Below are positions 1-64,000 of a DNA stretch of 64,000 nucleotides, piece by piece. Positions within the stretch are counted from its first letter, which is position 1; each line of letters starts with the position of its first letter. Made by a program: the position numbers and the translations under genes. The DNA is from Hymenobacter sp. 15J16-1T3B. Its GTDB lineage: Bacteria > Bacteroidota > Bacteroidia > Cytophagales > Hymenobacteraceae. The stretch covers positions 248,001 through 312,000 of the forward strand of contig NZ_JAJFAV010000003.1 of NCBI RefSeq assembly GCF_020711235.1, given 5' to 3'. Below the pieces are notes generated by a model that made no database searches, was not told the DNA's origin, and worked only from the letters and a program-made list of their open reading frames with translations.

Positions 1-2
1 GG

Positions 3-230
3 GCCGAACTGATGCTGGCGCGGGTGCTCGTCAGTGCTTCGCCGCGCCTGCTCACCATGACGGCCGATGGCCAGCCGGTGGCGCTGGATTCAGCAGGCGT
101 GGGCCACGTGGCGTTCGGGGCCGGAGCGCCGCGCCGCGCCACCTGGCAGGGCCGCATTTCCTACCGCAACTACGGCCGCGACACCACGTTTCGCATCACA
201 GTGCCCTACACCGTGGGGCCCGTGAAATAG
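3..230 (+). CDS. C-terminal fragment of a secreted/Ig-like protein (GldM-like domain), 5' end outside window
   Basis: The reading frame is open from the first bases, so this is the 3' part of a gene that starts before the window; an internal ATG lies at 12. The visible ~75 residues look like one beta-sandwich domain: an ADGQPVALDSAGVG stretch, then WQGRISYRNYGRDTTF and a final VPYTVGPVK. The pattern of a glycine-closed segment, W-x-G-x-I, an aromatic G-x-D-T-T-F strand and a terminal Y-x-V resembles the Ig-like middle domain of GldM-type gliding/type IX secretion proteins. That is inference from pattern only. The protein ends right after this strand, so it is not a full-length GldM. Confidence 0.45.
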   Translation, partial: AELMLARVLVSASPRLLTMTADGQPVALDSAGVGHVAFGAGAPRRATWQGRISYRNYGRDTTFRITVPYTVGPVK

Positions 231-232
231 CG

Positions 233-1162
233 TTACGTCAGCAGCAGCGTCTTCCAGGCGTCGAGCAGGCGGCCTTCCTCCAGGAGTTTCTGCCCCAGCA
301 GCTGCAGCTGCCGGTGCTGTTCGGCGGCGTCGTGCTGGTATTTATGGAGCGTATAGGCCACCAGCGGGTCGGCGCGGTAGGCTTGCACGTCTTCGGCCGA
401 GGGCAGGGCCGCCCGCTCGATGTTGGCCAAGCGGCCGAGGTTGTTGCCGGTCAGCACCTCGGAGAGGCGGATGTGGGCCGGTAACTCGTCGATGCCGATG
501 CCCTGGTTGCGGTTGGGCTTGGGCACTTCAAACAAGCTTTCGGGAATGACGCGGCTGTACCAGTCGCCGCCGAGGCGGGCCACCGCGTCGAACTTGTGCG
601 GGTCGACGCCGCCGTTGCCGGGCAGCAGAATGTCTTCGCGAAAATGGCTCTGCACCACCCGGCAAATGACCAAGTTACCGCCGCCGTTGGAGTCGCCGAT
701 GGCAATGACCTGCTCGACCACGCACTCGAACGACACCGGGCACTCGGCCACCCGCGGCGGGCGCACCATGTCCGACGGCAGCTCCGTCAGCCCGGCTTTG
801 CCGAATTCGTTGACCTCGCGCGCGTACTCCGTGGAGGCCAGTGACATCTGCTCCACCAGCGGGTAGTCGCAGATGTTGATGACGCACTCGGGCACCTCGT
901 CGCGCACGTTGTAGAGCGTGTGCTTCTGGGTGTTGTCGCGCACGCGGTTGGCCGGCGAGAAGATGAGCGTGGCGGGGTTGGAGCTGAACACGTTGAAAAA
1001 CGAGAACGGGCTCAGGTTCACGTGGCCTTCCCGGTCGATGGTGCTGACGAAGGCAATGGGCCGCGGGGCCACGGCGCCGAGCATAAACTGGTGCCACTCG
1101 GGGCCTTTGAGCGTGCCGGGCGTGATGGTGCGAAACGAAGCGGGGGGAACGGGCAGGGGCAT
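233..1162 (-). CDS. Flavin reductase family protein (FMN-binding split-barrel)
   Basis: 309 aa from the ATG at 1162; 15 further in-frame codons upstream are probably untranslated, because the family homology starts with SFRTITPG. The flavin-reductase-like split barrel covers about residues 10-200: GAVAPRPIAFVSTIDREG near the N-terminus (the typical PRPIAxVST strand), NLSPFSFFNVFS and NPATLIFSPA for FMN contact, and an ECVINICDY strand. The C-terminal ~100 residues are mostly helical and unassigned. Such proteins bind FMN and reduce it or use it on small substrates; the substrate cannot be read here. The gene is monocistronic, about 80 nt from the next gene on the same strand. Confidence 0.82.
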   Translation of the reverse strand: MPLPVPPASFRTITPGTLKGPEWHQFMLGAVAPRPIAFVSTIDREGHVNLSPFSFFNVFSSNPATLIFSPANRVRDNTQKHTLYNVRDEVPECVINICDYPLVEQMSLASTEYAREVNEFGKAGLTELPSDMVRPPRVAECPVSFECVVEQVIAIGDSNGGGNLVICRVVQSHFREDILLPGNGGVDPHKFDAVARLGGDWYSRVIPESLFEVPKPNRNQGIGIDELPAHIRLSEVLTGNNLGRLANIERAALPSAEDVQAYRADPLVAYTLHKYQHDAAEQHRQLQLLGQKLLEEGRLLDAWKTLLLT

Positions 1163-1243
1163 GGCAGCGGGTTGGTTCGGCGGCCGAAGTTCGGAGGTTG
1201 GCCGCAATTAGCCCACTCCGCGTCTGCCGGCGCGGCCCGCAGG

Positions 1244-2593
1244 CTAGCGGGCCAGGCTCAGCGTGCTGCTGCCGGCGGCCACGCGCTTGCCCGCTTTGCG
1301 CTGCCCGCGGTGCTGTTTGAGAAAGGCCTCCGCCTCTTCGGCCATGTCCGATGCCGGCTCGGCCTGGGCCCGCACCAAGCTGAAATAGCGCGCCGCCACC
1401 GGCCAGTTCTGCTCTTGCTCGGCCAGCTTGGCCAGGTTCCAGGTGGCGTGCAGGTAGTAGCCGCCCTGCGTGTCGCCGGTGCTTTCGGCGAAGACCACGC
1501 AGCGCTGGTACAGCTCCTTGGCCCGGGCCGCGTCCTTGTACTTGTACTGCGTCAGGTAGCCCAGAAAGTAGCTGGCGTAGCGGCCGCTGATGGCTTCGTA
1601 GCCGGGCAACCCGCGGTTGAGCTTGTCGAGAATGTCGCGGCTGACCTGCTCACACTCGCGGATGTAGCCCTGGTTAAAGCACAGCTGCGCGTAGAAACGC
1701 TGGAAGTAGGCGTTGTCGGGGTACTTCGTGGCCAGGGCGCGGGCCAGGGGCAGGGCCTCGTGGGCGCGGTGCTGCTCGAAGCAGGTAATCTGCAGCAGAA
1801 AGTACTGCGCTTCCTGGGCCGTGTAAAAGCCGTTGGCGGCCACGCTGCGCAGCTGCTGCAGGCCCAGCTGCTGGTTGCCCTTGGGGAAAAACAGCAGCAC
1901 CGGCTTGAGCAGCGGATAGTGTTCGGCTATCCAGGGCGCGTAGTAGTTCAGCAGGCCCTGCCCGAACTGAAACTCGGGGCTGAGGCTGTTGGCTTCCTGG
2001 TTTTTGGCCAGGTACTCCAGGGCCCGCTTGCTGCTGAGCGTGGCGCGGGTCCAGTTGCGGCGCTCCGCGTTCAGGCGGGCGTCGAAGCTGTAGGCGGCAG
2101 CGAGGAAAAAGCTGGCCTCGTAGTTCTGCTCGTTTTGCTCGTAAAGGCGCTCGGCCTTGGTAATGGCCGTGTCCATGTAGGCCAGGAAAGGCCGGTCGTA
2201 GCTGCTGCTGCGCAGCTGCGAGGGCAGCATTTTCCACCACTGCTCCAGGCCCAGCAGAAAGTAGGGCAGGGGGTGCTCGGGGTAGCGCCGGCGCAGGGAG
2301 CGAAACTGCTTTTCGGCCCGCTCGTGCTTGAAGTTGTAGAGGTTGTCGACGGCGCCCTCCAGCTCCAGGCGGATGTCCGGGTTCAGCAGCAGCCAGCCGC
2401 TGACGGCCGTCGGCGCCACGTCGATGTTGGCCAGTTCTACGGGCTGGGCGGGCACTAGTGTGCTGTCGTGCTGGGCCGCCGCGGGCCGCGGGCTTAGCGC
2501 CGCCAGCCCCAGCAACACCAGCCAGACGGCGCAAGGCCACCCCTTACCAGCCAGCCAACCACGAAAAGCAACGCACGGGTAGAGTGTACTCAT
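1244..2593 (-). CDS. Secreted tetratricopeptide-repeat protein
   Basis: 449 aa. The N-terminus has a signal peptide: a hydrophobic run WPCAVWLVLLGLAAL followed by RPAAAQ, a likely cleavage site near residue 41. The mature part is alpha-helical with irregular TPR-like units, for example NFKHERAEKQFRSLRRRYPEHPLPYFLLGL, AQEAQYFLLQITCFEQHRAHEALPLARALATKYPDN and the terminal unit that includes WPVAARYFSLVRAQAEP. TPRs mediate protein contacts; no enzymatic motif is seen. Proteins of this layout are common in Bacteroidota envelopes and usually lack an assigned function. An alternative start further in would remove the signal peptide. Confidence 0.75.
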   Translation of the reverse strand: MSTLYPCVAFRGWLAGKGWPCAVWLVLLGLAALSPRPAAAQHDSTLVPAQPVELANIDVAPTAVSGWLLLNPDIRLELEGAVDNLYNFKHERAEKQFRSLRRRYPEHPLPYFLLGLEQWWKMLPSQLRSSSYDRPFLAYMDTAITKAERLYEQNEQNYEASFFLAAAYSFDARLNAERRNWTRATLSSKRALEYLAKNQEANSLSPEFQFGQGLLNYYAPWIAEHYPLLKPVLLFFPKGNQQLGLQQLRSVAANGFYTAQEAQYFLLQITCFEQHRAHEALPLARALATKYPDNAYFQRFYAQLCFNQGYIRECEQVSRDILDKLNRGLPGYEAISGRYASYFLGYLTQYKYKDAARAKELYQRCVVFAESTGDTQGGYYLHATWNLAKLAEQEQNWPVAARYFSLVRAQAEPASDMAEEAEAFLKQHRGQRKAGKRVAAGSSTLSLAR

Positions 2594-3067
2594 ACAGTAA
2601 CGGGTAAAGCGGGCCGGGTGGGGTAGAAGGTAGGTCGATGCGGTGCAGTTGGTATTTTACCTAGCTGGGTCTGATTGGGGTAGGGCGGAAGAGAAGCCGA
2701 TAAAGGCCACTTTCGCAGGCAGCACCGTGCAGACACAGTCTTGGTTTTGCAAAGCTAATTACTTGTTTTTGATGTTGTACGGCCTGGCTTCCCCGGAAAG
2801 CCAATAAATCAGAAGTTTAAATGATTCCTATAAGTTTATAGGGTAAAAGTCCAGCAAAAGGCACTTGATTCCGCAAATGGGAAATTGCCTTATTTTGGGA
2901 CAAGGAAAATAGGTTGGGCCAACGCCCGTGGGTAAATGCTCGCATTGTTGGATACTAGGCCGGCGTTCCGGGCGTTCCGCAACGAGCCGCAACCCGCCCC
3001 GCTAGCCGGCTGCCGCAGTGCTTACGGAGTTACAGCAACCGGCGGATTTACCTCTTCTACCAAACTG
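2594..3067. other. Intergenic region, AT-rich centre, no gene seen
   Basis: 474 bp between a divergent pair (TPR gene leftwards, M28 peptidase rightwards). Positions about 2740-2910 are clearly more AT-rich than the neighbours, as expected for a promoter region. A short imperfect hairpin (CCTATA-AGTT-TATAGG, near 2827-2842) is present. No perfect TAnnTTTG box, tRNA or plausible small ORF was found. Confidence 0.6.
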
Positions 3068-3988
3068 ATGAATTGTCGTGTACTGCTGCTGGCGCTACCC
3101 CTGCTGGGGGGCCGCCTTGTAGCCCCGGCGGCCCCGGCCGATACGCTTCGCCTGCGCCGGCACCTGACGTATTTGGTGTCTACGCCGCAACCGCGCAATT
3201 ACCAGCACGTGGCCGTGCTCGATTCGGTGGCGGCCTACCTCGGCCGCGAGATGCGCCGCAGCGGGGCCCGCGTAGCGGAGCAGCCCTACGACGTGGACGG
3301 GCGCACCTACCGCAACGTCGTGGCCTCGTTCGGGCCCGAGGCCGGGCCGCGCCTCGTGGTAGGGGCGCACTACGACGTGTGCGGCGACCAGCCCGGCGCC
3401 GACGACAACGGCTCGGGCGTGGCCGCGTTGCTGGAGCTGGGCCGCTTGCTGGGGCAACAGCCGGCACTGGCGCAGCGCATCGACCTGGTGGCCTACACTT
3501 TGGAAGAGCCGCCGTACTTCCGCACCCGACGCATGGGCAGCTACGTGCACGCCCAATCCCTGCACGCGGCCCGGGTGCCCGTGCGCGGCATGGTAGCGCT
3601 GGAAATGCTCGGCTACTACGACGACCGGCCGGGCTCCCAGCACTACCCCTTCGGCCCGCTGCAGCTGCTCTACGGCGGGCGTGGCAACTACGTCACGGCC
3701 GTGCGCAAGCTGGGTGGCGGGCGGTTTGCCCGGCAGTTCAGCCGCCACTATGACCGCGCCGCCGGCCTGCCCGTGAAACGCTTCATTGGCCCGGCCTGGT
3801 TGCCCGGCGTCGACTTTTCCGACCACCTCAACTACTGGCAATTCGGCTACTCGGCCCTGCTGCTGACCGACACGGCCTTTTACCGCAACCGCAACTACCA
3901 CCGCGCCGCCGACTCCCTGGAAAAGCTGGACCTCGGCCGCTTGGCCCTGGCTACGGATGCCGTGCTGGCCGCTTTGCTGCGGATGTAA
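3068..3988 (+). CDS. M28-family zinc aminopeptidase, secreted
   Basis: 306 aa from ATG 3068; an open frame runs upstream to 2936, but ATG 3068 directly precedes a signal peptide (MNCRVLLLALPLLGG...APAAPAD). The M28 core is clear: VVGAHYDV (His101, Asp103), ADDNGSGVAALLELG (bridging Asp112), the Glu pair in YTLEEPPY (146-147), VDFSDHLNYW and a late His in NYHRAADS. These match the two-zinc ligands and the general-base Glu of bacterial leucyl aminopeptidases. Expected role: hydrolysis of N-terminal residues from peptides in the periplasm or outside. The length is close to the minimal catalytic domain, with no PA domain, unlike the second M28 protein at 47895-49286. Confidence 0.88.
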   Translation: MNCRVLLLALPLLGGRLVAPAAPADTLRLRRHLTYLVSTPQPRNYQHVAVLDSVAAYLGREMRRSGARVAEQPYDVDGRTYRNVVASFGPEAGPRLVVGAHYDVCGDQPGADDNGSGVAALLELGRLLGQQPALAQRIDLVAYTLEEPPYFRTRRMGSYVHAQSLHAARVPVRGMVALEMLGYYDDRPGSQHYPFGPLQLLYGGRGNYVTAVRKLGGGRFARQFSRHYDRAAGLPVKRFIGPAWLPGVDFSDHLNYWQFGYSALLLTDTAFYRNRNYHRAADSLEKLDLGRLALATDAVLAALLRM

Positions 3989-3996
3989 CGCGCGGG

Positions 3997-4590
3997 TCAG
4001 GCCGGGGCCGTCCCTACCCACACGAGGCCGCGGTGCAGCCAGTAGAGCGTGTCGCCGTCGGGGCGGGCTTCGGTGAAGTAGCGGCGGCCCTGTAGGTGGC
4101 GCGCCAGTGCCGCGGGGTGCTCCCAGTCGGAGGCGTCGAAGCTCGGGTAGTAGTTGTCGTAGGCTTGCCAGCGCAGCTGCCCGGCGCCCGACGTGCGGCG
4201 AAGCAGTTCGGGCAGGGGCGGCTGCGGCTCTAGCGGCTCCCCGAAGAACTGCTCGTAGCGCGTCTGCTGCTGCCGAATTGCCACGAGTACTGCGGATTCG
4301 CGGAATTCCAGCTCGAACACCCAGACGGCCAGGTAATACGATTCGGGGCATTTCACCAACTCGGCCTGCCAGCGGCTGTATGTTGCCAACAAACCCTGCA
4401 CCACTTCCACCTGGAACGGCAGCGGTGGGTTGCTGGCGTGCGACATGCCCCGCCACGGAGCCAGGCCTACCCGGGCGTAGTCGTGGTGGTAGCTGGACAA
4501 CATTGATAGGGTTAAGGGCTGCGGCTGGCTGGCGTCCCGTTGAAACCGGCGGAAGTGACGCCGCAGCCCTCGTACTTTCTTTGGGCGCAT
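3997..4590 (-). CDS. Hypothetical protein, convergent with the M28 gene
   Basis: 197 aa from ATG 4590; an upstream ATG at 4620 adds ten less plausible residues. Not recognised. It begins with a basic stretch (RPKKVRGLRRHFRRFQRD) and has no signal peptide or membrane helix, so it is probably cytoplasmic. The middle is rich in Trp/Tyr/Glu (ESYYLAVWVFELEFRESAVL) and the end has GDTLYWLHRGLVWVG. The acidic, aromatic composition and normal codon use make it a credible gene. Its stop lies 8 bp from the stop of the convergent M28 gene. No operon partner is apparent. Confidence 0.6.
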   Translation of the reverse strand: MRPKKVRGLRRHFRRFQRDASQPQPLTLSMLSSYHHDYARVGLAPWRGMSHASNPPLPFQVEVVQGLLATYSRWQAELVKCPESYYLAVWVFELEFRESAVLVAIRQQQTRYEQFFGEPLEPQPPLPELLRRTSGAGQLRWQAYDNYYPSFDASDWEHPAALARHLQGRRYFTEARPDGDTLYWLHRGLVWVGTAPA

Positions 4591-4855
4591 AAGCGACAAA
4601 CATAAGGCAGACCGGAACACATGGCGGTTTCAGCGGCTCGGTTTCGCTTATCTGATGAACAGGCTGCGGGTAGGAAAGCCCCGTTGGCTGACGAGCCGCT
4701 TGTAAGCGCCCGGATGCCCACGCAACATCGGCTGCGGGCCTGGCGCAACCGTTTCTGATAGGTTTTGGTAGGCCGAATAGGAGAGTACAGGCGGGTTTGG
4801 GGCGGGGCGCGTGTACATTGGTGGGCACGTCCTTTCCACCAAGCACCCGCACTCC

Positions 4856-6349
4856 ATGCATTCCCAGCTCCCGCACCGCGCCCCGGCCACCGAGGCCCGG
4901 GCTTCCGGCGCCGCGCCGGCCGCCGCCCACGACAACAACACGGTGCCCGTCGGCAAAATCTGGCAGGTCATCACCGCCTCCTCGGTGGGCACCGTCATCG
5001 AGTGGTACGACTTCTACATCTTCGGCTCCCTGGCCGCCATCATCGGGCCGGTGTTGTTCGGCTCGCAGGGCAAACCCGAAGACACCCTGCTCGGGGCCCT
5101 GGCCGTGTTCGGGGCGGGCTTTATCGTGCGGCCGTTCGGGGCGGTGTTCTTCGGCCGCATCGGCGACATGATCGGGCGCAAGTACACCTTCCTGCTCACC
5201 CTGCTCATCATGGGCGGCGCCACCGTCGTCACGGGCCTGATTCCGAGCTACGACTCCATCGGGGTGGCCGCGCCGCTCATCGTGCTGGTGCTGCGCCTGC
5301 TGCAGGGCCTGGCGCTGGGCGGGGAGTACGGCGGCGCGGCTACCTACGTGGCCGAATACTCGCCCGATAAAAAGCGCGGCTACTTCACCAGCTACATCCA
5401 GATTACGGCCACCGCCGGCCTGGTGCTCAGCATTCTGGTCATCGTGCTGACCAAGAAAGCCATGCCCGACGCGGCCTTTAAGGAGTGGGGCTGGCGCATT
5501 CCCTTTCTGCTCTCGGCCCTGCTGATTGTGGCCTCCTACTACATCCGCCGCCGCCTGCACGAGTCGCCCTTGTTTGCCAAAGCCAAGGCCGAAGGGCGCA
5601 CCAGCCAGCACCCGCTGCGCGAGTCGTTTGCCAATCCCGTCAACCGCCGCCTCGTGCTCATTGCCCTGTTCGGCGCCACCATGGGGCAGGGCGTGGTGTT
5701 CTACACCTCGCAGTTCTACGCCTACTCCTTTATGCAGAACACGCTCAAGCTCGACCTCGTCGACGCGAGCATCGTGCTCGTGGCGGCCATGGTGCTGGCC
5801 ACGCCCTTGTTCGTGTACTTCGGCTCCCTGTCCGACCGCATCGGGCGCAAGCGCATCATCATGACCGGCATGCTCTGCGCGGCCCTCTTTACCGTGCCGC
5901 TGTTCTACGGCCTGCAGGCCTACGCCGGCCCGCTGACGGAAACCACGCCCGCCACGGTGGACGCGGCCGGCAAAACGGTGGCCGCCGTGCAAAAGGCCCT
6001 TACGCCCAACCTGCCGATGATGACCGCGCTGACTTTCTGCCTGGTCTTGTTCGTGACGATGGTCTACGGCCCGATTGCGGCGTACCTGGTGGAGCTGTTC
6101 CCGACCAAAGTGCGCTACACCTCGCTGTCGGTGCCCTACCACATCGGCAACGGGGTGTTCGGCGGCTTCGTGCCGCTGGTGGCCACCTGGATTGCGGTGT
6201 GGGCCAAGGCCCAGCCCGAAGGCTCGTTTTTCCAGCAGCACGCCTCGTTGTCGGGGCTGATTTACCCGGTGGTTATTGCCCTGGTCTGCTGGGTTATCGG
6301 CTCGGCGCTGATGAAGGACGTGCGCGGCGTGAAGCTGATTGAGGAATAA
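4856..6349 (+). CDS. MFS transporter, metabolite:H+ symporter (MHS) family
   Basis: 497 aa from ATG 4856; 15 upstream in-frame codons are unlikely to be used. About 12 membrane segments. MHS hallmarks: SSVGTVIEWYDFYIFGSLAA in TM1, RPFGAVFFGRIGDMIGRK (the conserved GDxxGRK loop 2-3), LRLLQGLALGGEYGGAATYVAE in TM4 and LSDRIGRKRI in the 8-9 loop. The subfamily contains ProP, KgtP, ShiA and CitA, which import osmolytes or organic acids with protons. The substrate is not readable, though acs lies downstream and an organic acid would fit. A loop of ~35 residues before TM10 is longer than usual. A strong hairpin follows the stop. Confidence 0.85.
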   Translation: MHSQLPHRAPATEARASGAAPAAAHDNNTVPVGKIWQVITASSVGTVIEWYDFYIFGSLAAIIGPVLFGSQGKPEDTLLGALAVFGAGFIVRPFGAVFFGRIGDMIGRKYTFLLTLLIMGGATVVTGLIPSYDSIGVAAPLIVLVLRLLQGLALGGEYGGAATYVAEYSPDKKRGYFTSYIQITATAGLVLSILVIVLTKKAMPDAAFKEWGWRIPFLLSALLIVASYYIRRRLHESPLFAKAKAEGRTSQHPLRESFANPVNRRLVLIALFGATMGQGVVFYTSQFYAYSFMQNTLKLDLVDASIVLVAAMVLATPLFVYFGSLSDRIGRKRIIMTGMLCAALFTVPLFYGLQAYAGPLTETTPATVDAAGKTVAAVQKALTPNLPMMTALTFCLVLFVTMVYGPIAAYLVELFPTKVRYTSLSVPYHIGNGVFGGFVPLVATWIAVWAKAQPEGSFFQQHASLSGLIYPVVIALVCWVIGSALMKDVRGVKLIEE

Positions 6350-6352
6350 GCC

Positions 6353-6383
6353 CGATGAGACGCATTCTTGCGTCTTCTCATCG
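6353..6383 (+). terminator. Hairpin terminator after the MFS gene
   Basis: Inverted repeat CGATGAGACGCA / TGCGTCTTCTCATCG (6353-6364 and 6369-6383) with a TTCT loop and a 3-nt bulge in the right arm, four bases after the TAA. No U-tract follows. Confidence 0.7.
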
Positions 6384-6520
6384 TCCACGCCGTGTAGGTG
6401 TTGACCGGACCATACCGGGTCGTTCCACGACGAGAGGCCCGGGGCGTCTCTTCATCATTCTGGTAGCCATTTACACAGACGCTTGGGCTTAGTCAACTCA
6501 TCGTATGAGCCCGCTCCACC

Positions 6521-6822
6521 TTCTTAAGAAGCGCGCGAGACGCTCTTAGAAGCACGCGAAACCGTCTTAGAAACTGTTGAACGGACGTAGAAGCGAGCGA
6601 AACCGTCTTAGAAGCTGTCGGACGTTCTTAGAAGCCTGCGGGTCCGTCTTAGAAGCGCGCGAAACGGACGTAGAAGCATGCGAAACGCTCTTAGAAGCGT
6701 GCGCAACCTTCTTAGAAGCCGTTTGACGGACGTAGAAGTGCGCTGAACCGACGTAGAAGTGGGCGGGGCCGCCACGAGCCATTCTGCGACTTCCGCCCCA
6801 CATTCTGCGACGATTCTTCACC
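6521..6822. repeat. Degenerate tandem array with 21-bp period
   Basis: About a dozen units carry the core TAGAAG. The AGAAG start positions are 6527, 6548, 6569, 6589, 6610, 6630, 6651, 6672, 6693, 6714, 6734 and 6755, so the step is 20-21 bp throughout. Two unit types alternate irregularly: one with CTTAGAAGC and one with GACGTAGAAG; GCGAAA often follows. Two more units, again 21 bp apart, appear in the opposite sense as ATTCTGCGAC at 6781 and 6802. The array sits between the MFS terminator and the acs start. It contains no gene on the + strand. The regular period fits two helical turns, so phased protein binding or a slippage-prone minisatellite are both possible. Confidence 0.8.
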
Positions 6823-6875
6823 CACGGCCCAGCCGGTTTTTGTAAACTGCCGCCCCCAATACCAATCAACGCCTC

Positions 6876-8795
6876 ATGCCTGCCACTCATCCGCGCATCC
6901 GCTCCATCGAAGACTACCACACCGCTTACCGCCGCAGCGTGGACGAGCCCGACGCGTTTTGGGCCGAAGTCGCCGAGCCCTTCACCTGGCGCCGCAAGTG
7001 GGATACGGTGCGCGGCGGCGAGTTTTCGCCCGCCGGCCGCAGCACTTGGTTCGACGGCGCCCGCCTCAACATCACCGAGAACTGCCTGGACCGGCACCTG
7101 GCCCTGCGCGGCAACAAGCTGGCCATTATCTGGGAGCCCAACGACCCCAAGCAGCGCCACCTGCGCCTGACCTACCGCGAGCTGCACCAGGAAGTGTGCC
7201 GCTTTGCCAACGTGCTCCACAACCTCGGCGTGGAGAAAGGGGACCGGGTGTGCCTCTACCTGCCCATGATTCCGCAGCTGGCCATTGCCGTGTTGGCCTG
7301 CGCCCGCATCGGCGCCATTCACTCGGTCATCTTCGCCGGCTTCAGCAGCACCGCCATTGCCGACCGCGTCAACGACGCCGAGGCCGCCTTCGTCATCACC
7401 GCCGACGGGCTCAACCGCGGCCCCAAGCAGATTCCGGTGAAGCGCGTGGTGGACGAGGCGCTGGTGCACTGCCCCTCGGTGCGCAAGGTGCTGGTGGTGG
7501 AGCACCTGGGCTGGCCGGTGCACATGCACGAAGGCCGCGACGTGTGGTACCACGAGGAAGCCGAGGGCGTGGCCAAAACCTGCCCGGCCGAGGAAATGGC
7601 CGCCGAAGACCCGCTGTTCATTCTCTACACCTCCGGCTCGACGGGCAAGCCCAAGGGCGTGGTGCACAGCACCGCCGGCTACATGGTCTGGGCCGACTAC
7701 ACCTTCCGCAACGTGTTTCAGGTGGAGGAAAACGACGTGTACTGGTGCACCGCCGACATCGGCTGGGTGACGGGCCACTCGTACCTGCTCTACGGCCCGC
7801 TGCTGGCCGGTAGCACCTCGCTCATGTTCGAGGGCGTGCCCACCTACCCCGACGCCGGCCGCTTCTGGGAGGTCATCGACAAGCACTCGGTGAGCATTTT
7901 CTACACCGCCCCCACGGCCATCCGCTCTTTGATGGCCGCCCCGCTCGACAACGTGCTCAGCTACTCGCTCGACTCGCTGCGGGTGCTCGGCTCGGTGGGC
8001 GAGCCCATCAACGAGGAAGCCTGGTACTGGTACTACCAGCACGTGGGCAAGGAGCGCTGCCCGGTGGTGGATACCTGGTGGCAGACGGAAACGGCAGGCA
8101 TCATGATTTCGGCGCTGGCGGGCATCACCCCCAGCAAGCCCGCCCACGCCGGCCTGCCGCTGCCGGGCGTGCAGCCGGTGCTGCTCACCCAGGAAGGCCA
8201 GGAAATCGAGGGCAACGACCAAGAGGGCTACCTGGCCATCAAGGCCTCGTGGCCGGGCGTCATCCGCACCACCTGGGGCGACCATGAGCGCGCCGAGCAA
8301 ACCTATTTCCGGCCCTACCCGGGCTACTACTTCACCGGCGACGGCGCCCGCCGCGACGAGCAGGGACTCTACCGCATCATCGGCCGCGTCGACGACGTCA
8401 TCAACGTGTCGGGCCACCGCTTCGGCACCGCCGAAATCGAAAACGCCATCAACCAGAACGCGCACGTGGTGGAGTCGGCGGTGGTGGGCTTTCCGCACGA
8501 CGTGAAGGGGCAGGGCATCTACGCCTACGTCATCCTGCAAAACGGCGTGCCTGCCAAGGACACCGAGCGGCAGCACATCGAAGCCAGCGTGATTGAAACC
8601 GTGGTGGCCGAAATCGGCAAAATTGCCCGCCCCGACAAGATTCAGATTGTGTCGGGCCTGCCCAAGACGCGCTCCGGCAAAATCATGCGCCGCATCCTGC
8701 GCAAAGTGGCCGAGGGCGAAACCAGCAACCTCGGCGACACCACGACCCTGCTCGACCCGGGCGTGGTCGACGAAATCATCAGCGGCCGAAAATAG
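6876..8795 (+). CDS. acs: Acetate--CoA ligase (acetyl-CoA synthetase)
   Basis: 639 aa, close to the usual ~650. It makes acetyl-CoA from acetate, ATP and CoA through acetyl-adenylate. Visible: N-terminal ACAS domain (FWAEVAEPFTWRRKWDTV), the adenylation P-loop YTSGSTGKPKG (251-261), DTWWQTETAGIM (acetate pocket, with the conserved Trp), the hinge region near GRVDDVINVSGHR, and the C-terminal SGKIMRR with Lys602, the residue acetylated in other Acs enzymes and needed for adenylation. Cytoplasmic. A single gene ended by a strong bidirectional terminator. The 21-bp repeat array lies just upstream and could contain its control region; no perfect -7 box was seen. Confidence 0.96.
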   Translation: MPATHPRIRSIEDYHTAYRRSVDEPDAFWAEVAEPFTWRRKWDTVRGGEFSPAGRSTWFDGARLNITENCLDRHLALRGNKLAIIWEPNDPKQRHLRLTYRELHQEVCRFANVLHNLGVEKGDRVCLYLPMIPQLAIAVLACARIGAIHSVIFAGFSSTAIADRVNDAEAAFVITADGLNRGPKQIPVKRVVDEALVHCPSVRKVLVVEHLGWPVHMHEGRDVWYHEEAEGVAKTCPAEEMAAEDPLFILYTSGSTGKPKGVVHSTAGYMVWADYTFRNVFQVEENDVYWCTADIGWVTGHSYLLYGPLLAGSTSLMFEGVPTYPDAGRFWEVIDKHSVSIFYTAPTAIRSLMAAPLDNVLSYSLDSLRVLGSVGEPINEEAWYWYYQHVGKERCPVVDTWWQTETAGIMISALAGITPSKPAHAGLPLPGVQPVLLTQEGQEIEGNDQEGYLAIKASWPGVIRTTWGDHERAEQTYFRPYPGYYFTGDGARRDEQGLYRIIGRVDDVINVSGHRFGTAEIENAINQNAHVVESAVVGFPHDVKGQGIYAYVILQNGVPAKDTERQHIEASVIETVVAEIGKIARPDKIQIVSGLPKTRSGKIMRRILRKVAEGETSNLGDTTTLLDPGVVDEIISGRK

Positions 8796-8810
8796 AAGCC
8801 GGCTCACCCC

Positions 8811-8884
8811 GCCGTCCTTGCGAGCGAACCGAAGGTTGACGTAGTCAAGCGCGGCACCCGCAGGAAGGCGTAGTCAATCCTTCC
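8811..8884 (+). repeat. REP-like interspersed repeat, copy 1
   Basis: Begins GCCGTCCTTGCGAGCGAACC and ends GTAGTCAATCCTTCC. Matches the reverse complement of 9005-9062 at both ends, with a ~13-bp insertion in the middle. This belongs to the GTCATTGCGAG...AAGCAATCC type of intergenic repeat widely scattered in Bacteroidota genomes. Confidence 0.7.
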
Positions 8885-8920
8885 CCTCGCGGCACAAACG
8901 GCACGACTGGCAGGAGCAAA

Positions 8921-8970
8921 AAAACAGCAGCGCCCGAGACTGATGCTACAGTTTCGGGCGCTGCTGTTTT
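8921..8970. terminator. Bidirectional intrinsic terminator between acs and the delta-60 gene
   Basis: 19-bp stem AAAACAGCAGCGCCCGAGA / TTTCGGGCGCTGCTGTTTT (8921-8939 and 8952-8970) with one G-T pair, a 12-nt loop, an A-tract on the left and a T-tract on the right. It can end transcripts from both convergent genes. Confidence 0.9.
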
Positions 8971-9004
8971 CGGTCAAGAAGAATTGCGTCGGCGTTGCTT
9001 CTAG

Positions 9005-9062
9005 CGGAAGGATTGGCTACGCCTTCCGGCGGGTGCTTCGGCTCCGTCTCGCAATGACGGCC
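9005..9062 (-). repeat. REP-like interspersed repeat, copy 2 (inverted)
   Basis: Reverse complement starts CCGTCATTGCGAGACGGAGC and ends with the GGAAGGCGTAGCCAATCCTT motif. It is inverted relative to 8811-8884, and the pair encloses the terminator. Confidence 0.7.
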
Positions 9063-9090
9063 AGTGCCGCCGCCACGGCGTAGCGGACGG

Positions 9091-11673
9091 TTAGTGCGTC
9101 ACCACCAGGCGTTGCTGGTAGAGGCCCGCGGCGCCGACCACCTGCACCAGGTAGAGGCCGGCGGGCACGGTGCTCAGCTCTAGCGTCCCTTCCACTTGGC
9201 GAGCCGCCAGGTGGCGCTGCTGCAGCGTGCGGCCCTGCAAGTCGAGCAGGCGCAGCTGCTGGGCACCCGCGGGGAGTTGCACCCGCGCCGCTTGGCGGGC
9301 CGGGTTGGGGTAGAGCGTCAAGGGCAGGAGGGCGGTGCTGGTCTTGGTGGCCGTGGTAGTGGCGGTGAGGCGGGCCAGACCAATGCGCGTTTGCCCGGCC
9401 ACGTAGCGGAACGAGCCGTAGAGCACGGGCTTGCCATCGGCCTGCAGCGCGACGCCGGTCAGCACGTCGTCGCCGGTGAAGATGCTGCCGGGTACGGCTA
9501 CGGGCGTGAAGCTGGTATCGAGCGAGCCGTCGGCGTTCAGGCGCACCAGTTGGCTGCTGGCGTTGGCCAAGATGTTATTGCCGGTGCTAGCCAGGATCTT
9601 GCCGTCGGCTTGCACGCAGCGCGGGGTGTAGTACTCCGTCAGCCCGGAGAACGTGGCATCCACGGCCCCGGTGGGGGTCAGGCGCGTCACGCCGTAGGGC
9701 GTGTACTGCCCGTTGAAGCTGGTAAAACTCGAGTTCCAGACGAGTAGCTTGCCGTCGGGCTGGGGCAGCAGGCTGAAGAACGGATACGGCCCCGCGGCGT
9801 TGCCCGGGCCCGTGCCGATGGAGAAGGCATTGTCGACGGAGCCGTCGGCGTTGAGCTGGGTCAGGAACAGCTGACTCGAACCCGAATAGGCGCCCCATTG
9901 GTAGAGTACTTTGCCGCTGGGCAGCACAAATACCGCCGTCACGCGGCGCAGGTCGCCCAGCGTGGCCGGCAGAGCAGTGCTGGCCGGCGGGTTAAACGAG
10001 GTGTCGAGCGTGCCGTCGCCGTTGAGGCGTACCAGCCCGTTGCGCGTGACCCCGTCGTAGGAGCTGAACACGCCGTAGACCAGCAGCTTGCCGTCGGCCT
10101 GGGCGGTGGTCCCGGTCAGCAGCACTGGCCCCGAGCTGGCGGTGCCGAAACGGCTGGCCAGCGTGCGCATGGTAAAGCTGTTGTCGAGGGCGCCGGAAGG
10201 CAGCAGCCGGCGCACCGTGGCACTGGGGGTGTTGTCGAGCACGTAGGCCCTGCCGGCGTACTGGGCACTGGTCGGGGGCACGGCCAGCACCGAACCGCCC
10301 ACGGCCGCCGCGTAGGTGGCGTCTAGCGAACCGTCGGCATTCACGCGGCGCGGCAGCGTGGTGGCTCCGGTCAGGGCCGTACCATTAAAGGTGCCGATGT
10401 TGCCTTGCACCAGCAGCTGCCCCGTGCTCAGCGGCACGGCCAGCTGCACGGTGCCGCGGGCTTCCACCAAGGGGGCGAAGCCCAGATCGAGCGAGCCGCT
10501 GCTGCTGAGCCGGGCCAGGGCCTGCTGGCCGGTGGCATTGTACTGGTTGAATGAGCCGCCGATGAGTACCTGCCCGGTGCTGGTTTCGGCCAGCGTCTGC
10601 ACCCCGGCGTTGGCGCCGGTACCAGGGGCAAAGGCCGCGTCGAGCACGCCATCGGCCGAGATGCGGGCCACGCGGCCACGCACCACGCCGTTGTACTGCG
10701 TAAACGAGCCGCCAAGCAGCACCGAGCCGGAGCTCTGGGCCACCATGCTCGTCACGCTGCCGTTGGGGCCGGTGCCGGGCGTAAAGCTGTTGTCGAAGGC
10801 GCCGGAGGGCAGCAGCCGGGCCAGGTAGCTGATGGTGCCGGAGCTGCCCGCGAAAAAGCTGCCGCCCACCAGGATGTTGCCGTTGGGCTGGCGCAGCAGC
10901 ACCCGCGCCGTGCCGCTAACCAACACGCCGACGGTGCTGAAGCTGGTATCGAGCGAGCCGTCGGCGTTCAGGCGCACTACGTTGCCGCTCGGCTGGCCGT
11001 TGAAGCTGGAGAAGGTGCCGCCGGCCAGGATTTTGCCGTCGGGCTGCAGCACCGCCGCGTATACGAAACTGCCATCGGAGCCGGTACCGGGGTTGAAGCT
11101 GGGGTCGCGGGTGCCGTCGGCGTTCAGGCGCACCAGCCCCGGGGCGTTTTGGCCGATCAGGCTAATGGAAGTGCCGCTGACCAGGATTTTACCGTCGGCT
11201 TGCAGCGCGAGGCTCATCGGCTGCCGCGGCACGTCGGCGCTGGAGCTCGAAAAGGTCGCGTCGAGCGAGCCGTTGGCGTTCAGGCGCACCAGGTTGGTGG
11301 TAGCCGTGCCGTTGAAGGTGGTGAAGCCGCCCGTCAGCAGGATTTTGCCGTCGGGCTGCAGCAGCGCGGCCGCAACGAAGCCGTTGGCGCCGGTGCCCGC
11401 GTTGAAGCCGGTGTCCACGGTGCCGTCGGCGTTGAAGCGTTGCAGCTTGCCCGTCAGCGTGCCGTTGACGAAGTCGAAGCCACCGGCGGCCAACACTTTG
11501 CCGTCGGCCTGCACGGCCAGCGTGCTCACGCCCATTTGCAGCGACGAGGTCGGCAGCGTTTTGAGCACGGATGGCAGGAAGGTGGGGTCCAGGCTTTGGG
11601 CCCGCAGGTCCGCGCCGGGGTGAAGCAGCACGCTGGCGCACAGCGCGGCGGCTAGGGTAAAGGTGTTTCGCAT
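9091..11673 (-). CDS. Delta-60 repeat protein with type IX secretion sorting domain
   Basis: 860 aa. Signal peptide MRNTFTLAAALCASVLL...LRAQ. Residues ~30-770 are roughly fourteen delta-60 units of about 50 residues, each built as QPDGKILxGGxF-(S/T)xFNG-xxxxxxxRLNADGSLDxxF, which predict a beta-propeller-like fold. The C-terminal ~75 residues are a type A T9SS sorting domain: LYPNPARQAARVQLP, LLDLQGRTL, LSTVPAGLYLVQV and a basic terminal strand. It should cross the outer membrane through the Por system and lose this tail. Delta-60 proteins are common in Cytophagales exoproteomes; ligands are mostly unknown. A terminator shared with acs follows the stop. Confidence 0.9.
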   Translation of the reverse strand: MRNTFTLAAALCASVLLHPGADLRAQSLDPTFLPSVLKTLPTSSLQMGVSTLAVQADGKVLAAGGFDFVNGTLTGKLQRFNADGTVDTGFNAGTGANGFVAAALLQPDGKILLTGGFTTFNGTATTNLVRLNANGSLDATFSSSSADVPRQPMSLALQADGKILVSGTSISLIGQNAPGLVRLNADGTRDPSFNPGTGSDGSFVYAAVLQPDGKILAGGTFSSFNGQPSGNVVRLNADGSLDTSFSTVGVLVSGTARVLLRQPNGNILVGGSFFAGSSGTISYLARLLPSGAFDNSFTPGTGPNGSVTSMVAQSSGSVLLGGSFTQYNGVVRGRVARISADGVLDAAFAPGTGANAGVQTLAETSTGQVLIGGSFNQYNATGQQALARLSSSGSLDLGFAPLVEARGTVQLAVPLSTGQLLVQGNIGTFNGTALTGATTLPRRVNADGSLDATYAAAVGGSVLAVPPTSAQYAGRAYVLDNTPSATVRRLLPSGALDNSFTMRTLASRFGTASSGPVLLTGTTAQADGKLLVYGVFSSYDGVTRNGLVRLNGDGTLDTSFNPPASTALPATLGDLRRVTAVFVLPSGKVLYQWGAYSGSSQLFLTQLNADGSVDNAFSIGTGPGNAAGPYPFFSLLPQPDGKLLVWNSSFTSFNGQYTPYGVTRLTPTGAVDATFSGLTEYYTPRCVQADGKILASTGNNILANASSQLVRLNADGSLDTSFTPVAVPGSIFTGDDVLTGVALQADGKPVLYGSFRYVAGQTRIGLARLTATTTATKTSTALLPLTLYPNPARQAARVQLPAGAQQLRLLDLQGRTLQQRHLAARQVEGTLELSTVPAGLYLVQVVGAAGLYQQRLVVTH

Positions 11674-11785
11674 ACTATAATGAAGAAGATAAAAGCGGCT
11701 CCGCGTAGCAGTTGAGCCCGCGCCCAGCAGGTAAAAGTACCATGCTTTATGTCAATTTCGCCGGCGGCCACCGGGCCATTCACGC

Positions 11786-11820
11786 ACAAAGCCCGGCTGG
11801 CGAAACCAACCGGGCTTTGT
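11786..11820 (-). terminator. Hairpin terminator of the adh-membrane protein operon
   Basis: 15-bp arms ACAAAGCCCGGCTGG / CCAACCGGGCTTTGT (11786-11800 and 11806-11820) with one mismatch and a 5-nt loop, 21 bp beyond the stop at 11841. Confidence 0.85.
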
Positions 11821-11840
11821 GGCGGGGGAGCGGGGCGGGC

Positions 11841-12395
11841 CTACTGCTCGTAGTAGGCCCCGCGGTAGTGCTTTTGCTGGCGCTTGGCTTTCTTCTTGTC
11901 GCCATCCGACGACAGCCACAGCACCAAGCCGCCGGCCACGGCCGTGAAGGCGGCCAGGCGCAGCACCAGCCCGGTGCGGTCGTGCTTCCAGGAGGCGTTA
12001 TAGCCCTTTTCTTTCCAGATGTTGGGGAAGGTGCCGTGGGCAATATCTTCAAGCACGCCTTCCACCACGTTCACGCGGTCGGCCAGGATGAGGGGCAGCC
12101 AGTGGTTGTACTCGTTTTCGCTCCAGCGGAAGGCCCAGCGGCGGATCATTCCGCTCAGGCCCATGGGGGGCGAGGCCGTGCCGAACACGGCCGTCAGGTT
12201 GGGCCGCTCGTTGGAGTGCAAAATTTCCACGTCGGCGGGCTGCTGGGTGGGCCGCTCCCAAGTGTAGCCCTGCTGCTCCACGTCGGTGCGGTTGGGCTTC
12301 ATGGGGTAGGTCGGGTCGTTGTCCGGGTCGGCATCGATGCCCCAGCCGGGCACCGATTTCGGGTCGATGAGGTACTTGTCCATGGGGTTGGGCAT
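11841..12395 (-). CDS. Conserved hypothetical protein with one C-terminal membrane helix, partner of the downstream-read dehydrogenase
   Basis: 184 aa. It starts 7 nt after the dehydrogenase stop, so the two genes are co-transcribed. The N-terminal half is polar and Pro/Asp-rich (DPKSVPGWGIDADPDNDPTYPMK), followed by an amphipathic segment (MIRRWAFRWSENEYNHWLPLILADRVNVVEG) and one hydrophobic helix near 147-162 (LRLAAFTAVAGGLVLWL). A very basic tail follows. No cysteines or known catalytic motif. The constant pairing with a zinc dehydrogenase suggests that it tethers or assists that enzyme at the inner membrane; this is inference only. Confidence 0.75.
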   Translation of the reverse strand: MPNPMDKYLIDPKSVPGWGIDADPDNDPTYPMKPNRTDVEQQGYTWERPTQQPADVEILHSNERPNLTAVFGTASPPMGLSGMIRRWAFRWSENEYNHWLPLILADRVNVVEGVLEDIAHGTFPNIWKEKGYNASWKHDRTGLVLRLAAFTAVAGGLVLWLSSDGDKKKAKRQQKHYRGAYYEQ

Positions 12396-12402
12396 AAGGA
12401 GG

Positions 12403-13557
12403 TTAGCGGGACGTGGGCATGGTCAGCACCGGCTTGATGCAGTTGTCGAGCTTGTCGGAGAAGAGGCGGTAGCCGTCGGCAATGTCTTCCAGCGGGATGC
12501 GGTGCGTAATCAGCTCCTTGGGCCGGATAACGCCGTTTTGCACGTGCTCGATCAGGCGCGGCAGCAGGCGCTTCACCGAGGCTTGGTTGGCCCGGATGGT
12601 CAGGCCCTTGTTGAGCACGTTGCCGATGGGCACCAGGTTGTCGGTGGGGCCGTACACGCCCACGATGCTCACGATGCCGCCCTTCTTCACCGAGTTGATG
12701 GCCCAGTGCACGGCCGTGGCCGAGCCGGCCTGCACCAGCAGTTTGCGCCCGGTGATGGTTTGCATCACGTCGCCGGCGGCCTCGGCTCCCACGGCGTCAA
12801 TCACGCAGTCGGCGCCGAGCCAGTCGGTCTGCTTCTTGAGGAAGAGCACCGGGTCCTGCATGTCGGTCTTGAAGTTGTAAACCTCGGCCGGGGCGTAGTT
12901 TTTCACGAACTCCAGGCGGTAGTCGATGTGGTCGAGCACGATGACGCGGCCGGCACCGAACAGCCAGGCGCAGCGGGCGGCCATGATGCCCACCGGGCCC
13001 GCCCCGAACACCACTACCGTGTCGCCGGGCTGGATACCGGCCATTTCGGCGGCCTGGTAGCCGGTGGGCACCACGTCGGTGAGCAGCACCGCGTCGTCGG
13101 GGTCCATGCCCTCGGGTATCACCGTCGGGCCGAAGTTGGCGTAGGGCACGCGCACGTACTCGGCCTGCCCGCCGTGGAAGCCGCCGGCGGTGTGCGAGTA
13201 GCCGTAGATGCCACCCACGGCCGTAGCCATCGGGTTCGACTCGTGGCAGTTGCCGAACAGGCCCTGCTGGCAGAAGCTGCAGCGCCCGCAGGCAATGTTG
13301 AAGGGCACCAGCACCATGTCGCCTACCTTGAGCTTGGTGACTTCCGAGCCCACTTCCACTACTTCACCGATAAACTCGTGGCCGAAGGTGGTACCCACGC
13401 GGGTGTCCGGGACGTTGCCGTTGTAGAGGTGCAGGTCGGAGCCGCAGATGCAGGAACGCGTCACCCGCACAATAGCATCCTCGGGATGCTTGATTTCGGG
13501 CATGGGCTTTTGGGTGACGCGGACGCGCTTCGGGCCGCGATAATCCATAGCGAGCAT
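12403..13557 (-). CDS. Zinc-dependent alcohol dehydrogenase, formaldehyde-dehydrogenase-like
   Basis: 384 aa from ATG 13557 (ATG 13548 is nearly as good; the longer frame to 13617 has no family homology). Medium-chain dehydrogenase: catalytic-zinc Cys38 in CICGSDLH, GHE at 59-61, structural-zinc cysteines 90, 93, 96 and 104 in CGRCSFCQQGLFGNC, and the NAD(P) Rossmann motif FGAGPVG (184-190). The length and the insertion near GGIYGYSHTAGGFHGGQAEYV resemble glutathione-independent formaldehyde dehydrogenases and related dismutating enzymes. The substrate is not certain. First gene of an operon with the small membrane protein. Confidence 0.88.
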   Translation of the reverse strand: MLAMDYRGPKRVRVTQKPMPEIKHPEDAIVRVTRSCICGSDLHLYNGNVPDTRVGTTFGHEFIGEVVEVGSEVTKLKVGDMVLVPFNIACGRCSFCQQGLFGNCHESNPMATAVGGIYGYSHTAGGFHGGQAEYVRVPYANFGPTVIPEGMDPDDAVLLTDVVPTGYQAAEMAGIQPGDTVVVFGAGPVGIMAARCAWLFGAGRVIVLDHIDYRLEFVKNYAPAEVYNFKTDMQDPVLFLKKQTDWLGADCVIDAVGAEAAGDVMQTITGRKLLVQAGSATAVHWAINSVKKGGIVSIVGVYGPTDNLVPIGNVLNKGLTIRANQASVKRLLPRLIEHVQNGVIRPKELITHRIPLEDIADGYRLFSDKLDNCIKPVLTMPTSR

Positions 13558-13872
13558 AGAATGGGTGTTTTGGGTGAGGGTAGGAAGGAACGGCTGTCGG
13601 CCGGGCGCGGCGCCCACGGGGGCACGGGCCGGTCGAAGTCAAGGGAGTAGTACGCCGGGAAAGCAGTAAACGGCGTTTTGGCGGGCCGATTTACGTATTT
13701 CTCGCAGGGGCGCCTGTGGTAAATCCGTAGGCTGCCCGGCGGCGAATCAAGGGGAAGCAGCGCCGGCGCAACCGGTTGGCAGCCGCTGCGTTAGGCCCAG
13801 CAAACGGGCCGTTAGGGCCGCATCCGGCTTTTGGCTACTATTGCGTTTTCCGCCTGCTGTACTTCCCTCCCC
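13558..13872. other. Divergent intergenic region with a short inverted repeat
   Basis: 315 bp between the divergent dehydrogenase and SET genes. It holds an inverted repeat CCGATTTAC (13686-13694) / GTAAATCCG (13719-13727), 8 of 9 pairs, which could be an operator or a weak hairpin. TACTATTG at 13836 is close to a TAnnTTTG box for the SET gene. No gene seen. Confidence 0.5.
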
Positions 13873-14475
13873 ATGATCCATCCCGACACCGAACTGCGCT
13901 TCATCTCTCCCGAAATCGGCTACGGCGTGGTGGCCACCCGCTTTATTCCCAAGGGCACCATCTGCTGGATTTTCGACGCCTTCGACCAGACTTTCAGCCC
14001 GGAGCGCGTGCGAGGGCTCGACCAGATCCACAAGGACATCCTCAACAAGTACAGCTACCGCGACGCGCAGGGCGACTTCGTGCTCTGCTGGGACAACTCC
14101 CGCTTCGTCAACCACTCCTTCAACAGCTCCCTGGTGTCGACGGCGTACAACTTTGAGCTGGCCGTGCGCGACATTCACCCCGGCGAGGAGCTGACCGACG
14201 ACTACGGCTACCTCAACGTGTGGGAGCCGTTCGACTGCCTGCCCGAGCCCGGCAGCGCCCGCACCCAGGTCTTGCCCGACGACCTGCTGAACTTCCACCC
14301 CGAGTGGGACGCCAAGCTGATGGATGCCTTTCGCCGCTTCAACCAGGTGGCCCAGCCGCTGAGCCCGCTTATCGAAACCCGCTACCGGGCCAAGGTGGAA
14401 GCCGTAGCCGCCGGCCGCGAAGCCATGGACTCCATCCTGAACTGCTACTATAAAGGTGAAATTGTGAAGCTGTGA
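13873..14475 (+). CDS. SET domain-containing protein (putative lysine methyltransferase)
   Basis: 200 aa from ATG 13873. Post-SET-less SET domain: GYGVVATRFIPKGTICW at the start (the typical G-x-G strand), RFVNHSFNSS (the NHS motif that helps form the SAM-binding pseudoknot, residues ~78-87) and GEELTDDYGYLN with the catalytic-type Tyr. Family members transfer methyl groups from SAM to protein lysines; bacterial targets are mostly unknown. Cytoplasmic, with no signal peptide. The last codons (about KGEIVKL) lie inside the left arm of an inverted repeat (14456-14484), so the C-terminus may have been supplied or altered by that element. Confidence 0.82.
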   Translation: MIHPDTELRFISPEIGYGVVATRFIPKGTICWIFDAFDQTFSPERVRGLDQIHKDILNKYSYRDAQGDFVLCWDNSRFVNHSFNSSLVSTAYNFELAVRDIHPGEELTDDYGYLNVWEPFDCLPEPGSARTQVLPDDLLNFHPEWDAKLMDAFRRFNQVAQPLSPLIETRYRAKVEAVAAGREAMDSILNCYYKGEIVKL

Positions 14476-14572
14476 ACGGGTGAGTTGACGTGCTAGCGTC
14501 GCAGCGTTGCTCCATTTGCGCATTTCGCGCCATCAGCACGGCACTCACCACTTCACAAGTTCACCATTTCAC
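14456..14572. repeat. Palindromic element with GTGAA-rich arms
   Basis: 29-bp arms at 14456-14484 and 14544-14572; the left arm GTGAAATTGTGAAGCTGTGA... and the complement of the right arm GTGAAATGGTGAACTTGTGA... differ at only a few positions. A second, weaker inverted pair (GACGTGCT / AGCACGGC) lies inside. The element covers the 3' end of the SET gene and ends 10 bp before the MATE start. It may be a miniature mobile or REP-like element and could also form a transcript hairpin. Confidence 0.7.
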
Positions 14573-14582
14573 TACTTGCCCC

Positions 14583-15947
14583 ATGCCCCGTCGCCGGCGT
14601 CCGGCGTCTTACCGCGCCATCCTCGACATTGCGGCGCCCATCATGCTGGGCAGCCTGGCTCAGAGCGCCATTTACCTGACAGATTCGGTGTTTGTGGGGC
14701 GGCTGGGGGCGGTGCCGCTGGCCGCGGTGGGCCTGGGCGGGCTGCTGTTTTACCTGCTCACCACCGTGGGCGCGGGCCTAGCCGTAGCCCTGCAGATTCT
14801 CACCGCCCGCCGCCTCGGGCAGGGGCGGCGCCGCGCCGTCGGCCGCCTGTTCGACAACACCCTGTACCTGAGCCTGGCGCTGGCCGCGGTATTGGCCGTG
14901 CTGGGCTACGCGCTGACGCCCTGGCTGGCCACGCGCCTCGTGGCCGAGGCGGCCGTGGCCGCGCAGATGCAGCTGTACCTGCGGGCCGTGGTGTGGGCCT
15001 TGCCGGCGAGTTTTTTGTGGCACTGCCTCGCGGGGTTTTTCACCGGCATCGGCCGCACCCGCATCATCAGCCTGAGCACCCTGCTGATGACCACGGCCAA
15101 CCTGCTGCTTAACTACGGCTGGGTGTGGGGCGGGCTGGGGCTGCCGCGCCTGGGCATTGCCGGTTCGGCCTGGGCTTCGGTGGTGTCGGAGGCGGTGGGG
15201 GCGGCGGTGCTGCTGCTGGCGCTGGGGCGGCCGGGGCTGCGCCCGCGCTACGCCCTGCTGCGCCACGGCCCCATGCGGCTGGTGCTGCGACGCCTGTTGC
15301 TGTTCGGGGCGCCCATCGTGGGCAAGCAGCTGGTCGAAACGGCCGGCTGGTTCGGCTTCTTCGTACTGGTCGGCGAGCTGGGCAGCCAGGCCCTGGCCGT
15401 GTCCAACATCGTGCGCAGCGTGTACACGGTGGTGAGTTTGCCTTCGTTGGCGCTGGCTTCGGCCATTTACACGCTCACCAGCCGCTACCTGGGCCAGCGC
15501 CGGCCCGAGCTGCTGGCGCCCGTCATAGCCCGGACCGTGGCCCTGAGCCTGCTCATCACCTTGCCGGCGGGCCTGGCCATTGCGCTGCTGCCAGTGCACA
15601 TCGGGGGCCTGTTCACCTCCGAGCCGGCCCTGAACGCCGCCCTGGTGCCCCTGGCCCCGGTGCTGACGCTGATTCTAGCCGTGTTTGCCGCCAGCAACAT
15701 TCTCTACAACAGCATCATCGGCTTGGGCGGGGCCGGACGGGCGTTTCAGATGGAAGTGCTGGCCATCGGGGCCTATTTACTCGCGGCTTACGCGGCCGTG
15801 CACTGGCTGCGGGTGCCGCTGGCCGGGGTGTGGGCCACCGAGCTGGTGTACTGGCTGGTGCTGGGCGGGCTGGCCGGCGGCTTTCTGCTGGTACGCCGCT
15901 GGCGCCGGCTGCGGGCCGAGCGGGTGCCCCGGCCGGCGTTGGGCTAG
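14583..15947 (+). CDS. MATE family efflux transporter
   Basis: 454 aa from ATG 14583, with about 12 membrane helices, the normal size for MATE. The N-terminal signature is clear: ILDIAAPIMLGSLAQSAIYLTDSVFVGRLGAVPLAAVGLG, followed by RTRIISLSTLLMTTANLLLNYGWVWGGLGLPRLGIAGSAWA, the well-conserved loop after TM4-5. MATE pumps export cationic drugs or metabolites using Na+ or H+ gradients. It follows the SET gene in the same direction, but the palindromic element separates them, so independent transcription is likely. The substrate is unknown. Confidence 0.9.
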   Translation: MPRRRRPASYRAILDIAAPIMLGSLAQSAIYLTDSVFVGRLGAVPLAAVGLGGLLFYLLTTVGAGLAVALQILTARRLGQGRRRAVGRLFDNTLYLSLALAAVLAVLGYALTPWLATRLVAEAAVAAQMQLYLRAVVWALPASFLWHCLAGFFTGIGRTRIISLSTLLMTTANLLLNYGWVWGGLGLPRLGIAGSAWASVVSEAVGAAVLLLALGRPGLRPRYALLRHGPMRLVLRRLLLFGAPIVGKQLVETAGWFGFFVLVGELGSQALAVSNIVRSVYTVVSLPSLALASAIYTLTSRYLGQRRPELLAPVIARTVALSLLITLPAGLAIALLPVHIGGLFTSEPALNAALVPLAPVLTLILAVFAASNILYNSIIGLGGAGRAFQMEVLAIGAYLLAAYAAVHWLRVPLAGVWATELVYWLVLGGLAGGFLLVRRWRRLRAERVPRPALG

Positions 15948-16003
15948 GAAAAATCAGCCTCGCCCAATGCTACGTGCCGCGTGGCCTTCGCCGCGTCCGT
16001 CCG

Positions 16004-16891
16004 CTATTCTTTCACCGTGGCGTACAGGGCCACGGCGGGCCGCTTGCCCAACAAGGGGCCGTTGCTCTTAACCGTGGGCTTGAGCCACTGGCCCTGGCTG
16101 GCGAGGCGCACAAAAAGTTGCCCGCCCGATTCCAGAGCGCCGCCGAAGCTGATTTGCTTGGTCAGATCGGGCTGGTCCGCGGACGCAGGCACCTGCACCA
16201 GTTCCAGGCCCATCACAAAGTCTTCGTCGAGCACCACCTTCTGGGCGGCGAGGTCCACCGTGAGCACCCCGGCCTGCGGGCCGGCGGTGAGCAGCACGTC
16301 GTGGGGCAGCAGCTTGGCGGCAGTCGGGAAGCCTTGCGCATCGAGCCGGTACAGATTCAGGCGGAAGGTCAAGGGGCCGGCTTCGTTCCTGGCCACCACC
16401 ACGTTCAGGCTTTGCAGCAGCGCCGGGCGTTTGGGCAGGTGCACCAGGGCCCCGAGTTCCGTGCCCAGCTGGTTGGAGAGCAGGTGGATGACAAAGCCGC
16501 GGGTCGATTTGGCCAGGCCCACGGTCCGCAGGTCGCAGTAGGCGCTATTGCCCGCCACGGCCACGTCGTCGAGCAGCACCGGCCGGGGCTTCAGCTCCAG
16601 GTCGGGCTGGGTCAGCAGGGCGCTCAGCGGCAGCAGCAAGGGCTCAAACCCCAGGCTGGACACGCGCACGGTATCGGCCGCGTACGCGGCTTGGGCCGCG
16701 AGTTGGTAGCGCCCGTGCTTGTCGCCCACGGTGCCGAGGTTGCGCCTGGGCAACCCTAGGTTGACGAGGGGCACCGGTTCGTGGGTGCTGGCGCTGCGGA
16801 TGGTCCCGCTAATGGTTTGGGCTTGGCTGGAAACCGCCCCGAGCACGGTAACGGCCGCCAAGGCGGCACAAGGCAGAAAGGAAGAACGCAC
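16004..16891 (-). CDS. Secreted protein with CarboxypepD_reg-like domain
   Basis: 295 aa. Signal peptide MRSSFLPCAALAAVTVLGAVSSQA. Residues ~24-95 form a carboxypeptidase-regulatory-like beta-sandwich: ISGTIRSASTHEPVPLVNLGLPRRNLGTVGDKHGRYQL, the usual surface domain seen at the N-terminus of SusC proteins and alone in Bacteroidota lipoproteins. The remaining ~200 residues are beta-rich and unassigned, ending FVRLASQGQWLKPTV...VALYATVKE. No catalytic motif. Probably a periplasmic or outer-membrane-associated protein. It is followed by the MATE gene in convergent orientation with a ~56-bp gap. Confidence 0.75.
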   Translation of the reverse strand: MRSSFLPCAALAAVTVLGAVSSQAQTISGTIRSASTHEPVPLVNLGLPRRNLGTVGDKHGRYQLAAQAAYAADTVRVSSLGFEPLLLPLSALLTQPDLELKPRPVLLDDVAVAGNSAYCDLRTVGLAKSTRGFVIHLLSNQLGTELGALVHLPKRPALLQSLNVVVARNEAGPLTFRLNLYRLDAQGFPTAAKLLPHDVLLTAGPQAGVLTVDLAAQKVVLDEDFVMGLELVQVPASADQPDLTKQISFGGALESGGQLFVRLASQGQWLKPTVKSNGPLLGKRPAVALYATVKE

Positions 16892-16910
16892 GTGAATAGA
16901 AAGTAAGTAA

Positions 16911-16945
16911 ACGTGCCCACGCCGCTACTGCTGACGTGGGCACGT
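16911..16945 (-). terminator. Hairpin terminator after fahA
   Basis: 11-bp perfect arms ACGTGCCCACG / CGTGGGCACGT (16911-16921 and 16935-16945) with a 13-nt loop, about 70 bp beyond the fahA stop. No T-tract. Confidence 0.65.
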
Positions 16946-17017
16946 GCAATGATAATGCATATGGTACTGCCGACCAGCCGAAAACTGCATTTCGGACCGG
17001 GAAAGTCACAAACGGAG

Positions 17018-18298
17018 CTACTCTGCCGCCGGCAGCACCGTGCCACGCACCTCGCCGAAGCCGATGCGCAAGTCGTCCTTCTGGCAGAAACCGCGCATCA
17101 CCACCGTGTCGCCGTCCTGAATGAACTTGCGCTGCGAGCCGTCGGCCAGCGTCAGGGGCTTGGTGCCGCGCCAGGTCAGCTCCAGCATCGAGCCGTAGGA
17201 ATCGGGCGCGGCGCCGCTGATGGTGCCCGAGGCGTACAGGTCGCCGATTTCCAGCGGGCAGCCGTTGCTGGCGTGGTGGGTGAGCTGCTGGGCCATGCTC
17301 CAATACATGTCCTTGTAGTTGGTGCGGCTGATAACGGTTTCGGGGCCGCCCTGCGGGGCCAGGCTCACCTCCAGCTGAATGTCGAAGTTGTGGGCGCCGG
17401 TTTGCTGCAGATAGGCGAGGGGCTCGGGCTCCTGCGCCGGCCCGGCCACCCGGAAGGGCTCCAGCGCGTCGAGGGTCACCACCCAGGGCGACACGCTGCT
17501 GCCGAAGTTTTTGCCCAGAAACGGCCCCAGCGGCACGTACTCCCAGCTTTGCAGGTCGCGCGCCGACCAGTCGTTGAACAGAATCAGCCCGAAAATATGG
17601 TCTTCGGCCTCGGCCAGCGGCACCGTTTGGCCCATTTCCGTGGCCTGCCCCACCACCATCGACACCTCCAGCTCGAAATCCAGCTGCTGCGAAGGGCCGA
17701 ACGTGGGCACTTGGGCGTCGGGCGCCTTGCGCTGCCCGTTGGGCCGGCGAATGTCGGTGCCGCTCACCACGATGCTGCTCGTACGCCCGTGGTAGCCGAT
17801 GGGAATCCAGCGCCAGTTGGGCAGCAGGGCATTGTTCGGGTCGCGAAACATAGTGCCCACGTTCGTCGCGTGCTCGATGCTGCTGTAGAAGTCGGTGTAG
17901 TTCTGGGGCTTCACCGGGCGCAGCATCTGCACGTCGCGCTGGCGCAGCAGGCACTCGCGCATGGCGGCTTCCTGGTCGCGCAGCTCGCCGTTGTCGTGGC
18001 GCAAGATTTCGCTCACGCGCTGGCGCACGGCCCGCCACGCCGGCCGGCCCAGCTTGATAAACGCGTTCAGGGAGCGGCGCCGAAACACCTTGGGCTCGGT
18101 GGGCAAGTCCAACCCGCGGAAGTAGCCAAACTGGCTTACCGCGTACAAATCCAGCACGTACTCGCCAATGGCCACGCCCACGCGGGTGCCGCGCTCCTCA
18201 GTGTAAAACACGCCGAAGGGCAGGTTCTGGATGGGAAAGTCGCTGTGGGGCGGAATGTCAATCCAGGAGTGCAGGGCGGGGTCGTTGGGGTTGGCCAT
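17018..18298 (-). CDS. fahA: Fumarylacetoacetase
   Basis: 426 aa from ATG 18298. It cleaves 4-fumarylacetoacetate to fumarate and acetoacetate, the last step of tyrosine breakdown. N-terminal SH3-like domain at ~15-120, then the FAH fold. Metal and catalytic residues all line up with the mouse enzyme at a constant +10 offset: Asp136, His143 (DFYSSIEHATNVG), Glu209 and Glu211 (DFELEVSM), Asp243 (FNDWSARDLQ) and Lys263 (GPFLGKNFG). No other homogentisate-pathway gene lies in the window. A perfect -7 box lies 30 nt upstream and a hairpin follows. Confidence 0.96.
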   Translation of the reverse strand: MANPNDPALHSWIDIPPHSDFPIQNLPFGVFYTEERGTRVGVAIGEYVLDLYAVSQFGYFRGLDLPTEPKVFRRRSLNAFIKLGRPAWRAVRQRVSEILRHDNGELRDQEAAMRECLLRQRDVQMLRPVKPQNYTDFYSSIEHATNVGTMFRDPNNALLPNWRWIPIGYHGRTSSIVVSGTDIRRPNGQRKAPDAQVPTFGPSQQLDFELEVSMVVGQATEMGQTVPLAEAEDHIFGLILFNDWSARDLQSWEYVPLGPFLGKNFGSSVSPWVVTLDALEPFRVAGPAQEPEPLAYLQQTGAHNFDIQLEVSLAPQGGPETVISRTNYKDMYWSMAQQLTHHASNGCPLEIGDLYASGTISGAAPDSYGSMLELTWRGTKPLTLADGSQRKFIQDGDTVVMRGFCQKDDLRIGFGEVRGTVLPAAE

Positions 18299-18328
18299 GA
18301 GGGTGGAAGGCGGAAAGGATGAGTAGGG

Positions 18329-18336
18329 CAAAGGTA
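18329..18336 (-). promoter_or_regulatory. -7 promoter box of fahA
   Basis: TACCTTTG on the minus strand, a perfect TAnnTTTG match, 30 nt before the fahA ATG. Confidence 0.7.
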
Positions 18337-18355
18337 GAAGCAGCCCGGTAATCAC

Positions 18356-18730
18356 CGGAAGGGCTGCCCCAGAAGTTGCGCAGGGCTACTCCCTGTGGGC
18401 CGGGCAGCCGGCTACGAGCAACGGCTCAGCGCCGGCGCGCCGACAGCTCGGTGACGGGATTTTTAACCTGATTTTAACAAACTGATTAGTAGAACATTGT
18501 CAAGTATTATGACGTAACGATATATTGAGTAATATAGCGGATTGATAAGCACAGCCAGGAGACTTTTTTGTGCCTCTTGGTCAGAAGTAACACGTGCAAT
18601 GAGTGCCGAAAAGGTAATTCTGCGTTACGCCCCGTTTGGCTATGTATGGCATTAGTCGCGTGGGGTTATTGGCAGTCAGCGGTTAATTTTTGGCTGCATG
18701 ACTGATTGATCAAAAACATAGTTTCTGGAG
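18356..18730. other. AT-rich intergenic region
   Basis: Between divergent fahA and the ThuA-DUF1080 gene. Base composition drops sharply, with runs such as GATATATTGAGTAATATAGC and TTTTTAACCTGATTTTAACA. No gene, tRNA or clear hairpin seen. TTGACCTTTGTTG close to the downstream start could include a promoter, but there is no perfect TAnnTTTG box. Confidence 0.6.
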
Positions 18731-18751
18731 TTGACCTTTGTTGTAATCGTC

Positions 18752-20320
18752 ATGAAAACACAAGTCCGCATTTTTATTTTTTTAGTAGCGGCGCTTTTTC
18801 TGAATGCGTGTCATCACAAAGAAAAAGACCAAACCCCCGAGCCGAATCCTAAAATTCTGGTGTTTTACAAAACGGCCGGATTTTACCATTCGTCTATTCC
18901 GGTGGCCATTGAAGCGCTGAGGAAATTAGGCGCCGATAATAATATCAGCGTCGATACCACCAAAGTAGCGGCGAATTTTACGCGCGACAATTTAGCTAAT
19001 TACAAAGCCGTCGTATTTCTGAGCACTACCGGCGACGTGTTAAACGATGCGCAGCAACGGGTATTCGAAGAATACATCAGGGCGGGCAATGGGTTTGTCG
19101 GCGTGCACGCGGCCACCGATACCGAATACGACTGGCCTTGGTACAACGGCCTCGTGGGCGCTTATTTCGATAGTCACCCGGCCATTCAACCGGCAACCAT
19201 CGACGTGGTGGATAAAAACCACGATGCCACCGCGTTTCTGCCCGATTCCTGGCAGCGCACCGACGAGTGGTATAATTTCAAAAATTTAAATCCCAGCATT
19301 CAGGTCTTGGCGAATCTGAACGAGCAGTCCTACTCGGGCGGGATTCACGGCGCCTCACACCCCATTGCGTGGTACCACACCTACCAGGACGGGCGCGCTT
19401 TCTACACCGCCGGCGGCCATACGGAGGAAAGCTACCGGGAGCCGTTGTTTTTGCAGCACCTGCTCGGCGGCATTCAGTACGCCATGGGCGCCTCGCAGCG
19501 GACGCTGACTCCCAACCCAAATCCGACGTATTTGTGGACCAACCTGCTGGACCAAAACCTGTCGCAGTGGGATAAGTTTATCGGGGTGCCGCATTACACG
19601 GTGAACATCCCCGGCCACCCTAGTGGGGACGGAGTCAACGGCATTCCGCTGGGGCTGAACAACGACCCCCTGGAAGTATTTAAAGTCATTACGGAAAACG
19701 GCAAGCCTGTTCTGCAGATTTCCGGGCAGATATACGGCGGGCTGAGCACCAAGCAGGAATTCGGTAATTACCACTTCAAAGCCGAATTCAAATGGGGGAC
19801 GCGCAAGTACGAACCCCGCCTAAACGACAAACGGGATAACGGCATCTTGTACCACGCCAAAGGCAGCCACGGCGCCTTCTGGAACGTGTGGATGCTCGCC
19901 CAGGAAATGCAGATTCAGGAAACCGATATGGGGGATTATTTTGCGCTCGGGCCGGGTATGGATGTAAAGTCTTCCTACCGAACCGTAGATAACGAATCGG
20001 CTTGGATGTACGACCCGACAGCGACCTTAAGACCGTTTGGCATGGGCCAGCCCGATGGCCGCTGCCGCCGGAGCCACAACAACGAAAAACCCCTGGGCCA
20101 ATGGAATACCGTTGAATTGATTTGCCTGGGGCAAAAGAGCATCCACGTCGTTAACGGGCAGGTGGTGATGGTGCTGGAAAACTCGCGCGAGTGGAAGCCC
20201 GACGGCTCGCAAGGCCCGCTGACCAACGGCAAAATTCAGATTCAATCGGAGGCCGCCGAAGCGTATTACCGCAACATTCAGATCCGGCCCATTACGGAAA
20301 TTCCCGCCGAATACCGCTAA
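18752..20320 (+). CDS. ThuA-like / 3-keto-disaccharide hydrolase (DUF1080) fusion lipoprotein
   Basis: 522 aa from ATG 18752. Lipoprotein signal with LNAC at Cys20. Residues ~33-245 are a ThuA-like domain (KILVFYKTAGFYHSSIPVAIEAL, GFVGVHAATDTEYDW, HPIAWYHTYQDGRAFYTAGGHT), a glutamine-amidotransferase-like fold used in sugar metabolism. Residues ~258-515 are a DUF1080 concanavalin-like domain (FGNYHFKAEFKWGTRK, RDNGILYHAKG, YYRNIQIRPI), now linked to 3-keto-disaccharide hydrolysis and glycan binding. It probably acts on oxidised sugars in the periplasm or at the outer membrane. The first ~300 bp and the upstream region are more AT-rich than the surroundings, suggesting transfer from a lower-GC relative. 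Monocistronic. Confidence 0.88.
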   Translation: MKTQVRIFIFLVAALFLNACHHKEKDQTPEPNPKILVFYKTAGFYHSSIPVAIEALRKLGADNNISVDTTKVAANFTRDNLANYKAVVFLSTTGDVLNDAQQRVFEEYIRAGNGFVGVHAATDTEYDWPWYNGLVGAYFDSHPAIQPATIDVVDKNHDATAFLPDSWQRTDEWYNFKNLNPSIQVLANLNEQSYSGGIHGASHPIAWYHTYQDGRAFYTAGGHTEESYREPLFLQHLLGGIQYAMGASQRTLTPNPNPTYLWTNLLDQNLSQWDKFIGVPHYTVNIPGHPSGDGVNGIPLGLNNDPLEVFKVITENGKPVLQISGQIYGGLSTKQEFGNYHFKAEFKWGTRKYEPRLNDKRDNGILYHAKGSHGAFWNVWMLAQEMQIQETDMGDYFALGPGMDVKSSYRTVDNESAWMYDPTATLRPFGMGQPDGRCRRSHNNEKPLGQWNTVELICLGQKSIHVVNGQVVMVLENSREWKPDGSQGPLTNGKIQIQSEAAEAYYRNIQIRPITEIPAEYR

Positions 20321-20340
20321 CAAGCACCGGGCCTCAACCA

Positions 20341-20382
20341 GCGCGCCCCGCCTCCGCCGAAACCGGCAGAAGCGGGGCGCGC
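20341..20382. terminator. Hairpin terminator after the ThuA-DUF1080 gene
   Basis: 11-bp GC-rich arms GCGCGCCCCGC / GCGGGGCGCGC (20341-20351, 20372-20382). It lies between convergent genes, so it could serve both; a T-tract is lacking. Confidence 0.8.
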
Positions 20383-20405
20383 CGCTGTTAGGATGCAACT
20401 GCTGC

Positions 20406-20735
20406 TTAGTTGGGCGTCGACACGGGCGCGGGCGGCTGCGGACGGCCTTCCTGCCCGGCCGGCTGCGGAGTCGTGGCCAGGTTCACCGCTTCCACGGCCC
20501 GGATTTCGGGCACGGCCTTCTTCACTGATTCTTCCACGCCGGCTTTAAGCGTCATCGGCGACATGGGGCAGGTGCCGCAGGCGCCGAGCAGCTCCAGGCG
20601 CAGCACCATATCCTCGCTGATGTCCAGCACGCGTACGTCGCCGCCGTCGGCTTTCAGGTACGGGCGGATGCCGTCGAGGGCGTGCTCGATGCGCGGCAGC
20701 AGCGGGTGTTCAAACAAAGTGGCGGTTGCAGACAT
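20406..20735 (-). CDS. NifU-like Fe-S cluster scaffold (NifU C-terminal domain)
   Basis: 109 aa from ATG 20735. It consists of a single NifU C-terminal domain: RPYLKADGGDVRVLDI and LGACGTCPMSPMTLKAGVEESVKK with the cluster-binding pair Cys53 and Cys56 (CxxC). Such Nfu-type proteins hold and transfer a 4Fe-4S cluster between two protomers. The tail of ~20 residues is Pro/Gln-rich. It follows the Mrp/ApbC gene on the same strand by about 57 bp, so the two are likely co-transcribed and act together in Fe-S delivery. Confidence 0.9.
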   Translation of the reverse strand: MSATATLFEHPLLPRIEHALDGIRPYLKADGGDVRVLDISEDMVLRLELLGACGTCPMSPMTLKAGVEESVKKAVPEIRAVEAVNLATTPQPAGQEGRPQPPAPVSTPN

Positions 20736-20792
20736 ACTTACGAGACACTTGACCGAAGCGCGAAGTTCGGACTTTCGCGGCACTTCGGCCGT

Positions 20793-21890
20793 TTACTTCA
20801 TTTCGACCACCTGCGTGCGCGGGGCCACGTTGTTGCGGATGGACACGGCCCGGGCCACCGATTCGGCCAGCTGCTCGAAGATCGGGGCTACGGCCGAGGA
20901 GGTTTGTAGCACGGCCGGAATGCCCTGGTCGCCGTTTTCGCGGATGCCCTGCACCAGCGGAATTTCGCCCAGCAGCGGCACCTCGTGCTTGGCGGCCAGC
21001 GCGGCGCCGCCGCCTTGCCCGAAGATGTAATACTTGTTTTCGGGCAGCTCCTCGGGCGTAAACCAGGCCATGTTCTCGATGATGCCGAGCACGGGCACGT
21101 TGATCTGCGGCTGGCGGAACATCTGCAAGCCCTTCTGCGCGTCGGCCAGGGCCACTTTCTGCGGCGTGGTCACGATGACGGCGCCCGTCACGGGCAGCGT
21201 CTGCACCAGCGTCAGGTGAATGTCGGAGGTGCCGGGGGGCATGTCGAGCAGCAGGTAGTCCAGTTCGCCCCAGTCCACCTCGGTGATGAACTGCTTTAGG
21301 GCCGACGAGGCCATGGGCCCGCGCCACACGATGGCCGACTCGGCCGGGGCCAGGAAGCCGATGCTCATGATTTTGACGCCGAACCGCTCGATGGGCTCGA
21401 TCAGGTTGCGGCCGTCTTCGCTCTGGAACACGTGGGGGCGCGAGTCCTCCACGCCGAACATCACCGGCATCGAGGGGCCCGAAATGTCGGCGTCGATCAG
21501 GCCGACTTTGGCGCCGGAGCGGGCCAGGGCCACCGCGAGGTTGGCCGTGACGGTGCTCTTGCCCACGCCGCCTTTGCCCGAGGCCACGGCAATGATATTC
21601 TTGACGCCGGGCAGCACGTCGCGGTTCTGGCGCATGGTCGTCACGCGCGAGGTCATGTTCACGGTCACCTCCGCGTCTTTGTCCACCATCGTGTGGATGG
21701 CGCGCACGCAGGCATTGTGAATCAGCTCTTTGAGGGGGCAGGCGGGCGTGGTCAGCACCACGGTAAACGCGACGTTGCGGCCGTCGATTTGCACGTCCTC
21801 AATCATGTTGAGCGTGACGAGGTCCTTGCCCAGATCGGGCTCCTCGACGTAGCTCAGGGCTTTCAGTACAGCTTCTTTCGTGATGCTCAT
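20793..21890 (-). CDS. apbC: Mrp/ApbC (NBP35-type) P-loop ATPase, Fe-S carrier
   Basis: 365 aa from ATG 21890; the longer frame to 22085 runs through the promoter and is rejected. N-terminal DUF59/MIP18-like domain (4-80), then a ParA/MinD-type NTPase: deviant Walker A SGKGGVGKST (104-113), IDADISGPSMP, and DYLLLDMPPGTSD. It transfers Fe-S clusters to apoproteins. The C-terminal CxxC that binds the cluster in E. coli Mrp and eukaryotic Nbp35 is absent: the segment reads ENMAWFTPEELPENKYYIFG. The adjacent NifU-like protein has a CxxC and could supply the cluster site. Divergent from dnaG. Confidence 0.92.
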   Translation of the reverse strand: MSITKEAVLKALSYVEEPDLGKDLVTLNMIEDVQIDGRNVAFTVVLTTPACPLKELIHNACVRAIHTMVDKDAEVTVNMTSRVTTMRQNRDVLPGVKNIIAVASGKGGVGKSTVTANLAVALARSGAKVGLIDADISGPSMPVMFGVEDSRPHVFQSEDGRNLIEPIERFGVKIMSIGFLAPAESAIVWRGPMASSALKQFITEVDWGELDYLLLDMPPGTSDIHLTLVQTLPVTGAVIVTTPQKVALADAQKGLQMFRQPQINVPVLGIIENMAWFTPEELPENKYYIFGQGGGAALAAKHEVPLLGEIPLVQGIRENGDQGIPAVLQTSSAVAPIFEQLAESVARAVSIRNNVAPRTQVVEMK

Positions 21891-21927
21891 GGCAAACTTG
21901 CGGGCGGCCAGTCGGGCCCCCATCCGG

Positions 21928-21935
21928 CAAAGATA
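21928..21935 (-). promoter_or_regulatory. -7 promoter box of apbC
   Basis: TATCTTTG on the minus strand, a perfect TAnnTTTG box, 37 nt before the apbC ATG. Confidence 0.7.
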
Positions 21936-22063
21936 ACCCCGAAACGGGCGGGGACGTGCGCTGAAAACCGGAAAAGGCCGCGGGCGGTTTGGCCGTGGGC
22001 CTAGGCTGCCGGCCCGCCCGCTCCCGCGGCCCCAACTTTTAGGCGGGCGCCCTACTTTGTGGG

Positions 22064-22071
22064 TAGCTTTG
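22064..22071 (+). promoter_or_regulatory. -7 promoter box of dnaG
   Basis: TAGCTTTG, a perfect TAnnTTTG match, 27 nt before the TTG start codon at 22099. Confidence 0.65.
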
Positions 22072-22098
22072 TAGTCCCGCCGCACCTGTCACCTCCTA

Positions 22099-24201
22099 TT
22101 GCCCCGCGTTTTGGCCCTCATCCCCAAAGAAACCATTGACCAAGTCCTCCATTACGCCGACATCGTGGAGGTCGTCGGCGACTTTGTCTCGCTGAAGAAG
22201 AAGGGGCAGAACCTATGGGCCTGCTGCCCTTTCCACCACGAAAAGTCGCCTTCCTTCTCGGTGGCGCCGGCCAAGGGCATTTACAAGTGCTTCGGCTGCG
22301 GCAAGGCCGGCGACGTGGTGCGCTTCGTGATGGACATCGAGTCGGTGAGCTACCCGGAGGCTATCAAGTGGCTGGCCAAGAAGTACGGCGTCGAAATCAA
22401 GGAAGAGGAAAAGACGCCCGAGCAGCAGCTGGCCCAAAACGAGCGGGACTCGCAGTACATCGTGTCGGATTGGGCGAAGAACCGCTACAAAACGCTGCTG
22501 CGCGACTCCGAAGAAGGGGAGAGCATCGGCTGGGCCTACCTCAAGGAGCGGGGCCTGAACCAGCAGACCATCGACACCTTCGAGCTGGGCTACTCGCTGG
22601 ATAAGTGGGACGACGTGCTGACCACGGCCCAGCAGGCGGGTTTCGACGTGAAGTTCCTCGAGAAAACCGGCCTCGTGATTAAGCGCGAGGAAGACGGCCG
22701 GCGCTACGACCGGTTCCGCGGCCGGGTGATGTTCCCGATTCACAACATTTCGGGGCGCGTGGTCGGCTTCGGGGCGCGCACCCTGCGCCGCGACGAAAAG
22801 GCCGGGGCCAAGTACCTGAACTCGCCCGAGTCGGAAATCTACCACAAGTCCGACGTGCTCTACGGCCTCTACCAGGCCAAGCAGGCCATCCGGCAGGAGG
22901 AGCTGTGCTACTTGGTGGAGGGCTACCTCGACGTCATCAGCCTGCACCAAGGCGGCGTGAAAAACGTGGTGGCCTCGTCGGGTACCTCGCTCACCGAAGG
23001 GCAGATCCGCCTCATCAGCCGCTACACCGACAACGTGACGGTGCTCTACGACGGCGACGCGGCCGGCATCCGGGCGGCCCTGCGCGGGCTCGACATCATC
23101 CTGGAAAACGGGCTGAACGTGCGCGTGGTGCTCTTCCCCGACGGCGACGACCCGGACTCCTACATCCGCAAGGTGGGGGACCAGCGCTTCCGCCGCTTCG
23201 TGGAGGAAAACAGCCAGGACTTCATCAGCTTCAAGACCCGGCTGGTGGCCAAAGACGCCGCCAACGACCCGGTGAAAAAGGCCGAGGCCATTCGGGAGGT
23301 GCTGCAAAGCATTGCCAAGGTGCCCGACCCCTTGAAGCGCCAAGTGTTTCTGCAGCAAACCTCCGTCACCTTCCACATCGACGAGCAGGTGCTCATCGAC
23401 GCCTACAACAAGCAGGTGAAGCAGGCCGCGCCCGGCCCGCGCCCCGGCGGTGCGGGCGGTGCCGCGGCGGGCAGCCCCGCCCGCACCAGCGGCAACAACG
23501 CTGCCCTGCGCCCGGCCAGCAGCGGCGCCTCGGTGCAGCCCGGCGGCCAGCTCACCGGCATCAGCCCCCGGCCCACCAGCCCCGGCTACGACGACTCCAT
23601 GCCCGACGAGGCCTACGGATTCATGGGCGACGAGGAAGGCGAGCCCACCGGCGACGCCCTCGACCTGGAACCGGTGCCCGACGTGCAGCAGGCCTGCGAG
23701 CGGGAGGTGGTGCGCCTCATCCTGAACTACCCCGCCCAGCCCCTGGCCGACGGCGTGCCCGTGGCCGAGTACTTGCTGGGGCAGGTCGACGAGACGCCCT
23801 TCCGCACCCCGCTCTACGCCGATTTGCTGCACCTCTGCAACCAAGCCGTGCAGGCCGGCCGCTTCCCCGACGCCCGCGAGCTGGTGCGCCACGAGCGCGG
23901 CGACATCCGCGCCGCCATTACCGACCTGGTGACGGAGCTGCACGAGCTGAGCCCGAACTGGATAACCCACCAGATCTACGTGCCGCGGGAGCTGGACCAG
24001 CTGCAAACGGCCTGCGAAAACGCCATTCTGCGCCTGAACAAGTGCAACGTGGAGCGCGAGCTGACCGAGTGCCTGAACACCATGAACTCGCTCAACCCCA
24101 ACCAGGTGGAGGAGTACCTGGCGCAGATGGCCATCTTCAAGAGCCTCAAGCAGCTGGACATGCAGTTGGCCGGGTTGCTGGGCACCATTATTTCGCGGTA
24201 G
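22099..24201 (+). CDS. dnaG: DNA primase
   Basis: About 700 aa. It lays RNA primers at the replication fork. CHC2 zinc finger Cys43-His46-Cys64-Cys67 (CCPFHHEKSPSF...YKCFGCGKAGD), the primase core, and a Toprim domain with Glu274 (LVEGYLDVI), DGD 318-320 (LYDGDAAG) and the DGDDPDS motif (348-354). A Gly/Ala/Pro-rich linker (about 443-527) joins this to the helical C-terminal helicase-binding domain. No ATG exists between the upstream in-frame stop (22072) and the homology, so the start is TTG at 22099 or TTG 22111; TTG 22111 sits closer to the usual LIPKETIDQVL beginning. Confidence 0.95.
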   Translation: MPRVLALIPKETIDQVLHYADIVEVVGDFVSLKKKGQNLWACCPFHHEKSPSFSVAPAKGIYKCFGCGKAGDVVRFVMDIESVSYPEAIKWLAKKYGVEIKEEEKTPEQQLAQNERDSQYIVSDWAKNRYKTLLRDSEEGESIGWAYLKERGLNQQTIDTFELGYSLDKWDDVLTTAQQAGFDVKFLEKTGLVIKREEDGRRYDRFRGRVMFPIHNISGRVVGFGARTLRRDEKAGAKYLNSPESEIYHKSDVLYGLYQAKQAIRQEELCYLVEGYLDVISLHQGGVKNVVASSGTSLTEGQIRLISRYTDNVTVLYDGDAAGIRAALRGLDIILENGLNVRVVLFPDGDDPDSYIRKVGDQRFRRFVEENSQDFISFKTRLVAKDAANDPVKKAEAIREVLQSIAKVPDPLKRQVFLQQTSVTFHIDEQVLIDAYNKQVKQAAPGPRPGGAGGAAAGSPARTSGNNAALRPASSGASVQPGGQLTGISPRPTSPGYDDSMPDEAYGFMGDEEGEPTGDALDLEPVPDVQQACEREVVRLILNYPAQPLADGVPVAEYLLGQVDETPFRTPLYADLLHLCNQAVQAGRFPDARELVRHERGDIRAAITDLVTELHELSPNWITHQIYVPRELDQLQTACENAILRLNKCNVERELTECLNTMNSLNPNQVEEYLAQMAIFKSLKQLDMQLAGLLGTIISR

Positions 24202-24321
24202 GAGTGAAGCGCAGCCGGCCTGGCGCTGCTGGAGGATAGGCCTTTGGATGCTCCACCGTGTGTTGGGCTGTAGCACGAGCTGCAGCCGTGTTTCTCTGCG
24301 CAGGCATGTTACCTTTACCCA

Positions 24322-24831
24322 TCAGCGAATGGAAAAGGTGAGCGGCACGAAAACGGTATCGGCCCGGGAGGTAGGGACAAACCGCAACCGAGCTAATACC
24401 CGTTGGCCTTCTGCCTCAATCGCGGCCAGCGCGGCCTTTTCTTCGCCTGATTCAGCCAGCGTAAAGGAGCGGCGTACCAGCACTGCGGGTGGCGCTGTGC
24501 CATCAGGCCCCACCACAAGCCGGAAAGTAAACATTCCTTCGGCCTGGGCGCGCAGGGCCGGTGCCGGATACTGAATCTTCCCTTGCAAGGACTGCCAAAA
24601 GCGCAGGTGTTGTTCGTGCCGCTGCATGCTATCGGTTGCTAGCCAGAAGCGGGGTACTTCCACCAGCGGTTTAGGTGGTTGAGGGGCTTTTGCCGGCACA
24701 TACGGCGGCGGTAGCCCGCGCTGCACCCGCACCGGCTTGCCCGGCGCCACGTGCACGCCCGAGGTCTGGGCCACGGCCAGCGAAGCGGGCAGCAACAACG
24801 GCAATAGGGACAGAGGGTAGCAGTGCTTCAT
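24322..24831 (-). CDS. Secreted protein with TonB C-terminal-like domain
   Basis: 169 aa from ATG 24831. Signal peptide MKHCYPLSLLPLLLPASLAVAQ. A proline-rich middle (PPPYVPAKAPQPPKPL) precedes a TonB_C-like domain at ~95-169: IQYPAPALRAQAEGMFTFRLVVGPDGT, VLVRRS, then RVLARLRFVPTSR and VPLTFSIR. Unlike a true TonB it has a cleavable signal instead of an anchoring helix. Many Bacteroidota carry such secreted TonB_C proteins of unknown role. It is convergent with dnaG. The longer frame up to 25734 is antisense to the channel gene and is not used. Confidence 0.72.
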   Translation of the reverse strand: MKHCYPLSLLPLLLPASLAVAQTSGVHVAPGKPVRVQRGLPPPYVPAKAPQPPKPLVEVPRFWLATDSMQRHEQHLRFWQSLQGKIQYPAPALRAQAEGMFTFRLVVGPDGTAPPAVLVRRSFTLAESGEEKAALAAIEAEGQRVLARLRFVPTSRADTVFVPLTFSIR

Positions 24832-25017
24832 ACAGCCGTGCCAACGCGGTGCAGGGTGCAGAAATTGCCCGGGAGCTAGGTTAACCAGCCTCTGCGTACA
24901 ACTGCGAAACCTCCGCGCACCGCTGCGGGAACCCGGCCCCGCGGCGCCCGCCCAAATCCGCCGAATCCTGTTCGGCATCCGTGGCCTTTGTGGTCTATCT
25001 TCGCCCCACTCGCAGCT

Positions 25018-26040
25018 ATGTGGAAACGCGCCAACCTCAGCCGGCTCATGCTGGCCATCCTCCTTTCGGTGCTCAGTTTGGGCATCGGCATGGCCGGCTT
25101 CATGCTCATCGAAGGCTACACCTGGTTGCAGGCCTTCTACATGACTGTCATCACCATCAGCACCACGGGCTTTGAGGAAGTCAAGCCGCTGTCGGAACGC
25201 GGGGAGCTGTTCGTGTCGCTCTACATCCTCTACAACCTGGTGGTGGTGGCCTACCTCGTGTCGGTGCTCACCCAGTACCTCTTCGACGGCGAGCTGCGCA
25301 ACCTCTTCAAGATGTTTATGACCGATCAGGAAATTCGCCACATCCACGGCCACGTCATCGTCTGCGGCTTCGGGCGCAACGGCAGCAAGGCCTACCACGA
25401 GCTGCGCGCCAACGGGGCCAAAGTCGTCATCATCGAGCAAAGCCAGGAACTGATGCGGGCCAACGCCGAGGCGTTGGGCAACGGGGCCGTGCCAGTGGTC
25501 TTCGGCGACGCCACGGCCGACGAAACGCTCAAGCAGGCCGGCATCGAGCGGGCCAGCGCCCTGATTTCGGCGCTGCCCAAGGACGCCGACAACGTGTTCG
25601 TGACCCTGACCGCCCGCGAGCTGAACCCCCAGCTGAAAATCATTGCCCGCGCCTCGCTCAAAACCTCGGAAAGCAAGCTGCTGCGCGCCGGCGCCGACTC
25701 GGTGGTGATGCCCGACGAAATCGGCGGCTCGCACATGGCCAATCTGGTGATGCGCCCCGAGGTCATCCGTTTCCTGGAAATGATCAGTGGCCTGGGCCCC
25801 AACCGCCTGCGCCTGGAAGAGTTGTCGTACCAGGACCTGCGCCCCGACCTGCGCGGCCGCTCCATCCGCGAGCTGGACGTCCGCTCGCGCACCGGCGCCA
25901 CCGTCATCGGCCTCAAAGACAGCGCCGGCCGCTTCGAGGTCAGCCCCGCCGCCGATTTTCGCCCCGCCCAGGGCGACGTGTTGCTCCTGCTCGGCACCGA
26001 CGAGCAGATCATGCGCGTGGTGCAGGAGCTGCGGCGGTGA
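25018..26040 (+). CDS. Potassium channel family protein with RCK (TrkA-N/C) domains
   Basis: 340 aa from ATG 25018. Two membrane helices (~10-31 and ~65-90) surround a pore loop, TVITISTTGFEEV (43-55), where the K+ filter TVGYG is replaced by STTGFE. Then an RCK N domain: HVIVCGFGRNGSKA (Rossmann GxGxxG, ~112-125), VVFGDATADETL, and an RCK C domain at ~250-338 ending GDVLLLLGTDEQ. MthK-like channels gate K+ flow in response to ligands bound by RCK. Whether this filter still selects K+ is uncertain. TATCTTCG near 25003 is a near-consensus -7 box. Confidence 0.85.
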   Translation: MWKRANLSRLMLAILLSVLSLGIGMAGFMLIEGYTWLQAFYMTVITISTTGFEEVKPLSERGELFVSLYILYNLVVVAYLVSVLTQYLFDGELRNLFKMFMTDQEIRHIHGHVIVCGFGRNGSKAYHELRANGAKVVIIEQSQELMRANAEALGNGAVPVVFGDATADETLKQAGIERASALISALPKDADNVFVTLTARELNPQLKIIARASLKTSESKLLRAGADSVVMPDEIGGSHMANLVMRPEVIRFLEMISGLGPNRLRLEELSYQDLRPDLRGRSIRELDVRSRTGATVIGLKDSAGRFEVSPAADFRPAQGDVLLLLGTDEQIMRVVQELRR

Positions 26041-26143
26041 GTGAGGGGACTAACCCCGAATCGACGACCTGCGGCCGCCCTGCCTGCGCAGCATAACGGC
26101 CGGCGCGGCGCGCTTGCCGTGCCGAATCAGCTATTCTCCCCAT

Positions 26144-26151
26144 TATCTTTG
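26144..26151 (+). promoter_or_regulatory. -7 promoter box of the glycosyltransferase pair
   Basis: TATCTTTG, a perfect TAnnTTTG box, 28 nt before the GTG start at 26180. Confidence 0.7.
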
Positions 26152-26179
26152 TGGTCCATCTGCTTAGTCGCTCCGGCCT

Positions 26180-27412
26180 GTGAACGTTCTTCAGCTCTGT
26201 CCCCGCGTCCCGTTTCCGCCCACCGACGGCGGCGCCATTGCCATGTACGACGTGGCCGCCGGGCTCGTGCGGGCCGGCCACACCGTGACCTTGCTCGCGG
26301 CCAACACGCCCAAGCACCGGCAGGCCGCCGACGCGCTGGCCCACCTCGGCCCGAGCCTGCGCCTGGTGACGGTGGACGTGGACACGGCGCTTTCCCCGCT
26401 CAAGGCTCTGCGCAACCTGCTCTTCAGCCCGCATCCCTACAACGTGGAGCGCTTCATGTCCGAGGCCCTGGCCGCCAAGCTGGCCGAGCTGCTCACCACC
26501 GAGCCGTTCGACGTGGTGCAGATGGAAGGCACTTTCGTGGCTTGGTACGTGGACGTGGTGCGGCGCGTGGCGCCCGGCGTGCCCACCGTACTGCGGGCCC
26601 ACAACGTGGAGCACGAAATCTGGGACCAGCTGGCCCGCAACGAGCGGCAGGGGCTCAAGGCCGGCTACCTGCGCCACCTGGCCCGCCGCCTCAAGCGCTT
26701 CGAAGCGCAGTACCTGCCCCGCTTTTCGGCCGTGGCCGCCATCACCGAGCCCGACCAGCGCCGCCTGCGCCAGTTGGGCTGCCAGGAGCCGGTGGTGTTC
26801 ATCCCCGCCGGCGTCGACCTGACGCGCGTGCAGCCCGACCCCGGCATCAAGGCTCAACCCAAAACGCTGTTTTTCCTCGGCTCCCTCGACTGGCGGCCCA
26901 ACCAGGAAGGGCTGGAGTGGTTTCTGCAGCACGTGTGGCCCGAAGCCCGCCGCAACCACCCCGAACTGGTGCTCCACGTGGCCGGCAAAAACATGCCCGA
27001 CCACATCCGCGACCTGCGCGTGCCCGGGGTGCAGGTGCACGGCTTCGTGGAGTCGGCGCCGGTGTTCATGCAGCAGTACGAGGTGATGATTGTGCCGCTG
27101 CTTTCCGGCGGGGGCATGCGCGTGAAAATCATCGAGGGCATGGCCCTGGGCAAGTGCATCATCAGCACGGGGCTGGGCTCCGAGGGCATTGCCGTGCGCC
27201 ACTTGCACGACATCCTGGTGTGCGACGACCCGCAGCAGTGGATTGAGGTGCTGCGCCAGTACTGCCACGGCGAGTTTTGCTACAAGGGCGTGGGCGAGCA
27301 GGCCCAGCGCACCGCCCGCCTGCTCTACGACAACGATAAGGTGGTGCAGCGCTTTGTGGAGCTGTACCGGCGCGTGGGAGCGGGCGAAGCCGTAGCTTTG
27401 CCGCCCCGATGA
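26180..27412 (+). CDS. Glycosyltransferase, GT4-like (first of a pair)
   Basis: 410 aa with GTG start (no ATG fits; the promoter box lies just upstream). GT-B fold: N-terminal acceptor domain beginning NVLQLCPRVPFPPTDGGAIAMYDVAAGL and a C-terminal donor domain with ALFLGSLDWRPNQEGLEW-type and VIVPLLSGGGMRVKIIEGMALGKCIISTGLGSEGI, where the Glu in the IIEGMA segment belongs to the GT4 E-x7-E motif. It would transfer a sugar from a nucleotide donor onto a polysaccharide or lipid acceptor at the inner-membrane face. It overlaps the next gene by 4 nt (ATGA), so translation is probably coupled. The donor sugar is not readable. Confidence 0.85.
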   Translation: MNVLQLCPRVPFPPTDGGAIAMYDVAAGLVRAGHTVTLLAANTPKHRQAADALAHLGPSLRLVTVDVDTALSPLKALRNLLFSPHPYNVERFMSEALAAKLAELLTTEPFDVVQMEGTFVAWYVDVVRRVAPGVPTVLRAHNVEHEIWDQLARNERQGLKAGYLRHLARRLKRFEAQYLPRFSAVAAITEPDQRRLRQLGCQEPVVFIPAGVDLTRVQPDPGIKAQPKTLFFLGSLDWRPNQEGLEWFLQHVWPEARRNHPELVLHVAGKNMPDHIRDLRVPGVQVHGFVESAPVFMQQYEVMIVPLLSGGGMRVKIIEGMALGKCIISTGLGSEGIAVRHLHDILVCDDPQQWIEVLRQYCHGEFCYKGVGEQAQRTARLLYDNDKVVQRFVELYRRVGAGEAVALPPR

Positions 27413-28584
27413 AGCTTCTCGTCCTGCTGTCCCGCTTTCCGTATCCGCTCGACAAGGGCGACAAACTCCGCGCGTTTCACCAGCTGCGCTACCTCGCCCG
27501 GCACTTCGAGCTATGCCTGTTCGCCCTCAGCGACGAGGACGTGACCCCCGAAGCCCACGCGGCCGTGGCCCCGCTCTGCCGGGGCGGCGTGCACGTGCAC
27601 CGGCTGCAGAAGCCCGGCATTGCCGCCAACATGGCCTTGGCCGGCCTCAAAGGCCAACCCTTCCAGGTCGGCTACTTCCACGACGCGGCGGCCCAGCGCC
27701 GCCTGGCCGAGGTGGTGCGCCAGTTCCGGCCCGAGCGCGGCTACTGCCAGCTGATTCGCATGGCCGAGTACGCCCGGCCCCACGCCCGCGCCGTACCCTT
27801 CACGCTCGATTACATGGACGTGTTTTCGACCGGCATGCAACGCTGGGCCAGCAAGGCGCCCGTGTGGCAGCGCCCCGTCATGGCCCTGGAAGCCCGCCGC
27901 CTGCAGCAGTACGAGGCCCGCGCCTTCGACTGGTTCCGCCACCACACCATCATCAGCGACCAGGACCGGCAGCTCATCGACCACGAGCAGCGGCAGCGCA
28001 TTCAGGTGGTGCCCAACGGCATCGACACCGAGTTTTTTCGGCCCGGCGCCGTGGCGGCCGACGAACCGTTCGAGCTGGTGTTCTGCGGCAATATGGCCTA
28101 CCACCCCAATGTGGAAGCGGCCGAGTGGCTGGCCGAAGGCATCCTGCCCGCCGTGCAGCGCCGCCACCCCGCGGCCCGGCTGCTGCTGGCCGGCACCACG
28201 CCCGCGGCCCGGGTGCTGGCCTTGCAGTCCGACAGCGTCAAAGTCAGCGGCTGGCTGCCCGATATCCGCACGGCCTACGCCTCGGCGCGGGTATTTGTAG
28301 CGCCCATGCGCACCGGCACCGGCCTGCAAAACAAGCTGCTCGAAGCCATGGCCATGGGCCGACCCAGCGTCACCACCCCGCTGGCCAACAACGCCCTCGG
28401 CGGCACGCCCGGCCAGCACCTGCTCGTGGGCGCCGACACCGCCGGGCTGGCCGAGAGCATCTGCCAGCTGCTGGACCGCCCTACCGAAGCCGAGGGCCTG
28501 GCCCTGCAGGGCCGCGAGTTTGTGCGCGAACGGTACACCTGGGAAGGCACCACCGAGCGGCTGGCGCGGCTGCTGGCAGAATAG
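27409..28584 (+). CDS. Glycosyltransferase, GT4-like (second of a pair)
   Basis: 391 aa. GT-B fold: MKLLVLLSRFPYPLDKGDKLRAFHQLRYLA at the start, VVPNGIDTEFFRPG between the domains, VFCGNMAYHPNVEAAEW at the donor-domain start, and FVAPMRTGTGLQNKLLEAMAMGRPSVTTPLA, the donor-site motif with the conserved Glu. The start and central motifs resemble the TIGR03087 subgroup of exopolysaccharide glycosyltransferases. Its ATG overlaps the first glycosyltransferase stop. The two proteins are homologous but distinct, so they probably add consecutive sugars. No polymerase or flippase gene is adjacent. Confidence 0.85.
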   Translation: MKLLVLLSRFPYPLDKGDKLRAFHQLRYLARHFELCLFALSDEDVTPEAHAAVAPLCRGGVHVHRLQKPGIAANMALAGLKGQPFQVGYFHDAAAQRRLAEVVRQFRPERGYCQLIRMAEYARPHARAVPFTLDYMDVFSTGMQRWASKAPVWQRPVMALEARRLQQYEARAFDWFRHHTIISDQDRQLIDHEQRQRIQVVPNGIDTEFFRPGAVAADEPFELVFCGNMAYHPNVEAAEWLAEGILPAVQRRHPAARLLLAGTTPAARVLALQSDSVKVSGWLPDIRTAYASARVFVAPMRTGTGLQNKLLEAMAMGRPSVTTPLANNALGGTPGQHLLVGADTAGLAESICQLLDRPTEAEGLALQGREFVRERYTWEGTTERLARLLAE

Positions 28585-28613
28585 GCCCCGTTTGCTCCGC
28601 TAGGCAGCGGGGC
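28585..28613 (+). terminator. Weak hairpin after the glycosyltransferase pair
   Basis: GCCCCG (28585-28590) / CGGGGC (28608-28613) with a partly pairing inner segment; overlaps the end of the stop codon region. No T-tract. Confidence 0.4.
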
Positions 28614-28652
28614 AAGATGAGATAGTGACGCTAAAGAAATCAGGCTAGATTC

Positions 28653-28786
28653 TGACAAAAACAGCTTGTCACCAATGTCTACGTGCTAGCCAACAGTGTG
28701 ACAAATATTGTCACACTGTTGCTCTTTCAGTGTTTAATTGTGACAGTTGTGTCACATTGTCTGTCTAGCCTTAGCCTGTTGTGACA
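28653..28786. promoter_or_regulatory. Cluster of TGTGACA dyads, probable operator region
   Basis: Three inverted pairs of TGACA/TGTCA and one half-site stand in 134 bp. Pair 1: TGACA (28653) and TGTCA (28667). Pair 2: perfect 13-bp arms AACAGTGTGACAA / TTGTCACACTGTT, 28692-28720, with a 3-nt loop. Pair 3: TGTGACA-GTTG-TGTCACA, 28739-28756. Half-site TGTGACA 28780-28786. Spacers differ (9, 5 and 4 nt between the TGACA cores). The cluster lies immediately upstream of the promoter of the HTH gene at 28868, so a regulator, possibly that protein, may bind here. Confidence 0.6.
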
Positions 28787-28823
28787 ACCTCGTATTTAGC
28801 ATCGCGTAGGCAGGCATAGCCGG

Positions 28824-28831
28824 TAATTTTG
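28824..28831 (+). promoter_or_regulatory. -7 promoter box of the HTH gene
   Basis: TAATTTTG, a perfect TAnnTTTG match, 36 nt before ATG 28868 and 38 bp after the last TGTGACA half-site. Confidence 0.65.
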
Positions 28832-28867
28832 GAAAGGAAATCTGCTGGCGGCTCTGTTTCCTTAGCT

Positions 28868-29479
28868 ATGCCAAGTCATCTGCCGCGTACCGATTCGTTG
28901 ACCGTTCTGGTGCGGGCCCACTTTGCCCTGACCCAAAGCGAGCTGGCCCGCTTTGTCGGCGTTGGGCGTACGCTGCTGGCCCACGCCGAAGCCGGCCGGC
29001 GCAATTTGCCCGAAGCGGCCTTTCGTCGCCTGCTGGTGCTGGCGCGCCAATTGCCGCCGCCGGAAGGAGAGGGGCCGTCGGCCCCGGAAACGCTTCACTT
29101 CCTGGCCGGAACGGCTGCTGCGGACACCCTCGCGCTGTTGCAGCGCCGCCGGGAAGTGCAGGCTGCCCTGGTGCAGGAGCAATCGGTGCTGGACAAGCGC
29201 GGGCTGCTGCAACTAGCCTACGAGCGTCGCCGCTGGGCACTCACGACCTTGCCCGTGGCGCTGGCTGCACCCATCGACCCCGCGTCCCGCTGGGCCGCGG
29301 CTACCCCCAATGTGGCCCAGGACCTGGGCTGGCTGGGAGAACTGGCGCGGGAAACGGCCCAGGCCACCGAGCCTTTTTCGGCTACCGAGCAAGCGCTGCG
29401 AACGGCTCGGCTGCGCGGCTTGGAAGCCGAACTAGCGGCCCTCGACGCATTCTTAGTCGGTACAGCCGGGGCCAAATAG
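28868..29479 (+). CDS. Small XRE-like helix-turn-helix protein
   Basis: 203 aa from ATG 28868. Residues ~8-60 form an XRE/lambda-repressor-like HTH: TDSLTVLVRAHFALTQSELARFVGVGRTLLAHAEAGRRNLPEAAF, with the turn at FVGVGR. The rest is a helical, Glu/Arg-rich region (LALLQRRREVQAALVQEQSVL, ATEQALRTARLRGLEAELAALDAFL) suited to dimerisation or coiled coil. No membrane helix. The gene follows the TGTGACA dyad cluster, which suggests autoregulation; this is inference. No toxin-like partner gene is adjacent. Function beyond probable DNA binding is unknown. Confidence 0.7.
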   Translation: MPSHLPRTDSLTVLVRAHFALTQSELARFVGVGRTLLAHAEAGRRNLPEAAFRRLLVLARQLPPPEGEGPSAPETLHFLAGTAAADTLALLQRRREVQAALVQEQSVLDKRGLLQLAYERRRWALTTLPVALAAPIDPASRWAAATPNVAQDLGWLGELARETAQATEPFSATEQALRTARLRGLEAELAALDAFLVGTAGAK

Positions 29480-29665
29480 CGCCGGCTCGGGCGTTGAGCG
29501 GCTGAATCAGAGGCCCGGGCGCGCGTAGAGTGGCCGCGGCGAACTGCCCTGGGAATTGTTGCTGCGGGCGACGCAAAGCAGGGCTGCTGCTTGGGTAGCT
29601 TCCCAATCGTGGCCGCAGCCTAACAACTGTTCGGTCACTACCGCCAACGATTCCGGCCGGGCCGT

Positions 29666-29673
29666 TAACTTTG
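29666..29673 (+). promoter_or_regulatory. -7 promoter box of ribBA
   Basis: TAACTTTG, a perfect TAnnTTTG box, 78 nt before the ribBA ATG. No FMN riboswitch consensus was recognised in the leader. Confidence 0.6.
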
Positions 29674-29751
29674 TGGAGCCGCTGGCGGTTGTCAGCCCAG
29701 ATTCCCACCGCGGCCCGCTTCCCCTGGCCGGCCGCCCTTTCTCCGCAAGCC

Positions 29752-31008
29752 ATGCTTGACCCCATCGAAGACGCCATTGCCGACATCCGCGCCGGCAAAG
29801 TGGTGGTAGTAGTGGACGACGAAGACCGCGAAAACGAAGGCGACTTTATCTGCGCCGCCCGCTGCGCTACGCCCGAAGTCATCAACTTCATGGCCACCCA
29901 CGGCCGCGGCCTGGTGTGCGCCCCGCTCATCGAGGACCGCTGCGAAGAGCTTGGCCTGGAACTGATGGTGGGCCGCAACACCGCCCTGCACGCGACGCCC
30001 TTCACCGTGTCGGTGGACCTGTTGAAGAACGGCGTGACCACCGGCATTTCGGCTTCCGACCGTTCCAAGACCATCCTGGCCCTCATCGACCCCGAGACCA
30101 ATCCGGAAGAACTGGGCAAACCCGGCCACATTTTCCCGCTGAAAGCCCGCAAGGAAGGCGTGCTGCGCCGCGCCGGCCACACCGAAGCGGCCATCGACCT
30201 TTCGCGCCTGGCCGGTTTTGAGCCCGCCGGCGTGCTCGTCGAAATCCTGAAGGAAGACGGCGAAATGGCCCGCCTGCCCGAGCTGCGCCAGATTGCCGAC
30301 AAGTGGGGCCTGAAGCTGATTTCGGTGCAGGACCTGATCAAGTACCGCCTGCAGAAGGAAAGCCTCATCGACCGCGAAATTTCGGTGAAGATGCCCACTC
30401 AGTGGGGCGACTTCGACCTGATTGCCTACACCCAGCGCAGCACCGGCGCCCAGCACCTGGCCTTGGTCAAGGGCGACATTTCGGGCGACGAACCCGTGCT
30501 GGTGCGCGTGCACTCCTCCTGCGTCACCGGCGACATCTTCGGCTCCTGCCGCTGCGACTGCGGCCCCCAGCTGCACCACGCCATGCAGCAGATCGAGCGC
30601 GAAGGCAAGGGCGTGCTCGTGTACATGAACCAGGAAGGCCGCGGCATCGGGCTGCTCAACAAGCTCAAGGCTTACAAGCTGCAGGAGCAAGGCCGCGACA
30701 CCGTGGAAGCCAACCTGGAGCTGGGCTTCGGCATGGACGAGCGCGACTACGGCGTGGGCGCCCAAATTCTGCGCGACCTGGGCATCTCGAAGATGCGCCT
30801 GCTCACCAACAACCCCCGCAAGCGCACCGGCCTCATCGGCTACGGCCTCGAAATCGTGGACACGGTGCCCATCGAGGTGGCGCCCAACGAGCACAACGAG
30901 CGGTACCTGACCACCAAGCGCGACAAGCTGGGCCACACCATCCTCACCAAGGACCGCGGCCCGCACCCCGCCCAGGCTGCCGCCGAAATGCTTTCCTCCG
31001 CCGAATAG
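29752..31008 (+). CDS. ribBA: Bifunctional DHBP synthase / GTP cyclohydrolase II
   Basis: 418 aa from ATG 29752. The N-terminal ~205 residues are 3,4-dihydroxy-2-butanone-4-phosphate synthase (acidic loop [11 protein letters not shown], 22-32; [19 protein letters not shown]). The C-terminal half is GTP cyclohydrolase II with zinc ligands Cys257, Cys268 and Cys270 in [26 protein letters not shown] and [13 protein letters not shown]. It feeds both arms of riboflavin synthesis. Both domains keep their catalytic residues, so it should be fully bifunctional. Transcribed alone, with a strong terminator downstream. Confidence 0.96.
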
Positions 31009-31028
31009 CCCGAGCTTACGGCAATCAA

Positions 31029-31066
31029 CAAAAAGCCCGCGTCCGCACTTGGATGGGGGCTTTTTG
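31029..31066 (+). terminator. Intrinsic terminator of ribBA
   Basis: 10-bp arms CAAAAAGCCC / GGGCTTTTTG (31029-31038, 31057-31066), 20 bp after the stop, with a T-run in the right arm. Confidence 0.8.
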
Positions 31067-31370
31067 CTGCTGTAAACATGAAATATTGGTCCGCCTGATT
31101 GAGCCGTACCGGCGCGGCTGCGGCACCGGTTTTGGTGGCTGAAACCACAGCGCGCCAACCGGTTTCTGGGATACCGACTGTGCCAGGAGCAAGGGGCTGA
31201 TTGACGACCTCTCCGGCGCAGTCAAACCCCAGCCATATCTTCCGTGCGATTCTGCGAGCAGCGCAGACCAGCGGGCAGCTCGGCAAGACTAGGCAGGCAA
31301 AACAAGATGCCTGCGATACTGCCCATAACCGTGCTTATATCAACGATATTCGGCGTATCTTATTAGGGCT
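31067..31370. other. Intergenic region without recognised gene
   Basis: 304 bp between the ribBA terminator and the next gene. TATCTTAT at 31356-31363 lies 7 bp before the next ATG and resembles an imperfect -7 box. No ORF with convincing coding character, tRNA or repeat seen. Confidence 0.5.
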
Positions 31371-32177
31371 ATGAAAGCCCATGTTGCGCGCACGTTGCTG
31401 GCCGGCTTGGCGGCCGCTTTTCTCTGGAGCCCGGGCGCCCGGGCCCAGCGCCCCCTGGTGCAGCAGTTTGCCTATAGCACCGTGCTGCTCACCTCCGGCG
31501 ACACGCTGCGCGGGCCCCTCACGTACTACGCCGACCGCGACTTACTGCTGGTGCAGCAGGCCGACCGCTCGGTGCGCACGGCGTCGGCGGCTATGGTGCG
31601 GGCGTTTGCCGTGCGCGGCGAGCTGACGGGCGCGGGCGAGTACCTGGACATGCCCGCCGAGCTGCCCGAGCCGCGCCGGACGCCGGCGCTGAGCAGTGCC
31701 CAGGGCGCGCCCCTGCCCGCGCTGCTGCCCCAGCGGGCCGAGCCGAATGCCACGCGGGTATTTCGCAGCCTGCGCTGGAATCACGGGGCGGAGTACGCCG
31801 ACTACCGCACGCCCGCCTTCTTCGAGCAGCTCAGCGCCGGCCCGACGCTGCTGCTGCGGCGTCAGCAGCTCGTGGAGCGCCCCGTGTCTTCCACCGACCC
31901 CATGTTTCTGTCGGCGTATCCCGCCGGGGGACTGCCGCGCGGCACGGTGGGCTACATCGTGTCGGCCCAGAGTCAATTTTTTCTGGCGACTCCGGCGGGC
32001 GAAGTGCTGGCGCTGCGCAACCCGCGCCGGCACCTGCTGGCCTATTTTCAGGCCGAGGCCGCGCAAATCGAGGAGTATGCGCGGCAGCAGCGGCTCAGCT
32101 TCAACACCTCCGACGACCTGGCGCGCCTCGTCAGCTACGCCAACGCCCTGCGCCGCCAAGCCGCCGACGCGCGCTGA
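31371..32177 (+). CDS. Secreted hypothetical protein
   Basis: 268 aa. Signal peptide with a hydrophobic core ARTLLAGLAAAFLW and a cleavage site after PGARA. Not recognised. The N-terminal part is beta-rich (STVLLTSGDTLRGPLTYYADRDLLLVQQADRSVRTASAAMVRAF), a pattern of the kind seen in Bacteroidota proteins whose first strands follow the LxxGDTLxGxL form. The C-terminus is helical (EAAQIEEYARQQRLSFN). No catalytic residues or cysteines stand out. Probably periplasmic. Convergent with the next gene; the stops are 6 bp apart. Confidence 0.6.
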   Translation: MKAHVARTLLAGLAAAFLWSPGARAQRPLVQQFAYSTVLLTSGDTLRGPLTYYADRDLLLVQQADRSVRTASAAMVRAFAVRGELTGAGEYLDMPAELPEPRRTPALSSAQGAPLPALLPQRAEPNATRVFRSLRWNHGAEYADYRTPAFFEQLSAGPTLLLRRQQLVERPVSSTDPMFLSAYPAGGLPRGTVGYIVSAQSQFFLATPAGEVLALRNPRRHLLAYFQAEAAQIEEYARQQRLSFNTSDDLARLVSYANALRRQAADAR

Positions 32178-32183
32178 CCGGGC

Positions 32184-32732
32184 CTACTTGCGGCCGCAGC
32201 CGCAGCTCCAATTCTGCGTGCCGGTGCCCGTGGTCAGCTCGATGTCGAGCTGCCCGGCTTTGTCGACGGTGGAAAACGTCGTCTTGACCGCGCCGCGCTC
32301 GGCGAAATAGCCCGTGAGCCAAGTTACTTGCCGGGTGGCCGGGTCGTAGGTGTAGCGGCCGGTGGTGTTGCCGTCGAGGTAGCGGTAGGTGCCGTTGGCG
32401 TTGAGCTGAATGACGCCCTTGGGAATGAAGTTCAGGCGCTTGCCGCTGGCGTCCCAGGCGTTGTGGGTGCAGCTGTAGTCGCCGTAGACGAGCTGGGCCG
32501 CGGCCATGGGGCCGGCCATGCGCATGCCGCCGGCTTTGGCGGCTGCGTCGGCTTCGGTGCGGGCCTGCAGGGCGGCAGCGGCGCGGGCCCGCACGGCCGC
32601 GGCTTCGGCCTGGGCGCGCTCCTGCGGGCTCGGGGCCGCGGTGGGCGCGGGGGAAGGCGTTTGGGCGGTGGCCGCCCCGGCCAGTGCCAGGAGCGCGCCG
32701 GTAAGCAAAGTAGTAGTCAGACGCATGCGCAT
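32184..32732 (-). CDS. Secreted hypothetical protein with Ala-rich linker
   Basis: 182 aa (start 32732; an ATG at 32726 is also possible). Signal peptide MRMRLTTTLLTGALLALAGAATAQ, then a Pro/Ala/Gln-rich linker to about residue 75 that includes a helical AQAEAAAVRARAAAALQARTEADAAAK. The C-terminal ~100 residues are a compact beta domain (YGDYSCTHNAWDASGKRLNF, GTYRYLDGNTTGRYTYDPATRQVTWLTG) with cysteines near both ends (Cys in YSCTH and the final SCGCG) that could bridge. It resembles small secreted beta-barrel domains; not assigned. TACCTTTA at 32765-32772 is a near-perfect -7 box. Confidence 0.6.
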   Translation of the reverse strand: MRMRLTTTLLTGALLALAGAATAQTPSPAPTAAPSPQERAQAEAAAVRARAAAALQARTEADAAAKAGGMRMAGPMAAAQLVYGDYSCTHNAWDASGKRLNFIPKGVIQLNANGTYRYLDGNTTGRYTYDPATRQVTWLTGYFAERGAVKTTFSTVDKAGQLDIELTTGTGTQNWSCGCGRK

Positions 32733-32764
32733 CGGGCGACGGCGGAAAAGCTACCGTCCGTGCG

Positions 32765-32772
32765 TAAAGGTA
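32765..32772 (-). promoter_or_regulatory. Probable -7 box for the secreted protein at 32184-32732
   Basis: TACCTTTA on the minus strand, one mismatch to TAnnTTTG, 32 nt before ATG 32732. Confidence 0.45.
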
Positions 32773-32776
32773 GGGG

Positions 32777-33544
32777 CTACAGGTCGCGGGTGCGCAACAC
32801 GGCCGCACTCAGCAGCCAAAACAGCGCCGCCCAGGCCAGGGCGACGGGCACCGCCTCGCCGGGCAGCAGGGCGCCGCTCGGGCCCAGCACGGTGTCGAGG
32901 GTTTGGGCAAAGGGCGAGGGCGTGAGGATGTCCAGGGCCTTGATGGGCAGAAACCGGTCGATGGTGTCGGGCAGAAAATAGCGGATCAGGCGCTCGGCCA
33001 CCCACACGTAGAGCAGCAGGGCCACGATGGCCGGCGTGCTTTTGCGAATGAGCACGGCCAGCAGCGCCGCCAGCGACAGGTAGCCCAGCAACTGCGCCGC
33101 GTAGAGCAGCAGGGGCCGCGGGGCGGCGGCCAGCACCGCCGGCAGGCTGGCCCCGGCGGCCCGCGTCAGGCCAAAATACGCGCCCACCAGCAGCACCGAC
33201 AATACGGCCCAGGCCACCAGCAGGGCCGTGACCAGCAGCTTGTCGAGCACCAGCTGCTCACGCGAGGCCCCGTCGATGACCTGCTGGCGGAAGGTGCGGT
33301 ACTGAAACTCGTCGGTGATGAGCATGATGAGCAGAAACGCCGGCAGCAGGGAAAAATAGCTGGCCAGGTACGTCAGGTTGGTCCACAGCCCCGGCAGCGC
33401 GTACAGCGCCTGCCCCAGCTGCTGCCCGTTGACGTTGACGCCGCCGGCGCCGGCCACCGTGGCGGCCAGCAAGCCGGTAAACAGCAGCAGAATAACCCAG
33501 GCGGTGCGGTAGGGCAGCAGCTTGTGAAGCTCGGTGCGAAGCAT
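32777..33544 (-). CDS. ABC-2 type transporter permease
   Basis: 255 aa with about six membrane helices (for example AWVILLLFTGLLAATVAG, YFSLLPAFLLIMLI, LLLYAAQLLGYLSLAALLAVLI, VALAWAALFWLLSAAVL). The segment ITDEFQYRTFRQQVIDGASREQLVLDKLL is the cytoplasmic coupling region of ABC-2 permeases that end or begin gliding/bacteriocin-type exporters. It starts 16 nt after the ATPase gene stop, so it forms a two-gene operon with it. The exported substrate is not known. Confidence 0.85.
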   Translation of the reverse strand: MLRTELHKLLPYRTAWVILLLFTGLLAATVAGAGGVNVNGQQLGQALYALPGLWTNLTYLASYFSLLPAFLLIMLITDEFQYRTFRQQVIDGASREQLVLDKLLVTALLVAWAVLSVLLVGAYFGLTRAAGASLPAVLAAAPRPLLLYAAQLLGYLSLAALLAVLIRKSTPAIVALLLYVWVAERLIRYFLPDTIDRFLPIKALDILTPSPFAQTLDTVLGPSGALLPGEAVPVALAWAALFWLLSAAVLRTRDL

Positions 33545-33560
33545 AAGGTAAAATGCTGAG

Positions 33561-34466
33561 TTAGGAATGCTGAATCAGCTGCAAAAACTGGGTTTCCAGG
33601 CTGCGCGGCTCGTTGCTCAGGTGCGCCAGCGCCAAGCCTTGGGCGAAGAGGGCGCGGTTGAGGTCGGCGGGAGTATGACCGGCGGCCAGCGTGAGCGAGC
33701 AGGCTCCGCCGGGGGCGGGCTGAACGTCGTGGGCAAAGGGCACGGCCGCCAGGGCCCGCAGCAAGCTCTGCGGGTCGGCGTCGGGGGCCAGGCGCAGGTG
33801 CACGCGGTCGGTGGCGGCCAGAATGTGGCCGACCGGGCCGGCGGCGCGCAGTTGGCCATGGTGGAGCACGGCGGCGTGGGTGCACACCTTCTGCACTTCG
33901 TCGAGCAGGTGGCTGGCCAAGATGATGGTGCGGCCCTCACTGGCGAGGCGCTGGATGAGGCGGCGCACGTCGGCAATGCCCTGCGGGTCGAGGCCGTTGG
34001 TGGGCTCGTCGAGCACCAGCACTTCGGGCTGCCCGAGCAGGGCGGCGGCCAGGGCCAGGCGCTGCTTCATGCCCAGCGAAAAGCCGCGCACCGGCTCGTG
34101 CTGCCGCCCGGCCAGCTCCACCGTGTCCAGGGCCGCGTCGATGGTGGCCGGGCTGGCCCGCTTGGTGTCGGCCGTAATCTGCAGGTTCTGGCGGGCCGAG
34201 AGGTAGGGAAAGAAGTTGGGCGTTTCGAGCAGGGCGCCCACCCGGCGCCGCGCCGCGGCCGTGGGCGCCGCCCCGAACCAGCGTACCGCGCCGCTGCTGG
34301 CGTGCAGCACGCCCAAGGCAATGCCCAGGGTGGTGGTTTTGCCCGAGCCGTTCGGGCCCAGCAGGCCGAACACGCTGCCGGCGGGCACACTCAGCGAGAG
34401 GTCCTGCACGCCGGTGGTGCGGGCGTAGCGCTTGGTCAGGTGCTCAATGTCGAGGATGGCGGACAT
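33561..34466 (-). CDS. ABC transporter ATP-binding protein
   Basis: 301 aa. Complete ATPase: Walker A GPNGSGKT (37-44), Q-loop region around ETPNFFPYLS, signature FSLGMKQR (129-136, a normal variant of LSGGQ in this subfamily), Walker B VLVLDEPTNGLD (149-160) and the switch His in ILASHLL. The C-terminal ~80 residues carry the extra domain seen in CcmA/NatA-type ATPases of ABC-2 exporters. It powers the permease encoded directly downstream (32777-33544). Exporters of this kind often move antibiotics or lipids; nothing here specifies the cargo. Confidence 0.9.
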   Translation of the reverse strand: MSAILDIEHLTKRYARTTGVQDLSLSVPAGSVFGLLGPNGSGKTTTLGIALGVLHASSGAVRWFGAAPTAAARRRVGALLETPNFFPYLSARQNLQITADTKRASPATIDAALDTVELAGRQHEPVRGFSLGMKQRLALAAALLGQPEVLVLDEPTNGLDPQGIADVRRLIQRLASEGRTIILASHLLDEVQKVCTHAAVLHHGQLRAAGPVGHILAATDRVHLRLAPDADPQSLLRALAAVPFAHDVQPAPGGACSLTLAAGHTPADLNRALFAQGLALAHLSNEPRSLETQFLQLIQHS

Positions 34467-34545
34467 GCGGGTAGGCAGGGAAGGAGCAGGGAAACTATGC
34501 AGTTCGGGGGCGAATGGCCGGGTGCCGGCGGCAAGAAACCATCCA

Positions 34546-36309
34546 TTACGGCGCCGCCGTCACCGTTAGCGGCTCCTGGCCCGTGAGGCGCAGCACCGGG
34601 TAGCGGCGGTAGCCCGGCTCCGAGTACTCCGAGCGGCGGTACACCCATTCCAGCTGCGCCGCGGCGTCTTTGGCGAAGGCGGCATCGGCTTTTTTCTGCG
34701 CTTCCAGCTGCTGGCGCAGCTCCGGGTGCTGGCGCAGCACCGCCGCGGCCAGGTCCTCGAACACGTAGTCGGAAAAGTGCTCCTTGCTCTGCAGGATGCT
34801 GTCGAAAAAGCCCCAGGCGAAAAAGGAATCGACGGCCTGCGGCTCCAGCGTTTCCACCAGGTAGCGGGCGGCGGGCTGGTCGAGGCGGGCCACAAAGTCG
34901 CCGCGGCGCAAGTGCTGGGTTTGACGCACCGGGCGCAGCTCCACTTTCGAGTGCACGTAGTGGCCTTCGAAGGGGCGCGGGGTGGTCTGGAACTCCTCGA
35001 TGTACTGGGCCTCGACCTCCACGGTGGCGTCTTGGCTGAGGCGCTGCAGCTGCACGCCGTTGCGCCGCAGCCGCTCGATGATGGTTTCCCAGGCCTGCGG
35101 AATCAGGTAGGCGGCCGGCTTCGCCACCGACACGCCCGGGCGGTAGGTGTTGTAGTACTTCACCGGGCGGACGTAGGGCGCGGCGCGGTCGTAGTACAGC
35201 CGGGGCTGGCCGCTGACCTCGCTGGGCTTGGTGCGGCCCTCGTAGCCGCGAAACTGCACTTCGTCCACGGCCGACTTATCCAGCTGCCAGGTCAGCGGAA
35301 ACAGCGTCTGGGCCAGCAGTTGCCGGTCGGCCTCGGCGCGGGCTTTCCCCAGCTCCTCGGCGTCGCGGTGCACGAAGTGGATGACCTCGTCGAGCAGGGC
35401 GTAGGTGGATTCCACGCGCGGCTTGAAAGGCTTGAGCATGTGCGTTTCGGGCATGAAGCCGATGCAATTGAACAAGGCCGCGTAGCCGGTGGAGTAGCGT
35501 GGCGAGTCGGAAAAGCCGATCAGCCCGCTTTCCGGGGTTTGTCCGTCGAAGTCCACGTAGGGCGTCATCGGCCACTGGCGCTTGTCCATGCCGCCGTAGA
35601 GGGCGGGCAGCAGGCGCTGCTGCAGGTACTGGCCCAGCACCGGGTGCAGCTTGTCCTTCTGCGAGGCAATGAGCGTCATGGTGTACTGGTAATCAGCGCC
35701 GTTGGAGGTGTGCGTCTCCACGAACACTTCGGGCCGCCAGCGCTGAAACAGCTCGGCAAAGGAGCGGGCGTTGCGCGACTCCTGCTTGATGTAGTCCCGG
35801 TTGAGGTCGTAGTGGCGGCCGTTGCCGCGGAAGCCGTACTGCTCGGGCCCGTTCTGGTTCACGCGGGTGGTGCGGTTGCGGTTCAGCATGCCGTCGACGT
35901 TGTAAACGGGCACCACCACCAGGGTCACGTTCTGCAGCTGCTCGCGCAGCTTGTTCTGCTGCAGGTAGTCGCGCACCAGCATCATGGAGGCGTCGATGCC
36001 CTCCGGCTCGCCGGGGTGGATGCCGTTCTGGATAAACACCACGCGCCGGTTTTTGCGCCGCACCGAGGCCGGGTCCGCGTCGCCGTCGAGGGAAATGACC
36101 ACCTCGTGCAGCGGCTCGCCGCTGTCGGTGGGGCCGGCCGGGCGCAGGGTGAGTTCGGAGTAGGCCGCGTCGAGGCGCTGGTAGTAGGCCAGGCATTCGG
36201 CGTAGGTGGCCGTGGTGTTGCCGTTGCCTTTCTCGAAGGGCGTGCGCCAGTCGGGCTTGTCGGCGGGTGGGGAAGTCAGGGCGGCGGCTAGCATGAGGGT
36301 AGCAAGCAT
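34546..36309 (-). CDS. M14-family zinc carboxypeptidase, secreted
   Basis: 587 aa. N-terminal hydrophobic stretch MLATLMLAAALTSPPA acts as a signal peptide. M14 motifs in order: His98-x-x-Glu101 (NGIHPGEPEG), Asn170-Arg171 after GRHYDL (substrate carboxylate binding), the third zinc ligand His200 in VETHTSNG, and the catalytic-base candidate Glu288 in MPETHMLKPF. The catalytic domain fills ~30-330; the last ~250 residues (with RLSQDATVEVEAQYIEEFQT and PFEGHYVHSKVEL) are a beta-rich region found in long Bacteroidota M14 enzymes. Predicted to trim C-terminal residues from peptides or peptidoglycan stems outside the cytoplasm. Confidence 0.88.
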   Translation of the reverse strand: MLATLMLAAALTSPPADKPDWRTPFEKGNGNTTATYAECLAYYQRLDAAYSELTLRPAGPTDSGEPLHEVVISLDGDADPASVRRKNRRVVFIQNGIHPGEPEGIDASMMLVRDYLQQNKLREQLQNVTLVVVPVYNVDGMLNRNRTTRVNQNGPEQYGFRGNGRHYDLNRDYIKQESRNARSFAELFQRWRPEVFVETHTSNGADYQYTMTLIASQKDKLHPVLGQYLQQRLLPALYGGMDKRQWPMTPYVDFDGQTPESGLIGFSDSPRYSTGYAALFNCIGFMPETHMLKPFKPRVESTYALLDEVIHFVHRDAEELGKARAEADRQLLAQTLFPLTWQLDKSAVDEVQFRGYEGRTKPSEVSGQPRLYYDRAAPYVRPVKYYNTYRPGVSVAKPAAYLIPQAWETIIERLRRNGVQLQRLSQDATVEVEAQYIEEFQTTPRPFEGHYVHSKVELRPVRQTQHLRRGDFVARLDQPAARYLVETLEPQAVDSFFAWGFFDSILQSKEHFSDYVFEDLAAAVLRQHPELRQQLEAQKKADAAFAKDAAAQLEWVYRRSEYSEPGYRRYPVLRLTGQEPLTVTAAP

Positions 36310-36363
36310 GGGAAACGTGTTCGGGGCGGCAAGATGCCACGAAGCGGCGAAAGTGCGTCGGCG

Positions 36364-36984
36364 CTATTTGCGCTGGCCACCGACCCGGCGCGTCTGGGGC
36401 GCGGCGGGCGGTACCGTCAGCTGCAGAATTCGTCGCAACGTTTGCTCGCTGCGCAACCGGGCCGACTGGTCGCGCACGTACGAGCGCCGCGTGGCCAGCT
36501 GCAGGTAGTACACCTTGGGGATGATGTTAATCCAGGTCGAGCGGTGGCCGTACAACTCTGCCAAAACGGTCTGCAGGCTGTCCAGGGCCGGGCCGGCCGC
36601 CACCGTGCTGCGGGCCAGCTCCTGCCATTTTCCGCGGTTGCGCGCGTAAAAACGCGCGGCCGTATCGGCGAATTGTATAGGCACGTAGGCTCCCGGATCT
36701 TGGTAACGGTACCAGTAGGCGCGCACCGTTTGCGGTTCGCGCACCACCGCCAGGCACTCATGGGGCCAGTCGTGGGCGTACGACAACCGCAGCGTGTCGC
36801 CCACCGCCAGGTCGCGGACCGAAATGGTATCGAAAGCAACGAGGACGCCGTGCTCGATGGGGGCGGAAGAAATCCGTCGACCGGAGGTGCAAGACGTGCC
36901 GCTGGCGACAACGGCCAGCCCGAAGCCCAGGCATGCCAGTTGCTGAAGCCCAAACCGGTGCGCTGCCGTGGACAAACGCGCCAA
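36364..36984 (-). CDS. Hypothetical exported protein with non-ATG start
   Basis: 206 aa if the TTG at 36984 is used (TTG at 36975 gives 203). The DoxX stop is at 36989, so the start lies just after it and the genes are likely coupled; longer starts would run through DoxX in another frame. The N-terminus RFGLQQLACLGFGLAVVASGTSC looks like a signal peptide with a weak lipobox (GTSC). The rest is unassigned: DLAVGDTLRLSYAHDWPHECLAVVREPQTVRAYWYRYQDPG, then a helical segment (ARFYARNRGKWQELARS) and a basic tail. Coding composition is good, so the gene is probably real. Confidence 0.55.
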   Translation of the reverse strand: MARLSTAAHRFGLQQLACLGFGLAVVASGTSCTSGRRISSAPIEHGVLVAFDTISVRDLAVGDTLRLSYAHDWPHECLAVVREPQTVRAYWYRYQDPGAYVPIQFADTAARFYARNRGKWQELARSTVAAGPALDSLQTVLAELYGHRSTWINIIPKVYYLQLATRRSYVRDQSARLRSEQTLRRILQLTVPPAAPQTRRVGGQRK

Positions 36985-36988
36985 CGCC

Positions 36989-37423
36989 TTAGTACCGCAG
37001 CCGGCTGGGCGGAAACAACTGATGGTCGGCGCTGTAGCGGCCCGGCCCGATGAGCAGCAGCCCCAGGAACACAAAGCCGTTTTCCACCGCGTGGGAGTAG
37101 CCGCTGAACCCCTCGCCGGTGGCCAGGTGCGACACAGCCGCCACCACCATCGTGATGAGCAGCGCCGCGCAGGCCCAGCGAAACAGCAGCCCGAGCACCA
37201 GCAACTGCCCGCCGATGGTTTCGGCCACGGCCGCGGCCAAGCCCCAGGCGGTGGGGGCAAAGCCGACGCCGAGGTGGCGCATTTCCCCGCCCAGCGCCGT
37301 CCATTTTTCCGGGCCGCCCATCAGCTTGGGGTAGCCGTGAATGACCATCATTACGCCCAGGCCCAGGCGCAGTACGAGCAGCCCCAGGTCGGCGTAGCGG
37401 TAACGGTTTTCGAGCAGGGGCAT
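36989..37423 (-). CDS. DoxX family membrane protein
   Basis: 144 aa, four membrane helices. DoxX pattern: LGLLVLRLGLGVMMVIHGYPKLMGGPEKW (R-x-x-x-G, HGxPKL), GLAAAVAETIGGQLLVLGLLFRWA and a final FVFLGLLLIGPGRYSADH. The family sits in the inner membrane; some members form quinol oxidase partners or redox complexes, most lack an assigned function. It is the first gene of a short operon with the exported protein at 36364-36984, which starts 4 bp after the DoxX stop. Confidence 0.85.
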   Translation of the reverse strand: MPLLENRYRYADLGLLVLRLGLGVMMVIHGYPKLMGGPEKWTALGGEMRHLGVGFAPTAWGLAAAVAETIGGQLLVLGLLFRWACAALLITMVVAAVSHLATGEGFSGYSHAVENGFVFLGLLLIGPGRYSADHQLFPPSRLRY

Positions 37424-37547
37424 GGCGGCGGGCTAGGAGTGGGGGTGAGGGCGGCCCGCCCAGGAGGCTGCAGGTGGGGCAATGCGGCGGGCCGGCGTCG
37501 CCAAAGTACACAAACGCCCGCTGATTCGCAGCGCCAAAAGCCAAGTT

Positions 37548-38183
37548 CTACTGGTAAAGTATAATGCCGGTGATGCGCGTACCGGCCGGAATGTCGTCCT
37601 TGCGCAGCACCCGGCCCAGCGGCAGGCTGCGCCGGTCCAGCAGCCACGTCATGCCCACGCGCTCCGACACGGCCGCCACGTTGCCCTCGGCCTGCTCGAT
37701 GGTTTGCACCCCGTAGGCCCGGCGCACCTCGCCGTAGGTACTGCCCACGCCCAGGCCCTCGGCCGTGCGGTAGCGCGCGTCCTGCACCTGCACGCGCCAG
37801 AGGCGGTTGCCGCCGTCTTCGATGGCGCCCACCAGCTCCAGCAGCAGGGGCGGGGTGCCGGCCGGCGCGTCGTCGGGGCGGTACTCGTAGGCAGGGTACT
37901 CAATGCCCTCCAAGCGCCGCGTGGTTTTCGTCAGGCTGCTCGACGGCAGCAGCGTCAGCAACTCGGCTTCGTTCATGTTGATGCGCAGCTGGCCCGCGTA
38001 GCCCGGCTTGAGCAGCAGGTGCTCGTCCTTGGCCAGTGGAATGGCCGCCGGGGCGGGAGCCGGCGCGGGAGCAGCAGCGGCCGGCTCGGCGGTGGCCGTC
38101 GGGGCCGAGGCCGTCGGTTCGGTGGAGGTGCAGGCCGACAGCAGGGCGAAGGCGGCGGGCAGGGCGGAGGCGAGGCGAAGCAT
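37548..38183 (-). CDS. Hypothetical lipoprotein
   Basis: 211 aa. Lipobox LLSAC at about residue 18 after MLRLASALPAAFA. A long Thr/Pro/Ala-rich linker (about 20-50, PTASAPTATAEPAAAAPAPAP) precedes a beta-rich globular part that contains QLRINMNEAELLTLLPSSSL and LGVGSTYGEVRRAYG, a short two-strand-helix form similar to the PASTA/SmpA-like 'GxTxxEVxxxxG' pattern. Likely an outer- or inner-membrane-anchored protein; no function known. A perfect -7 box stands only 4 bp upstream of the ATG. Confidence 0.65.
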   Translation of the reverse strand: MLRLASALPAAFALLSACTSTEPTASAPTATAEPAAAAPAPAPAPAAIPLAKDEHLLLKPGYAGQLRINMNEAELLTLLPSSSLTKTTRRLEGIEYPAYEYRPDDAPAGTPPLLLELVGAIEDGGNRLWRVQVQDARYRTAEGLGVGSTYGEVRRAYGVQTIEQAEGNVAAVSERVGMTWLLDRRSLPLGRVLRKDDIPAGTRITGIILYQ

Positions 38184-38187
38184 ACCC

Positions 38188-38195
38188 CAAACCTA
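38188..38195 (-). promoter_or_regulatory. TAnnTTTG box immediately upstream of the lipoprotein start
   Basis: TAGGTTTG on the minus strand, 4 bp before ATG 38183. If functional, the transcript would begin at or next to the start codon. Confidence 0.4.
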
Positions 38196-38333
38196 CTGCG
38201 GAGCAGGGGCATTTGCTGCCCGCACGTCCCGGTCACCCCGCCGCGCTCCGGCGGGAAAGTTTGAAAAACACGCCGTAAAATGCCGCCAATCAGTTTGATA
38301 CGAAGCACGGCTCGCCCGCAAGCCAGCCGCCGC

Positions 38334-38341
38334 TACCTTTG
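38334..38341 (+). promoter_or_regulatory. -7 promoter box of surE
   Basis: TACCTTTG, a perfect TAnnTTTG box, 36 nt before the GTG start at 38378. It overlaps a TTG that would otherwise extend the frame, arguing for the GTG. Confidence 0.7.
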
Positions 38342-38377
38342 CCGCCGTATTTACTGCCGACCAACCTGATTTTGCCC

Positions 38378-39253
38378 GTGAGTGCCGACGCCCCCAAGCA
38401 GCCGCTGATTCTGATTTCCAACGACGACAGCATTGCCGCCCCCGGCATTGCGGTGCTCGTGCGCGTGATGCGCCGCCTCGGCGAGGTGGTGATTGTGGCC
38501 CCCGCGGCCCCGCAGTCGGGCATGGGCCACGCCATTACCCTGAGCGAACCGCTGCGCCTCGACCGCAGCCAGCTGTTCGAGGGCATCGAGGCCTACACCT
38601 GCTCGGGCACTCCGGCCGACTGCGTCAAGATTGCCAAGCACCTCGTGCTGAAAGGCCGCCGGCCCGACTTGGTCGTGTCGGGCGTCAACCACGGCTCCAA
38701 CGCCTCGGTCAACGTGATTTACTCCGGTACGATGTCGGCGGCGCTGGAAGCGGCCATTGAGGGGCTGCCCGCCATCGGTTTCTCGCTCTGCGACTTTTCG
38801 CACCAGGCCGATTTCTCGCACGCCGAGCCGTGGATTGAACACGTGGCCCGCGAGGCGCTTAGCAAGGGCGTGCCCGCCGGCACGGCCCTGAACGTGAACA
38901 TTCCCAAGAAATCCGACGCGCCCATCGTGGGGGCCAAGGTGTGCCGGCAGGCCCGCGCCAAGTGGCAGGAAGAATTCGACACCCGCCAAGACCCGTACCG
39001 CCGGCCCTACTACTGGGTGCTCGGCAACTTCCTCAACGAAGAGCCCCAGGCCGAAGACACCGACGAATGGGCCCTGGCCCACAACTACGTGAGCATTGTG
39101 CCCTGCCAGTTCGACTTCACCCACCACGCCGGCCTGCGCGCGCTGCAGGGCGACTGGACGCTGCAGCTGCCCGGCCGCCCCACGCCCGCCGAGCCGGCCG
39201 AGCCCACGCCCGTCAGCCCCGGCGACTACGGCCCGGCCAACCCGCAAGGCTAG
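38378..39253 (+). CDS. surE: 5'-nucleotidase SurE
   Basis: 291 aa from GTG 38378. Metal-dependent nucleoside 5'-monophosphate phosphatase. The conserved sites are all present: SNDD (Asp16, Asp17), APQSGMG (Ser47), and SGVNHGSNAS (Asn104), plus YSGTMSAALEAAIEGLPAIGFS. The core fold ends near residue 240; the last ~50 residues (PGRPTPAEPAEPTPVSPGDYG) are a Pro-rich extension. It acts in the cytoplasm in stationary-phase survival and nucleotide turnover in other bacteria. Transcribed alone, with a very strong terminator shared with the convergent small secreted protein. Confidence 0.93.
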   Translation: MSADAPKQPLILISNDDSIAAPGIAVLVRVMRRLGEVVIVAPAAPQSGMGHAITLSEPLRLDRSQLFEGIEAYTCSGTPADCVKIAKHLVLKGRRPDLVVSGVNHGSNASVNVIYSGTMSAALEAAIEGLPAIGFSLCDFSHQADFSHAEPWIEHVAREALSKGVPAGTALNVNIPKKSDAPIVGAKVCRQARAKWQEEFDTRQDPYRRPYYWVLGNFLNEEPQAEDTDEWALAHNYVSIVPCQFDFTHHAGLRALQGDWTLQLPGRPTPAEPAEPTPVSPGDYGPANPQG

Positions 39254-39286
39254 CGCAATAACGGCCCGACAATGCCCCGAAAACAA

Positions 39287-39322
39287 CGACGCGCCCCGGT
39301 CCGCAAGGACCGGGGCGCGTCG
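39287..39322. terminator. Strong hairpin between surE and the convergent Thr-rich gene
   Basis: Perfect 16-bp arms CGACGCGCCCCGGTCC / GGACCGGGGCGCGTCG (39287-39302, 39307-39322) closed by a stable GCAA tetraloop. It can serve both convergent genes. Confidence 0.9.
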
Positions 39323-39344
39323 CGTTTCAGGCCAGGGGTAGGCC

Positions 39345-39617
39345 TTACTGCTTCACCGTCGACTTGGTCGCCGTGCTCGAGGTCTGGGTCTTGGTCACGC
39401 CGCTGGGGGTGGTATGGGTCATCGTCTTGTGGTGCTGCGACGAGGACTTGTACTGGCCCGAGGTTTTGGTCTGGCCGCTGGGCGTGGTCATGGTCTTGGT
39501 CCGCGTCGACGTGGTGCCCGACTGGGTGGTCGTGGTGGTTTTGGTCGGCGTAGTTTGGGCCGAGGCTGCGGTGCTGAGCAGGGCGCCGGCGGCAAGCAGC
39601 AACAGGTACTTTTTCAT
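39345..39617 (-). CDS. Small Thr-rich secreted protein
   Basis: 90 aa from ATG 39617. Signal peptide MKKYLLLLAAGALLSTAASAQ, then ~70 residues of low complexity rich in Thr, Ser, Lys and Gln, with repeated TTPSGxTKT segments. No fold, cysteine or catalytic residue. The signal peptide is near-identical to that of the neighbouring protein at 39691-39930, which suggests a tandem duplication. Possible roles (surface-exposed polymer-binding, sugar carrier, glycosylation target) are guesses. Real rather than noise because of the signal peptide and matching composition. Confidence 0.65.
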   Translation of the reverse strand: MKKYLLLLAAGALLSTAASAQTTPTKTTTTTQSGTTSTRTKTMTTPSGQTKTSGQYKSSSQHHKTMTHTTPSGVTKTQTSSTATKSTVKQ

Positions 39618-39690
39618 GGTCGGAGTGGGGGGAATAGTTGAGATTAGGAGTTCAACGGGCAAAGCTGCCCGCGGGATGCATCCGCGGGGC

Positions 39691-39930
39691 CTAGCCTTCG
39701 GTGGTGGTCGTGGTGGTCTTCTGCATGTCACCCTTCTTCATCATCTTCTTGGTGTCCTTGGCGTCTTTCTTGGGCACGCCGGCGTCCTTGGCGTCCTTTT
39801 TCATCACCTTGCCGGCCTTTTTGCCGGTTTGGGTGGTTGAGGTCGTGGTGGTGGTGCTCGGCGTGGTTTGGGCCGAAGCCGCGGCGGCCGCGCAGCAGAT
39901 GGCCGCTAGGAGCAGCAGGTACTTTTTCAT
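39691..39930 (-). CDS. Small Lys/Thr-rich secreted protein
   Basis: 79 aa from ATG 39930. Signal peptide MKKYLLLLAAICCAAAAASAQ, then a TTPSTTTTTSTTQT run and a strongly basic Lys/Asp region made of repeated KKDAKD elements (KKAGKVMKKDAKDAG, VPKKDAKDTKKMMKKGD), ending in poly-Thr. It shares its signal peptide type with the protein at 39345-39617. The repeated KKDAKD could bind polyanions such as DNA, teichoic-like or acidic exopolysaccharide; this is inference. Oriented the same way as its partner, 73 bp apart. Confidence 0.65.
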   Translation of the reverse strand: MKKYLLLLAAICCAAAAASAQTTPSTTTTTSTTQTGKKAGKVMKKDAKDAGVPKKDAKDTKKMMKKGDMQKTTTTTTEG

Positions 39931-40062
39931 GGAAGAAACGTGGGTTGAGGTGACGGTTGTGGCCGAAACGTAGCGCGGCGAAGTGAAGCTGGCGTGAGGG
40001 CGCAAACCCGGCCGCCGGCGTATCTTGCCCGCCCCGATTGTTTCGCTTCAACCATTCCCGTT

Positions 40063-41055
40063 ATGCTATTCCCCGCATTGCCGCGGCGCGGCCGCTGGCT
40101 GCTCCGCCCGGCCCGGGCCCAGCAGCTCTACCGCACCCAGGAGCCGTTTGCTCACACCTATTCCATCGTGGCCCGCGACCCGAAAACGGGCGACCTGGCC
40201 GTGGCCGTGCAAAGCCACTGGTTTTCGGTGGGCACGGCCGTGTCGTGGGCCGAGGCCGGGGTGGGAGCCATTGCCACCCAGTCGTTTACCAACAAGTCCT
40301 TCGGGCCGCGCGGGCTGGCCCTGCTGAAAAGCGGCAAAACCGCCCAGCAAACCCTCGACGAGCTGCTGCGCACCGACGAAGGCCGCGACGTGCGCCAGGT
40401 GGCCATAGTCGACAGCAAGGGCAACGTGGCCACCCACACGGGGAAAAAATGCGTCGACATGGCCGGGCACCAGCAGGGCGCCGGGTTTTCGGTGCAGGCC
40501 AACATGATGCTTTCCGACAAGGTGTGGCCCGCCATGGCCCGGGCCTTCGAGCAAAACGCCCAGCTGCCGCTGCCCGAGCGCCTGCTGGCCGCCCTCGACG
40601 CGGCCCAGGCCCAGGGCGGCGACATCCGCGGGCGGCAGTCGGCCGCGCTGCTGGTGGTGCGCGCCCAGGCCTCCGACGCGCCCTGGGACGACCGGCTGGT
40701 GGATCTGCGCGTGGACGACGCCCCGGAGCCGCTCAAGGAGCTGCGCCGCCTGCTGCAGCTGCAGCGCGCCTACGACCACATGAACGCCGGCGACCTGGCC
40801 GTGGAGAAAAACGACATGCCCGCCGCCGTGCGCGAGTACCAGGCCGCCGAGCAAGCCTTCCCCCACAACTTGGAAATGCGCTACTGGCACGCCATCACGC
40901 TGGCCAACAAGGGGCAGGTGGCCGAAGCCAAAAAGCTACTGCAGCCCATTTTTCGGCAGGAGCCCAACTGGCGCACCCTCACCGAGCGCCTGCCCAAAGT
41001 GGGCCTGCTGACCGTGCCGGAAGCCGAGCTAAAACAAATTCTAGCCCTGAAATAA
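40063..41055 (+). CDS. DUF1028 family protein with C-terminal TPR-like segment
   Basis: 330 aa from ATG 40063. The DUF1028 domain (~28-230) is diagnostic: TYSIVARDPKTGDLAVAVQSHWFSVGTAVSWAEAGVGAIATQ, RQVAIVDSKGNVATHTG, QGAGFSVQANMM, and ALLVVRAQ. It resembles Ntn-hydrolase-like proteins of unknown activity. Residues ~245-330 are helical and TPR-like (EKNDMPAAVREYQAAEQAFPHNLEMRYWHA). Homologues usually have a hydrophobic signal peptide ending ARAQ; here the segment reads RRGRWLLRPARAQQ with no hydrophobic core. A deletion or sequence error may have removed it. TATCTTGC at 40021 is an imperfect -7 box. Confidence 0.8.
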   Translation: MLFPALPRRGRWLLRPARAQQLYRTQEPFAHTYSIVARDPKTGDLAVAVQSHWFSVGTAVSWAEAGVGAIATQSFTNKSFGPRGLALLKSGKTAQQTLDELLRTDEGRDVRQVAIVDSKGNVATHTGKKCVDMAGHQQGAGFSVQANMMLSDKVWPAMARAFEQNAQLPLPERLLAALDAAQAQGGDIRGRQSAALLVVRAQASDAPWDDRLVDLRVDDAPEPLKELRRLLQLQRAYDHMNAGDLAVEKNDMPAAVREYQAAEQAFPHNLEMRYWHAITLANKGQVAEAKKLLQPIFRQEPNWRTLTERLPKVGLLTVPEAELKQILALK

Positions 41056-41131
41056 GCCGCCACGCGGCCCGTTCAAGCCACGTTCGGCCCCGCGGGCGCG
41101 TCTGTGGTCTACCCGCTTTCTATTCTTGCTT

Positions 41132-41686
41132 ATGCCTTTTCTGATTCGTTTGCTCTGCCTGCTGCCCTTGCTTGGCGCCGCCACCTTGCCCGCGCCCGAC
41201 GCTGCCAAGCCCAAGGCCGTGACCGTGTATCTGGTGCGCCACGCCGAAAAAGGCCCGCTGACCGACCCGCAGAAGCCCACCGAGCAGCCCCTGAGCGCCG
41301 CCGGGGAGCAACGCGCCCAAGCCCTGCGCGACGCGCTGCGCAAAGAGCCCATCGTGGCCGTGTACTGCACCGACACCAAGCGCACCCGCGACACGGCCGC
41401 GCCCTTGGCCTCGGCCCGCAAGCTCAACCCCGAGTCGTACGTGGCCGACGCGCCCGGCCTGGCCGCGCTAGCCACCCGCATCCGCCAGGTGACGCCGGCC
41501 GGCAAAGCCGCCTTGGTGGTGGGCCACTCCAACACGGTGCTCGAAACCATCGAGGCCCTGGGCGCGCCGCGGCCCGTCAAGGCCATCGGCGACGACGAGT
41601 TCAGCTACCTGTTCGAGGTGAAGCTGCCGGCCAGCGGCGGCCCGGCCACGGCGACGGTGCGCCGCTACGGGGCGCAGCTGAAGTAG
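41132..41686 (+). CDS. Histidine phosphatase family protein (SixA/PGM-like), secreted
   Basis: 184 aa from ATG 41132. Signal peptide MPFLIRLLCLLPLLGAATLPAPDA. Catalytic core: YLVRHAEKG with the phospho-accepting His in the RHAEK motif, the Arg in DTKRTRDTA and the second His in VVGHSNTV. Small, single-domain members such as SixA remove phosphate from protein His or small molecules; a signal peptide points to a periplasmic role here. It directly precedes the three DUF3298-like paralogues by 4 bp, so it may be co-transcribed with them. Substrate unknown. Confidence 0.8.
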   Translation: MPFLIRLLCLLPLLGAATLPAPDAAKPKAVTVYLVRHAEKGPLTDPQKPTEQPLSAAGEQRAQALRDALRKEPIVAVYCTDTKRTRDTAAPLASARKLNPESYVADAPGLAALATRIRQVTPAGKAALVVGHSNTVLETIEALGAPRPVKAIGDDEFSYLFEVKLPASGGPATATVRRYGAQLK

Positions 41687-41690
41687 CCCG

Positions 41691-42848
41691 ATGAACCTGC
41701 ACCTGCCGTTAGTCGGCCTGCTGCTGTTAAGCGCGGCGGGTGGCCCGGGCCGGGAGGCCCCGCGTGCGGCAGTCCGGCGCGCATCCGGCCTGAGCCATTG
41801 GCTAACCTCCAACCGGCGCTGGCGCGGCACCATCGGCCAGCTGCCCGTGACGCTGCAGCTGGATTCGGGCCACCTGGGCTGCCGAGGCGAGTACGCCTAC
41901 GACCGGCTGGGGCGCGCCCTGGACCTGACGCCGAAAGCCTCCGAGCCGCGCCCGCCCCGGGTGTTTGAGGAACGCGCCCCGGATGCATTCCGCGTGACGG
42001 GCTGGCTGCAGCTCGACGCGCCGGCTGGCCCCGCCATTACCGGTACCTGGCGCAGCTCCGACGGCCGCCGTTCGGTTCCGCTTGCCCTGCGCGAGAACTA
42101 CCACGACGCGGCCCACTACGAGCTCGAAACCTGGCAGCTGCGTTGCCCGGTTTCCCGCCCCGACGCCACCCGCCCGGCCGGCAGCTGGACGCACTACGAG
42201 CAAAGCTACCTGCGCGTGCGCCTGCCCGGCCACCCCGCCGCCGAGCAGCGGCTACGGCGGGTGCTGGGGCCGCCCGTAGCCGCGTCTGCCGTGAAAAACC
42301 GCCTGCAGACCGCGCTGCTGGGCAAGCCGGCCGGCTACCTGCGGGAAGAGGCCCTGTACGTCGTATGCAACACCAACTACCTGCTCTCGGTGGTGAGTTG
42401 GCACAAAGAGCTAAACCCCACCGCGAATACCATTGACGAGTGGACGGACGTGCGCAACTTCGATCTGCGCACCGGCCGGGAGCTGCAGCTACCCGACCTG
42501 CTGCGCCCCGGCTACCAACCCCGGCTGCGGCAACTGCTGCTCGGGAAGCTGGCCGCGGTGTGGAAAACCGGGGGCTACGGCCGCGTCGGGGCCGATGGCA
42601 AGCTGCCTCGCAGCGGCTTCAGCGTGGTGCCCACCGGCCTGCAATTCAGCTACGACCAGCGCGACGACGCCAGACTGGTCTGGGCCGGCTCCGTGCGCAC
42701 CGGCCGTCAAATCGGCGTAGCGCTGAGCTACCGGGAGTTGCTGCCGCTGATCCGGCCCGACGGCCCGCTGGCGGCTATGCTGCGGGAGCGGGGGCTGGCT
42801 GCGGATGCGGCGTCGGCCCAGGAACTAAGCCGCTCAGCGGGTAAATAA
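41691..42848 (+). CDS. DUF3298/RsiV-like exported protein, paralogue 1
   Basis: 385 aa. Hydrophobic N-terminus MNLHLPLVGLLLLSAAGG, but no lipobox Cys, unlike paralogues 2 and 3. Middle domain: WRGTIGQLPVTLQLDS, ITGTWRSSDGRRSVPLALRENYHDAAHYELE. C-terminal DUF3298-like domain: NFDLRTGRELQLPDLLRPGYQPRLRQLLLGKL, RSGFSVVPTGLQFSY and LSYRELLPLIRPDGPLA. This domain in RsiV binds lysozyme. It is the most divergent of three tandem copies that start 4, 10 and 24 bp after the preceding stop. Function not known; surface-exposed ligand binding is a guess. Confidence 0.75.
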   Translation: MNLHLPLVGLLLLSAAGGPGREAPRAAVRRASGLSHWLTSNRRWRGTIGQLPVTLQLDSGHLGCRGEYAYDRLGRALDLTPKASEPRPPRVFEERAPDAFRVTGWLQLDAPAGPAITGTWRSSDGRRSVPLALRENYHDAAHYELETWQLRCPVSRPDATRPAGSWTHYEQSYLRVRLPGHPAAEQRLRRVLGPPVAASAVKNRLQTALLGKPAGYLREEALYVVCNTNYLLSVVSWHKELNPTANTIDEWTDVRNFDLRTGRELQLPDLLRPGYQPRLRQLLLGKLAAVWKTGGYGRVGADGKLPRSGFSVVPTGLQFSYDQRDDARLVWAGSVRTGRQIGVALSYRELLPLIRPDGPLAAMLRERGLAADAASAQELSRSAGK

Positions 42849-42858
42849 CCCCCCGAGT

Positions 42859-44058
42859 ATGCTTATTCACCGCTTGCGCTATACCGGCCTATGGTCGCTG
42901 CTGCTCGGTCTGGGCGCCTGCCAGCAGTCCGATTCCCACTCCGCCGCAGCCTCCGAAGCGCCCGCCGCCAAGATGGCAACTGCTCCTGCGGCTGCTCCCG
43001 GCGCGCCGGCTGCTACCCAAGACGCTGCCGCCCCGGCCGGGCCCTTCACCGGCACCCACCGCTACGTGGGCACGGTGGGCACCGCGCCGGTGGTGCTGAC
43101 ACTGACCATCACCCCGCCCGGCCCCGAGGCGCCCCAAGGTCGCCTCGACGGCGTCTATTACTACGAGCGGCAGGGCCAGCCCCTAATCCTCAGCGTCGGC
43201 AAGAACTACCGCCCGGGCCAGCCCTTGGTTCTGGAGGAAGGCGCGCCCAAGCCCGACGCTCCGGACGAAACCGTGCCCACCGGCCGCTGGCAGGCCACGC
43301 AGCCCCTCGGGCCGGAGCTCAGCGGCACCTGGCTCAGCCCCGACGGCCGGCGCCGGAAGCCCTTCCACTTGCGCGAGGACTACACCGGCGCCGTGCGCTA
43401 CGAGCTGCTGCGCGAAGAAGCCCACGGCGCGACCTGCCCGCCCGGGCCCGAGGAGGAAGGCGGTGGGCCGCGCCGGCCCGAAGTGTCGCGCACCGTCCTG
43501 CACCTGCTCGGCCCCGACACCCTGCAGCCGGCCTTGCGCGCCCTGCAGTGCCCGCTGCCCGAGCAGCGCCGCAGCCAGCTGGCCGTGGAGCTGGACCAGG
43601 CCGACTGCGAAGGCACCTTCGGCTTCTACGGTGACGTGCAAGTGGCCCTGAACGGCTACGGCCTGTTGTCGGTGCAGCACAGCGAGGGCGAATACGCCGG
43701 CGGCGCCTACCCCAACAGCGCCAACGAGCTGGCCACCTACGACCTGCGCACCGGCCGCCTGCTGAAGCGGACCGCCTGGCTGCGCGCAGGGCGGGAGCCG
43801 GCTTTGAGCCGCCTGTTGCTGCGCCGGCTGCGGATGCACCCCTACGCCAGCAGCCTGGGCCTAAACGAGCCGGGCGGGCCCGCCTACCTGCCGGAGCTGG
43901 GCTTCGACAGCGAAGGCGCCTACTGCCTGCTCGGCGACTTCGGCGCCCCGCACGCCGTGCAGGGCGTGCCGGTGGTCATTCCCTACCGCGAGCTGCGGCC
44001 CCTGGTGCAGCCGGGTTCGGCGCTGGCGCGCATGCTGCAGCAGCGGGGCTTGTGGTAA
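42859..44058 (+). CDS. DUF3298/RsiV-like lipoprotein, paralogue 2
   Basis: 399 aa. Lipoprotein with lipobox LGAC at about residue 21 (LLLGLGACQQS). An Ala-rich linker to ~50 is followed by RYVGTVGTAPVVLTLTI and YYYERQGQPLILSVG, then QPLGPELSGTWLSPDGRRRKPFHLREDYTGAVRYELL. The C-terminal DUF3298-like domain has GGAYPNSANELATYDLRTGRLLKRTAWLRAG and VVIPYRELRPLVQPGSALARMLQQRGL. A 56-bp stretch (43301-43356) is identical but for one base to 44486-44541 in paralogue 3. The three genes probably form one operon. Confidence 0.78.
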   Translation: MLIHRLRYTGLWSLLLGLGACQQSDSHSAAASEAPAAKMATAPAAAPGAPAATQDAAAPAGPFTGTHRYVGTVGTAPVVLTLTITPPGPEAPQGRLDGVYYYERQGQPLILSVGKNYRPGQPLVLEEGAPKPDAPDETVPTGRWQATQPLGPELSGTWLSPDGRRRKPFHLREDYTGAVRYELLREEAHGATCPPGPEEEGGGPRRPEVSRTVLHLLGPDTLQPALRALQCPLPEQRRSQLAVELDQADCEGTFGFYGDVQVALNGYGLLSVQHSEGEYAGGAYPNSANELATYDLRTGRLLKRTAWLRAGREPALSRLLLRRLRMHPYASSLGLNEPGGPAYLPELGFDSEGAYCLLGDFGAPHAVQGVPVVIPYRELRPLVQPGSALARMLQQRGLW

Positions 44059-44082
44059 ACTTGCCACCGGATACTCCACGCT

Positions 44083-45294
44083 ATGCTGAATACTTCCTGC
44101 CAACGCTTGCGCGGCGTCGGACTCGCCCTAAGCCTGCTGACTGCCTGCGAATCGCGGCGCCTGCCCGCTGACGCCGCTCCGCCCGTGGCCGGTACCCTGG
44201 CTGCCGGAGTCGATTCGACCGCGGCGGCAGCGAGCGAGGGGCCGTCGGCGCCCGCCCACCCGACGGCGGCGGGCCCCGCCCTCAGCTCGTACCGGCGCTA
44301 CGTGGGCACGGTGGGCGCCGCGCCAGTGGTGCTGGAGTTGACCGTGGCCGACTCGGTGCGCGGCACCTATTACTACCAGCGCCGCGGCGGGCCGCTGACG
44401 CTGGCGGCGCGGCCGGCGGCGGGCGCGCCCCTCGTGTTCCGCGAAACCGACGGCGGCCGCCTGAGTGGCCGCTGGCAGGCCCAGCAGCCCCTCGGGCCGG
44501 AGCTCAGTGGCACCTGGCTCAGCCCCGACGGCCGGCGCCGGCTGCCCTTCCGTCTGCGCGAAGACTATGCCGGCGCCGTGCGCTACGTCCTCGAAGCCTA
44601 CGAGAGTGAAATGCCCGCTACGGCCCAGTCGCGGGAGTGCGGCAACCCCGCCGACACGCTGCGCTTCGAGCTTGGCGTGGTGCACGTGCTGCTGCCTTAC
44701 CCGTCCGCGGCCGTCGGGCGGGTGGCGCGGGCCCTGCTGCCGGCGCCACCCGCCCGGCTACAGCGCTACCTCGACCAGCAGCTGCGCGAAGAAGGGGAGT
44801 GCAGCCGGGTAGTCCGCTCGGCCTGGCTGACTTACAACGCCGACGACCTGCTATCGGTGGAGCAGTTCGAACTCGTGGACGGGTTTGGCGTCCACCCCAA
44901 CAGCGGCTCCAGCTACCGCACCTTCGACCTGCGCGCGGGCCGGGAGCTGCAGCTGACAGACCTGCTGCGCCCCGGCTTCGAGCTGCCCCTGCGCCGGCTG
45001 CTGAGCGCCCGCCTGCGCACCGACCCGGGTTATGCCGACTTCTACCACGACGACATCGAGGGGGACACAGCGCAACTCTGGTGGCCCGCGGGGCCCGACG
45101 GCCAGCCGCTGGCGCCGCTGCCCAAGCAGGGCTTCCACCTGACGCCGGCGGGCCTGGGCTTCGGGTACAATCCCTACGAAATTGCGCCGTACGTGGTCGG
45201 GCCCACAGTTATTGAAATCAGCTACCCCGACCTCAAGCCGCTGGTGCGGCCCGGCTCGCCTTTGGCCCGGCTGCTGCGGGCGCGCGGCCTGTAG
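44083..45294 (+). CDS. DUF3298/RsiV-like lipoprotein, paralogue 3
   Basis: 403 aa. Lipobox LTAC at about residue 21 (LALSLLTACESRR). Same layout as paralogue 2: Pro/Ala-rich linker, RYVGTVGAAPVVLELTV, TYYYQRRGGPLTL, QPLGPELSGTWLSPDGRRRLPFRLREDYAGAVRYVLEAYE, then the DUF3298-like part: GFGVHPNSGSSYRTFDLRAGRELQLTDLLRPGFELPL and ISYPDLKPLVRPGSPLARLLRARGL. Extra residues, among them ESEMPATAQSRECGNPAD, set it apart. Closest to paralogue 2 in sequence and DNA. No sigma factor gene is adjacent, so an anti-sigma role as for RsiV has no support here. Confidence 0.78.
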   Translation: MLNTSCQRLRGVGLALSLLTACESRRLPADAAPPVAGTLAAGVDSTAAAASEGPSAPAHPTAAGPALSSYRRYVGTVGAAPVVLELTVADSVRGTYYYQRRGGPLTLAARPAAGAPLVFRETDGGRLSGRWQAQQPLGPELSGTWLSPDGRRRLPFRLREDYAGAVRYVLEAYESEMPATAQSRECGNPADTLRFELGVVHVLLPYPSAAVGRVARALLPAPPARLQRYLDQQLREEGECSRVVRSAWLTYNADDLLSVEQFELVDGFGVHPNSGSSYRTFDLRAGRELQLTDLLRPGFELPLRRLLSARLRTDPGYADFYHDDIEGDTAQLWWPAGPDGQPLAPLPKQGFHLTPAGLGFGYNPYEIAPYVVGPTVIEISYPDLKPLVRPGSPLARLLRARGL

Positions 45295-45398
45295 CAGCCG
45301 CGGACCTGAGCAATATCAGCCGGCGGCCCTGACGAGCGTCATGCCGGCGGCCGTGGAGGAGGAGCACTTTTACGCCGTATTCCAAACCGCTCCTTCGC

Positions 45399-46310
45399 AT
45401 GGACACCCTCGTCGTACTGACCAACCTCTCGCCGGCGGCCGAACGCGCCCGCCGCTACGCCGCCCAGCTGGCCGGCCCCCTCGGCGCCCGCGTGGTGCTG
45501 CTGCACGTGTACCAGCCGCCCGTCGTGCCCGCCGAATCGGGCCTGGCCGTGGGCGACGTGATGTACTACGACCGGCAGCAGGTCACCGAGACCCTGCAGG
45601 GCATTGCTGCCGACATGCTGGTGCCCACCACGGCCGAGGTCGTCGACGGGGCGTTTGGCGACGCGCTGGAAGCCGCCGTGGCCCGCTACCAGCCTCTGCT
45701 GCTGGTGCTGGGCCTGAGCAGCGCCGAGCGGTATTTCGACGCGCTGCTGACCAACCGCGCCCTGCCGCTGCTGCGCCACAGCCCGTACCCGGCGCTGCTG
45801 GTGCCCGAAACCGCGGCCCTGCTGCCCCCGCGCCGCGTGGTGGTGGGCATCGACGGGGAGCCGTTTGTGGTGACGGCCGCCGCCGGTGGGATTTTGCAAG
45901 AGCTGCTGGGCACCTGGCAAGCGGCCCCGACCCTGGTCTACACCTCTACGCCCGAAAGCAGCCGGAGCCGTAACGAAGTGCTGCGCAACGTGCAGCGCAG
46001 TGGCTTGCTGCCGCTGGAGGCCGAAATTGATTTCAGCCAGCCCCTGGCGGAAACGCCCGAAGAAGGCGTGCTGAGCACCGCCTCCGCCCGCGAAGCCAAC
46101 CTGCTGGTGCTGCTGGCCCGGCGCCGCAGCTTCCTGGGCCAGTTGTTTCACCGCAGCGTGACGGCCCGCGTGCTGCGCCGCGCCGCGCTGCCCGTGCTGC
46201 TGCTGCCCGTGGCCGAGCCGGTGGCCGCAACGGCCACGCCGGCCACGACCCTGACGGACGCCGCGGCTAAGGCCCCGGGTGCCGGCTTGGCCATAGACGC
46301 CGCGAGTTAG
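45399..46310 (+). CDS. Tandem universal stress protein
   Basis: 303 aa with two UspA domains, about 1-140 and 148-285. Domain 1: DTLVVLTNLSPAAERARRYAAQLAGPLGARVVLLHVYQPP and LVLGLSSAERYF. Domain 2: RRVVVGIDGEPFVVTAAAGG, LLVLLARRRSFLGQLFHRSVTARVLRRAALPVLLLP, which ends in the common S-x-T-x-x-V-L-x-x-x-x-x-P-V-L-x-x-P form. Many Bacteroidota Usp proteins are such fusions and may bind ATP or other nucleotides in stress. The stop codon falls in the loop of the following terminator. Confidence 0.85.
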   Translation: MDTLVVLTNLSPAAERARRYAAQLAGPLGARVVLLHVYQPPVVPAESGLAVGDVMYYDRQQVTETLQGIAADMLVPTTAEVVDGAFGDALEAAVARYQPLLLVLGLSSAERYFDALLTNRALPLLRHSPYPALLVPETAALLPPRRVVVGIDGEPFVVTAAAGGILQELLGTWQAAPTLVYTSTPESSRSRNEVLRNVQRSGLLPLEAEIDFSQPLAETPEEGVLSTASAREANLLVLLARRRSFLGQLFHRSVTARVLRRAALPVLLLPVAEPVAATATPATTLTDAAAKAPGAGLAIDAAS

Positions 46311-46328
46311 CTCGCGGCGGCTTTTTTT
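46299..46328 (+). terminator. Intrinsic terminator overlapping the stop codon of the Usp gene
   Basis: GCCGCGAG-TTAG-CTCGCGGC (46299-46306, 46311-46318) followed by GGC and a T-run of seven bases. The loop TTAG contains the TAG stop codon (46308-46310). Confidence 0.9.
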
Positions 46329-46390
46329 CTTGCGGGTGGGCCCGGGCGCCGGCGTTGCCCGCCCGTCTGCGGCGGCGTACTTTTAAGCCG

Positions 46391-47782
46391 ATGAATTATT
46401 CCCGTATTGCTACCGTGCTGTTAGTGGCCCTGCTGGGGTGCGAGAAAAAGCAGCCCGCCGCGCCCGTCAACCCCGGCGCCGGCATTGGCTACCACCTGAA
46501 ACTGACTTCCCCCAACGCGCGGGCGCCGTACGTCGATTTTCCCGTGGGCATGGGCGCGGCCGCCGACGGCAACCTGTGGCTGGGCTTTCAGGCCTACGGC
46601 ACGCCCGGCGCCAGCGCCCGTTTCGACGGCCTCGGCCTGGCGTGCTACTCGCCCGCGGGCCAGCCGCAATGGGCCCGCTACCTCGGTCTCGGCCCGCTCT
46701 CGTTGGTTGCGTTCAACACGCGCCCGGCCGGCGGGGGCTGGCTGGCGGCAAGCCTGGAAAACGGCGACGTCCTGGCCGGGGTAGTGCCCGACAACCCAAC
46801 GGCCGGCGCGCTGCAGCGGCTGTCCTTCGGCCCCACGGCGTGGCCGCTGGTGCGGCGGGCCCCGGTGCCGACGGCCGACGGCGGCTGTTTGGTCGCGTTT
46901 GAGCCGAGCGGACTGCAAGCGCAGCTGTTGCTGCTCAAGCTCAATGCCCAGGGGGCGGCCCAGTGGGCAAACCGGTACACGCTGCCCATTGGCCTGGAGC
47001 TGCCCGTCGTGGCCGCTACCGCCGACGGCGGCGCCTGGGTACTGGGCTGCACCTCCATGGGCGGGCCGTTTACGCTGCTGAAAATAGCGGCCACCGGCGC
47101 CCTGGAGCGGGCCCAGTTGCTGACCAGCTCGCCTCCGCCCATGAGCTTTACCATGCGCACGGTGGTGCTGCGCGCCCTGCCCAACGGCGGATGCCTGACG
47201 GGCTGGGGCACGTCGGCCGGCGCCTGCCTGACCACCTATGCCGCCAACGGCGACCAGGTCAGCAGCAAAGTCTATCAGATTCCGGGCCTGAACGTGGCGC
47301 CCTTCCAAACCCAGCACCTGGTGAACGTGGAGCGCACCGCCGCGGGCACTTGGCTGCTGGCCCTGAGCGCCTGGCCCAACGCGCCGGGCGCCACCATGAT
47401 TACGCGCTACCTCTACCAGCTCACGGCCGATGGCCAAAGCAATGACCCCGGCCACGTGCTGCTGGCCGAGCCCTACGCCGGCGGCCTCAACGCCGAGCGG
47501 CTCGAACTGGTGCCCACCGGCCCCGACCGGGTGGTGGCCCTGACCGGCGGACTGCTCGGCACGGTCGATAGCCGCGAGTTCCGCCTGCTGCAAGCCCGTC
47601 CCGACGGCCTAAACGAGTGCGCCACGCCCACCGCCGACAAGCTGCAGGTCGGCGAGGGCCGCGTGAGCGTGCAACCCGTGGCGGCCGGCGCCACGGCCCA
47701 GAGCCCGGCGCCCTACACCGTCAGCAATTTCAGCTGGCAGGCCGTGCCGCTGGTGCTCGACGCGGCCCGGCAGTGCCAATAA
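46391..47782 (+). CDS. Hypothetical lipoprotein, likely beta-propeller
   Basis: 463 aa from ATG 46391. Lipobox ALLGC at about residue 17 (VLLVALLGCEKK). The rest consists of repeated beta-strand units without cysteine clusters: DGNLWLGFQAYG, GGWLAASLENGDVLAGV, ADGGCLVAFEPSG, ADGGAWVLGCTSMGG, NGGCLTGWGTSAG, which fit a propeller with 6-7 blades. It ends near LNECATP...VSNFSWQAVPLVLDAARQC. No enzymatic motif recognised. TACTTTTA just upstream (46378-46385) is a near match to a -7 box. Anchored to the inner face of the outer or outer face of the inner membrane. Confidence 0.65.
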   Translation: MNYSRIATVLLVALLGCEKKQPAAPVNPGAGIGYHLKLTSPNARAPYVDFPVGMGAAADGNLWLGFQAYGTPGASARFDGLGLACYSPAGQPQWARYLGLGPLSLVAFNTRPAGGGWLAASLENGDVLAGVVPDNPTAGALQRLSFGPTAWPLVRRAPVPTADGGCLVAFEPSGLQAQLLLLKLNAQGAAQWANRYTLPIGLELPVVAATADGGAWVLGCTSMGGPFTLLKIAATGALERAQLLTSSPPPMSFTMRTVVLRALPNGGCLTGWGTSAGACLTTYAANGDQVSSKVYQIPGLNVAPFQTQHLVNVERTAAGTWLLALSAWPNAPGATMITRYLYQLTADGQSNDPGHVLLAEPYAGGLNAERLELVPTGPDRVVALTGGLLGTVDSREFRLLQARPDGLNECATPTADKLQVGEGRVSVQPVAAGATAQSPAPYTVSNFSWQAVPLVLDAARQCQ

Positions 47783-47894
47783 ATGCGGCGGGTTTGTTTT
47801 CTTCGCGACTCGCGGGCCGCGGCGCAACTCCCCGGCTGCGCCCGCGTCAGTGACTGCTCCGCCCGCTTGGGCGTCTACTTTTTGCTCTGCTTTC

Positions 47895-49286
47895 ATGCTC
47901 CACCACCTTCGCTCCGCCGCGGCCGGCCTGCTACTTGCCGCCGCGCTGACCGTGCCCGCCCAGGCCCAAACCGCCGCCAAAACCGACTCGCTCAACCTGC
48001 GCAAAATCTACGACGAGGCCCTGCTGCGCGGGCAGAGCTACGACAACCTGCGCTACCTCTGCCAGCACATCGGCGCCCGCCTGAGCGGCTCGCCCCAGGC
48101 CGAGCAGGCCGTACAGTGGGGCAAGCAAACCATGGAAAAGCTGGGCTTCGACCGCGTGTACTTGCAGGAGGTGATGGTGCCGCACTGGGTGCGCGGGGCC
48201 AAGGAAAAGGCGTCGTTTAAGGCCGGCAAGGGCAAAAACCAGGACGTGGCCGTGTGCGCGCTGGGCGGCTCCGTCGGCACCGGCGGCAAGCTCAAAGCCA
48301 AAGTGGTGGAGGTGCGCAGCTGGGACGAGCTGGCCAAACTGCCCGCCGACCAGGTGAAGGGCCGCTTCGTGTTCTTCAACCGCGCCTTCGACGATAAGCT
48401 CATCGAGCCCGGCGCGGCCTACGGCGGGGCCGTGGACCAGCGCGGCCGCGGCCCGGTGGAGGCCGCCAAGCGCGGGGCCGTGGGCGCTTTGGTGCGTTCC
48501 ATGACCTCGGCCAAGGACGACTTCCCGCACACTGGCACCACCCGCTACGACGACCAGGTGACCAAGGTGCCCGCCGCCGCCCTCAGCACCCTGGCCGCCG
48601 ACCGCCTCAGCGCCGCCCTCAAGCAGGACAAGGACCTGGAATTTGAGCTTGAAATGGCCTGCCAGACCCTGCCCGACGTGAAATCCTACAACGTGGTGGG
48701 CGAAATCAAGGGCTCGAAATTCCCCGACGAAATCATCACCGTCGGCGGCCACCTCGACTCTTGGGACCTGGCCCAGGGCGCCCACGACGACGGCACCGGC
48801 TGCGTGCAGAGCATGGAAGCGCTGCGCCTGCTGCTGGCCAGCGGCCTGCGCCCCGAGCGCACGGTGCGGGCCGTGCTCTTCATGAACGAGGAAAACGGCA
48901 ACCGCGGCGGCACCAAGTACGCCGAACTGGCCAAGGCCGCGGGCGAAAAGCACCTGGCCGCCATCGAGTCCGACGGCGGGGGCTTCACGCCCCGCGGCTT
49001 CGGGGTCGAAGGCTCGCCCGCCGTGGTGGCCAAGTTGCAGCAGTGGCGCCCGCTGCTGGCGCCCTACCACGCCGGCGATATTGCCCCCGGCCACGGCGGC
49101 ACCGACATCGGCCCGCTCAAGGGGCAGGCCCAGGCTCTGATTGGCTACGACTGCGACTCCCAGCGCTACTTCGACATCCACCACACCGCCGCCGACACTT
49201 TCGACAAGGTGCACCGCCGCGAGCTGGAGCTGGGCGGTGCCGGCATGGCCTCGCTGATTTACCTGCTGAGCAAGTACGGGCTGTAG
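47895..49286 (+). CDS. M28 peptidase, carboxypeptidase-Q-like, with PA-type insert
   Basis: 463 aa from ATG 47895. Signal peptide MLHHLRSAAAGLLLAAALTVPAQAQ. The segment ~130-240 is a protease-associated-type domain (GRFVFFNRAF, AKRGAVGALVRSM). M28 sites: GGHLDSWD (His286, Asp288), AHDDGTG (bridging Asp298), MNEENGNRGG (Glu332/333), GHGGTDIGPL and IHHTAADTFDKVH (last zinc His). Close in order to bacterial carboxypeptidase Q/PGCP proteins, which release amino acids or dipeptides. Expected in the periplasm. The shorter M28 protein at 3068-3988 is only distantly related. Confidence 0.88.
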   Translation: MLHHLRSAAAGLLLAAALTVPAQAQTAAKTDSLNLRKIYDEALLRGQSYDNLRYLCQHIGARLSGSPQAEQAVQWGKQTMEKLGFDRVYLQEVMVPHWVRGAKEKASFKAGKGKNQDVAVCALGGSVGTGGKLKAKVVEVRSWDELAKLPADQVKGRFVFFNRAFDDKLIEPGAAYGGAVDQRGRGPVEAAKRGAVGALVRSMTSAKDDFPHTGTTRYDDQVTKVPAAALSTLAADRLSAALKQDKDLEFELEMACQTLPDVKSYNVVGEIKGSKFPDEIITVGGHLDSWDLAQGAHDDGTGCVQSMEALRLLLASGLRPERTVRAVLFMNEENGNRGGTKYAELAKAAGEKHLAAIESDGGGFTPRGFGVEGSPAVVAKLQQWRPLLAPYHAGDIAPGHGGTDIGPLKGQAQALIGYDCDSQRYFDIHHTAADTFDKVHRRELELGGAGMASLIYLLSKYGL

Positions 49287-49317
49287 TAGGCCTAATTGAA
49301 CGTGCCGGTAAAAAGAG

Positions 49318-49348
49318 CGGGCCGCCCACTTTGTAAGTGGGCGGCCCG
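49318..49348. terminator. Bidirectional hairpin between the M28 gene and 49385-49828
   Basis: 14-bp arms CGGGCCGCCCACTT / AAGTGGGCGGCCCG (49318-49331, 49335-49348) with a TGT loop, flanked by A- and T-rich sequence. It serves convergent genes. Confidence 0.85.
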
Positions 49349-49384
49349 ATTGTTTTCAACCACCAGAAAACGAGTAGCAGAGCT

Positions 49385-49828
49385 TTAATTAGTGGAGAGC
49401 TGGTAGTTCAACTTCGCAGCCTCTTCAACTTCGTCGTCTAAGTTCGTGTCGAACTTAAAGGCATAAAGAAACCACTTGTCATTGGCTTTGTAGAACTGGA
49501 ACGTAAAGCGCAGAGGCTGCCGGTCGTATTTGACCAAGTAAGAGCGTAGCACGAAGCTGGTGGCTACCTGCTTTTGGACGATGGGCTCGTATCCGTAAAA
49601 TTTGCCAACGAATTCCGGGGTTAGCTTACTCACGCCACTCTTTAGATTCTCAATAGCGTCTTTGTTGCGTCCCGTCCAAGGGTTGGTCATGTACAAGTTT
49701 TCCACCGCTTGCACGGGTGTCTTGGCGTACTCCTTAAAGAACTTATCGATCAGGGAATCAGGGGTATCTTGTGCTTGCGCCAAGTGCGCACCAACCAGCA
49801 GAAAAAGAAAGGCGAAAAGCGGCTTCAT
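49385..49828 (-). CDS. Secreted hypothetical protein (NTF2-like/DUF3887-like size)
   Basis: 147 aa. Signal peptide MKPLFAFLFLLVGAHLAQAQ. The mature domain is alpha+beta: TPDSLIDKFFKEYAKTPVQAVENLYMTNPW, then GVSKLTPEFVGKFYGYEPIVQKQVATSFVLRSYLVKY and LRFTFQFYKANDKWFLYAFKFDTNL, a helix-helix-then-curved-sheet layout similar to NTF2-like proteins. No catalytic residues. Base and codon use is more AT-rich than the flanking genes, which hints at lower expression constraint or recent acquisition. Convergent with the M28 gene. Confidence 0.65.
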   Translation of the reverse strand: MKPLFAFLFLLVGAHLAQAQDTPDSLIDKFFKEYAKTPVQAVENLYMTNPWTGRNKDAIENLKSGVSKLTPEFVGKFYGYEPIVQKQVATSFVLRSYLVKYDRQPLRFTFQFYKANDKWFLYAFKFDTNLDDEVEEAAKLNYQLSTN

Positions 49829-49990
49829 CTCTTGTCAAATTTTGATGAATGAGTTTGTAAAAATAGTGCAAGCTGCTTTTCTACCCCGGTGCGCGCTGCC
49901 GCACGGGCTGGCATTGGGCAAGCCGCAGCCGGACTCCCGACCGTAACTACATAGCGATCCGACTGCCCCGACTTTGCGTTTGTTAGCAGT

Positions 49991-50545
49991 GTGAACGACG
50001 CTCAGCCCGCCTTATACCTGCTGGCCACCCTGCCGCCCGAGCCCGTCTATTCCGACGTGTGGGCCTTGAAGCAGGAAGTGCACCGCCTCACCGGCTCGCG
50101 CAACGCCGTGCGCCTGCCCCCGCACATCACCCTGATTCCGCCGTTTCGCCTCGCGCCGGCCGCGTTCGAGCCGCGGGCCCGGCCGGTATTGGCCGCGTTT
50201 GCCGCCGCGCAGCCGCCGGTGGAAGCCGGGCTGCAGGACTTTGCCTGGTTCGGCAACCGCACCCTGTTCGTGCGCGTTGAGCCGGCCGAGGCCCTGCAGC
50301 AGCTGCACGCGGCCCTGGCGGCCCGCTGCCGCGCCGCCCTGCCCGAAGTGCCGCGCGAAACGCGCCCTTTCACCCCGCACATGACCCTGGCCACCCGCGA
50401 CCTGCCGCCGGCCCAGGTGCCCGCGCTCAAGGCTGATTTTGCCGCCCGCCGCTACCAGGCCTCGTTTGCCGTCACCGGGCTGGTGCTGTTTCGCCACGAC
50501 GGCCGGCAGTGGCAGCCGGTGCAGGAACTCGCGCTGGGCGGCTAG
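49991..50545 (+). CDS. 2'-5' RNA ligase-like 2H phosphoesterase
   Basis: 184 aa from GTG 49991. Two HxT motifs: PPHITLI (~residues 37-43) and TPHMTLA (~128-134). They define the 2H superfamily of RNA ligases and cyclic phosphodiesterases such as ThpR. These enzymes act on 2',3'-cyclic phosphates or 2'-5' bonds in RNA; cytoplasmic. Length fits the family. Its TAG stop overlaps the convergent lipoprotein stop in a shared CTAG. No RNA-repair partner (RtcB, Trl1-like) is seen nearby. Confidence 0.85.
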   Translation: MNDAQPALYLLATLPPEPVYSDVWALKQEVHRLTGSRNAVRLPPHITLIPPFRLAPAAFEPRARPVLAAFAAAQPPVEAGLQDFAWFGNRTLFVRVEPAEALQQLHAALAARCRAALPEVPRETRPFTPHMTLATRDLPPAQVPALKADFAARRYQASFAVTGLVLFRHDGRQWQPVQELALGG

Positions 50546-50976
50546 GGGCGGGTGTAGGTTACCTCGTTGAGGAAGCTGTGCCCGCTGGTGCCCAGCACAA
50601 TTTTGTAGCGCAGGCGCAGGGTAGTCTTGGTGTGCTCCAGAATGGCCCGCTTCTGCAGCGAGGCGCTGATGGTGGGGTTGGTAAATACCAACGTGTCCCC
50701 TTGCCGCGAATAGGCAAACACGGTCATGGGTGGCACGCCTTGAATGGATTGGTGCTCCTCGCACTGCAGGCCGTTGAACACGAGGTATTGCTCCCCGGGC
50801 TGGTACGAATAGTCGTTGTGCGTGGTGCTGTGGTTGTAGAAATCGTAGTGGTCGACCGAGGCCCGGGTGGCATCCCAGCGGCCTTCCAATTCCGGGGCGG
50901 GGTCTTCCTTACGACCACAAGAGGACGTGAGCAGCCACAGGCTGCTAACTATAACTACCGAAGCAAGGCGAAGCAT
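50542..50976 (-). CDS. Hypothetical lipoprotein, lipocalin-like size
   Basis: 144 aa from ATG 50976 (the frame is open up to 51060, but ATG 50976 begins the lipoprotein signal). Lipobox LTSSC at residue ~20 (SSLWLLTSSCGRKED). The mature part starts ELEGRWDATRASVDHYDF, the G-x-W opening typical of lipocalin-like beta barrels, followed by QYLVFNGLQ, VFAYSRQGDTLVFTN and TLRLRYKIV strands. Ligand unknown. The stop codon shares CTAG with the 2H gene. Confidence 0.65.
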   Translation of the reverse strand: MLRLASVVIVSSLWLLTSSCGRKEDPAPELEGRWDATRASVDHYDFYNHSTTHNDYSYQPGEQYLVFNGLQCEEHQSIQGVPPMTVFAYSRQGDTLVFTNPTISASLQKRAILEHTKTTLRLRYKIVLGTSGHSFLNEVTYTRP

Positions 50977-51208
50977 GTAGGTGGGAAAGCAGAGGCGGGG
51001 AGGAGCACAAGCAAGCAGCCGAAAACCGGCGCCCGCACGCCTAACCAGCACCAACTGCACCGGCCACGACGCGTGGGCAATTACAAATAAAGGAAAATTG
51101 GGGGTGCGCCAAGCAGTTCGGGTGGCCGGACGAACTGAAAAATTTGCAACAACGGCTCCTGTTTATTGCAACGAAACAAGACAACAGGGCAGAGGCAACG
51201 CCAAAAAA

Positions 51209-51234
51209 GGCTCGGCTGCCGAAGCTGCCGAGCC
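51209..51234 (-). terminator. Intrinsic terminator of the OmpA lipoprotein gene
   Basis: GGCTCGGC (51209-51216) / GCCGAGCC (51227-51234); on the minus strand a run of T follows directly (51203-51208). 29 bp beyond the stop. Confidence 0.8.
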
Positions 51235-51263
51235 AATACTTAGGTTGTGCGAGCGGGACGCAA

Positions 51264-52091
51264 CTAGTTCTGTTCCAGAATCTGAAACAGCTCGTCGAGC
51301 TTGGGCGTGAGGATGATTTCGGTGCGGCGGTTCAAGGCCTTGTTCTGCGGCGAGTCGTTTTGGGCCACGGGCATATACTCCGAGCGGCCCGAGGGCGTCA
51401 CCTGCCCCGGCGCCATGCCGGCTTCGGTGAGGATGCGGGTAATTTCGGTGGCGCGCAGCACTGACAAGTCCCAGTTGTCCTTCATGCCGGCCGTGCCCCG
51501 GGCAATGGGCACGTTGTCGGTGTGGCCTTCCACCAGCACGTTCACGTCCTGGTTGCCCTTGAGGGCCGCGGCCAGCTTGCGCAGCGCTTCCTGCCCGCGC
51601 GGGTCCACTTTGGTCGAGCCCGACTTGAAGAGCAGTTGCTCCGACAGCGACACGTACACCTTGCCGTTGCGCAGGTTCACTTGCAGGTCTTGGGCGTTGA
51701 AGCCCAGCAGGGCGTCGGCCACGCGCTTGCGCAGGGCCTGCACGGCTTGGTCTTTTTCCACGAGCTTTTTCTGCAGCTCGGCCAGGCGCTGCTCCCGGTC
51801 TTTGAGGTCGGTCGAGAGCTGGGCGTTCTGCGCCTCGGCCCCGCTTAGGTTCTGGTTCAGCTGGTTGACCTGCTGGCTGCGCGAGGCCAGGCGCTGGCGC
51901 AGCTCTTCTTCGGTGCGGGCTTTGTCCTGCTGCAGGGCGGTTTTCTCCACCTGCAGCTGGTCGCGCGACTTGGTCAGGTCGGCGTTTTGCTGCTGCAGGG
52001 CGGTGTATTTTTTCTGCGACACGCAGCCGGGCGCGACGAGGGCGGCCAGCAGCGAAGCGGCCACGAGGCCGCGCGAAACGGGAAGGTGCAT
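51264..52091 (-). CDS. OmpA-family lipoprotein with coiled coil
   Basis: 275 aa from ATG 52091. Lipobox APGC at Cys23. Residues ~30-135 form a coiled coil (KYTALQQQNADLTKSRDQLQ..., AEAQNAQLSTDLKDREQRLAELQKKL). The C-terminal OmpA domain (~150-265) has LLFKSGSTKVDPRGQEALRKLA, NVLVEGHTDNVP, LSVLRATEITRILTEAG, and NRRTEIILTP. It should bind peptidoglycan while the lipid anchors it to the outer membrane. Contrast with Pal: the long coiled-coil spacer. Followed by a terminator; divergent from the S8 protease gene. Strand reading to 53618 is antisense to that gene and rejected. Confidence 0.9.
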   Translation of the reverse strand: MHLPVSRGLVAASLLAALVAPGCVSQKKYTALQQQNADLTKSRDQLQVEKTALQQDKARTEEELRQRLASRSQQVNQLNQNLSGAEAQNAQLSTDLKDREQRLAELQKKLVEKDQAVQALRKRVADALLGFNAQDLQVNLRNGKVYVSLSEQLLFKSGSTKVDPRGQEALRKLAAALKGNQDVNVLVEGHTDNVPIARGTAGMKDNWDLSVLRATEITRILTEAGMAPGQVTPSGRSEYMPVAQNDSPQNKALNRRTEIILTPKLDELFQILEQN

Positions 52092-52250
52092 AGTAAGGCG
52101 TGGTAAGGTCGGAAAACAGCCCGCGGCGGGCTGGGGATGCGCCGGGTTACGCAGGGCCGGCGCCGGAAGTTTTGGCCCGCCGCGGCCGGGGAGTAGCAGC
52201 GCGGCCTTTTCCGCCGTATTTTCGGCCCCGTTTCTCTTTCCCCGTTCCCG

Positions 52251-54080
52251 GTGCTGATTCGCCTGATGTTTGCTGGTTTGCTGGCCGTGGCCGTGGCCGC
52301 GCTGCCGTGGTGCCCGGCCGCGCCCCGGCCGGTGCCGAGTGCGCCGCCCGGCGCGGCCCCGGTCAAATGCTGGGTGTTTCTGCGCGACAAGCACGGCGTG
52401 GCGTTCGATGCGGCCACCTACTTCAGCCCCCAGGCCCGGGCCCGCCGCCGCCGCCAGCATCTGCCCGCCGCCGATTCCACCGACTTTCCGCTGCGCCTCG
52501 ATTACCTGCGCCAGGTGCACGCCGCCGTCGACTCGGTGACGGGTACCAGCCGCTGGTTCAACGCCGTGGCGTGCTGGGCCACGCCCGCCCAGGTGGCGGC
52601 GCTGCGGCAGTTGCCCGGCGTCCGGGCCGTCGAAGCCATGCCGGCCCGGCCGCTGCAGGCGGCGAGCCGGCGGCAGCCCGCTGCCCCTCCGGCCGCCTTC
52701 CGCCGCGCCGCCTGGCCCGACAGCACCCCGCACCTCACGGCCGAGGAGCGGCAACTGGCCCAGCGCCAGACGCGCACGCTCGGCGGGGAGGTGCTGCGGC
52801 GCCAGGGCCTCGACGGCCGCGGCCTGCGCATTGCCGTGCTCGACGTGGGCTTCAGCGGCGCCGGCGTGCACCCGGCCCTGGCGCAGCTGCGGCGCGACCA
52901 GCGCATCGTGGCCACCTACGACTTCATGCGCCGCCGCCCCGACGCGTTTCACGGCGGGTCGCACGGCACCGAGGTGCTGGCTTGCCTGGCCGGCCGCTTG
53001 TCCGAGGGCATTCCGCTGGGCCTTGCGCCGCAGGCCGAGTACCTGCTGGCCCGCACCGAGGCCCTGCACCGCGAAACCTTCGGCGAGGAGGAAGCCTGGC
53101 TGGCCGCCGCCGAGTGGGCCGACCGCCTCGGCGCCGACATCATCAACTCGTCGCTGGGCTACACCGACACCCGCTACTTCCGCGAGCAGATGAACGGCCG
53201 CACCAGCCTGGTGGCCCGCGCCGCCAACCTGGCCGCCCGCAAGGGCATGCTGGTGGTGTGCGCCGCCGGCAACGACGGCGACGACGACCGGTGGCGCCTG
53301 GTGGGCACGCCCGCCGACGCCGACTCGGTGCTGGCCGTGGGCGCCCTCGACCCGGACACCTGGCTCACCACCGATTTCAGCTCCTGCGGCCCCGCCGTGG
53401 GCGGCCGGCTCAAGCCCAACCTGACGGCTTTTGGAGTGGTGATGACCGCCGCGCCCGGCGGCGACGTGCAGGAGCTGGAAGGTACTTCCTTCGCCAGCCC
53501 GCTCGTAGCCGGCCTGGCCGCCTGTGTGTGGCAGCAGCGCCGCGGGTTGAAGGCCATGGAGCTGTTTCGGCTGCTGGAGCACTCGGGCACGCTCTACCCG
53601 TACTTCGACTACGCCCACGGCTACGGCCTGCCCCAGGCCGGCCGCTGCCTGACCGCCGCCCCGCCGGCTCCGGTGGCGCCCACGCTTGATATCGTGGCCA
53701 CAACCGGGGCGGTGCAGGTCGTGGTGCGGCCCGAAGCCACGCTGGTGCTGCGCCCGCTGCCGCTGTTTGCCGATTCGGTGGCGGCCGTCGGCACCCTGGC
53801 CGAGAGCAGCCGCAATGCCCCGCCGGTGCCGCGCCCGGGCCGCGAGCGAAGCTCCACAGCCCGCCCCGCCCCGTCGCCCGCGCCCGGCTTACCGCTCCCG
53901 CTGCCGTATCCCGATTACTGCTATTGGCACCTGGCCGACGCCCGCGGCCGCCTGCGCCGCTACGAGGTGCTGGAAGTGTCGCAGCGGGCGGTGCTGCGCT
54001 TGCCCGCCGGCAGCTGGCAGCCCGGCGACGTGCTGCGGGTGCACTACCGCGGCTACACCGCCGAAAAACCTTTGCCTTAG
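52251..54080 (+). CDS. S8 (subtilisin-like) serine protease, secreted
   Basis: 609 aa from GTG 52251 (604 from ATG 52266). N-terminal hydrophobic segment, then a pro-like region to ~185 (WVFLRDKHGVAFDAATYFSPQARARRRRQH...). Catalytic triad Asp198 (IAVLDVGFSG), His238 (GGSHGTEVLAC) and Ser413 (EGTSFASPLVAG), with oxyanion Asn341 in AAGNDGD. The triad order D-H-S is as expected. The part after ~440 is Pro-rich (RPGRERSSTARPAPSPAPG) with a last beta segment. No T9SS sorting domain seen, so secretion beyond the periplasm is unclear. Subgroup resembles Bacteroidota S8 proteins that start with KVWVxFxDK. Confidence 0.88.
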   Translation: MLIRLMFAGLLAVAVAALPWCPAAPRPVPSAPPGAAPVKCWVFLRDKHGVAFDAATYFSPQARARRRRQHLPAADSTDFPLRLDYLRQVHAAVDSVTGTSRWFNAVACWATPAQVAALRQLPGVRAVEAMPARPLQAASRRQPAAPPAAFRRAAWPDSTPHLTAEERQLAQRQTRTLGGEVLRRQGLDGRGLRIAVLDVGFSGAGVHPALAQLRRDQRIVATYDFMRRRPDAFHGGSHGTEVLACLAGRLSEGIPLGLAPQAEYLLARTEALHRETFGEEEAWLAAAEWADRLGADIINSSLGYTDTRYFREQMNGRTSLVARAANLAARKGMLVVCAAGNDGDDDRWRLVGTPADADSVLAVGALDPDTWLTTDFSSCGPAVGGRLKPNLTAFGVVMTAAPGGDVQELEGTSFASPLVAGLAACVWQQRRGLKAMELFRLLEHSGTLYPYFDYAHGYGLPQAGRCLTAAPPAPVAPTLDIVATTGAVQVVVRPEATLVLRPLPLFADSVAAVGTLAESSRNAPPVPRPGRERSSTARPAPSPAPGLPLPLPYPDYCYWHLADARGRLRRYEVLEVSQRAVLRLPAGSWQPGDVLRVHYRGYTAEKPLP

Positions 54081-54179
54081 CGTGGTATGCCGTTACTAGT
54101 CGTGAGCAGATTGAGAAGCCTGCCGTCAGCACTCCACCCCCAGGCGCCCCGTCCGGACGCGCACCCCGCGCCGCGCAGA

Positions 54180-54905
54180 ATGGGGAGGGCACTGGCGGGC
54201 TTGGGCTTGGCCGGGGCGCTGCTGGTGCTGCCGGCCGCGCCGGCCCGGGCCCAACGGGCGCTGCTCAGCACCGACGTGGCCGCCGATACCGCCCGGCAGA
54301 CCTACGGCCCGCACCGCCGCCACTTTCGGCACCTGTACCTGGCCTACCTGCCCGTGCTGGGCCAGCCCGCCGGCCGCGGCGCCGACCTGCGCCCTTGGAA
54401 CTCGGCCGAAACCGTGCTGGGCCTGCGCGAAAAGCTGCAGCTGACCCCGCTGCTGGCCGTGGGGGCCGATGTGCGCTACGTATTTGTGCGCTACGGGCTG
54501 GCCCAAAAGGCCGACAAAATGCTGCCCGACCCGCTGCTGCACCACCGCGAGGCCCTGCTGCTGCACCGCACCGACCTGGAAGGCTGGGCCCGCCTGCGCT
54601 TCGGCCGGGCGGGCAACACCGTGGGCCGCTACCTGGACGTGAGCGGCTGGGGTGGCTGGGTAGCCGCCACCGCCCACCGCACCGAGGACGAACCCAACAG
54701 CGGCCGCGCCAAACGCGTGAAAACCACCGAAACCGGCCTGCCGTACCTGCGCCGCTGGACCTACGGGGCCGGGACCCGCCTCGGCAGCCAGCGCCTGGCC
54801 CTTACCGCCCGCTACCGCCTCAGCGACACCTTCCGCGGGCCGGTTGCCGCCGCCGTGCCCGAGCTACCGCGCTGGACGGTGGGCCTGGAAATCGGTGTGC
54901 TCTGA
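54180..54905 (+). CDS. Secreted hypothetical protein, probably outer-membrane beta-barrel
   Basis: 241 aa from ATG 54180, which begins a signal peptide (LAGLGLAGALLVLPAAPARAQ); ATG 54087 would add 31 unsuited residues. The mature protein consists of alternating strands ending in aromatics (HLYLAYLPVLG, LLAVGADVRYVFVRYGLA, RLRFGRAGNTVGRYLDVSGWGGWVA, GSQRLALTARYRLSD) and a terminal WTVGLEIGVL, consistent with a small outer-membrane barrel. No function can be assigned. It follows the S8 gene by 99 bp and is likely co-directional only. Confidence 0.6.
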   Translation: MGRALAGLGLAGALLVLPAAPARAQRALLSTDVAADTARQTYGPHRRHFRHLYLAYLPVLGQPAGRGADLRPWNSAETVLGLREKLQLTPLLAVGADVRYVFVRYGLAQKADKMLPDPLLHHREALLLHRTDLEGWARLRFGRAGNTVGRYLDVSGWGGWVAATAHRTEDEPNSGRAKRVKTTETGLPYLRRWTYGAGTRLGSQRLALTARYRLSDTFRGPVAAAVPELPRWTVGLEIGVL

Positions 54906-55042
54906 AGCGGCCGGGCGCAACCACGACAATATCCTTGCGTACCGGGCAACAAAACAGCTTGCCGCTGCGATATTCGCGGCTCGTTGCCCGCCGCTGCCGC
55001 CGCTTGCGTATACGGCGTACTCCCCCTGACTCACCACTCCCC

Positions 55043-55648
55043 ATGAAACACATATTGCTCCCCGCTGCGCTGCTGCTGTTGCTGGCCCAGTCGTCCTGCG
55101 TGACGACGGACCGCGAGGTAGGCACGTCGAGTAACCCCGAGCGCGTGTACACGCCCAAACCGGAGGCCGAGCGCAGCCGCCTCAACAGCCGCACGGTGCT
55201 GCGCACCGTGCAAACCCAGCACGCGTTTTCCGACCGCGGCAGCAAAGACAAGTTTGTACTGCTGCTGCAAGGCCCGAAAATCATCGACGCCAACGCCCGC
55301 TTCCTGATCATCTCGGCCAAAGGCGACACGCTGCGCAACGAGGTCATTCCGGCCAAAGCCCTGATCGATGACCGCAGCCTGCAAAACGACCCGCAGGCCT
55401 CCTCGGTGCGCACCCGCGAGCTGGCCATTCTGCAGGGCATGAACCGCTTCTTCGCCGACGACAAGTTCACCTCGCCCGCCATTCCGCGCACCGTCACCAC
55501 CGCGCCGGAGGGCAGCGACCCAGAAGGCTGGAGCGCCGTGCAGGCCGACAACCGCGCCGTCGGGTTTGATTACATCGACGCCTCGGGCCGCGAAAAGCGC
55601 ATTGCCTACGCCAAAAAGCTCAACAAAGCCGTCATCGTCGCGGAGTAA
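55043..55648 (+). CDS. Hypothetical lipoprotein
   Basis: 201 aa from ATG 55043. Lipobox AQSSC at about residue 19 (ALLLLLAQSSCVTTD). The globular part holds KFVLLLQGPKIIDANARFLIISAKGDTLRNEVIPAKALI and ends VGFDYIDASGREKRIAYAKKLNKAVIV. The C-terminal segment looks like a beta-strand-helix-strand unit. No known family recognised. The frame is open far upstream to 53924, but this part is antisense or out of frame with the S8 and barrel genes. Confidence 0.65.
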   Translation: MKHILLPAALLLLLAQSSCVTTDREVGTSSNPERVYTPKPEAERSRLNSRTVLRTVQTQHAFSDRGSKDKFVLLLQGPKIIDANARFLIISAKGDTLRNEVIPAKALIDDRSLQNDPQASSVRTRELAILQGMNRFFADDKFTSPAIPRTVTTAPEGSDPEGWSAVQADNRAVGFDYIDASGREKRIAYAKKLNKAVIVAE

Positions 55649-55711
55649 TGCTGGTGGGGCGCTGACGGCCACGGTGCAACCGTGCTGGTCTTGCTGATCC
55701 ACGCCATGCCA

Positions 55712-55753
55712 ACAACAAAAGCCCATTCCCGCGCAGGAATGGGCTTTTGTTGT
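55712..55753. terminator. Strong bidirectional terminator
   Basis: 18-bp perfect arms ACAACAAAAGCCCATTCC / GGAATGGGCTTTTGTTGT (55712-55729, 55736-55753) between the convergent lipoprotein and M23 genes, with A- and T-rich stem ends. Confidence 0.9.
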
Positions 55754-55792
55754 AATAGGGGTAAGGCGCAGGCGAGCCGGCCGTGCTACCGG

Positions 55793-57148
55793 TTAGCCAT
55801 TGCGGACCCAGCCCACGCGGCCGGCCGCGTTGCGCACCAGGCGGTAGCCGCTCCATTCGCCGAGCACGGCCACGCGGCTGCGGGCGGGCAGCGTGTCCAG
55901 CGGGGCCGCCGTAGCCGTAGGCAAGCTCAGCAGGTCGGCCGGCGCGGGCAGGGCTTCGCGGCGCAGGGCTTCCGTGGCCACCGCTTTGGCCGGTACGTAG
56001 CCCAGGCGGCCGGCGGGCGTTTGTACCCGCAGCCACTCGGTCGTGGCGCCCACCACGAGCAACGGGGCGTTTTTGGGCAAGGCCGCCGGCTTGCCGTTCG
56101 CCGCGACGGGCGCGGTTAGCAAGGCGGTGCGGCTGCCCGTCAAGCGCACCCACTGGCCCAGGCGCTCGGCCGGGGTGCGCGGGGCGGCCGGCTCCCGGTC
56201 GGCGCGGCGCACAAACGGGTAAGGGTCGACGGCGCCGCGGCCACCGCGGTACACGCCGAAATGCAGGTGCGGCGGGGTGGTGCGGGCGTTGCCCGTGTTG
56301 CCCACCAAGCCCAGGGTGTCGCCCGCTTTCACCAGCGTGCCGGGGCCGACCAGCTGCTTCGAGAGGTGGGCGTAGTAGAGGTGGTTGCCGTGGGTGTCGC
56401 TGAGCCACACCACCAGCCCGCCGCGGGGCGTGTCGCCGACGCGGGTAATCATGCCGGGCGCCGCCGCTACCACGGGCGTGCCTTTGGCGGCAAAGATGTC
56501 GACGCCCTCGTGGCGGCGGGCGCCGTTGTCGCGGTCGGCGCCCCAAAACGAGCCGGCCGCCGCGTCGCTCTTGCCCTGCACCGGGAAGGCCAGCGAGGGG
56601 GCACGCTGAATGCGGACGGTGAAGCGGGCCGAGCGCAGCAGCTCGGGCTGCACGCGCAGCAGGTGCTGCTGGTCGTCGGTGGCCACGTAGCTAAAGGTGC
56701 GGGTGGCAGTATCGGCCGAGGCCAGGGGCCGCAGGCGGCCGGCCGAGGTCGGGTCCAGTTCAAAAGCGTCGAGAAACACGCGCACATCGGCCGTGGCCGG
56801 CTCCACAGTCAGGCTGATGTTGATTTTTTCGCCCGCACGCACCGCGTAGCGGTAGGACGCAGCAAAGGCCTGCTCGGCCCGGAAGATGCCGGTTTCGCGG
56901 AAGGGCAACGTCACCACCAAAGAGTCCTGCAAGGCACGGTCGGCGGCCAGCAGCCAGTCGCGGCCCAGGGCCGTGCGGTCGAGGCCCGACTGCCGGAGTT
57001 GGCGGGCGTACGCCTCGTGGGCGGTGCGGGGCTGGTTGAAAATGCCCTGCAGCGTCTGTTGCTTGCCGCAGGAAACCAGGAAGAAGGAGAACAGGAATAT
57101 CGATAAAAGCCAGCCCAGCGGCCGGCGCGTCGTCGTCAATTGGCGCAT
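55793..57148 (-). CDS. M23 peptidoglycan endopeptidase, lipoprotein, with SH3 domains
   Basis: 451 aa from ATG 57148. Lipobox LVSC at Cys27 (FLFSFFLVSCGKQ). LytM/M23 catalytic core: His213 and Asp217 (RRHEGVDIFAAKG) and His294/His296 (PPHLHFGVY), the complete zinc set. Two SH3-like segments follow: VRLTGSRTALLTAP to LGYVPAKAVA, and SRVAVLGEWSGYRLVRNAAGRVGWV. It would cut peptide bridges in the cell wall and bind it through the SH3 parts. ~110 residues between the lipobox and the domain are unassigned. The ORF extends upstream to 57394, but ATG 57148 has the lipoprotein signal. Confidence 0.9.
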   Translation of the reverse strand: MRQLTTTRRPLGWLLSIFLFSFFLVSCGKQQTLQGIFNQPRTAHEAYARQLRQSGLDRTALGRDWLLAADRALQDSLVVTLPFRETGIFRAEQAFAASYRYAVRAGEKINISLTVEPATADVRVFLDAFELDPTSAGRLRPLASADTATRTFSYVATDDQQHLLRVQPELLRSARFTVRIQRAPSLAFPVQGKSDAAAGSFWGADRDNGARRHEGVDIFAAKGTPVVAAAPGMITRVGDTPRGGLVVWLSDTHGNHLYYAHLSKQLVGPGTLVKAGDTLGLVGNTGNARTTPPHLHFGVYRGGRGAVDPYPFVRRADREPAAPRTPAERLGQWVRLTGSRTALLTAPVAANGKPAALPKNAPLLVVGATTEWLRVQTPAGRLGYVPAKAVATEALRREALPAPADLLSLPTATAAPLDTLPARSRVAVLGEWSGYRLVRNAAGRVGWVRNG

Positions 57149-57441
57149 ACCAGGGCAGAACACCGGCAGGGGGCGCAACGTTCGGTACCGCGGGAGGCCC
57201 CGCCGTGACAGGACGCGACCCTTGATTAGCAGGTAGTTGCCGAGCCGGCTTGGGGGGTGCAGTATTGGCCGAAAGCCGTCGCGCCGGTAGCCAGGCCCGC
57301 TTGGGAAGCAGGTCGACAACCCCGCCGCCGACGGTGCTGGCCCCGTCGGCCAGGGCACCAAGGCGGCCGCCCTGGGGCGGAGGCGGGGGCGCAAGCGTGG
57401 CGGAAGCTGTAATATTGGCGTCTGCCTATCGTGTCATTGCT

Positions 57442-58152
57442 ATGTTTTCGCCCGACCGTATTCTGACTATTCGCAAAAGCCGGGGTCTTTCCCAGGAAAT
57501 GCTGGCCGAGCAATCCGGCGTGAGCTTGCGCACCATTCAGCGGGTGGAGCAGGGCGACACCGTGCCGCGCGGCCACACCCTGCAGGCCCTGGCCGCCGCG
57601 CTGGGCGTGACCCTCGACGAGTTTCGCGCGGCGCCGGAACGCGCCATGGTCCCGCCGGCGGGGCCGGCCGAGCTAGGGAGCAGCCCGCTGACGGTGCCCA
57701 CGGCGGCCCAGGTGCCCGCCCTGCGGCCCGCAGCCGAGGACGAAGCGGCCCTGGCGCACGTCCGGCTGCTGGCCAGTGCGCCCGCGCTGCGTGAGGACCC
57801 GCAGTTTCTGCAGCTGCTCAACCTGAGCGCGCTCAGCTTTCTGGTGCTGCCGCTGCTCAATATCATCCTACCCGTGCTGCTCTGGCGCGCCCGCCGCCAC
57901 GATACGGCGCACGTGGCCGAAGTCGGCCGGCGGGTGCTCGGCTTTCAAGTGCTATGGCAGGTCAGCAGCACGGCGGCCTACTTGGTGCTGGTGCTCATCA
58001 ACTGGGTGGCGGCGAAGTACTTTCACACCAAGTTTCCCGGGACGTTTCTCGGCGTGTTCGTGGTGTCGTACCTGCTCAACGTGCTGGCGGTAGGCTACGA
58101 AGCCCTGCGCTTACGGCGCGGCCAGCTGGATATTTACCGGTTTAGCTTATAG
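57442..58152 (+). CDS. XRE-family regulator fused to a membrane domain (DUF4870-like)
   Basis: 236 aa from ATG 57442. HTH_XRE at ~4-58: RILTIRKSRGLSQEMLAEQSGVSLRTIQRVEQGDTVPRGHTLQALAAALGVTL. Then a Pro-rich linker and three membrane helices: SALSFLVLPLLNIILPVLLW, WQVSSTAAYLVLVLINWVA and TFLGVFVVSYLLNVLAVGYEAL, in the DUF4870-like arrangement with ARRHDTAHVAE. Such one-piece membrane regulators bind DNA while anchored in the inner membrane. TAATATTG at 57410 (24 nt upstream) resembles a -7 box. Divergent from the M23 gene. Confidence 0.82.
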   Translation: MFSPDRILTIRKSRGLSQEMLAEQSGVSLRTIQRVEQGDTVPRGHTLQALAAALGVTLDEFRAAPERAMVPPAGPAELGSSPLTVPTAAQVPALRPAAEDEAALAHVRLLASAPALREDPQFLQLLNLSALSFLVLPLLNIILPVLLWRARRHDTAHVAEVGRRVLGFQVLWQVSSTAAYLVLVLINWVAAKYFHTKFPGTFLGVFVVSYLLNVLAVGYEALRLRRGQLDIYRFSL

Positions 58153-58235
58153 TTAAATTGCTGGTAATAAGTTAGTTGTTGGAAATGGCGGTGAAATGGC
58201 GGCAATATGACGCACGGCCGGGCGAGGGCAGCGGG

Positions 58236-58243
58236 TAGGTTTG
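58236..58243 (+). promoter_or_regulatory. -7 promoter box of the aspartic-protease-like gene
   Basis: TAGGTTTG, a perfect TAnnTTTG box, 30 nt before ATG 58274. Confidence 0.7.
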
Positions 58244-58273
58244 ACCCAGTCTTTCAGCCCAACTCCCGGCCCC

Positions 58274-59236
58274 ATGAAAACCCTCGCCAAAATCCTCCTT
58301 TCCGTTGTGCTGCTGCTCGTGCTCGGCGGCCTGGGCGGCTACTTCTACATGCAGCAGAAGTTTGCTCCGCCGGCCAACCAGCTCCGCGTCACCGGGCTGC
58401 CCGCCCAGGGCGTCTTCGTGTGGCAAGCCGACGCCAATGCCCGCCGCGCCCACCAGCTGGTGCCCGTGCGGGTGCCGGGCTGCGCCCGCACTTGCTACCT
58501 GCAATTCGACACCGGCGCGCCCTACACCGTGTTCTACGCCCACCCGCTGGCTGCCCTACACGCCCAGTACCCCGCCGCCGGCCCGGCCCTGCTGCCCCAG
58601 GCCGATACCGTCCGCAACCTGGCCTTCCGGCTGGCCGGGGCCCGGATGCTGGTGCGTCGGGCGCCGGTGCTCCAATACGGCGCCCACACGCTGCCCGCCG
58701 ACACTGCTGCCCCCTTCATCGTCGGCACGCTCGGCGCCGACGTGTTGGAGGGCCGCGTGCTCGTCATCGACTACCTCCGCCGGCGCTTCAGCCTCTACGC
58801 CGCCGTGCCCGACAGCCTGGCCGGGCGGGCCGACTTTGTGCCCCTGGAGCTGAAGAGCCGCCGCGTGATGCTCAGCGCCACGGTGCCAGGGCAGTCGGGC
58901 CCGCTGATGTTCGACAGCGGCAGCAGCGCCTTCGCCCTGCTCACCAGTCAGAGCCGCTGGCAGGAGCTGCGCCGGCCCGCCGCGCCGGTGCGCACCACGT
59001 CGGTGAATTCCTGGGGCAAGACGCTCACTACCCACACGGCCCCCACCGCGGCGGCCCTGCGCCTGGGCGCGACGGAGCTGTCCCTGGGCACCGTGAGCTA
59101 CATGACTGGCATGAACCTGATGCAGCAGCTGCTGACGCGCGTGTCGGGCCTGGCCGGCATGTTGGGCAACGAACCCTTCGCCGGCCGCACCATCATCCTC
59201 GACGCGCCGGGCGGCCGGTTCGGGGTGCTGCGCTAA
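58274..59236 (+). CDS. Two-lobed aspartic-protease-like protein
   Basis: 320 aa from ATG 58274. One N-terminal membrane or signal helix (LAKILLSVVLLLVLGGLGGYF). Two aspartic-protease signatures: LQFDTGAPYTVFY (Asp79) and LMFDSGSSAFALLT (Asp214), each followed by a matching psi-loop-like segment: IVGTLGADVLEGRVLVIDYLRRRFSL and GLAGMLGNEPFAGRTIILDAPGGRFGVL. The two halves thus repeat, as in pepsin-type enzymes made of two retropepsin-like lobes. Most bacterial members have one lobe and act as dimers. Predicted periplasmic peptidase; activity unproven. Confidence 0.75.
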   Translation: MKTLAKILLSVVLLLVLGGLGGYFYMQQKFAPPANQLRVTGLPAQGVFVWQADANARRAHQLVPVRVPGCARTCYLQFDTGAPYTVFYAHPLAALHAQYPAAGPALLPQADTVRNLAFRLAGARMLVRRAPVLQYGAHTLPADTAAPFIVGTLGADVLEGRVLVIDYLRRRFSLYAAVPDSLAGRADFVPLELKSRRVMLSATVPGQSGPLMFDSGSSAFALLTSQSRWQELRRPAAPVRTTSVNSWGKTLTTHTAPTAAALRLGATELSLGTVSYMTGMNLMQQLLTRVSGLAGMLGNEPFAGRTIILDAPGGRFGVLR

Positions 59237-59272
59237 CCGCGGGCGGGGCCGGGCGGTTGTCGGTGGGGCCGC

Positions 59273-59280
59273 TACCTTTA
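59273..59280 (+). promoter_or_regulatory. Probable -7 box of the HMG-CoA lyase operon
   Basis: TACCTTTA, one mismatch to TAnnTTTG, 28 nt before ATG 59309. Confidence 0.5.
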
Positions 59281-59308
59281 CGGCCCATTCCCACCGCTTC
59301 TGCTCCCC

Positions 59309-60169
59309 ATGAAACTCATCGAGTGCCCCCGCGACGCCATGCAAGGCTGGCCGGACTTCATCCCGACGGAAACCAAAACCGCCTACCTCAACCAGCTGCT
59401 GCGCGTGGGCTTCGACACGCTGGACTTCGGCTCCTTCGTTTCGCCCAAGGCCATTCCGCAGCTGCGCGACACGGCCGAAGTGCTGGCCGGCCTCGACCTG
59501 AGCCAGACCCGCACCAAGCTGCTGGCCATCGTGGCCAACCTGCGCGGGGCCGAAACCGCCGCGGGCTACTCCGAAATTCAGTACCTGGGCTTCCCGCTGT
59601 CGGTGTCGGAAACGTTTCAGCAGCGCAACACCAACAAGAGCATCAGCGAGGCGCTGGCAGAAGTGGCCCAAATGCAGACCCTCTGCCAGCAGCGCGGCAA
59701 GGAACTGGTGGTGTACCTCTCTATGGGCTTCGGCAACCCCTACGGTGACCCGTGGAACCCCGAAGTGCTCGGCGAGTTTACCCGCAAGCTCGACGCGCTG
59801 GGCGTGCGCATCGTGGCCCTGTCCGACACCATCGGCGCCTCCACCCCGGAAACCATCATTCCGCCCTTCCGCGAGCTGACGGCGGCCTTCCAGCACATTG
59901 AATTTGGCGCCCACCTGCACACCACCCCGCCGAGCTGGCGCGAGAAGGTGGACGCGGCCTACAGCGCCGGCTGCCGCCGCTTCGACGGGGCCCTGGGCGG
60001 CATCGGCGGCTGCCCCATGGCCGCCGACGAGCTGACCGGCAACATGGCCACCGAAAACTTGGTGGAATACCTGCAGGAGCAGGGCGTACCCACTGGGCTA
60101 GACCTGGAAGCCTTGGCCGCCGCCCAGCGCATGAGCGCGCAGGTGTTTGGCCAAACCCTCGCGCACTAG
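59309..60169 (+). CDS. Hydroxymethylglutaryl-CoA lyase
   Basis: 286 aa. TIM-barrel lyase of the DRE family: IECPRDAMQGW (Arg8, Asp9; usual form PRDGxQ, here PRDAMQ), metal ligands His202 and His204 (FGAHLHTT), and the signature GGIGGCPMAADELTGNMATENLV with catalytic Cys235. It splits HMG-CoA into acetoacetate and acetyl-CoA in leucine breakdown. Bacteroidota sequences often carry this slightly altered N-terminal motif. First gene of an operon with a 113-aa unknown and a LutA-like protein (gaps of 12 and 2 bp). Confidence 0.9.
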   Translation: MKLIECPRDAMQGWPDFIPTETKTAYLNQLLRVGFDTLDFGSFVSPKAIPQLRDTAEVLAGLDLSQTRTKLLAIVANLRGAETAAGYSEIQYLGFPLSVSETFQQRNTNKSISEALAEVAQMQTLCQQRGKELVVYLSMGFGNPYGDPWNPEVLGEFTRKLDALGVRIVALSDTIGASTPETIIPPFRELTAAFQHIEFGAHLHTTPPSWREKVDAAYSAGCRRFDGALGGIGGCPMAADELTGNMATENLVEYLQEQGVPTGLDLEALAAAQRMSAQVFGQTLAH

Positions 60170-60181
60170 CAACTTGCCGCT

Positions 60182-60523
60182 ATGGAAGCCGCCACGCCCA
60201 CGTCTTGGAAAACCCAGCCGCTGCCCGCGCAGCGGGAGCGGGTCGAGTATGCGCGCCAGTTCAGCGCCGCCGAGCTGATCCAGCTGCCGCTGACGCCCGC
60301 TGCGGACGGCGAGGCCACGTCCGCCGCATTTTGGGTGAGCCGCGACCCGGCCGAGTACCCCAGCACCGACGCGGCTGCCGACCAGCAGACGCTGACCTTT
60401 CTCATCGACCGGCTGCTGCTCGGCCGCCCGGTAACTTTTCCCGCGCCCGCCGCTATGCCGTCGGAGCAAGCGGCCGTGCTGCGCCACCACGTGGTCGGCC
60501 ACGGCCGCTCCAATCAACCGTAA
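60182..60523 (+). CDS. Hypothetical protein between HMG-CoA lyase and LutA-like genes
   Basis: 113 aa. No signal peptide, membrane helix or known motif. Moderately charged, with SWKTQPLPAQRERVEYARQFSAAELIQLPLTPAAD and later FLIDRLLLGRPVTFPAP. Its place in a tight operon (12 bp after the lyase, 2 bp before the LutA-like ATG) supports a real gene. Role unknown. Confidence 0.55.
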   Translation: MEAATPTSWKTQPLPAQRERVEYARQFSAAELIQLPLTPAADGEATSAAFWVSRDPAEYPSTDAAADQQTLTFLIDRLLLGRPVTFPAPAAMPSEQAAVLRHHVVGHGRSNQP

Positions 60524-60525
60524 CT

Positions 60526-61263
60526 ATGCCTGCCGCCCTCGTTGACCTTTTCATCCCCTGCTTTGTCGACCAGCTCTTCCCCGACACCGCCATGAACATG
60601 GTGAAGGTGCTGGAGGCCGTCGGCTGCCAGGTGAACTACAACCCCGCCCAGACCTGCTGCGGGCAGCCCGCCTACAACGCCGGCTACCGCAAGGAAAGCC
60701 AGCAGGTGGCCGAGAAATTCCTCACCGACTTTGCCGGCCCGGCCGAGCGCTACGTGGTAGGTCCCTCGGCCTCCTGTGTGGGCATGGTGCGCAACCACTA
60801 CGGCGAGCTGCTGGAAGACTCGCCGCGCTGCGCGGAGTTTCCGGCCATTCAGCGCCGGGTGTTCGAGTTTACCGAGTTCTTGGTGGGCGTGCTGGGCGTG
60901 ACGGAAATTCCCGGCGCCAAGCTGCCCGGCAAGTACACCTACCACGACTCCTGCTCGGCCCTGCGCGAGTGTCAGATTCGCGAAGAGCCGCGCCAGTTGC
61001 TCGACTCGGTGGCCGGCCTGGAGCGCCTGGAAATGGCCGAAACCGAAACCTGCTGCGGCTTCGGCGGCACCTTCGCCGTGAAGTTCGAGCCCATTTCGGT
61101 GGCCATGGCCCAGCAGAAAGTAGAGCACGCTCTGGCCACCGGCGCCGAGTACCTCGTCAGCACCGACACCAGCTGCCTGATGCACCTGGACGCCTACATC
61201 CGCAAGGAACGGCTGCCCCTGCGCACCCTGCACGTGGCCGACGTGCTGGCCAGCGGCTGGTAG
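60526..61263 (+). CDS. LutA-like Fe-S protein (CCG-domain, lactate utilisation type)
   Basis: 245 aa from ATG 60526; the frame is open from 60205, but the earlier part overlaps the 113-aa gene in another frame. Two CCG domains: CFVDQLFPD...TCCGQPAYNAGYRKE, and CSALRE...ETCCGFGGTFAV; each CCG with a preceding Cys gathers ligands for Fe-S or heterodisulfide-type chemistry. LutA and YkgE act with LutB and LutC in L-lactate oxidation. LutB and LutC are not in this window, so the pathway, if present, must be completed elsewhere. Confidence 0.88.
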   Translation: MPAALVDLFIPCFVDQLFPDTAMNMVKVLEAVGCQVNYNPAQTCCGQPAYNAGYRKESQQVAEKFLTDFAGPAERYVVGPSASCVGMVRNHYGELLEDSPRCAEFPAIQRRVFEFTEFLVGVLGVTEIPGAKLPGKYTYHDSCSALRECQIREEPRQLLDSVAGLERLEMAETETCCGFGGTFAVKFEPISVAMAQQKVEHALATGAEYLVSTDTSCLMHLDAYIRKERLPLRTLHVADVLASGW

Positions 61264-61300
61264 GGGAAGCTGCCGACCCGGGCCAAGAGCAGGCCGCGTA

Positions 61301-61344
61301 AACGCACAAGCCCCCAGCAACCACTTGCTGGGGGCTTGTGCGTT
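61301..61344. terminator. Very strong terminator after the LutA-like gene
   Basis: 20-bp perfect arms AACGCACAAGCCCCCAGCAA / TTGCTGGGGGCTTGTGCGTT (61301-61320, 61325-61344) with a CCAC loop; it stands between convergent genes. Confidence 0.92.
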
Positions 61345-61385
61345 CTATACCTACCGCGAAAGGGCGGCAGTGGGCGGCGCGGTGC

Positions 61386-61751
61386 TTAGTTGAGCACGGC
61401 GGCTTGGCCTTTCAGTACCTGGCGGGCCATGGCCAGGTTGGTGTCGGCCGAGTTGACGGCCAGGTAGATGAACTTGCCGCCGTCGGCCGACAGCTTCAGC
61501 AGGTGCAGCTGGTCGGTGAGCGTGAGCAGGATGTCCTGCACCGTTTGGTTGAGTTTCAGGGCCTGGATGGCCTTCAGTTTCTGCTTGATAACCTCCGTGT
61601 TGTAAGCTGCGGCGGTTTCGGCGTCGAACGAAGCCATGTTGGAATGGTGGGCCAGCGGCATGCCGGTTTCGGTTTCCACAACGGCAACGGCAACGAGGGA
61701 GGGCAGCTCCTTCAGGATGTTCTGAACAGCTTCTTTAGGCGTAGTAGCCAT
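61386..61751 (-). CDS. Roadblock/LC7-like protein (MglB-like)
   Basis: 121 aa. The whole protein fits a roadblock fold: a first helix (PKEAVQNILKELPSL), the strands VAVAVVETETGMPLAHHS, a long helix (AETAAAYNTEVIKQKLKAIQALKL) and the later strands DQLHLLKLSADGGKFIYLAVNSADTNLAM, with a last helix (ARQVLKG). Roadblock proteins control small GTPases: MglB is a GAP for MglA in motility and polarity. No MglA-type GTPase is next to it here. Cytoplasmic. Assignment is from the alpha/beta pattern, not a signature motif. Confidence 0.7.
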   Translation of the reverse strand: MATTPKEAVQNILKELPSLVAVAVVETETGMPLAHHSNMASFDAETAAAYNTEVIKQKLKAIQALKLNQTVQDILLTLTDQLHLLKLSADGGKFIYLAVNSADTNLAMARQVLKGQAAVLN

Positions 61752-61848
61752 GATACAAGGGAAAATGAGGAAAAAAATCGGGGGAAAGCTGCGCCTAAGC
61801 CACTGCGGGCGCCGCGCAACGTCAAACTAGGCAGGATGCGGGCCGGGG

Positions 61849-62517
61849 CTAGAAGAACAGGAAGCGGTGCTTTTTCTGCGGCGCTGCGTCGGTGTCGCGG
61901 GGTACCAGCGTCACGTTTTCTGTGCGGCCGCCCACGACGGTCATTTCTTCTTCGGCGTAGCCGGCATAGCCGTATTGCAGGGTGGCCGGCTGACCGGCGG
62001 GCATGCGCATGGTGTAGTTACCGTTGGCATCAGTGCTGACGCCGTTGCGGGTGCCTTTTTGCCAGATGGTTGCGCCCACCAGCGGCTTGCCGTTTTCGTC
62101 GAGGATGCGGCCCCGGACGGCCACCGTGCGCAGGGCGGTGGCTTCGGCGGCTACGGCGTCGGCGCCGGCCAGCGCCGGGGCTTTGGCCACGGGCAGGCGG
62201 TTGCCGGCAAAGACGGCGCTGCCCAGCAGTGCCCCGCCCATCACCAGCCCGGCCGCCCGGCGGCGGAACCGCTCCGGTTCGGTGCGGATCAGGTCGAACT
62301 GCCGCTGCACCCAGCCCAGGGGCTTCACGGCGTGGCCCTTGCTCTGCAGCTCGTGAAAGCGGCGCAGGGTCTCGTCGGCCGTCTGGGCGTTGGCCTTCAG
62401 GTAAGCGTCCACCAGGGCCGTGTTGGCACCCGACAGGTCGCCGCGCAGGTAGGCGTCGCGGTAGGCGGGGAGGAGCTGGCCGGAGGTGGGGTGGAAGGGC
62501 GTGGCGGAGAGTTTCAT
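61849..62517 (-). CDS. Membrane protein with CarboxypepD_reg-like domain
   Basis: 222 aa from ATG 62517. The N-terminal part is a helical cytoplasmic segment (GQLLPAYRDAYLRGDLSGANTALVDAYLKANAQTADETLRRFHELQSKG) with a zinc-free anti-sigma-like look; one membrane helix follows near 88-105 (AAGLVMGGALLGSAVFAG). The exposed C-terminus (~130-205) is a carboxypeptidase-regulatory-like domain: VAVRGRILDENGKPLVGATIWQKGTRNGVSTDANGNYTMRMP. The layout, cytoplasmic helices plus membrane helix plus beta-sandwich, occurs in Bacteroidota signalling proteins. CACCTTTG, 39 nt upstream, is a near-consensus -7 box. Confidence 0.72.
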   Translation of the reverse strand: MKLSATPFHPTSGQLLPAYRDAYLRGDLSGANTALVDAYLKANAQTADETLRRFHELQSKGHAVKPLGWVQRQFDLIRTEPERFRRRAAGLVMGGALLGSAVFAGNRLPVAKAPALAGADAVAAEATALRTVAVRGRILDENGKPLVGATIWQKGTRNGVSTDANGNYTMRMPAGQPATLQYGYAGYAEEEMTVVGGRTENVTLVPRDTDAAPQKKHRFLFF

Positions 62518-62556
62518 GCGGGCGGCGGTTGAGCGGTGTGGCCTGTGAGAGTGATA

Positions 62557-62564
62557 CAAAGGTG
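62557..62564 (-). promoter_or_regulatory. Near-consensus -7 box of the membrane protein gene at 61849-62517
   Basis: CACCTTTG on the minus strand, one mismatch to TAnnTTTG, 39 nt before ATG 62517. Confidence 0.4.
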
Positions 62565-62710
62565 CGGCGCCCCGCAACGGGCCGCTCGTTTACTCGCCGA
62601 ATCAGGGGAAGTGCTAAACGAAGGACGGATTACGGTGGGTAAACCGCGGCCCGCGCTTCGATGGCGGCTGGGCACCCCGCCTGGCGCCGCCAGCCAGAGG
62701 ATGAGCAAGG

Positions 62711-63284
62711 CTAGCGGGCAAAGCCGACTTTTCCCTTCCAGTCGATTGTGGTCAGCAGCACATAGGTGGTATCCGACTGCTCAGTGGCCAGCAGGCGCAC
62801 GGCGCGTATAGGCTTGGTTCACACCGGGAGCATAGCCTTGGTGCTGCTCCAGCGGACCAACGGGCGTAATCAGCTCCCTCTGAATAGCGCTTAGCAAGCC
62901 CCCGCTACGGCGAATCGCGCAACGGGCGTCGGAATACTCGACGGGTTGAGCAAGCAGGGCAAAGACCGGGACAGAAACCAGCGCGAAGAAAACCCGGTCC
63001 AACAGGTAGGCGCCGGCCAGGGCCGCCGGGTAGACAAACCAGCCGCCGAAGTAGAGTTTGCCCGCCCAGCCCAACTGGCGGCGCAGCAGAAAATAGATGC
63101 TCGCCGCCAACCAGGCGGCGACGAAGGGCAGCGCATCGGCCCACTGTCCGCGTAAGGAGAGCCGGGCCACGCGGAACGCCAGTAGTTGCAGCAACGCCAG
63201 GCCCCAGCCGCTCAGGTGTATCCACCGAAGCAACTGGGGCCTAGCGTTGATTGACGGCAGCTGAGTCAGGCCAAACGTGAGCAA
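62711..63284 (-). pseudogene. Decayed or frameshifted membrane protein gene
   Basis: The frame from TTG 63284 encodes ~4 membrane helices (IHLSGWGLALLQLLAF, ALPFVAAWLAASIYFLL, AALAGAYLLDRVFFALVSVPVFALL) and stops at 62781. In the next frame over, the DNA after the stop region continues as RAVRLLATEQSDTTYVLLTTIDWKGKVGFAR to a TAG at 62711-62713, which reads like a normal protein end. A one-base shift near 62800-62815 would join them. The 5' end is also abnormal: coding character continues upstream (KKAGWLVGTALSYYLL) into the dapA stop region without an ATG. Likely a pseudogene; sequencing error is possible. Confidence 0.5.
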
Positions 63285-63324
63285 ATAGTAACTCAGCGCC
63301 GTGCCGACAAGCCAACCGGCCTTT

Positions 63325-64000
63325 TTACAGCAGCGCCTTGATGCGCGCTTTCAGGCCTTCCGAGGCCTCCAGCAGCGGCAAGCGCACGGCGCCGGGAATT
63401 ACGTCCAGCAGCTCCAGGGCGGCTTTCACGCCCACGGGGTTGGCCTCTTCGTACATCAGCGGGTTCAGCGGTAGCAGCTCGAACAGCAGTTGGCTGGCGG
63501 CTGGGTAGTTGCCGGCCAGCGCGTGGCGGGTCATGTCCGAGAACTTGCGCGGGAAGGCGTTGGCCAGCACCGAGATGATGCCCACCCCGCCGAACGAGAT
63601 GAGCGGAGTGGTGAGCATGTCGTCGCCGGAGATGAGCAGGAAGTCGGCGGGCTTGCCGGCGGCAATCTGCATGCACTGCTCCACGTTGCCGCTGGCTTCC
63701 TTGGTGCCGATGATGTTCGGGTGCTGGGCCAGCGTGAGGGTGGTTTCGGCGGTGATGTTGGAAGCCGTGCGGCCCGGCACGTTGTAGAGCAGCACCGGCA
63801 CCGGGGCCGCGTCGGCCAGGCGCTGGTAGTGGGCCACGATGCCGCGCTGCGTGGGCTTGTTGTAGTAGGGCGAGGCCGACAGGATGGCCGTAATGCCCGC
63901 CAGATCGGTGCTGCGGATGGTGCGCTCCACGGCGGCCGTGTCGTTGCCGCCGATGCCGTAGACCAGCGGCACGCGGCCGGCCACGTGCTCCTTGGCCACG
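63325..64000 (-). CDS. dapA: 4-hydroxy-tetrahydrodipicolinate synthase (3' part, 5' end outside window)
   Basis: 225 visible residues; the gene continues past 64000. It condenses pyruvate with aspartate-semialdehyde, the first committed step to lysine and diaminopimelate. Visible: the catalytic Tyr in LLYNVPGRTASN and the Schiff-base Lys in IIGTKEASG, then LISGDDMLTTPLISFGGVGIISVLAN and the helical C-terminus ending ASEGLKARIKALL. The N-terminal active-site GTTGE segment is off the window. Ends in CTGCTGTAA with a decayed membrane gene beginning in the same region. Confidence 0.93.
   Translation of the reverse strand, partial: VAKEHVAGRVPLVYGIGGNDTAAVERTIRSTDLAGITAILSASPYYNKPTQRGIVAHYQRLADAAPVPVLLYNVPGRTASNITAETTLTLAQHPNIIGTKEASGNVEQCMQIAAGKPADFLLISGDDMLTTPLISFGGVGIISVLANAFPRKFSDMTRHALAGNYPAASQLLFELLPLNPLMYEEANPVGVKAALELLDVIPGAVRLPLLEASEGLKARIKALL

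Follow-up and report, generated by a model that had tools for sequence, protein, structure and literature searches.

Three neighbouring genes of Hymenobacter sp. 15J16-1T3B encode envelope proteins of one layout, which raises the question of how they came to lie side by side, what fold they share and what they may do. The window in which they lie, the whole stretch of DNA that was analysed, covers 64,000 nucleotides (positions 248,001–312,000 of contig NZ_JAJFAV010000003.1). A preliminary description of the window had reported three consecutive genes with the same protein layout, and this was confirmed. The three are complete co-directional ORFs on the + strand, and phmmer joins every pair (copies 1 and 2, E ~1e-23; copies 1 and 3, E ~1e-40; copies 2 and 3, E ~1e-48), so their resemblance is not due to chance. 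The motifs GTW-x-S-x-DGRR, DLR-[TA]-GR and [SP]YxxLxPL are common to all three in this looser form; the exact strings first given each occur in single copies only. Over the alignment, copy 1 is 36% identical to copy 2 and 42% identical to copy 3, and mutual identities among the three span 36–46%. Copy 1 is separated from copy 2 by 10 bp and copy 2 from copy 3 by 24 bp. The gene 4 bp upstream of copy 1 had been described as a secreted histidine phosphatase; its PF00300 match bears out the phosphatase.

Table 1. Features of the array and its flanks, in window positions; neighbour genes were called by a rough method that picks coding frames.
Feature	Coordinates	Strand	Description
Left-flank gene	38339..39253	+	Putative SurE-like 5'-nucleotidase, named by its sequence; same cluster in 7 loci
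DUF1028 protein with TPR tail, left flank	39994..41055	+	PF06267, 257.7 bits; lacking from this site in G020
Histidine phosphatase (branch 1), left slot border	41126..41686	+	PF00300, 49.7 bits, E 4.5e-13
Copy 1	41691..42848	+	385 aa; N-terminal hydrophobic stretch without lipobox; predicted barrel (~32-135) and RsiV/DUF3298-type module (~136-366)
Barrel domain, copy 1	41793-42107	+	Putative counterpart of the copy 3 barrel
Copy 2	42859..44058	+	399 aa, predicted lipoprotein (Cys21); same two domains as copies 1 and 3
Barrel domain, copy 2	43033-43389	+	Putative counterpart of the copy 3 barrel
Alike stretch, copy 2	43282..43402	+	121 nt, 91% identical to 44467-44587 (copy 3)
Copy 3	44083..45294	+	403 aa, predicted lipoprotein (Cys22); same two domains; DUF3298 signature YEIAPYVVGP kept
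Barrel domain, copy 3	44266..44574	+	Residues 62-164; eight strands in the model, residues 67-160
Universal stress protein, between array and peptidase	45399..46310	+	PF00582, 78.1 bits; found also in G030 and G020, not in G035
M28 peptidase, right slot border	47850..49286	+	PF04389, 80.6 bits

In the predicted structures, the C-terminal module of copies 1 and 3 has the RsiV/DUF3298 fold. Models were made for these two proteins (copy 1, pLDDT 87.8 and pTM 0.85; copy 3, pLDDT 83.6 and pTM 0.78), and copy 2 was assigned by profile only. The same four structures, 3s5t, 4e72, 3cyg and RsiV (5jen), head both lists of structural matches at Z 13.6–17.3; the rows that follow, at Z of 11.8 or less, match the barrel. 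Both models align with nearly the whole RsiV chain, PdaC/DUF4163 half included: residues ~162–398 of copy 3 with the extracellular module of Bacillus subtilis RsiV at Z 14.2 over 197 aligned residues, and residues 139–364 of copy 1 at Z 13.6 over 191. Copy 3 also matches 4e72 at Z 16.8. The best fold match of both is BF2082 (3S5T), a DUF3298 protein of Bacteroides fragilis (Z 17.3 for copy 3, 16.1 for copy 1), which is the best sequence match as well (phmmer E 4.3e-4 with copy 3, E 8.2e-14 with the family profile). The alignment of its solved chain (253 residues) is confined to the C-terminal module, and no barrel was matched in it.

Comparison with sequence families gave a more uneven picture. 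Copy 3 matched Pfam DUF3298 (PF11738) with 40.5 bits at residues 293–381, against a cut-off of 24.1; copies 1 and 2 gave no match at E up to 1, and 9 of 33 family members matched at E up to 0.1. With Pfam PdaC/DUF4163 (PF13739, cut-off 29.1 bits), copy 2 reached 14.9 bits (E 0.062), below the cut-off, and copies 1 and 3 gave nothing at E up to 1. For copy 1, neither Pfam nor NCBIfam gave a match at E up to 1; with NCBIfam, copy 3 gave none either and copy 2 one chance match. By hhalign, copies 1 and 2 were joined to two-domain DUF3298/PdaC proteins at 99.8% and 99.7%, and on such profiles the C-terminal module of copy 2 is likewise tied to these proteins. Proteins elsewhere in the Bacteroidota that combine the barrel with PdaC/DUF3298 (L148–L158) have the same domain order as the copies and align with each copy's clade at 99.7–100%. 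All five of them that were scanned pass the cut-off for DUF3298, unlike copies 1 and 2; for PdaC, the five two-domain relatives scanned scored 25.7–33.4 bits, three of them over the cut-off. The DUF3298/RsiV-like C-terminus first proposed stands on the predicted fold of copies 1 and 3 and on profile comparison for all three, whereas the Pfam cut-off is passed by copy 3 only. The HMM search and fold prediction suggested as its check came out in its favour, with copy 3 over that cut-off and both models RsiV-like.

A conserved LREDY-type linker joins this module to a barrel at its N-terminal side. Residues 66–165 of copy 3 match the QHNDH alpha subunit, avidins, PliC and other barrels at Z of ~9–12, in VIA-align lists that are crowded with barrels for this domain. 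The copy 3 barrel matches no Pfam family, 13 barrel stretches compared with Pfam gave two single weak matches at E up to 0.1, and a PDB sequence search with the barrel found nothing under E 0.4; PDB 4zgf scored E 0.0016 with the two-domain profile and E 0.43 with the barrel alone. The likeness to a PliC-type lysozyme inhibitor (4MIR; Z 9.2 for copy 3, 9.6 for copy 1) is tied with avidins, designed barrels and others at 5–8% identity and lacks sequence-family support, since the MliC/PliC Pfam families gave no match for the three copies (E up to 1) or for the 13 barrel stretches (E up to 0.1). The barrel is also found behind WG repeats, and is a separate mobile domain, which the preliminary description had not recognised. 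One protein, L147, matched the full family profile and not the barrel-only profile; it is uncounted as a barrel, yet is a row of A8. By sequence and fold prediction the copies form one two-domain family, an eight-stranded barrel followed by a complete RsiV-type module with its DUF4163/PdaC-like and DUF3298-like halves.

Copies 2 and 3 are predicted to be anchored as lipoproteins, as first described, through Cys21 (LGAC) and Cys22 (LTAC), the N-termini of all three copies being judged by eye and lipobox pattern. Copy 1 has no lipobox, also as described; its loss as an event in copy 1 was not supported, because most of the clade of copy 1 appears to lack one too, with a Cys within the first 25 residues in two of seven rows only (L040 and L056). 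PMC5080379 gives K-(D/E)2, Q-A-(D/E)2 or an SDDDD-like sequence just behind the Cys as the surface export signal of Bacteroidota. The motifs K-DE-DE, QA-DE-DE or ST-DE-DE, which are general to Bacteroidota and may not be Hymenobacter's own, were found just behind the Cys in none of the 24 family members with a lipobox pattern, a few of whose lipobox calls look false. The surface location that had been suggested is weakly supported; the copies may reside in the periplasm or be attached to the outer membrane on its periplasmic side.

The array had been taken for a tandem triplication. Three adjacent copies with one layout on one strand, and a 121-nt stretch that is 91% alike in copies 2 and 3, would suit a recent triplication by local duplication, but each copy is closer to genes of other species than to its neighbours: in other genomes the most similar gene is 47% identical to copy 1, 62% to copy 2 and 59% to copy 3, values above the mutual identities. 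In a tree of 42 of the 47 hits (five partial hits were left out, one of which, a 238-aa piece from G147, was used in the AU test below), each copy was placed in a starred clade of its own, together with relatives from other genomes. All three are missing from G020, a genome among the nearest, and DNA windows of copies 2 and 3 outside the alike stretch are ~32–70% identical. Recent triplication was therefore rejected, and we give it next to no probability. On identity and tree the copies are instead old, separately arisen and fast-changing relatives. Alignment A2 left out nine distant or odd-length members of 42; the E-values from its profile are inflated for those members that had gone into it before being found with it, and its searches scored at most 12 candidates per genome in one scan and at most four in another. 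A scan of the named genomes with copy 2 found no relative in 54 stretches.

The alike stretch is possibly the product of gene conversion between copies 2 and 3, for which the evidence is mixed. Between positions 43284 and 43356, 38 of 41 variable sites agree, and none of 2000 shuffles was as high. Counts in the shuffle test were also low when the G035 gene was compared with copy 2 (0 of 2000) and with copy 3 (2 of 2000), pairs that cannot be within-genome conversions, which speaks against conversion. Four of the 40 sites exclusive to copies 2 and 3 fall inside the stretch, which is conserved across the family anyway.

The array occupies a conserved slot between the histidine phosphatase and the M28 peptidase. 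Close species vary in what this slot holds: three copies here, and two, one and none in three close relatives (G030, G035 and G020). The preliminary description had not noticed this variable slot. The slot of G030 holds type 3 and then type 2, the reverse of the order here, and that of G035 only the copy-3 type. In G020, where the flanks are 88–92% identical to the window, the DNA equivalent to window position 41674 is joined to that of 45329 with 92 bp between, and all three genes are missing. A phosphatase match was found in 149 of 150 family genomes, and a family member lies beside it in 13 of the 149 (12 intact, one broken). Forty further slots, mostly with higher-scoring phosphatase matches and from genomes without a known slot member, held no family member, and in 38 of them the M28 peptidase lies downstream of the phosphatase; genomes beyond these 40 were judged from listed coordinates. 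Four genomes whose phosphatase place is unlisted (G024, G034, G039 and G128) yielded no match to the family with an E of 1e-12 or less. Other family members lie in unrelated places, one group adjoining a histidyl-tRNA-synthetase-like gene.

Copy-3-type genes do not follow the phylogeny of these flanks. An AU test rejected the grouping of the copy-3 genes of the window's genus (p-AU 6.5e-8), although such a test presumes a group named before the tree and the joining of G097 to G035 had already been seen in it. In the flank trees the window's genus formed one group (phosphatase, support 84/87, not starred; M28 peptidase, 99/96, starred), and both foreign pairings were rejected. For copies 2 and 3, dN was 0.32–0.52 as against 0.05–0.17 when the same pairs of genomes were compared at five flanking genes; dS was raised too (0.72–0.97 against 0.31–0.48), so part of the dN excess is due to age or replacement and not to selection. 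Variability was higher in the loops corresponding to the RsiV saddle than in the remaining loops of the module (2.78 against 2.19 bits, 36 of 5000 random draws being as high; 2.68 against 2.19 bits and 112 of 5000 draws with gaps ignored), where the loop limits were set by the RsiV alignment after the family alignment had been seen and the draws keep no phylogeny. Positions fixed within and different between the three subfamilies numbered three, too few, of which two lie in a saddle loop. Loop variation is common to most families.

The preliminary description had also raised a response to lysozyme. According to PMC5014341, one protein with the RsiV/DUF3298 fold is a proven receptor of lysozyme, and several others with solved structures have no known function; the isolated extracellular module of RsiV binds and inhibits lysozyme, and its structural relative Rv1980c/MPT64 does not bind it, so the ligand cannot be read from the fold. 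Three lysozyme contacts of RsiV mutated in that study, S169, P259 and Y261, correspond by sequence alignment, not superposition, to P272, P369 and V371 in copy 3 and to P285, P364 and A366 in copy 2, with no clear equivalents in copy 1; one of three is thus kept in copies 3 and 2 and none in copy 1. Further differences from RsiV are the extra barrel, a lipobox or plain hydrophobic N-terminus in place of the membrane helix, and the lack of a cytoplasmic sigma-binding part. Sigma70_r2 had 24 matches genome-wide and none in the window, the nearest on the contig being at 95,081 and 470,097. This agrees with the earlier remark that no sigma factor is nearby and that the family stands on its own, as an envelope protein family, and RsiV-type signalling was rejected. 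Receptors or inhibitors of lysozyme in the strict sense of RsiV would fit the RsiV-like models of copies 1 and 3 and the equivalents of Y255, E256 and P259 kept in copy 3. The Y-[ED]-x-x-P pattern is, however, also present in 3s5t and 3cyg, for neither of which the literature searched, in its available portions, reports lysozyme binding, and the equivalents of S169 and Y261 differ in all three copies. Because the contact residues are mostly not kept, this strict reading was lowered to an improbable one.

We lean, short of an even chance, towards two-domain envelope binders that are borne by the slot, have diversified ligands and are likely directed against wall-attacking proteins, the ligand being a guess. 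The RsiV-type module would hold its ligands with the saddle loops, which seem to differ between the three subfamilies on a constant scaffold, and the copies therefore probably bind different ligands. They would act alone, as binders or inhibitors and not as sensors, and their most likely targets would be cell-wall-attacking proteins, whether secreted or incoming; perhaps the copies inhibit enzymes that attack the wall. A bolder version, which we consider rather improbable, makes the slot an exchange site for RsiV-fold inhibitors, in which copies are acquired, reordered and dropped, saddle loops are specific for different wall-attacking proteins (predator lysozymes, phage endolysins, hydrolases of rivals), the array is a stock of immunity proteins and the barrel a further domain for binding or positioning. 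Comparison with the PADLOC models gave no match at E up to 0.1, and no defence-system label is therefore attached.

A less likely alternative is binding of peptidoglycan, muropeptides or another polymer by the PdaC-like half together with the barrel, the copies being structural or accessory envelope lipoproteins. The weak PdaC match of copy 2, the relatives that match both DUF3298 and PdaC, the barrel behind WG repeats and a weak alignment of the copy 1 model with the pneumococcal deacetylase PgdA (Z 7.1–7.4) point that way. The PgdA score, however, is one that common arrangements also reach, the copies showed no catalytic domain, and fast turnover with exchange is unusual for a structural part. 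Somewhat less probable again is a metabolic or repair task shared with the cluster of SurE, DUF1028, histidine phosphatase, M28 peptidase and LigT. The peptidase downstream and the 13 loci in which phosphatase and family gene adjoin speak for such a task, but 136 of the 149 phosphatase genomes (40 of these 136 read) have no family member beside the phosphatase at E up to 1e-12, copy-3 genes differ in history from the flanks, and the remaining members are dispersed. In 4 of the 13 slot loci the two genes overlap by four bases, which could mean a metabolic task in common rather than the favoured binder role.

Literature mentioning DUF3298 and related topics, in its available portions, contained nothing on the two-domain family, which brings together the RsiV/DUF3298 fold in lipoproteins, a barrel without a Pfam model and loop changes that part the subfamilies. 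The family is present or absent between genomes with 88–92% identical flanking DNA, and a window-type genome and G020 form a matched natural pair in which the role of the proteins could be tested directly.

The genome holding the window (6.3 Mb in 42 contigs) encodes, downstream of a histidine phosphatase, three consecutive plus-strand ORFs of 385, 399 and 403 amino acids (copies 1, 2 and 3). The common layout of the three proteins proposed in the preliminary description was confirmed, as was a lipobox present in copies 2 and 3 and missing in copy 1; the motifs listed there are present, although their exact form needed small changes. In Pfam scans, copy 3 matched DUF3298 at 40.5 bits (cut-off 24.1), copy 2 matched PdaC below threshold (14.9 bits, cut-off 29.1) and copy 1 matched no family. 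Searched against the whole genome, the DUF3298 profile matched copy 3 and just one further place, a gene on contig C37.

Structure models were built for copies 1 and 3, each from a 33-row family alignment (pLDDT 87.8 and pTM 0.85 for copy 1; 83.6 and 0.78 for copy 3). In both, the prediction shows a barrel of eight strands at the N-terminus, followed by a C-terminal module, for which the top four solved structures were 3s5t, 4e72, 3cyg and 5jen, the complex of lysozyme with its B. subtilis receptor RsiV (Z 13.6–17.3 across 183–221 residues; Foldseek E 1.4e-5 to 2.7e-9). When the clade of each copy was compared, profile to profile, with 11 relatives from the phylum, the result was 99.8% for copy 1, 99.7% for copy 2, whose putative module is assigned on this basis, and 100% for copy 3. 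The fold and two-domain architecture of the family are well supported. Absence of DUF3298 from every copy together with folds unlike RsiV had been named as grounds for abandoning the comparison; given the DUF3298 match and the RsiV-like folds, this outcome did not occur.

The modelled barrels of copies 1 and 3 resemble the quinohemoprotein amine dehydrogenase alpha subunit, avidins, designed barrels and the lysozyme inhibitor PliC at Z of about 9–12. The fold is a common arrangement that does not tell function. Pfam has no model for the barrel: a scan of 13 barrel stretches returned just two single weak matches. The barrel looks mobile, since it is found in several other domain settings.

Coordinates of the three copies, neighbouring genes and related loci
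Feature	Locus	Coordinates	Strand	Remark
Small secreted-looking protein	window	39345-39731	-	Thr/Lys-rich, low-complexity
Small secreted-looking protein	window	39691-40005	-	Thr/Lys-rich, low-complexity
Histidine phosphatase	window	41126-41686		
Copy 1	window	41691-42848	+	
Copy 2	window	42859-44058	+	
Copy 3	window	44083-45294	+	
M28 peptidase	window	47850-49286		
Barrel protein	L143	2478-4022		after nine WG repeats
Barrel protein	L144	2476-4017		after nine WG repeats
Barrel protein	L151	2059-3360		two barrels ahead of DUF3298
Barrel protein	L145	2062-2844		without DUF3298 match
Barrel protein	L146	1348-2367		without DUF3298 match
Distant paralogue	L048	G000:C38:73633-74649		

The three genes had been described as a tandem triplication. 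This was refuted by a tree of 42 family members, in which the copies fall into three separate clades, each starred in the tree and including genes from other genomes. Copy 1 reaches at most 47% identity to a gene of another genome, copy 2 62% and copy 3 59%; the copies share 36–46% with one another. A recent triplication was rejected because closer kin occur in other genomes than among the neighbouring copies, and an old origin is well supported. Within the barrel, copies 2 and 3 share a 121-nt stretch of 91% identity that shuffles did not reproduce (0/2000). The same shuffle test equally picks out gene pairs from different genomes, and 4 of the 40 sites common to copies 2 and 3 alone lie in the stretch, i.e. 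without clustering; local gene conversion is possible.

The family profile matched 120 of 395 Bacteroidota-wide genomes (E up to 0.001), mostly in the C-terminal module alone, and some relatives carry both domains (L148–L158). Of 150 genomes from the bacterial family, 20 carry two-domain members, at 36 places altogether (E up to 1e-70; one with an internal stop), and 15 of these places lie in the slot between the phosphatase and the M28 peptidase. The phosphatase was matched in 149 of the 150 genomes and adjoins a family member in 13. The slot holds three members in the window, two in G030 (type 3 then type 2, the order opposite to the window), one in each of ten others and one broken member in G055; that of G035 is a single copy-3-type gene. 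Two named loci that carry a copy-3-type gene are those of Hymenobacter edaphi NL and Hymenobacter sp. CRA2. Inspection of gene order in 40 further slots found no family member and an M28 peptidase in 38. In G020, a genome very close to that of the window (its M28 protein is 97% identical and the nearest row to the window's M28), window position 41674 joins 45329 directly with 92 bp between, all three copies being absent; the one match to the family profile in this genome is on a different contig and spans the C-terminal module. Variable slot content between genomes is well supported. At this place G020 also cleanly lacks, over window 40050–41123 and 46244–47816, DUF1028 and the protein at 46355–47782; genes throughout this stretch are therefore readily gained or lost. 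Broken members, with an internal stop or as remaining fragments, were seen in G147:C39 (L052) and G055:C1 (L066, L070), indicating decay besides gain.

Rates were compared for copies 2 and 3, copy 1 being without counterpart in G030 and G035. Their dN between the window and either genome was 0.32–0.52, as against 0.05–0.17 for SurE, DUF1028, the phosphatase, the stress protein and M28 in the same pairs, roughly double the value of the fastest of these flanking genes and as much as tenfold that of the slowest. As dS was raised as well (0.72–0.97 vs 0.31–0.48), replacement or hidden old paralogy contributes to this divergence. A tree constrained to keep all copy-3 genes from the genus of the window in a single clade was rejected (p-AU 6.5e-8), because the G097 gene pairs with that of G035 and the broken G147 gene with that of G030. 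In control trees the genus forms one group (support 84/87 for the phosphatase, without a star; 99/96 for M28, starred), and both foreign pairings were rejected (p-AU 2.1e-7 or less). The simplest reading of these trees is that copy-3-type genes were transferred between genera; hidden paralogy is a possible source of the same discordance.

According to the RsiV study (PMC5014341), three loops form the lysozyme contact, joint mutation of S169, P259 and Y261 nearly abolishes binding, the module alone inhibits lysozyme, and the relative Rv1980c does not bind it. By profile and family alignment, the equivalents of these three residues are P, P and V in copy 3, which also retains Y255 and E256, and P, P and A in copy 2. 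Copy 1 lacks clear equivalents and instead has a longer acidic loop (DQRDD in the window; D-[DE]-R-D in the other six clade members). Variability is higher in the saddle loops than in the remaining loops of the module (mean 2.78 vs 2.19 bits); random sets of 17 loop positions were as variable in 36 of 5000 draws, or 112 of 5000 with gaps ignored, the draws ignoring phylogeny. This variability fits one scaffold with diversified ligands, with the reservations that loops are variable in most protein families and that the loop limits were drawn from an RsiV alignment after inspection of the family alignment. The export signal described for other Bacteroidota surface lipoproteins (PMC5080379) is missing in all 24 members matching the lipobox pattern, and the periplasmic face is therefore the better guess for location. 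From fold, anchoring and evolutionary pattern, we infer that the copies may serve as inhibitors or decoys of wall-attacking proteins; they would be of much greater interest if they have different hydrolase targets.

A second home of the family lies immediately behind a histidyl-tRNA-synthetase-like gene, with a small overlap, at six loci identified by clustering (L034, L041, L044, L046, L038 and L057). An aromatic amino acid lyase-like gene is downstream at L034, L041 and L044, and L041 carries three members in tandem; the Pfam scan covered the two neighbours at L034. A distant paralogue (L048, L068) is bordered by a MutS-type gene at L048, and at L068 by an L-PSP endoribonuclease gene with a MutS-type gene nearby. 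The two adjacent small secreted-looking proteins in the window share a near-identical signal peptide, MKKYLLLLAA.
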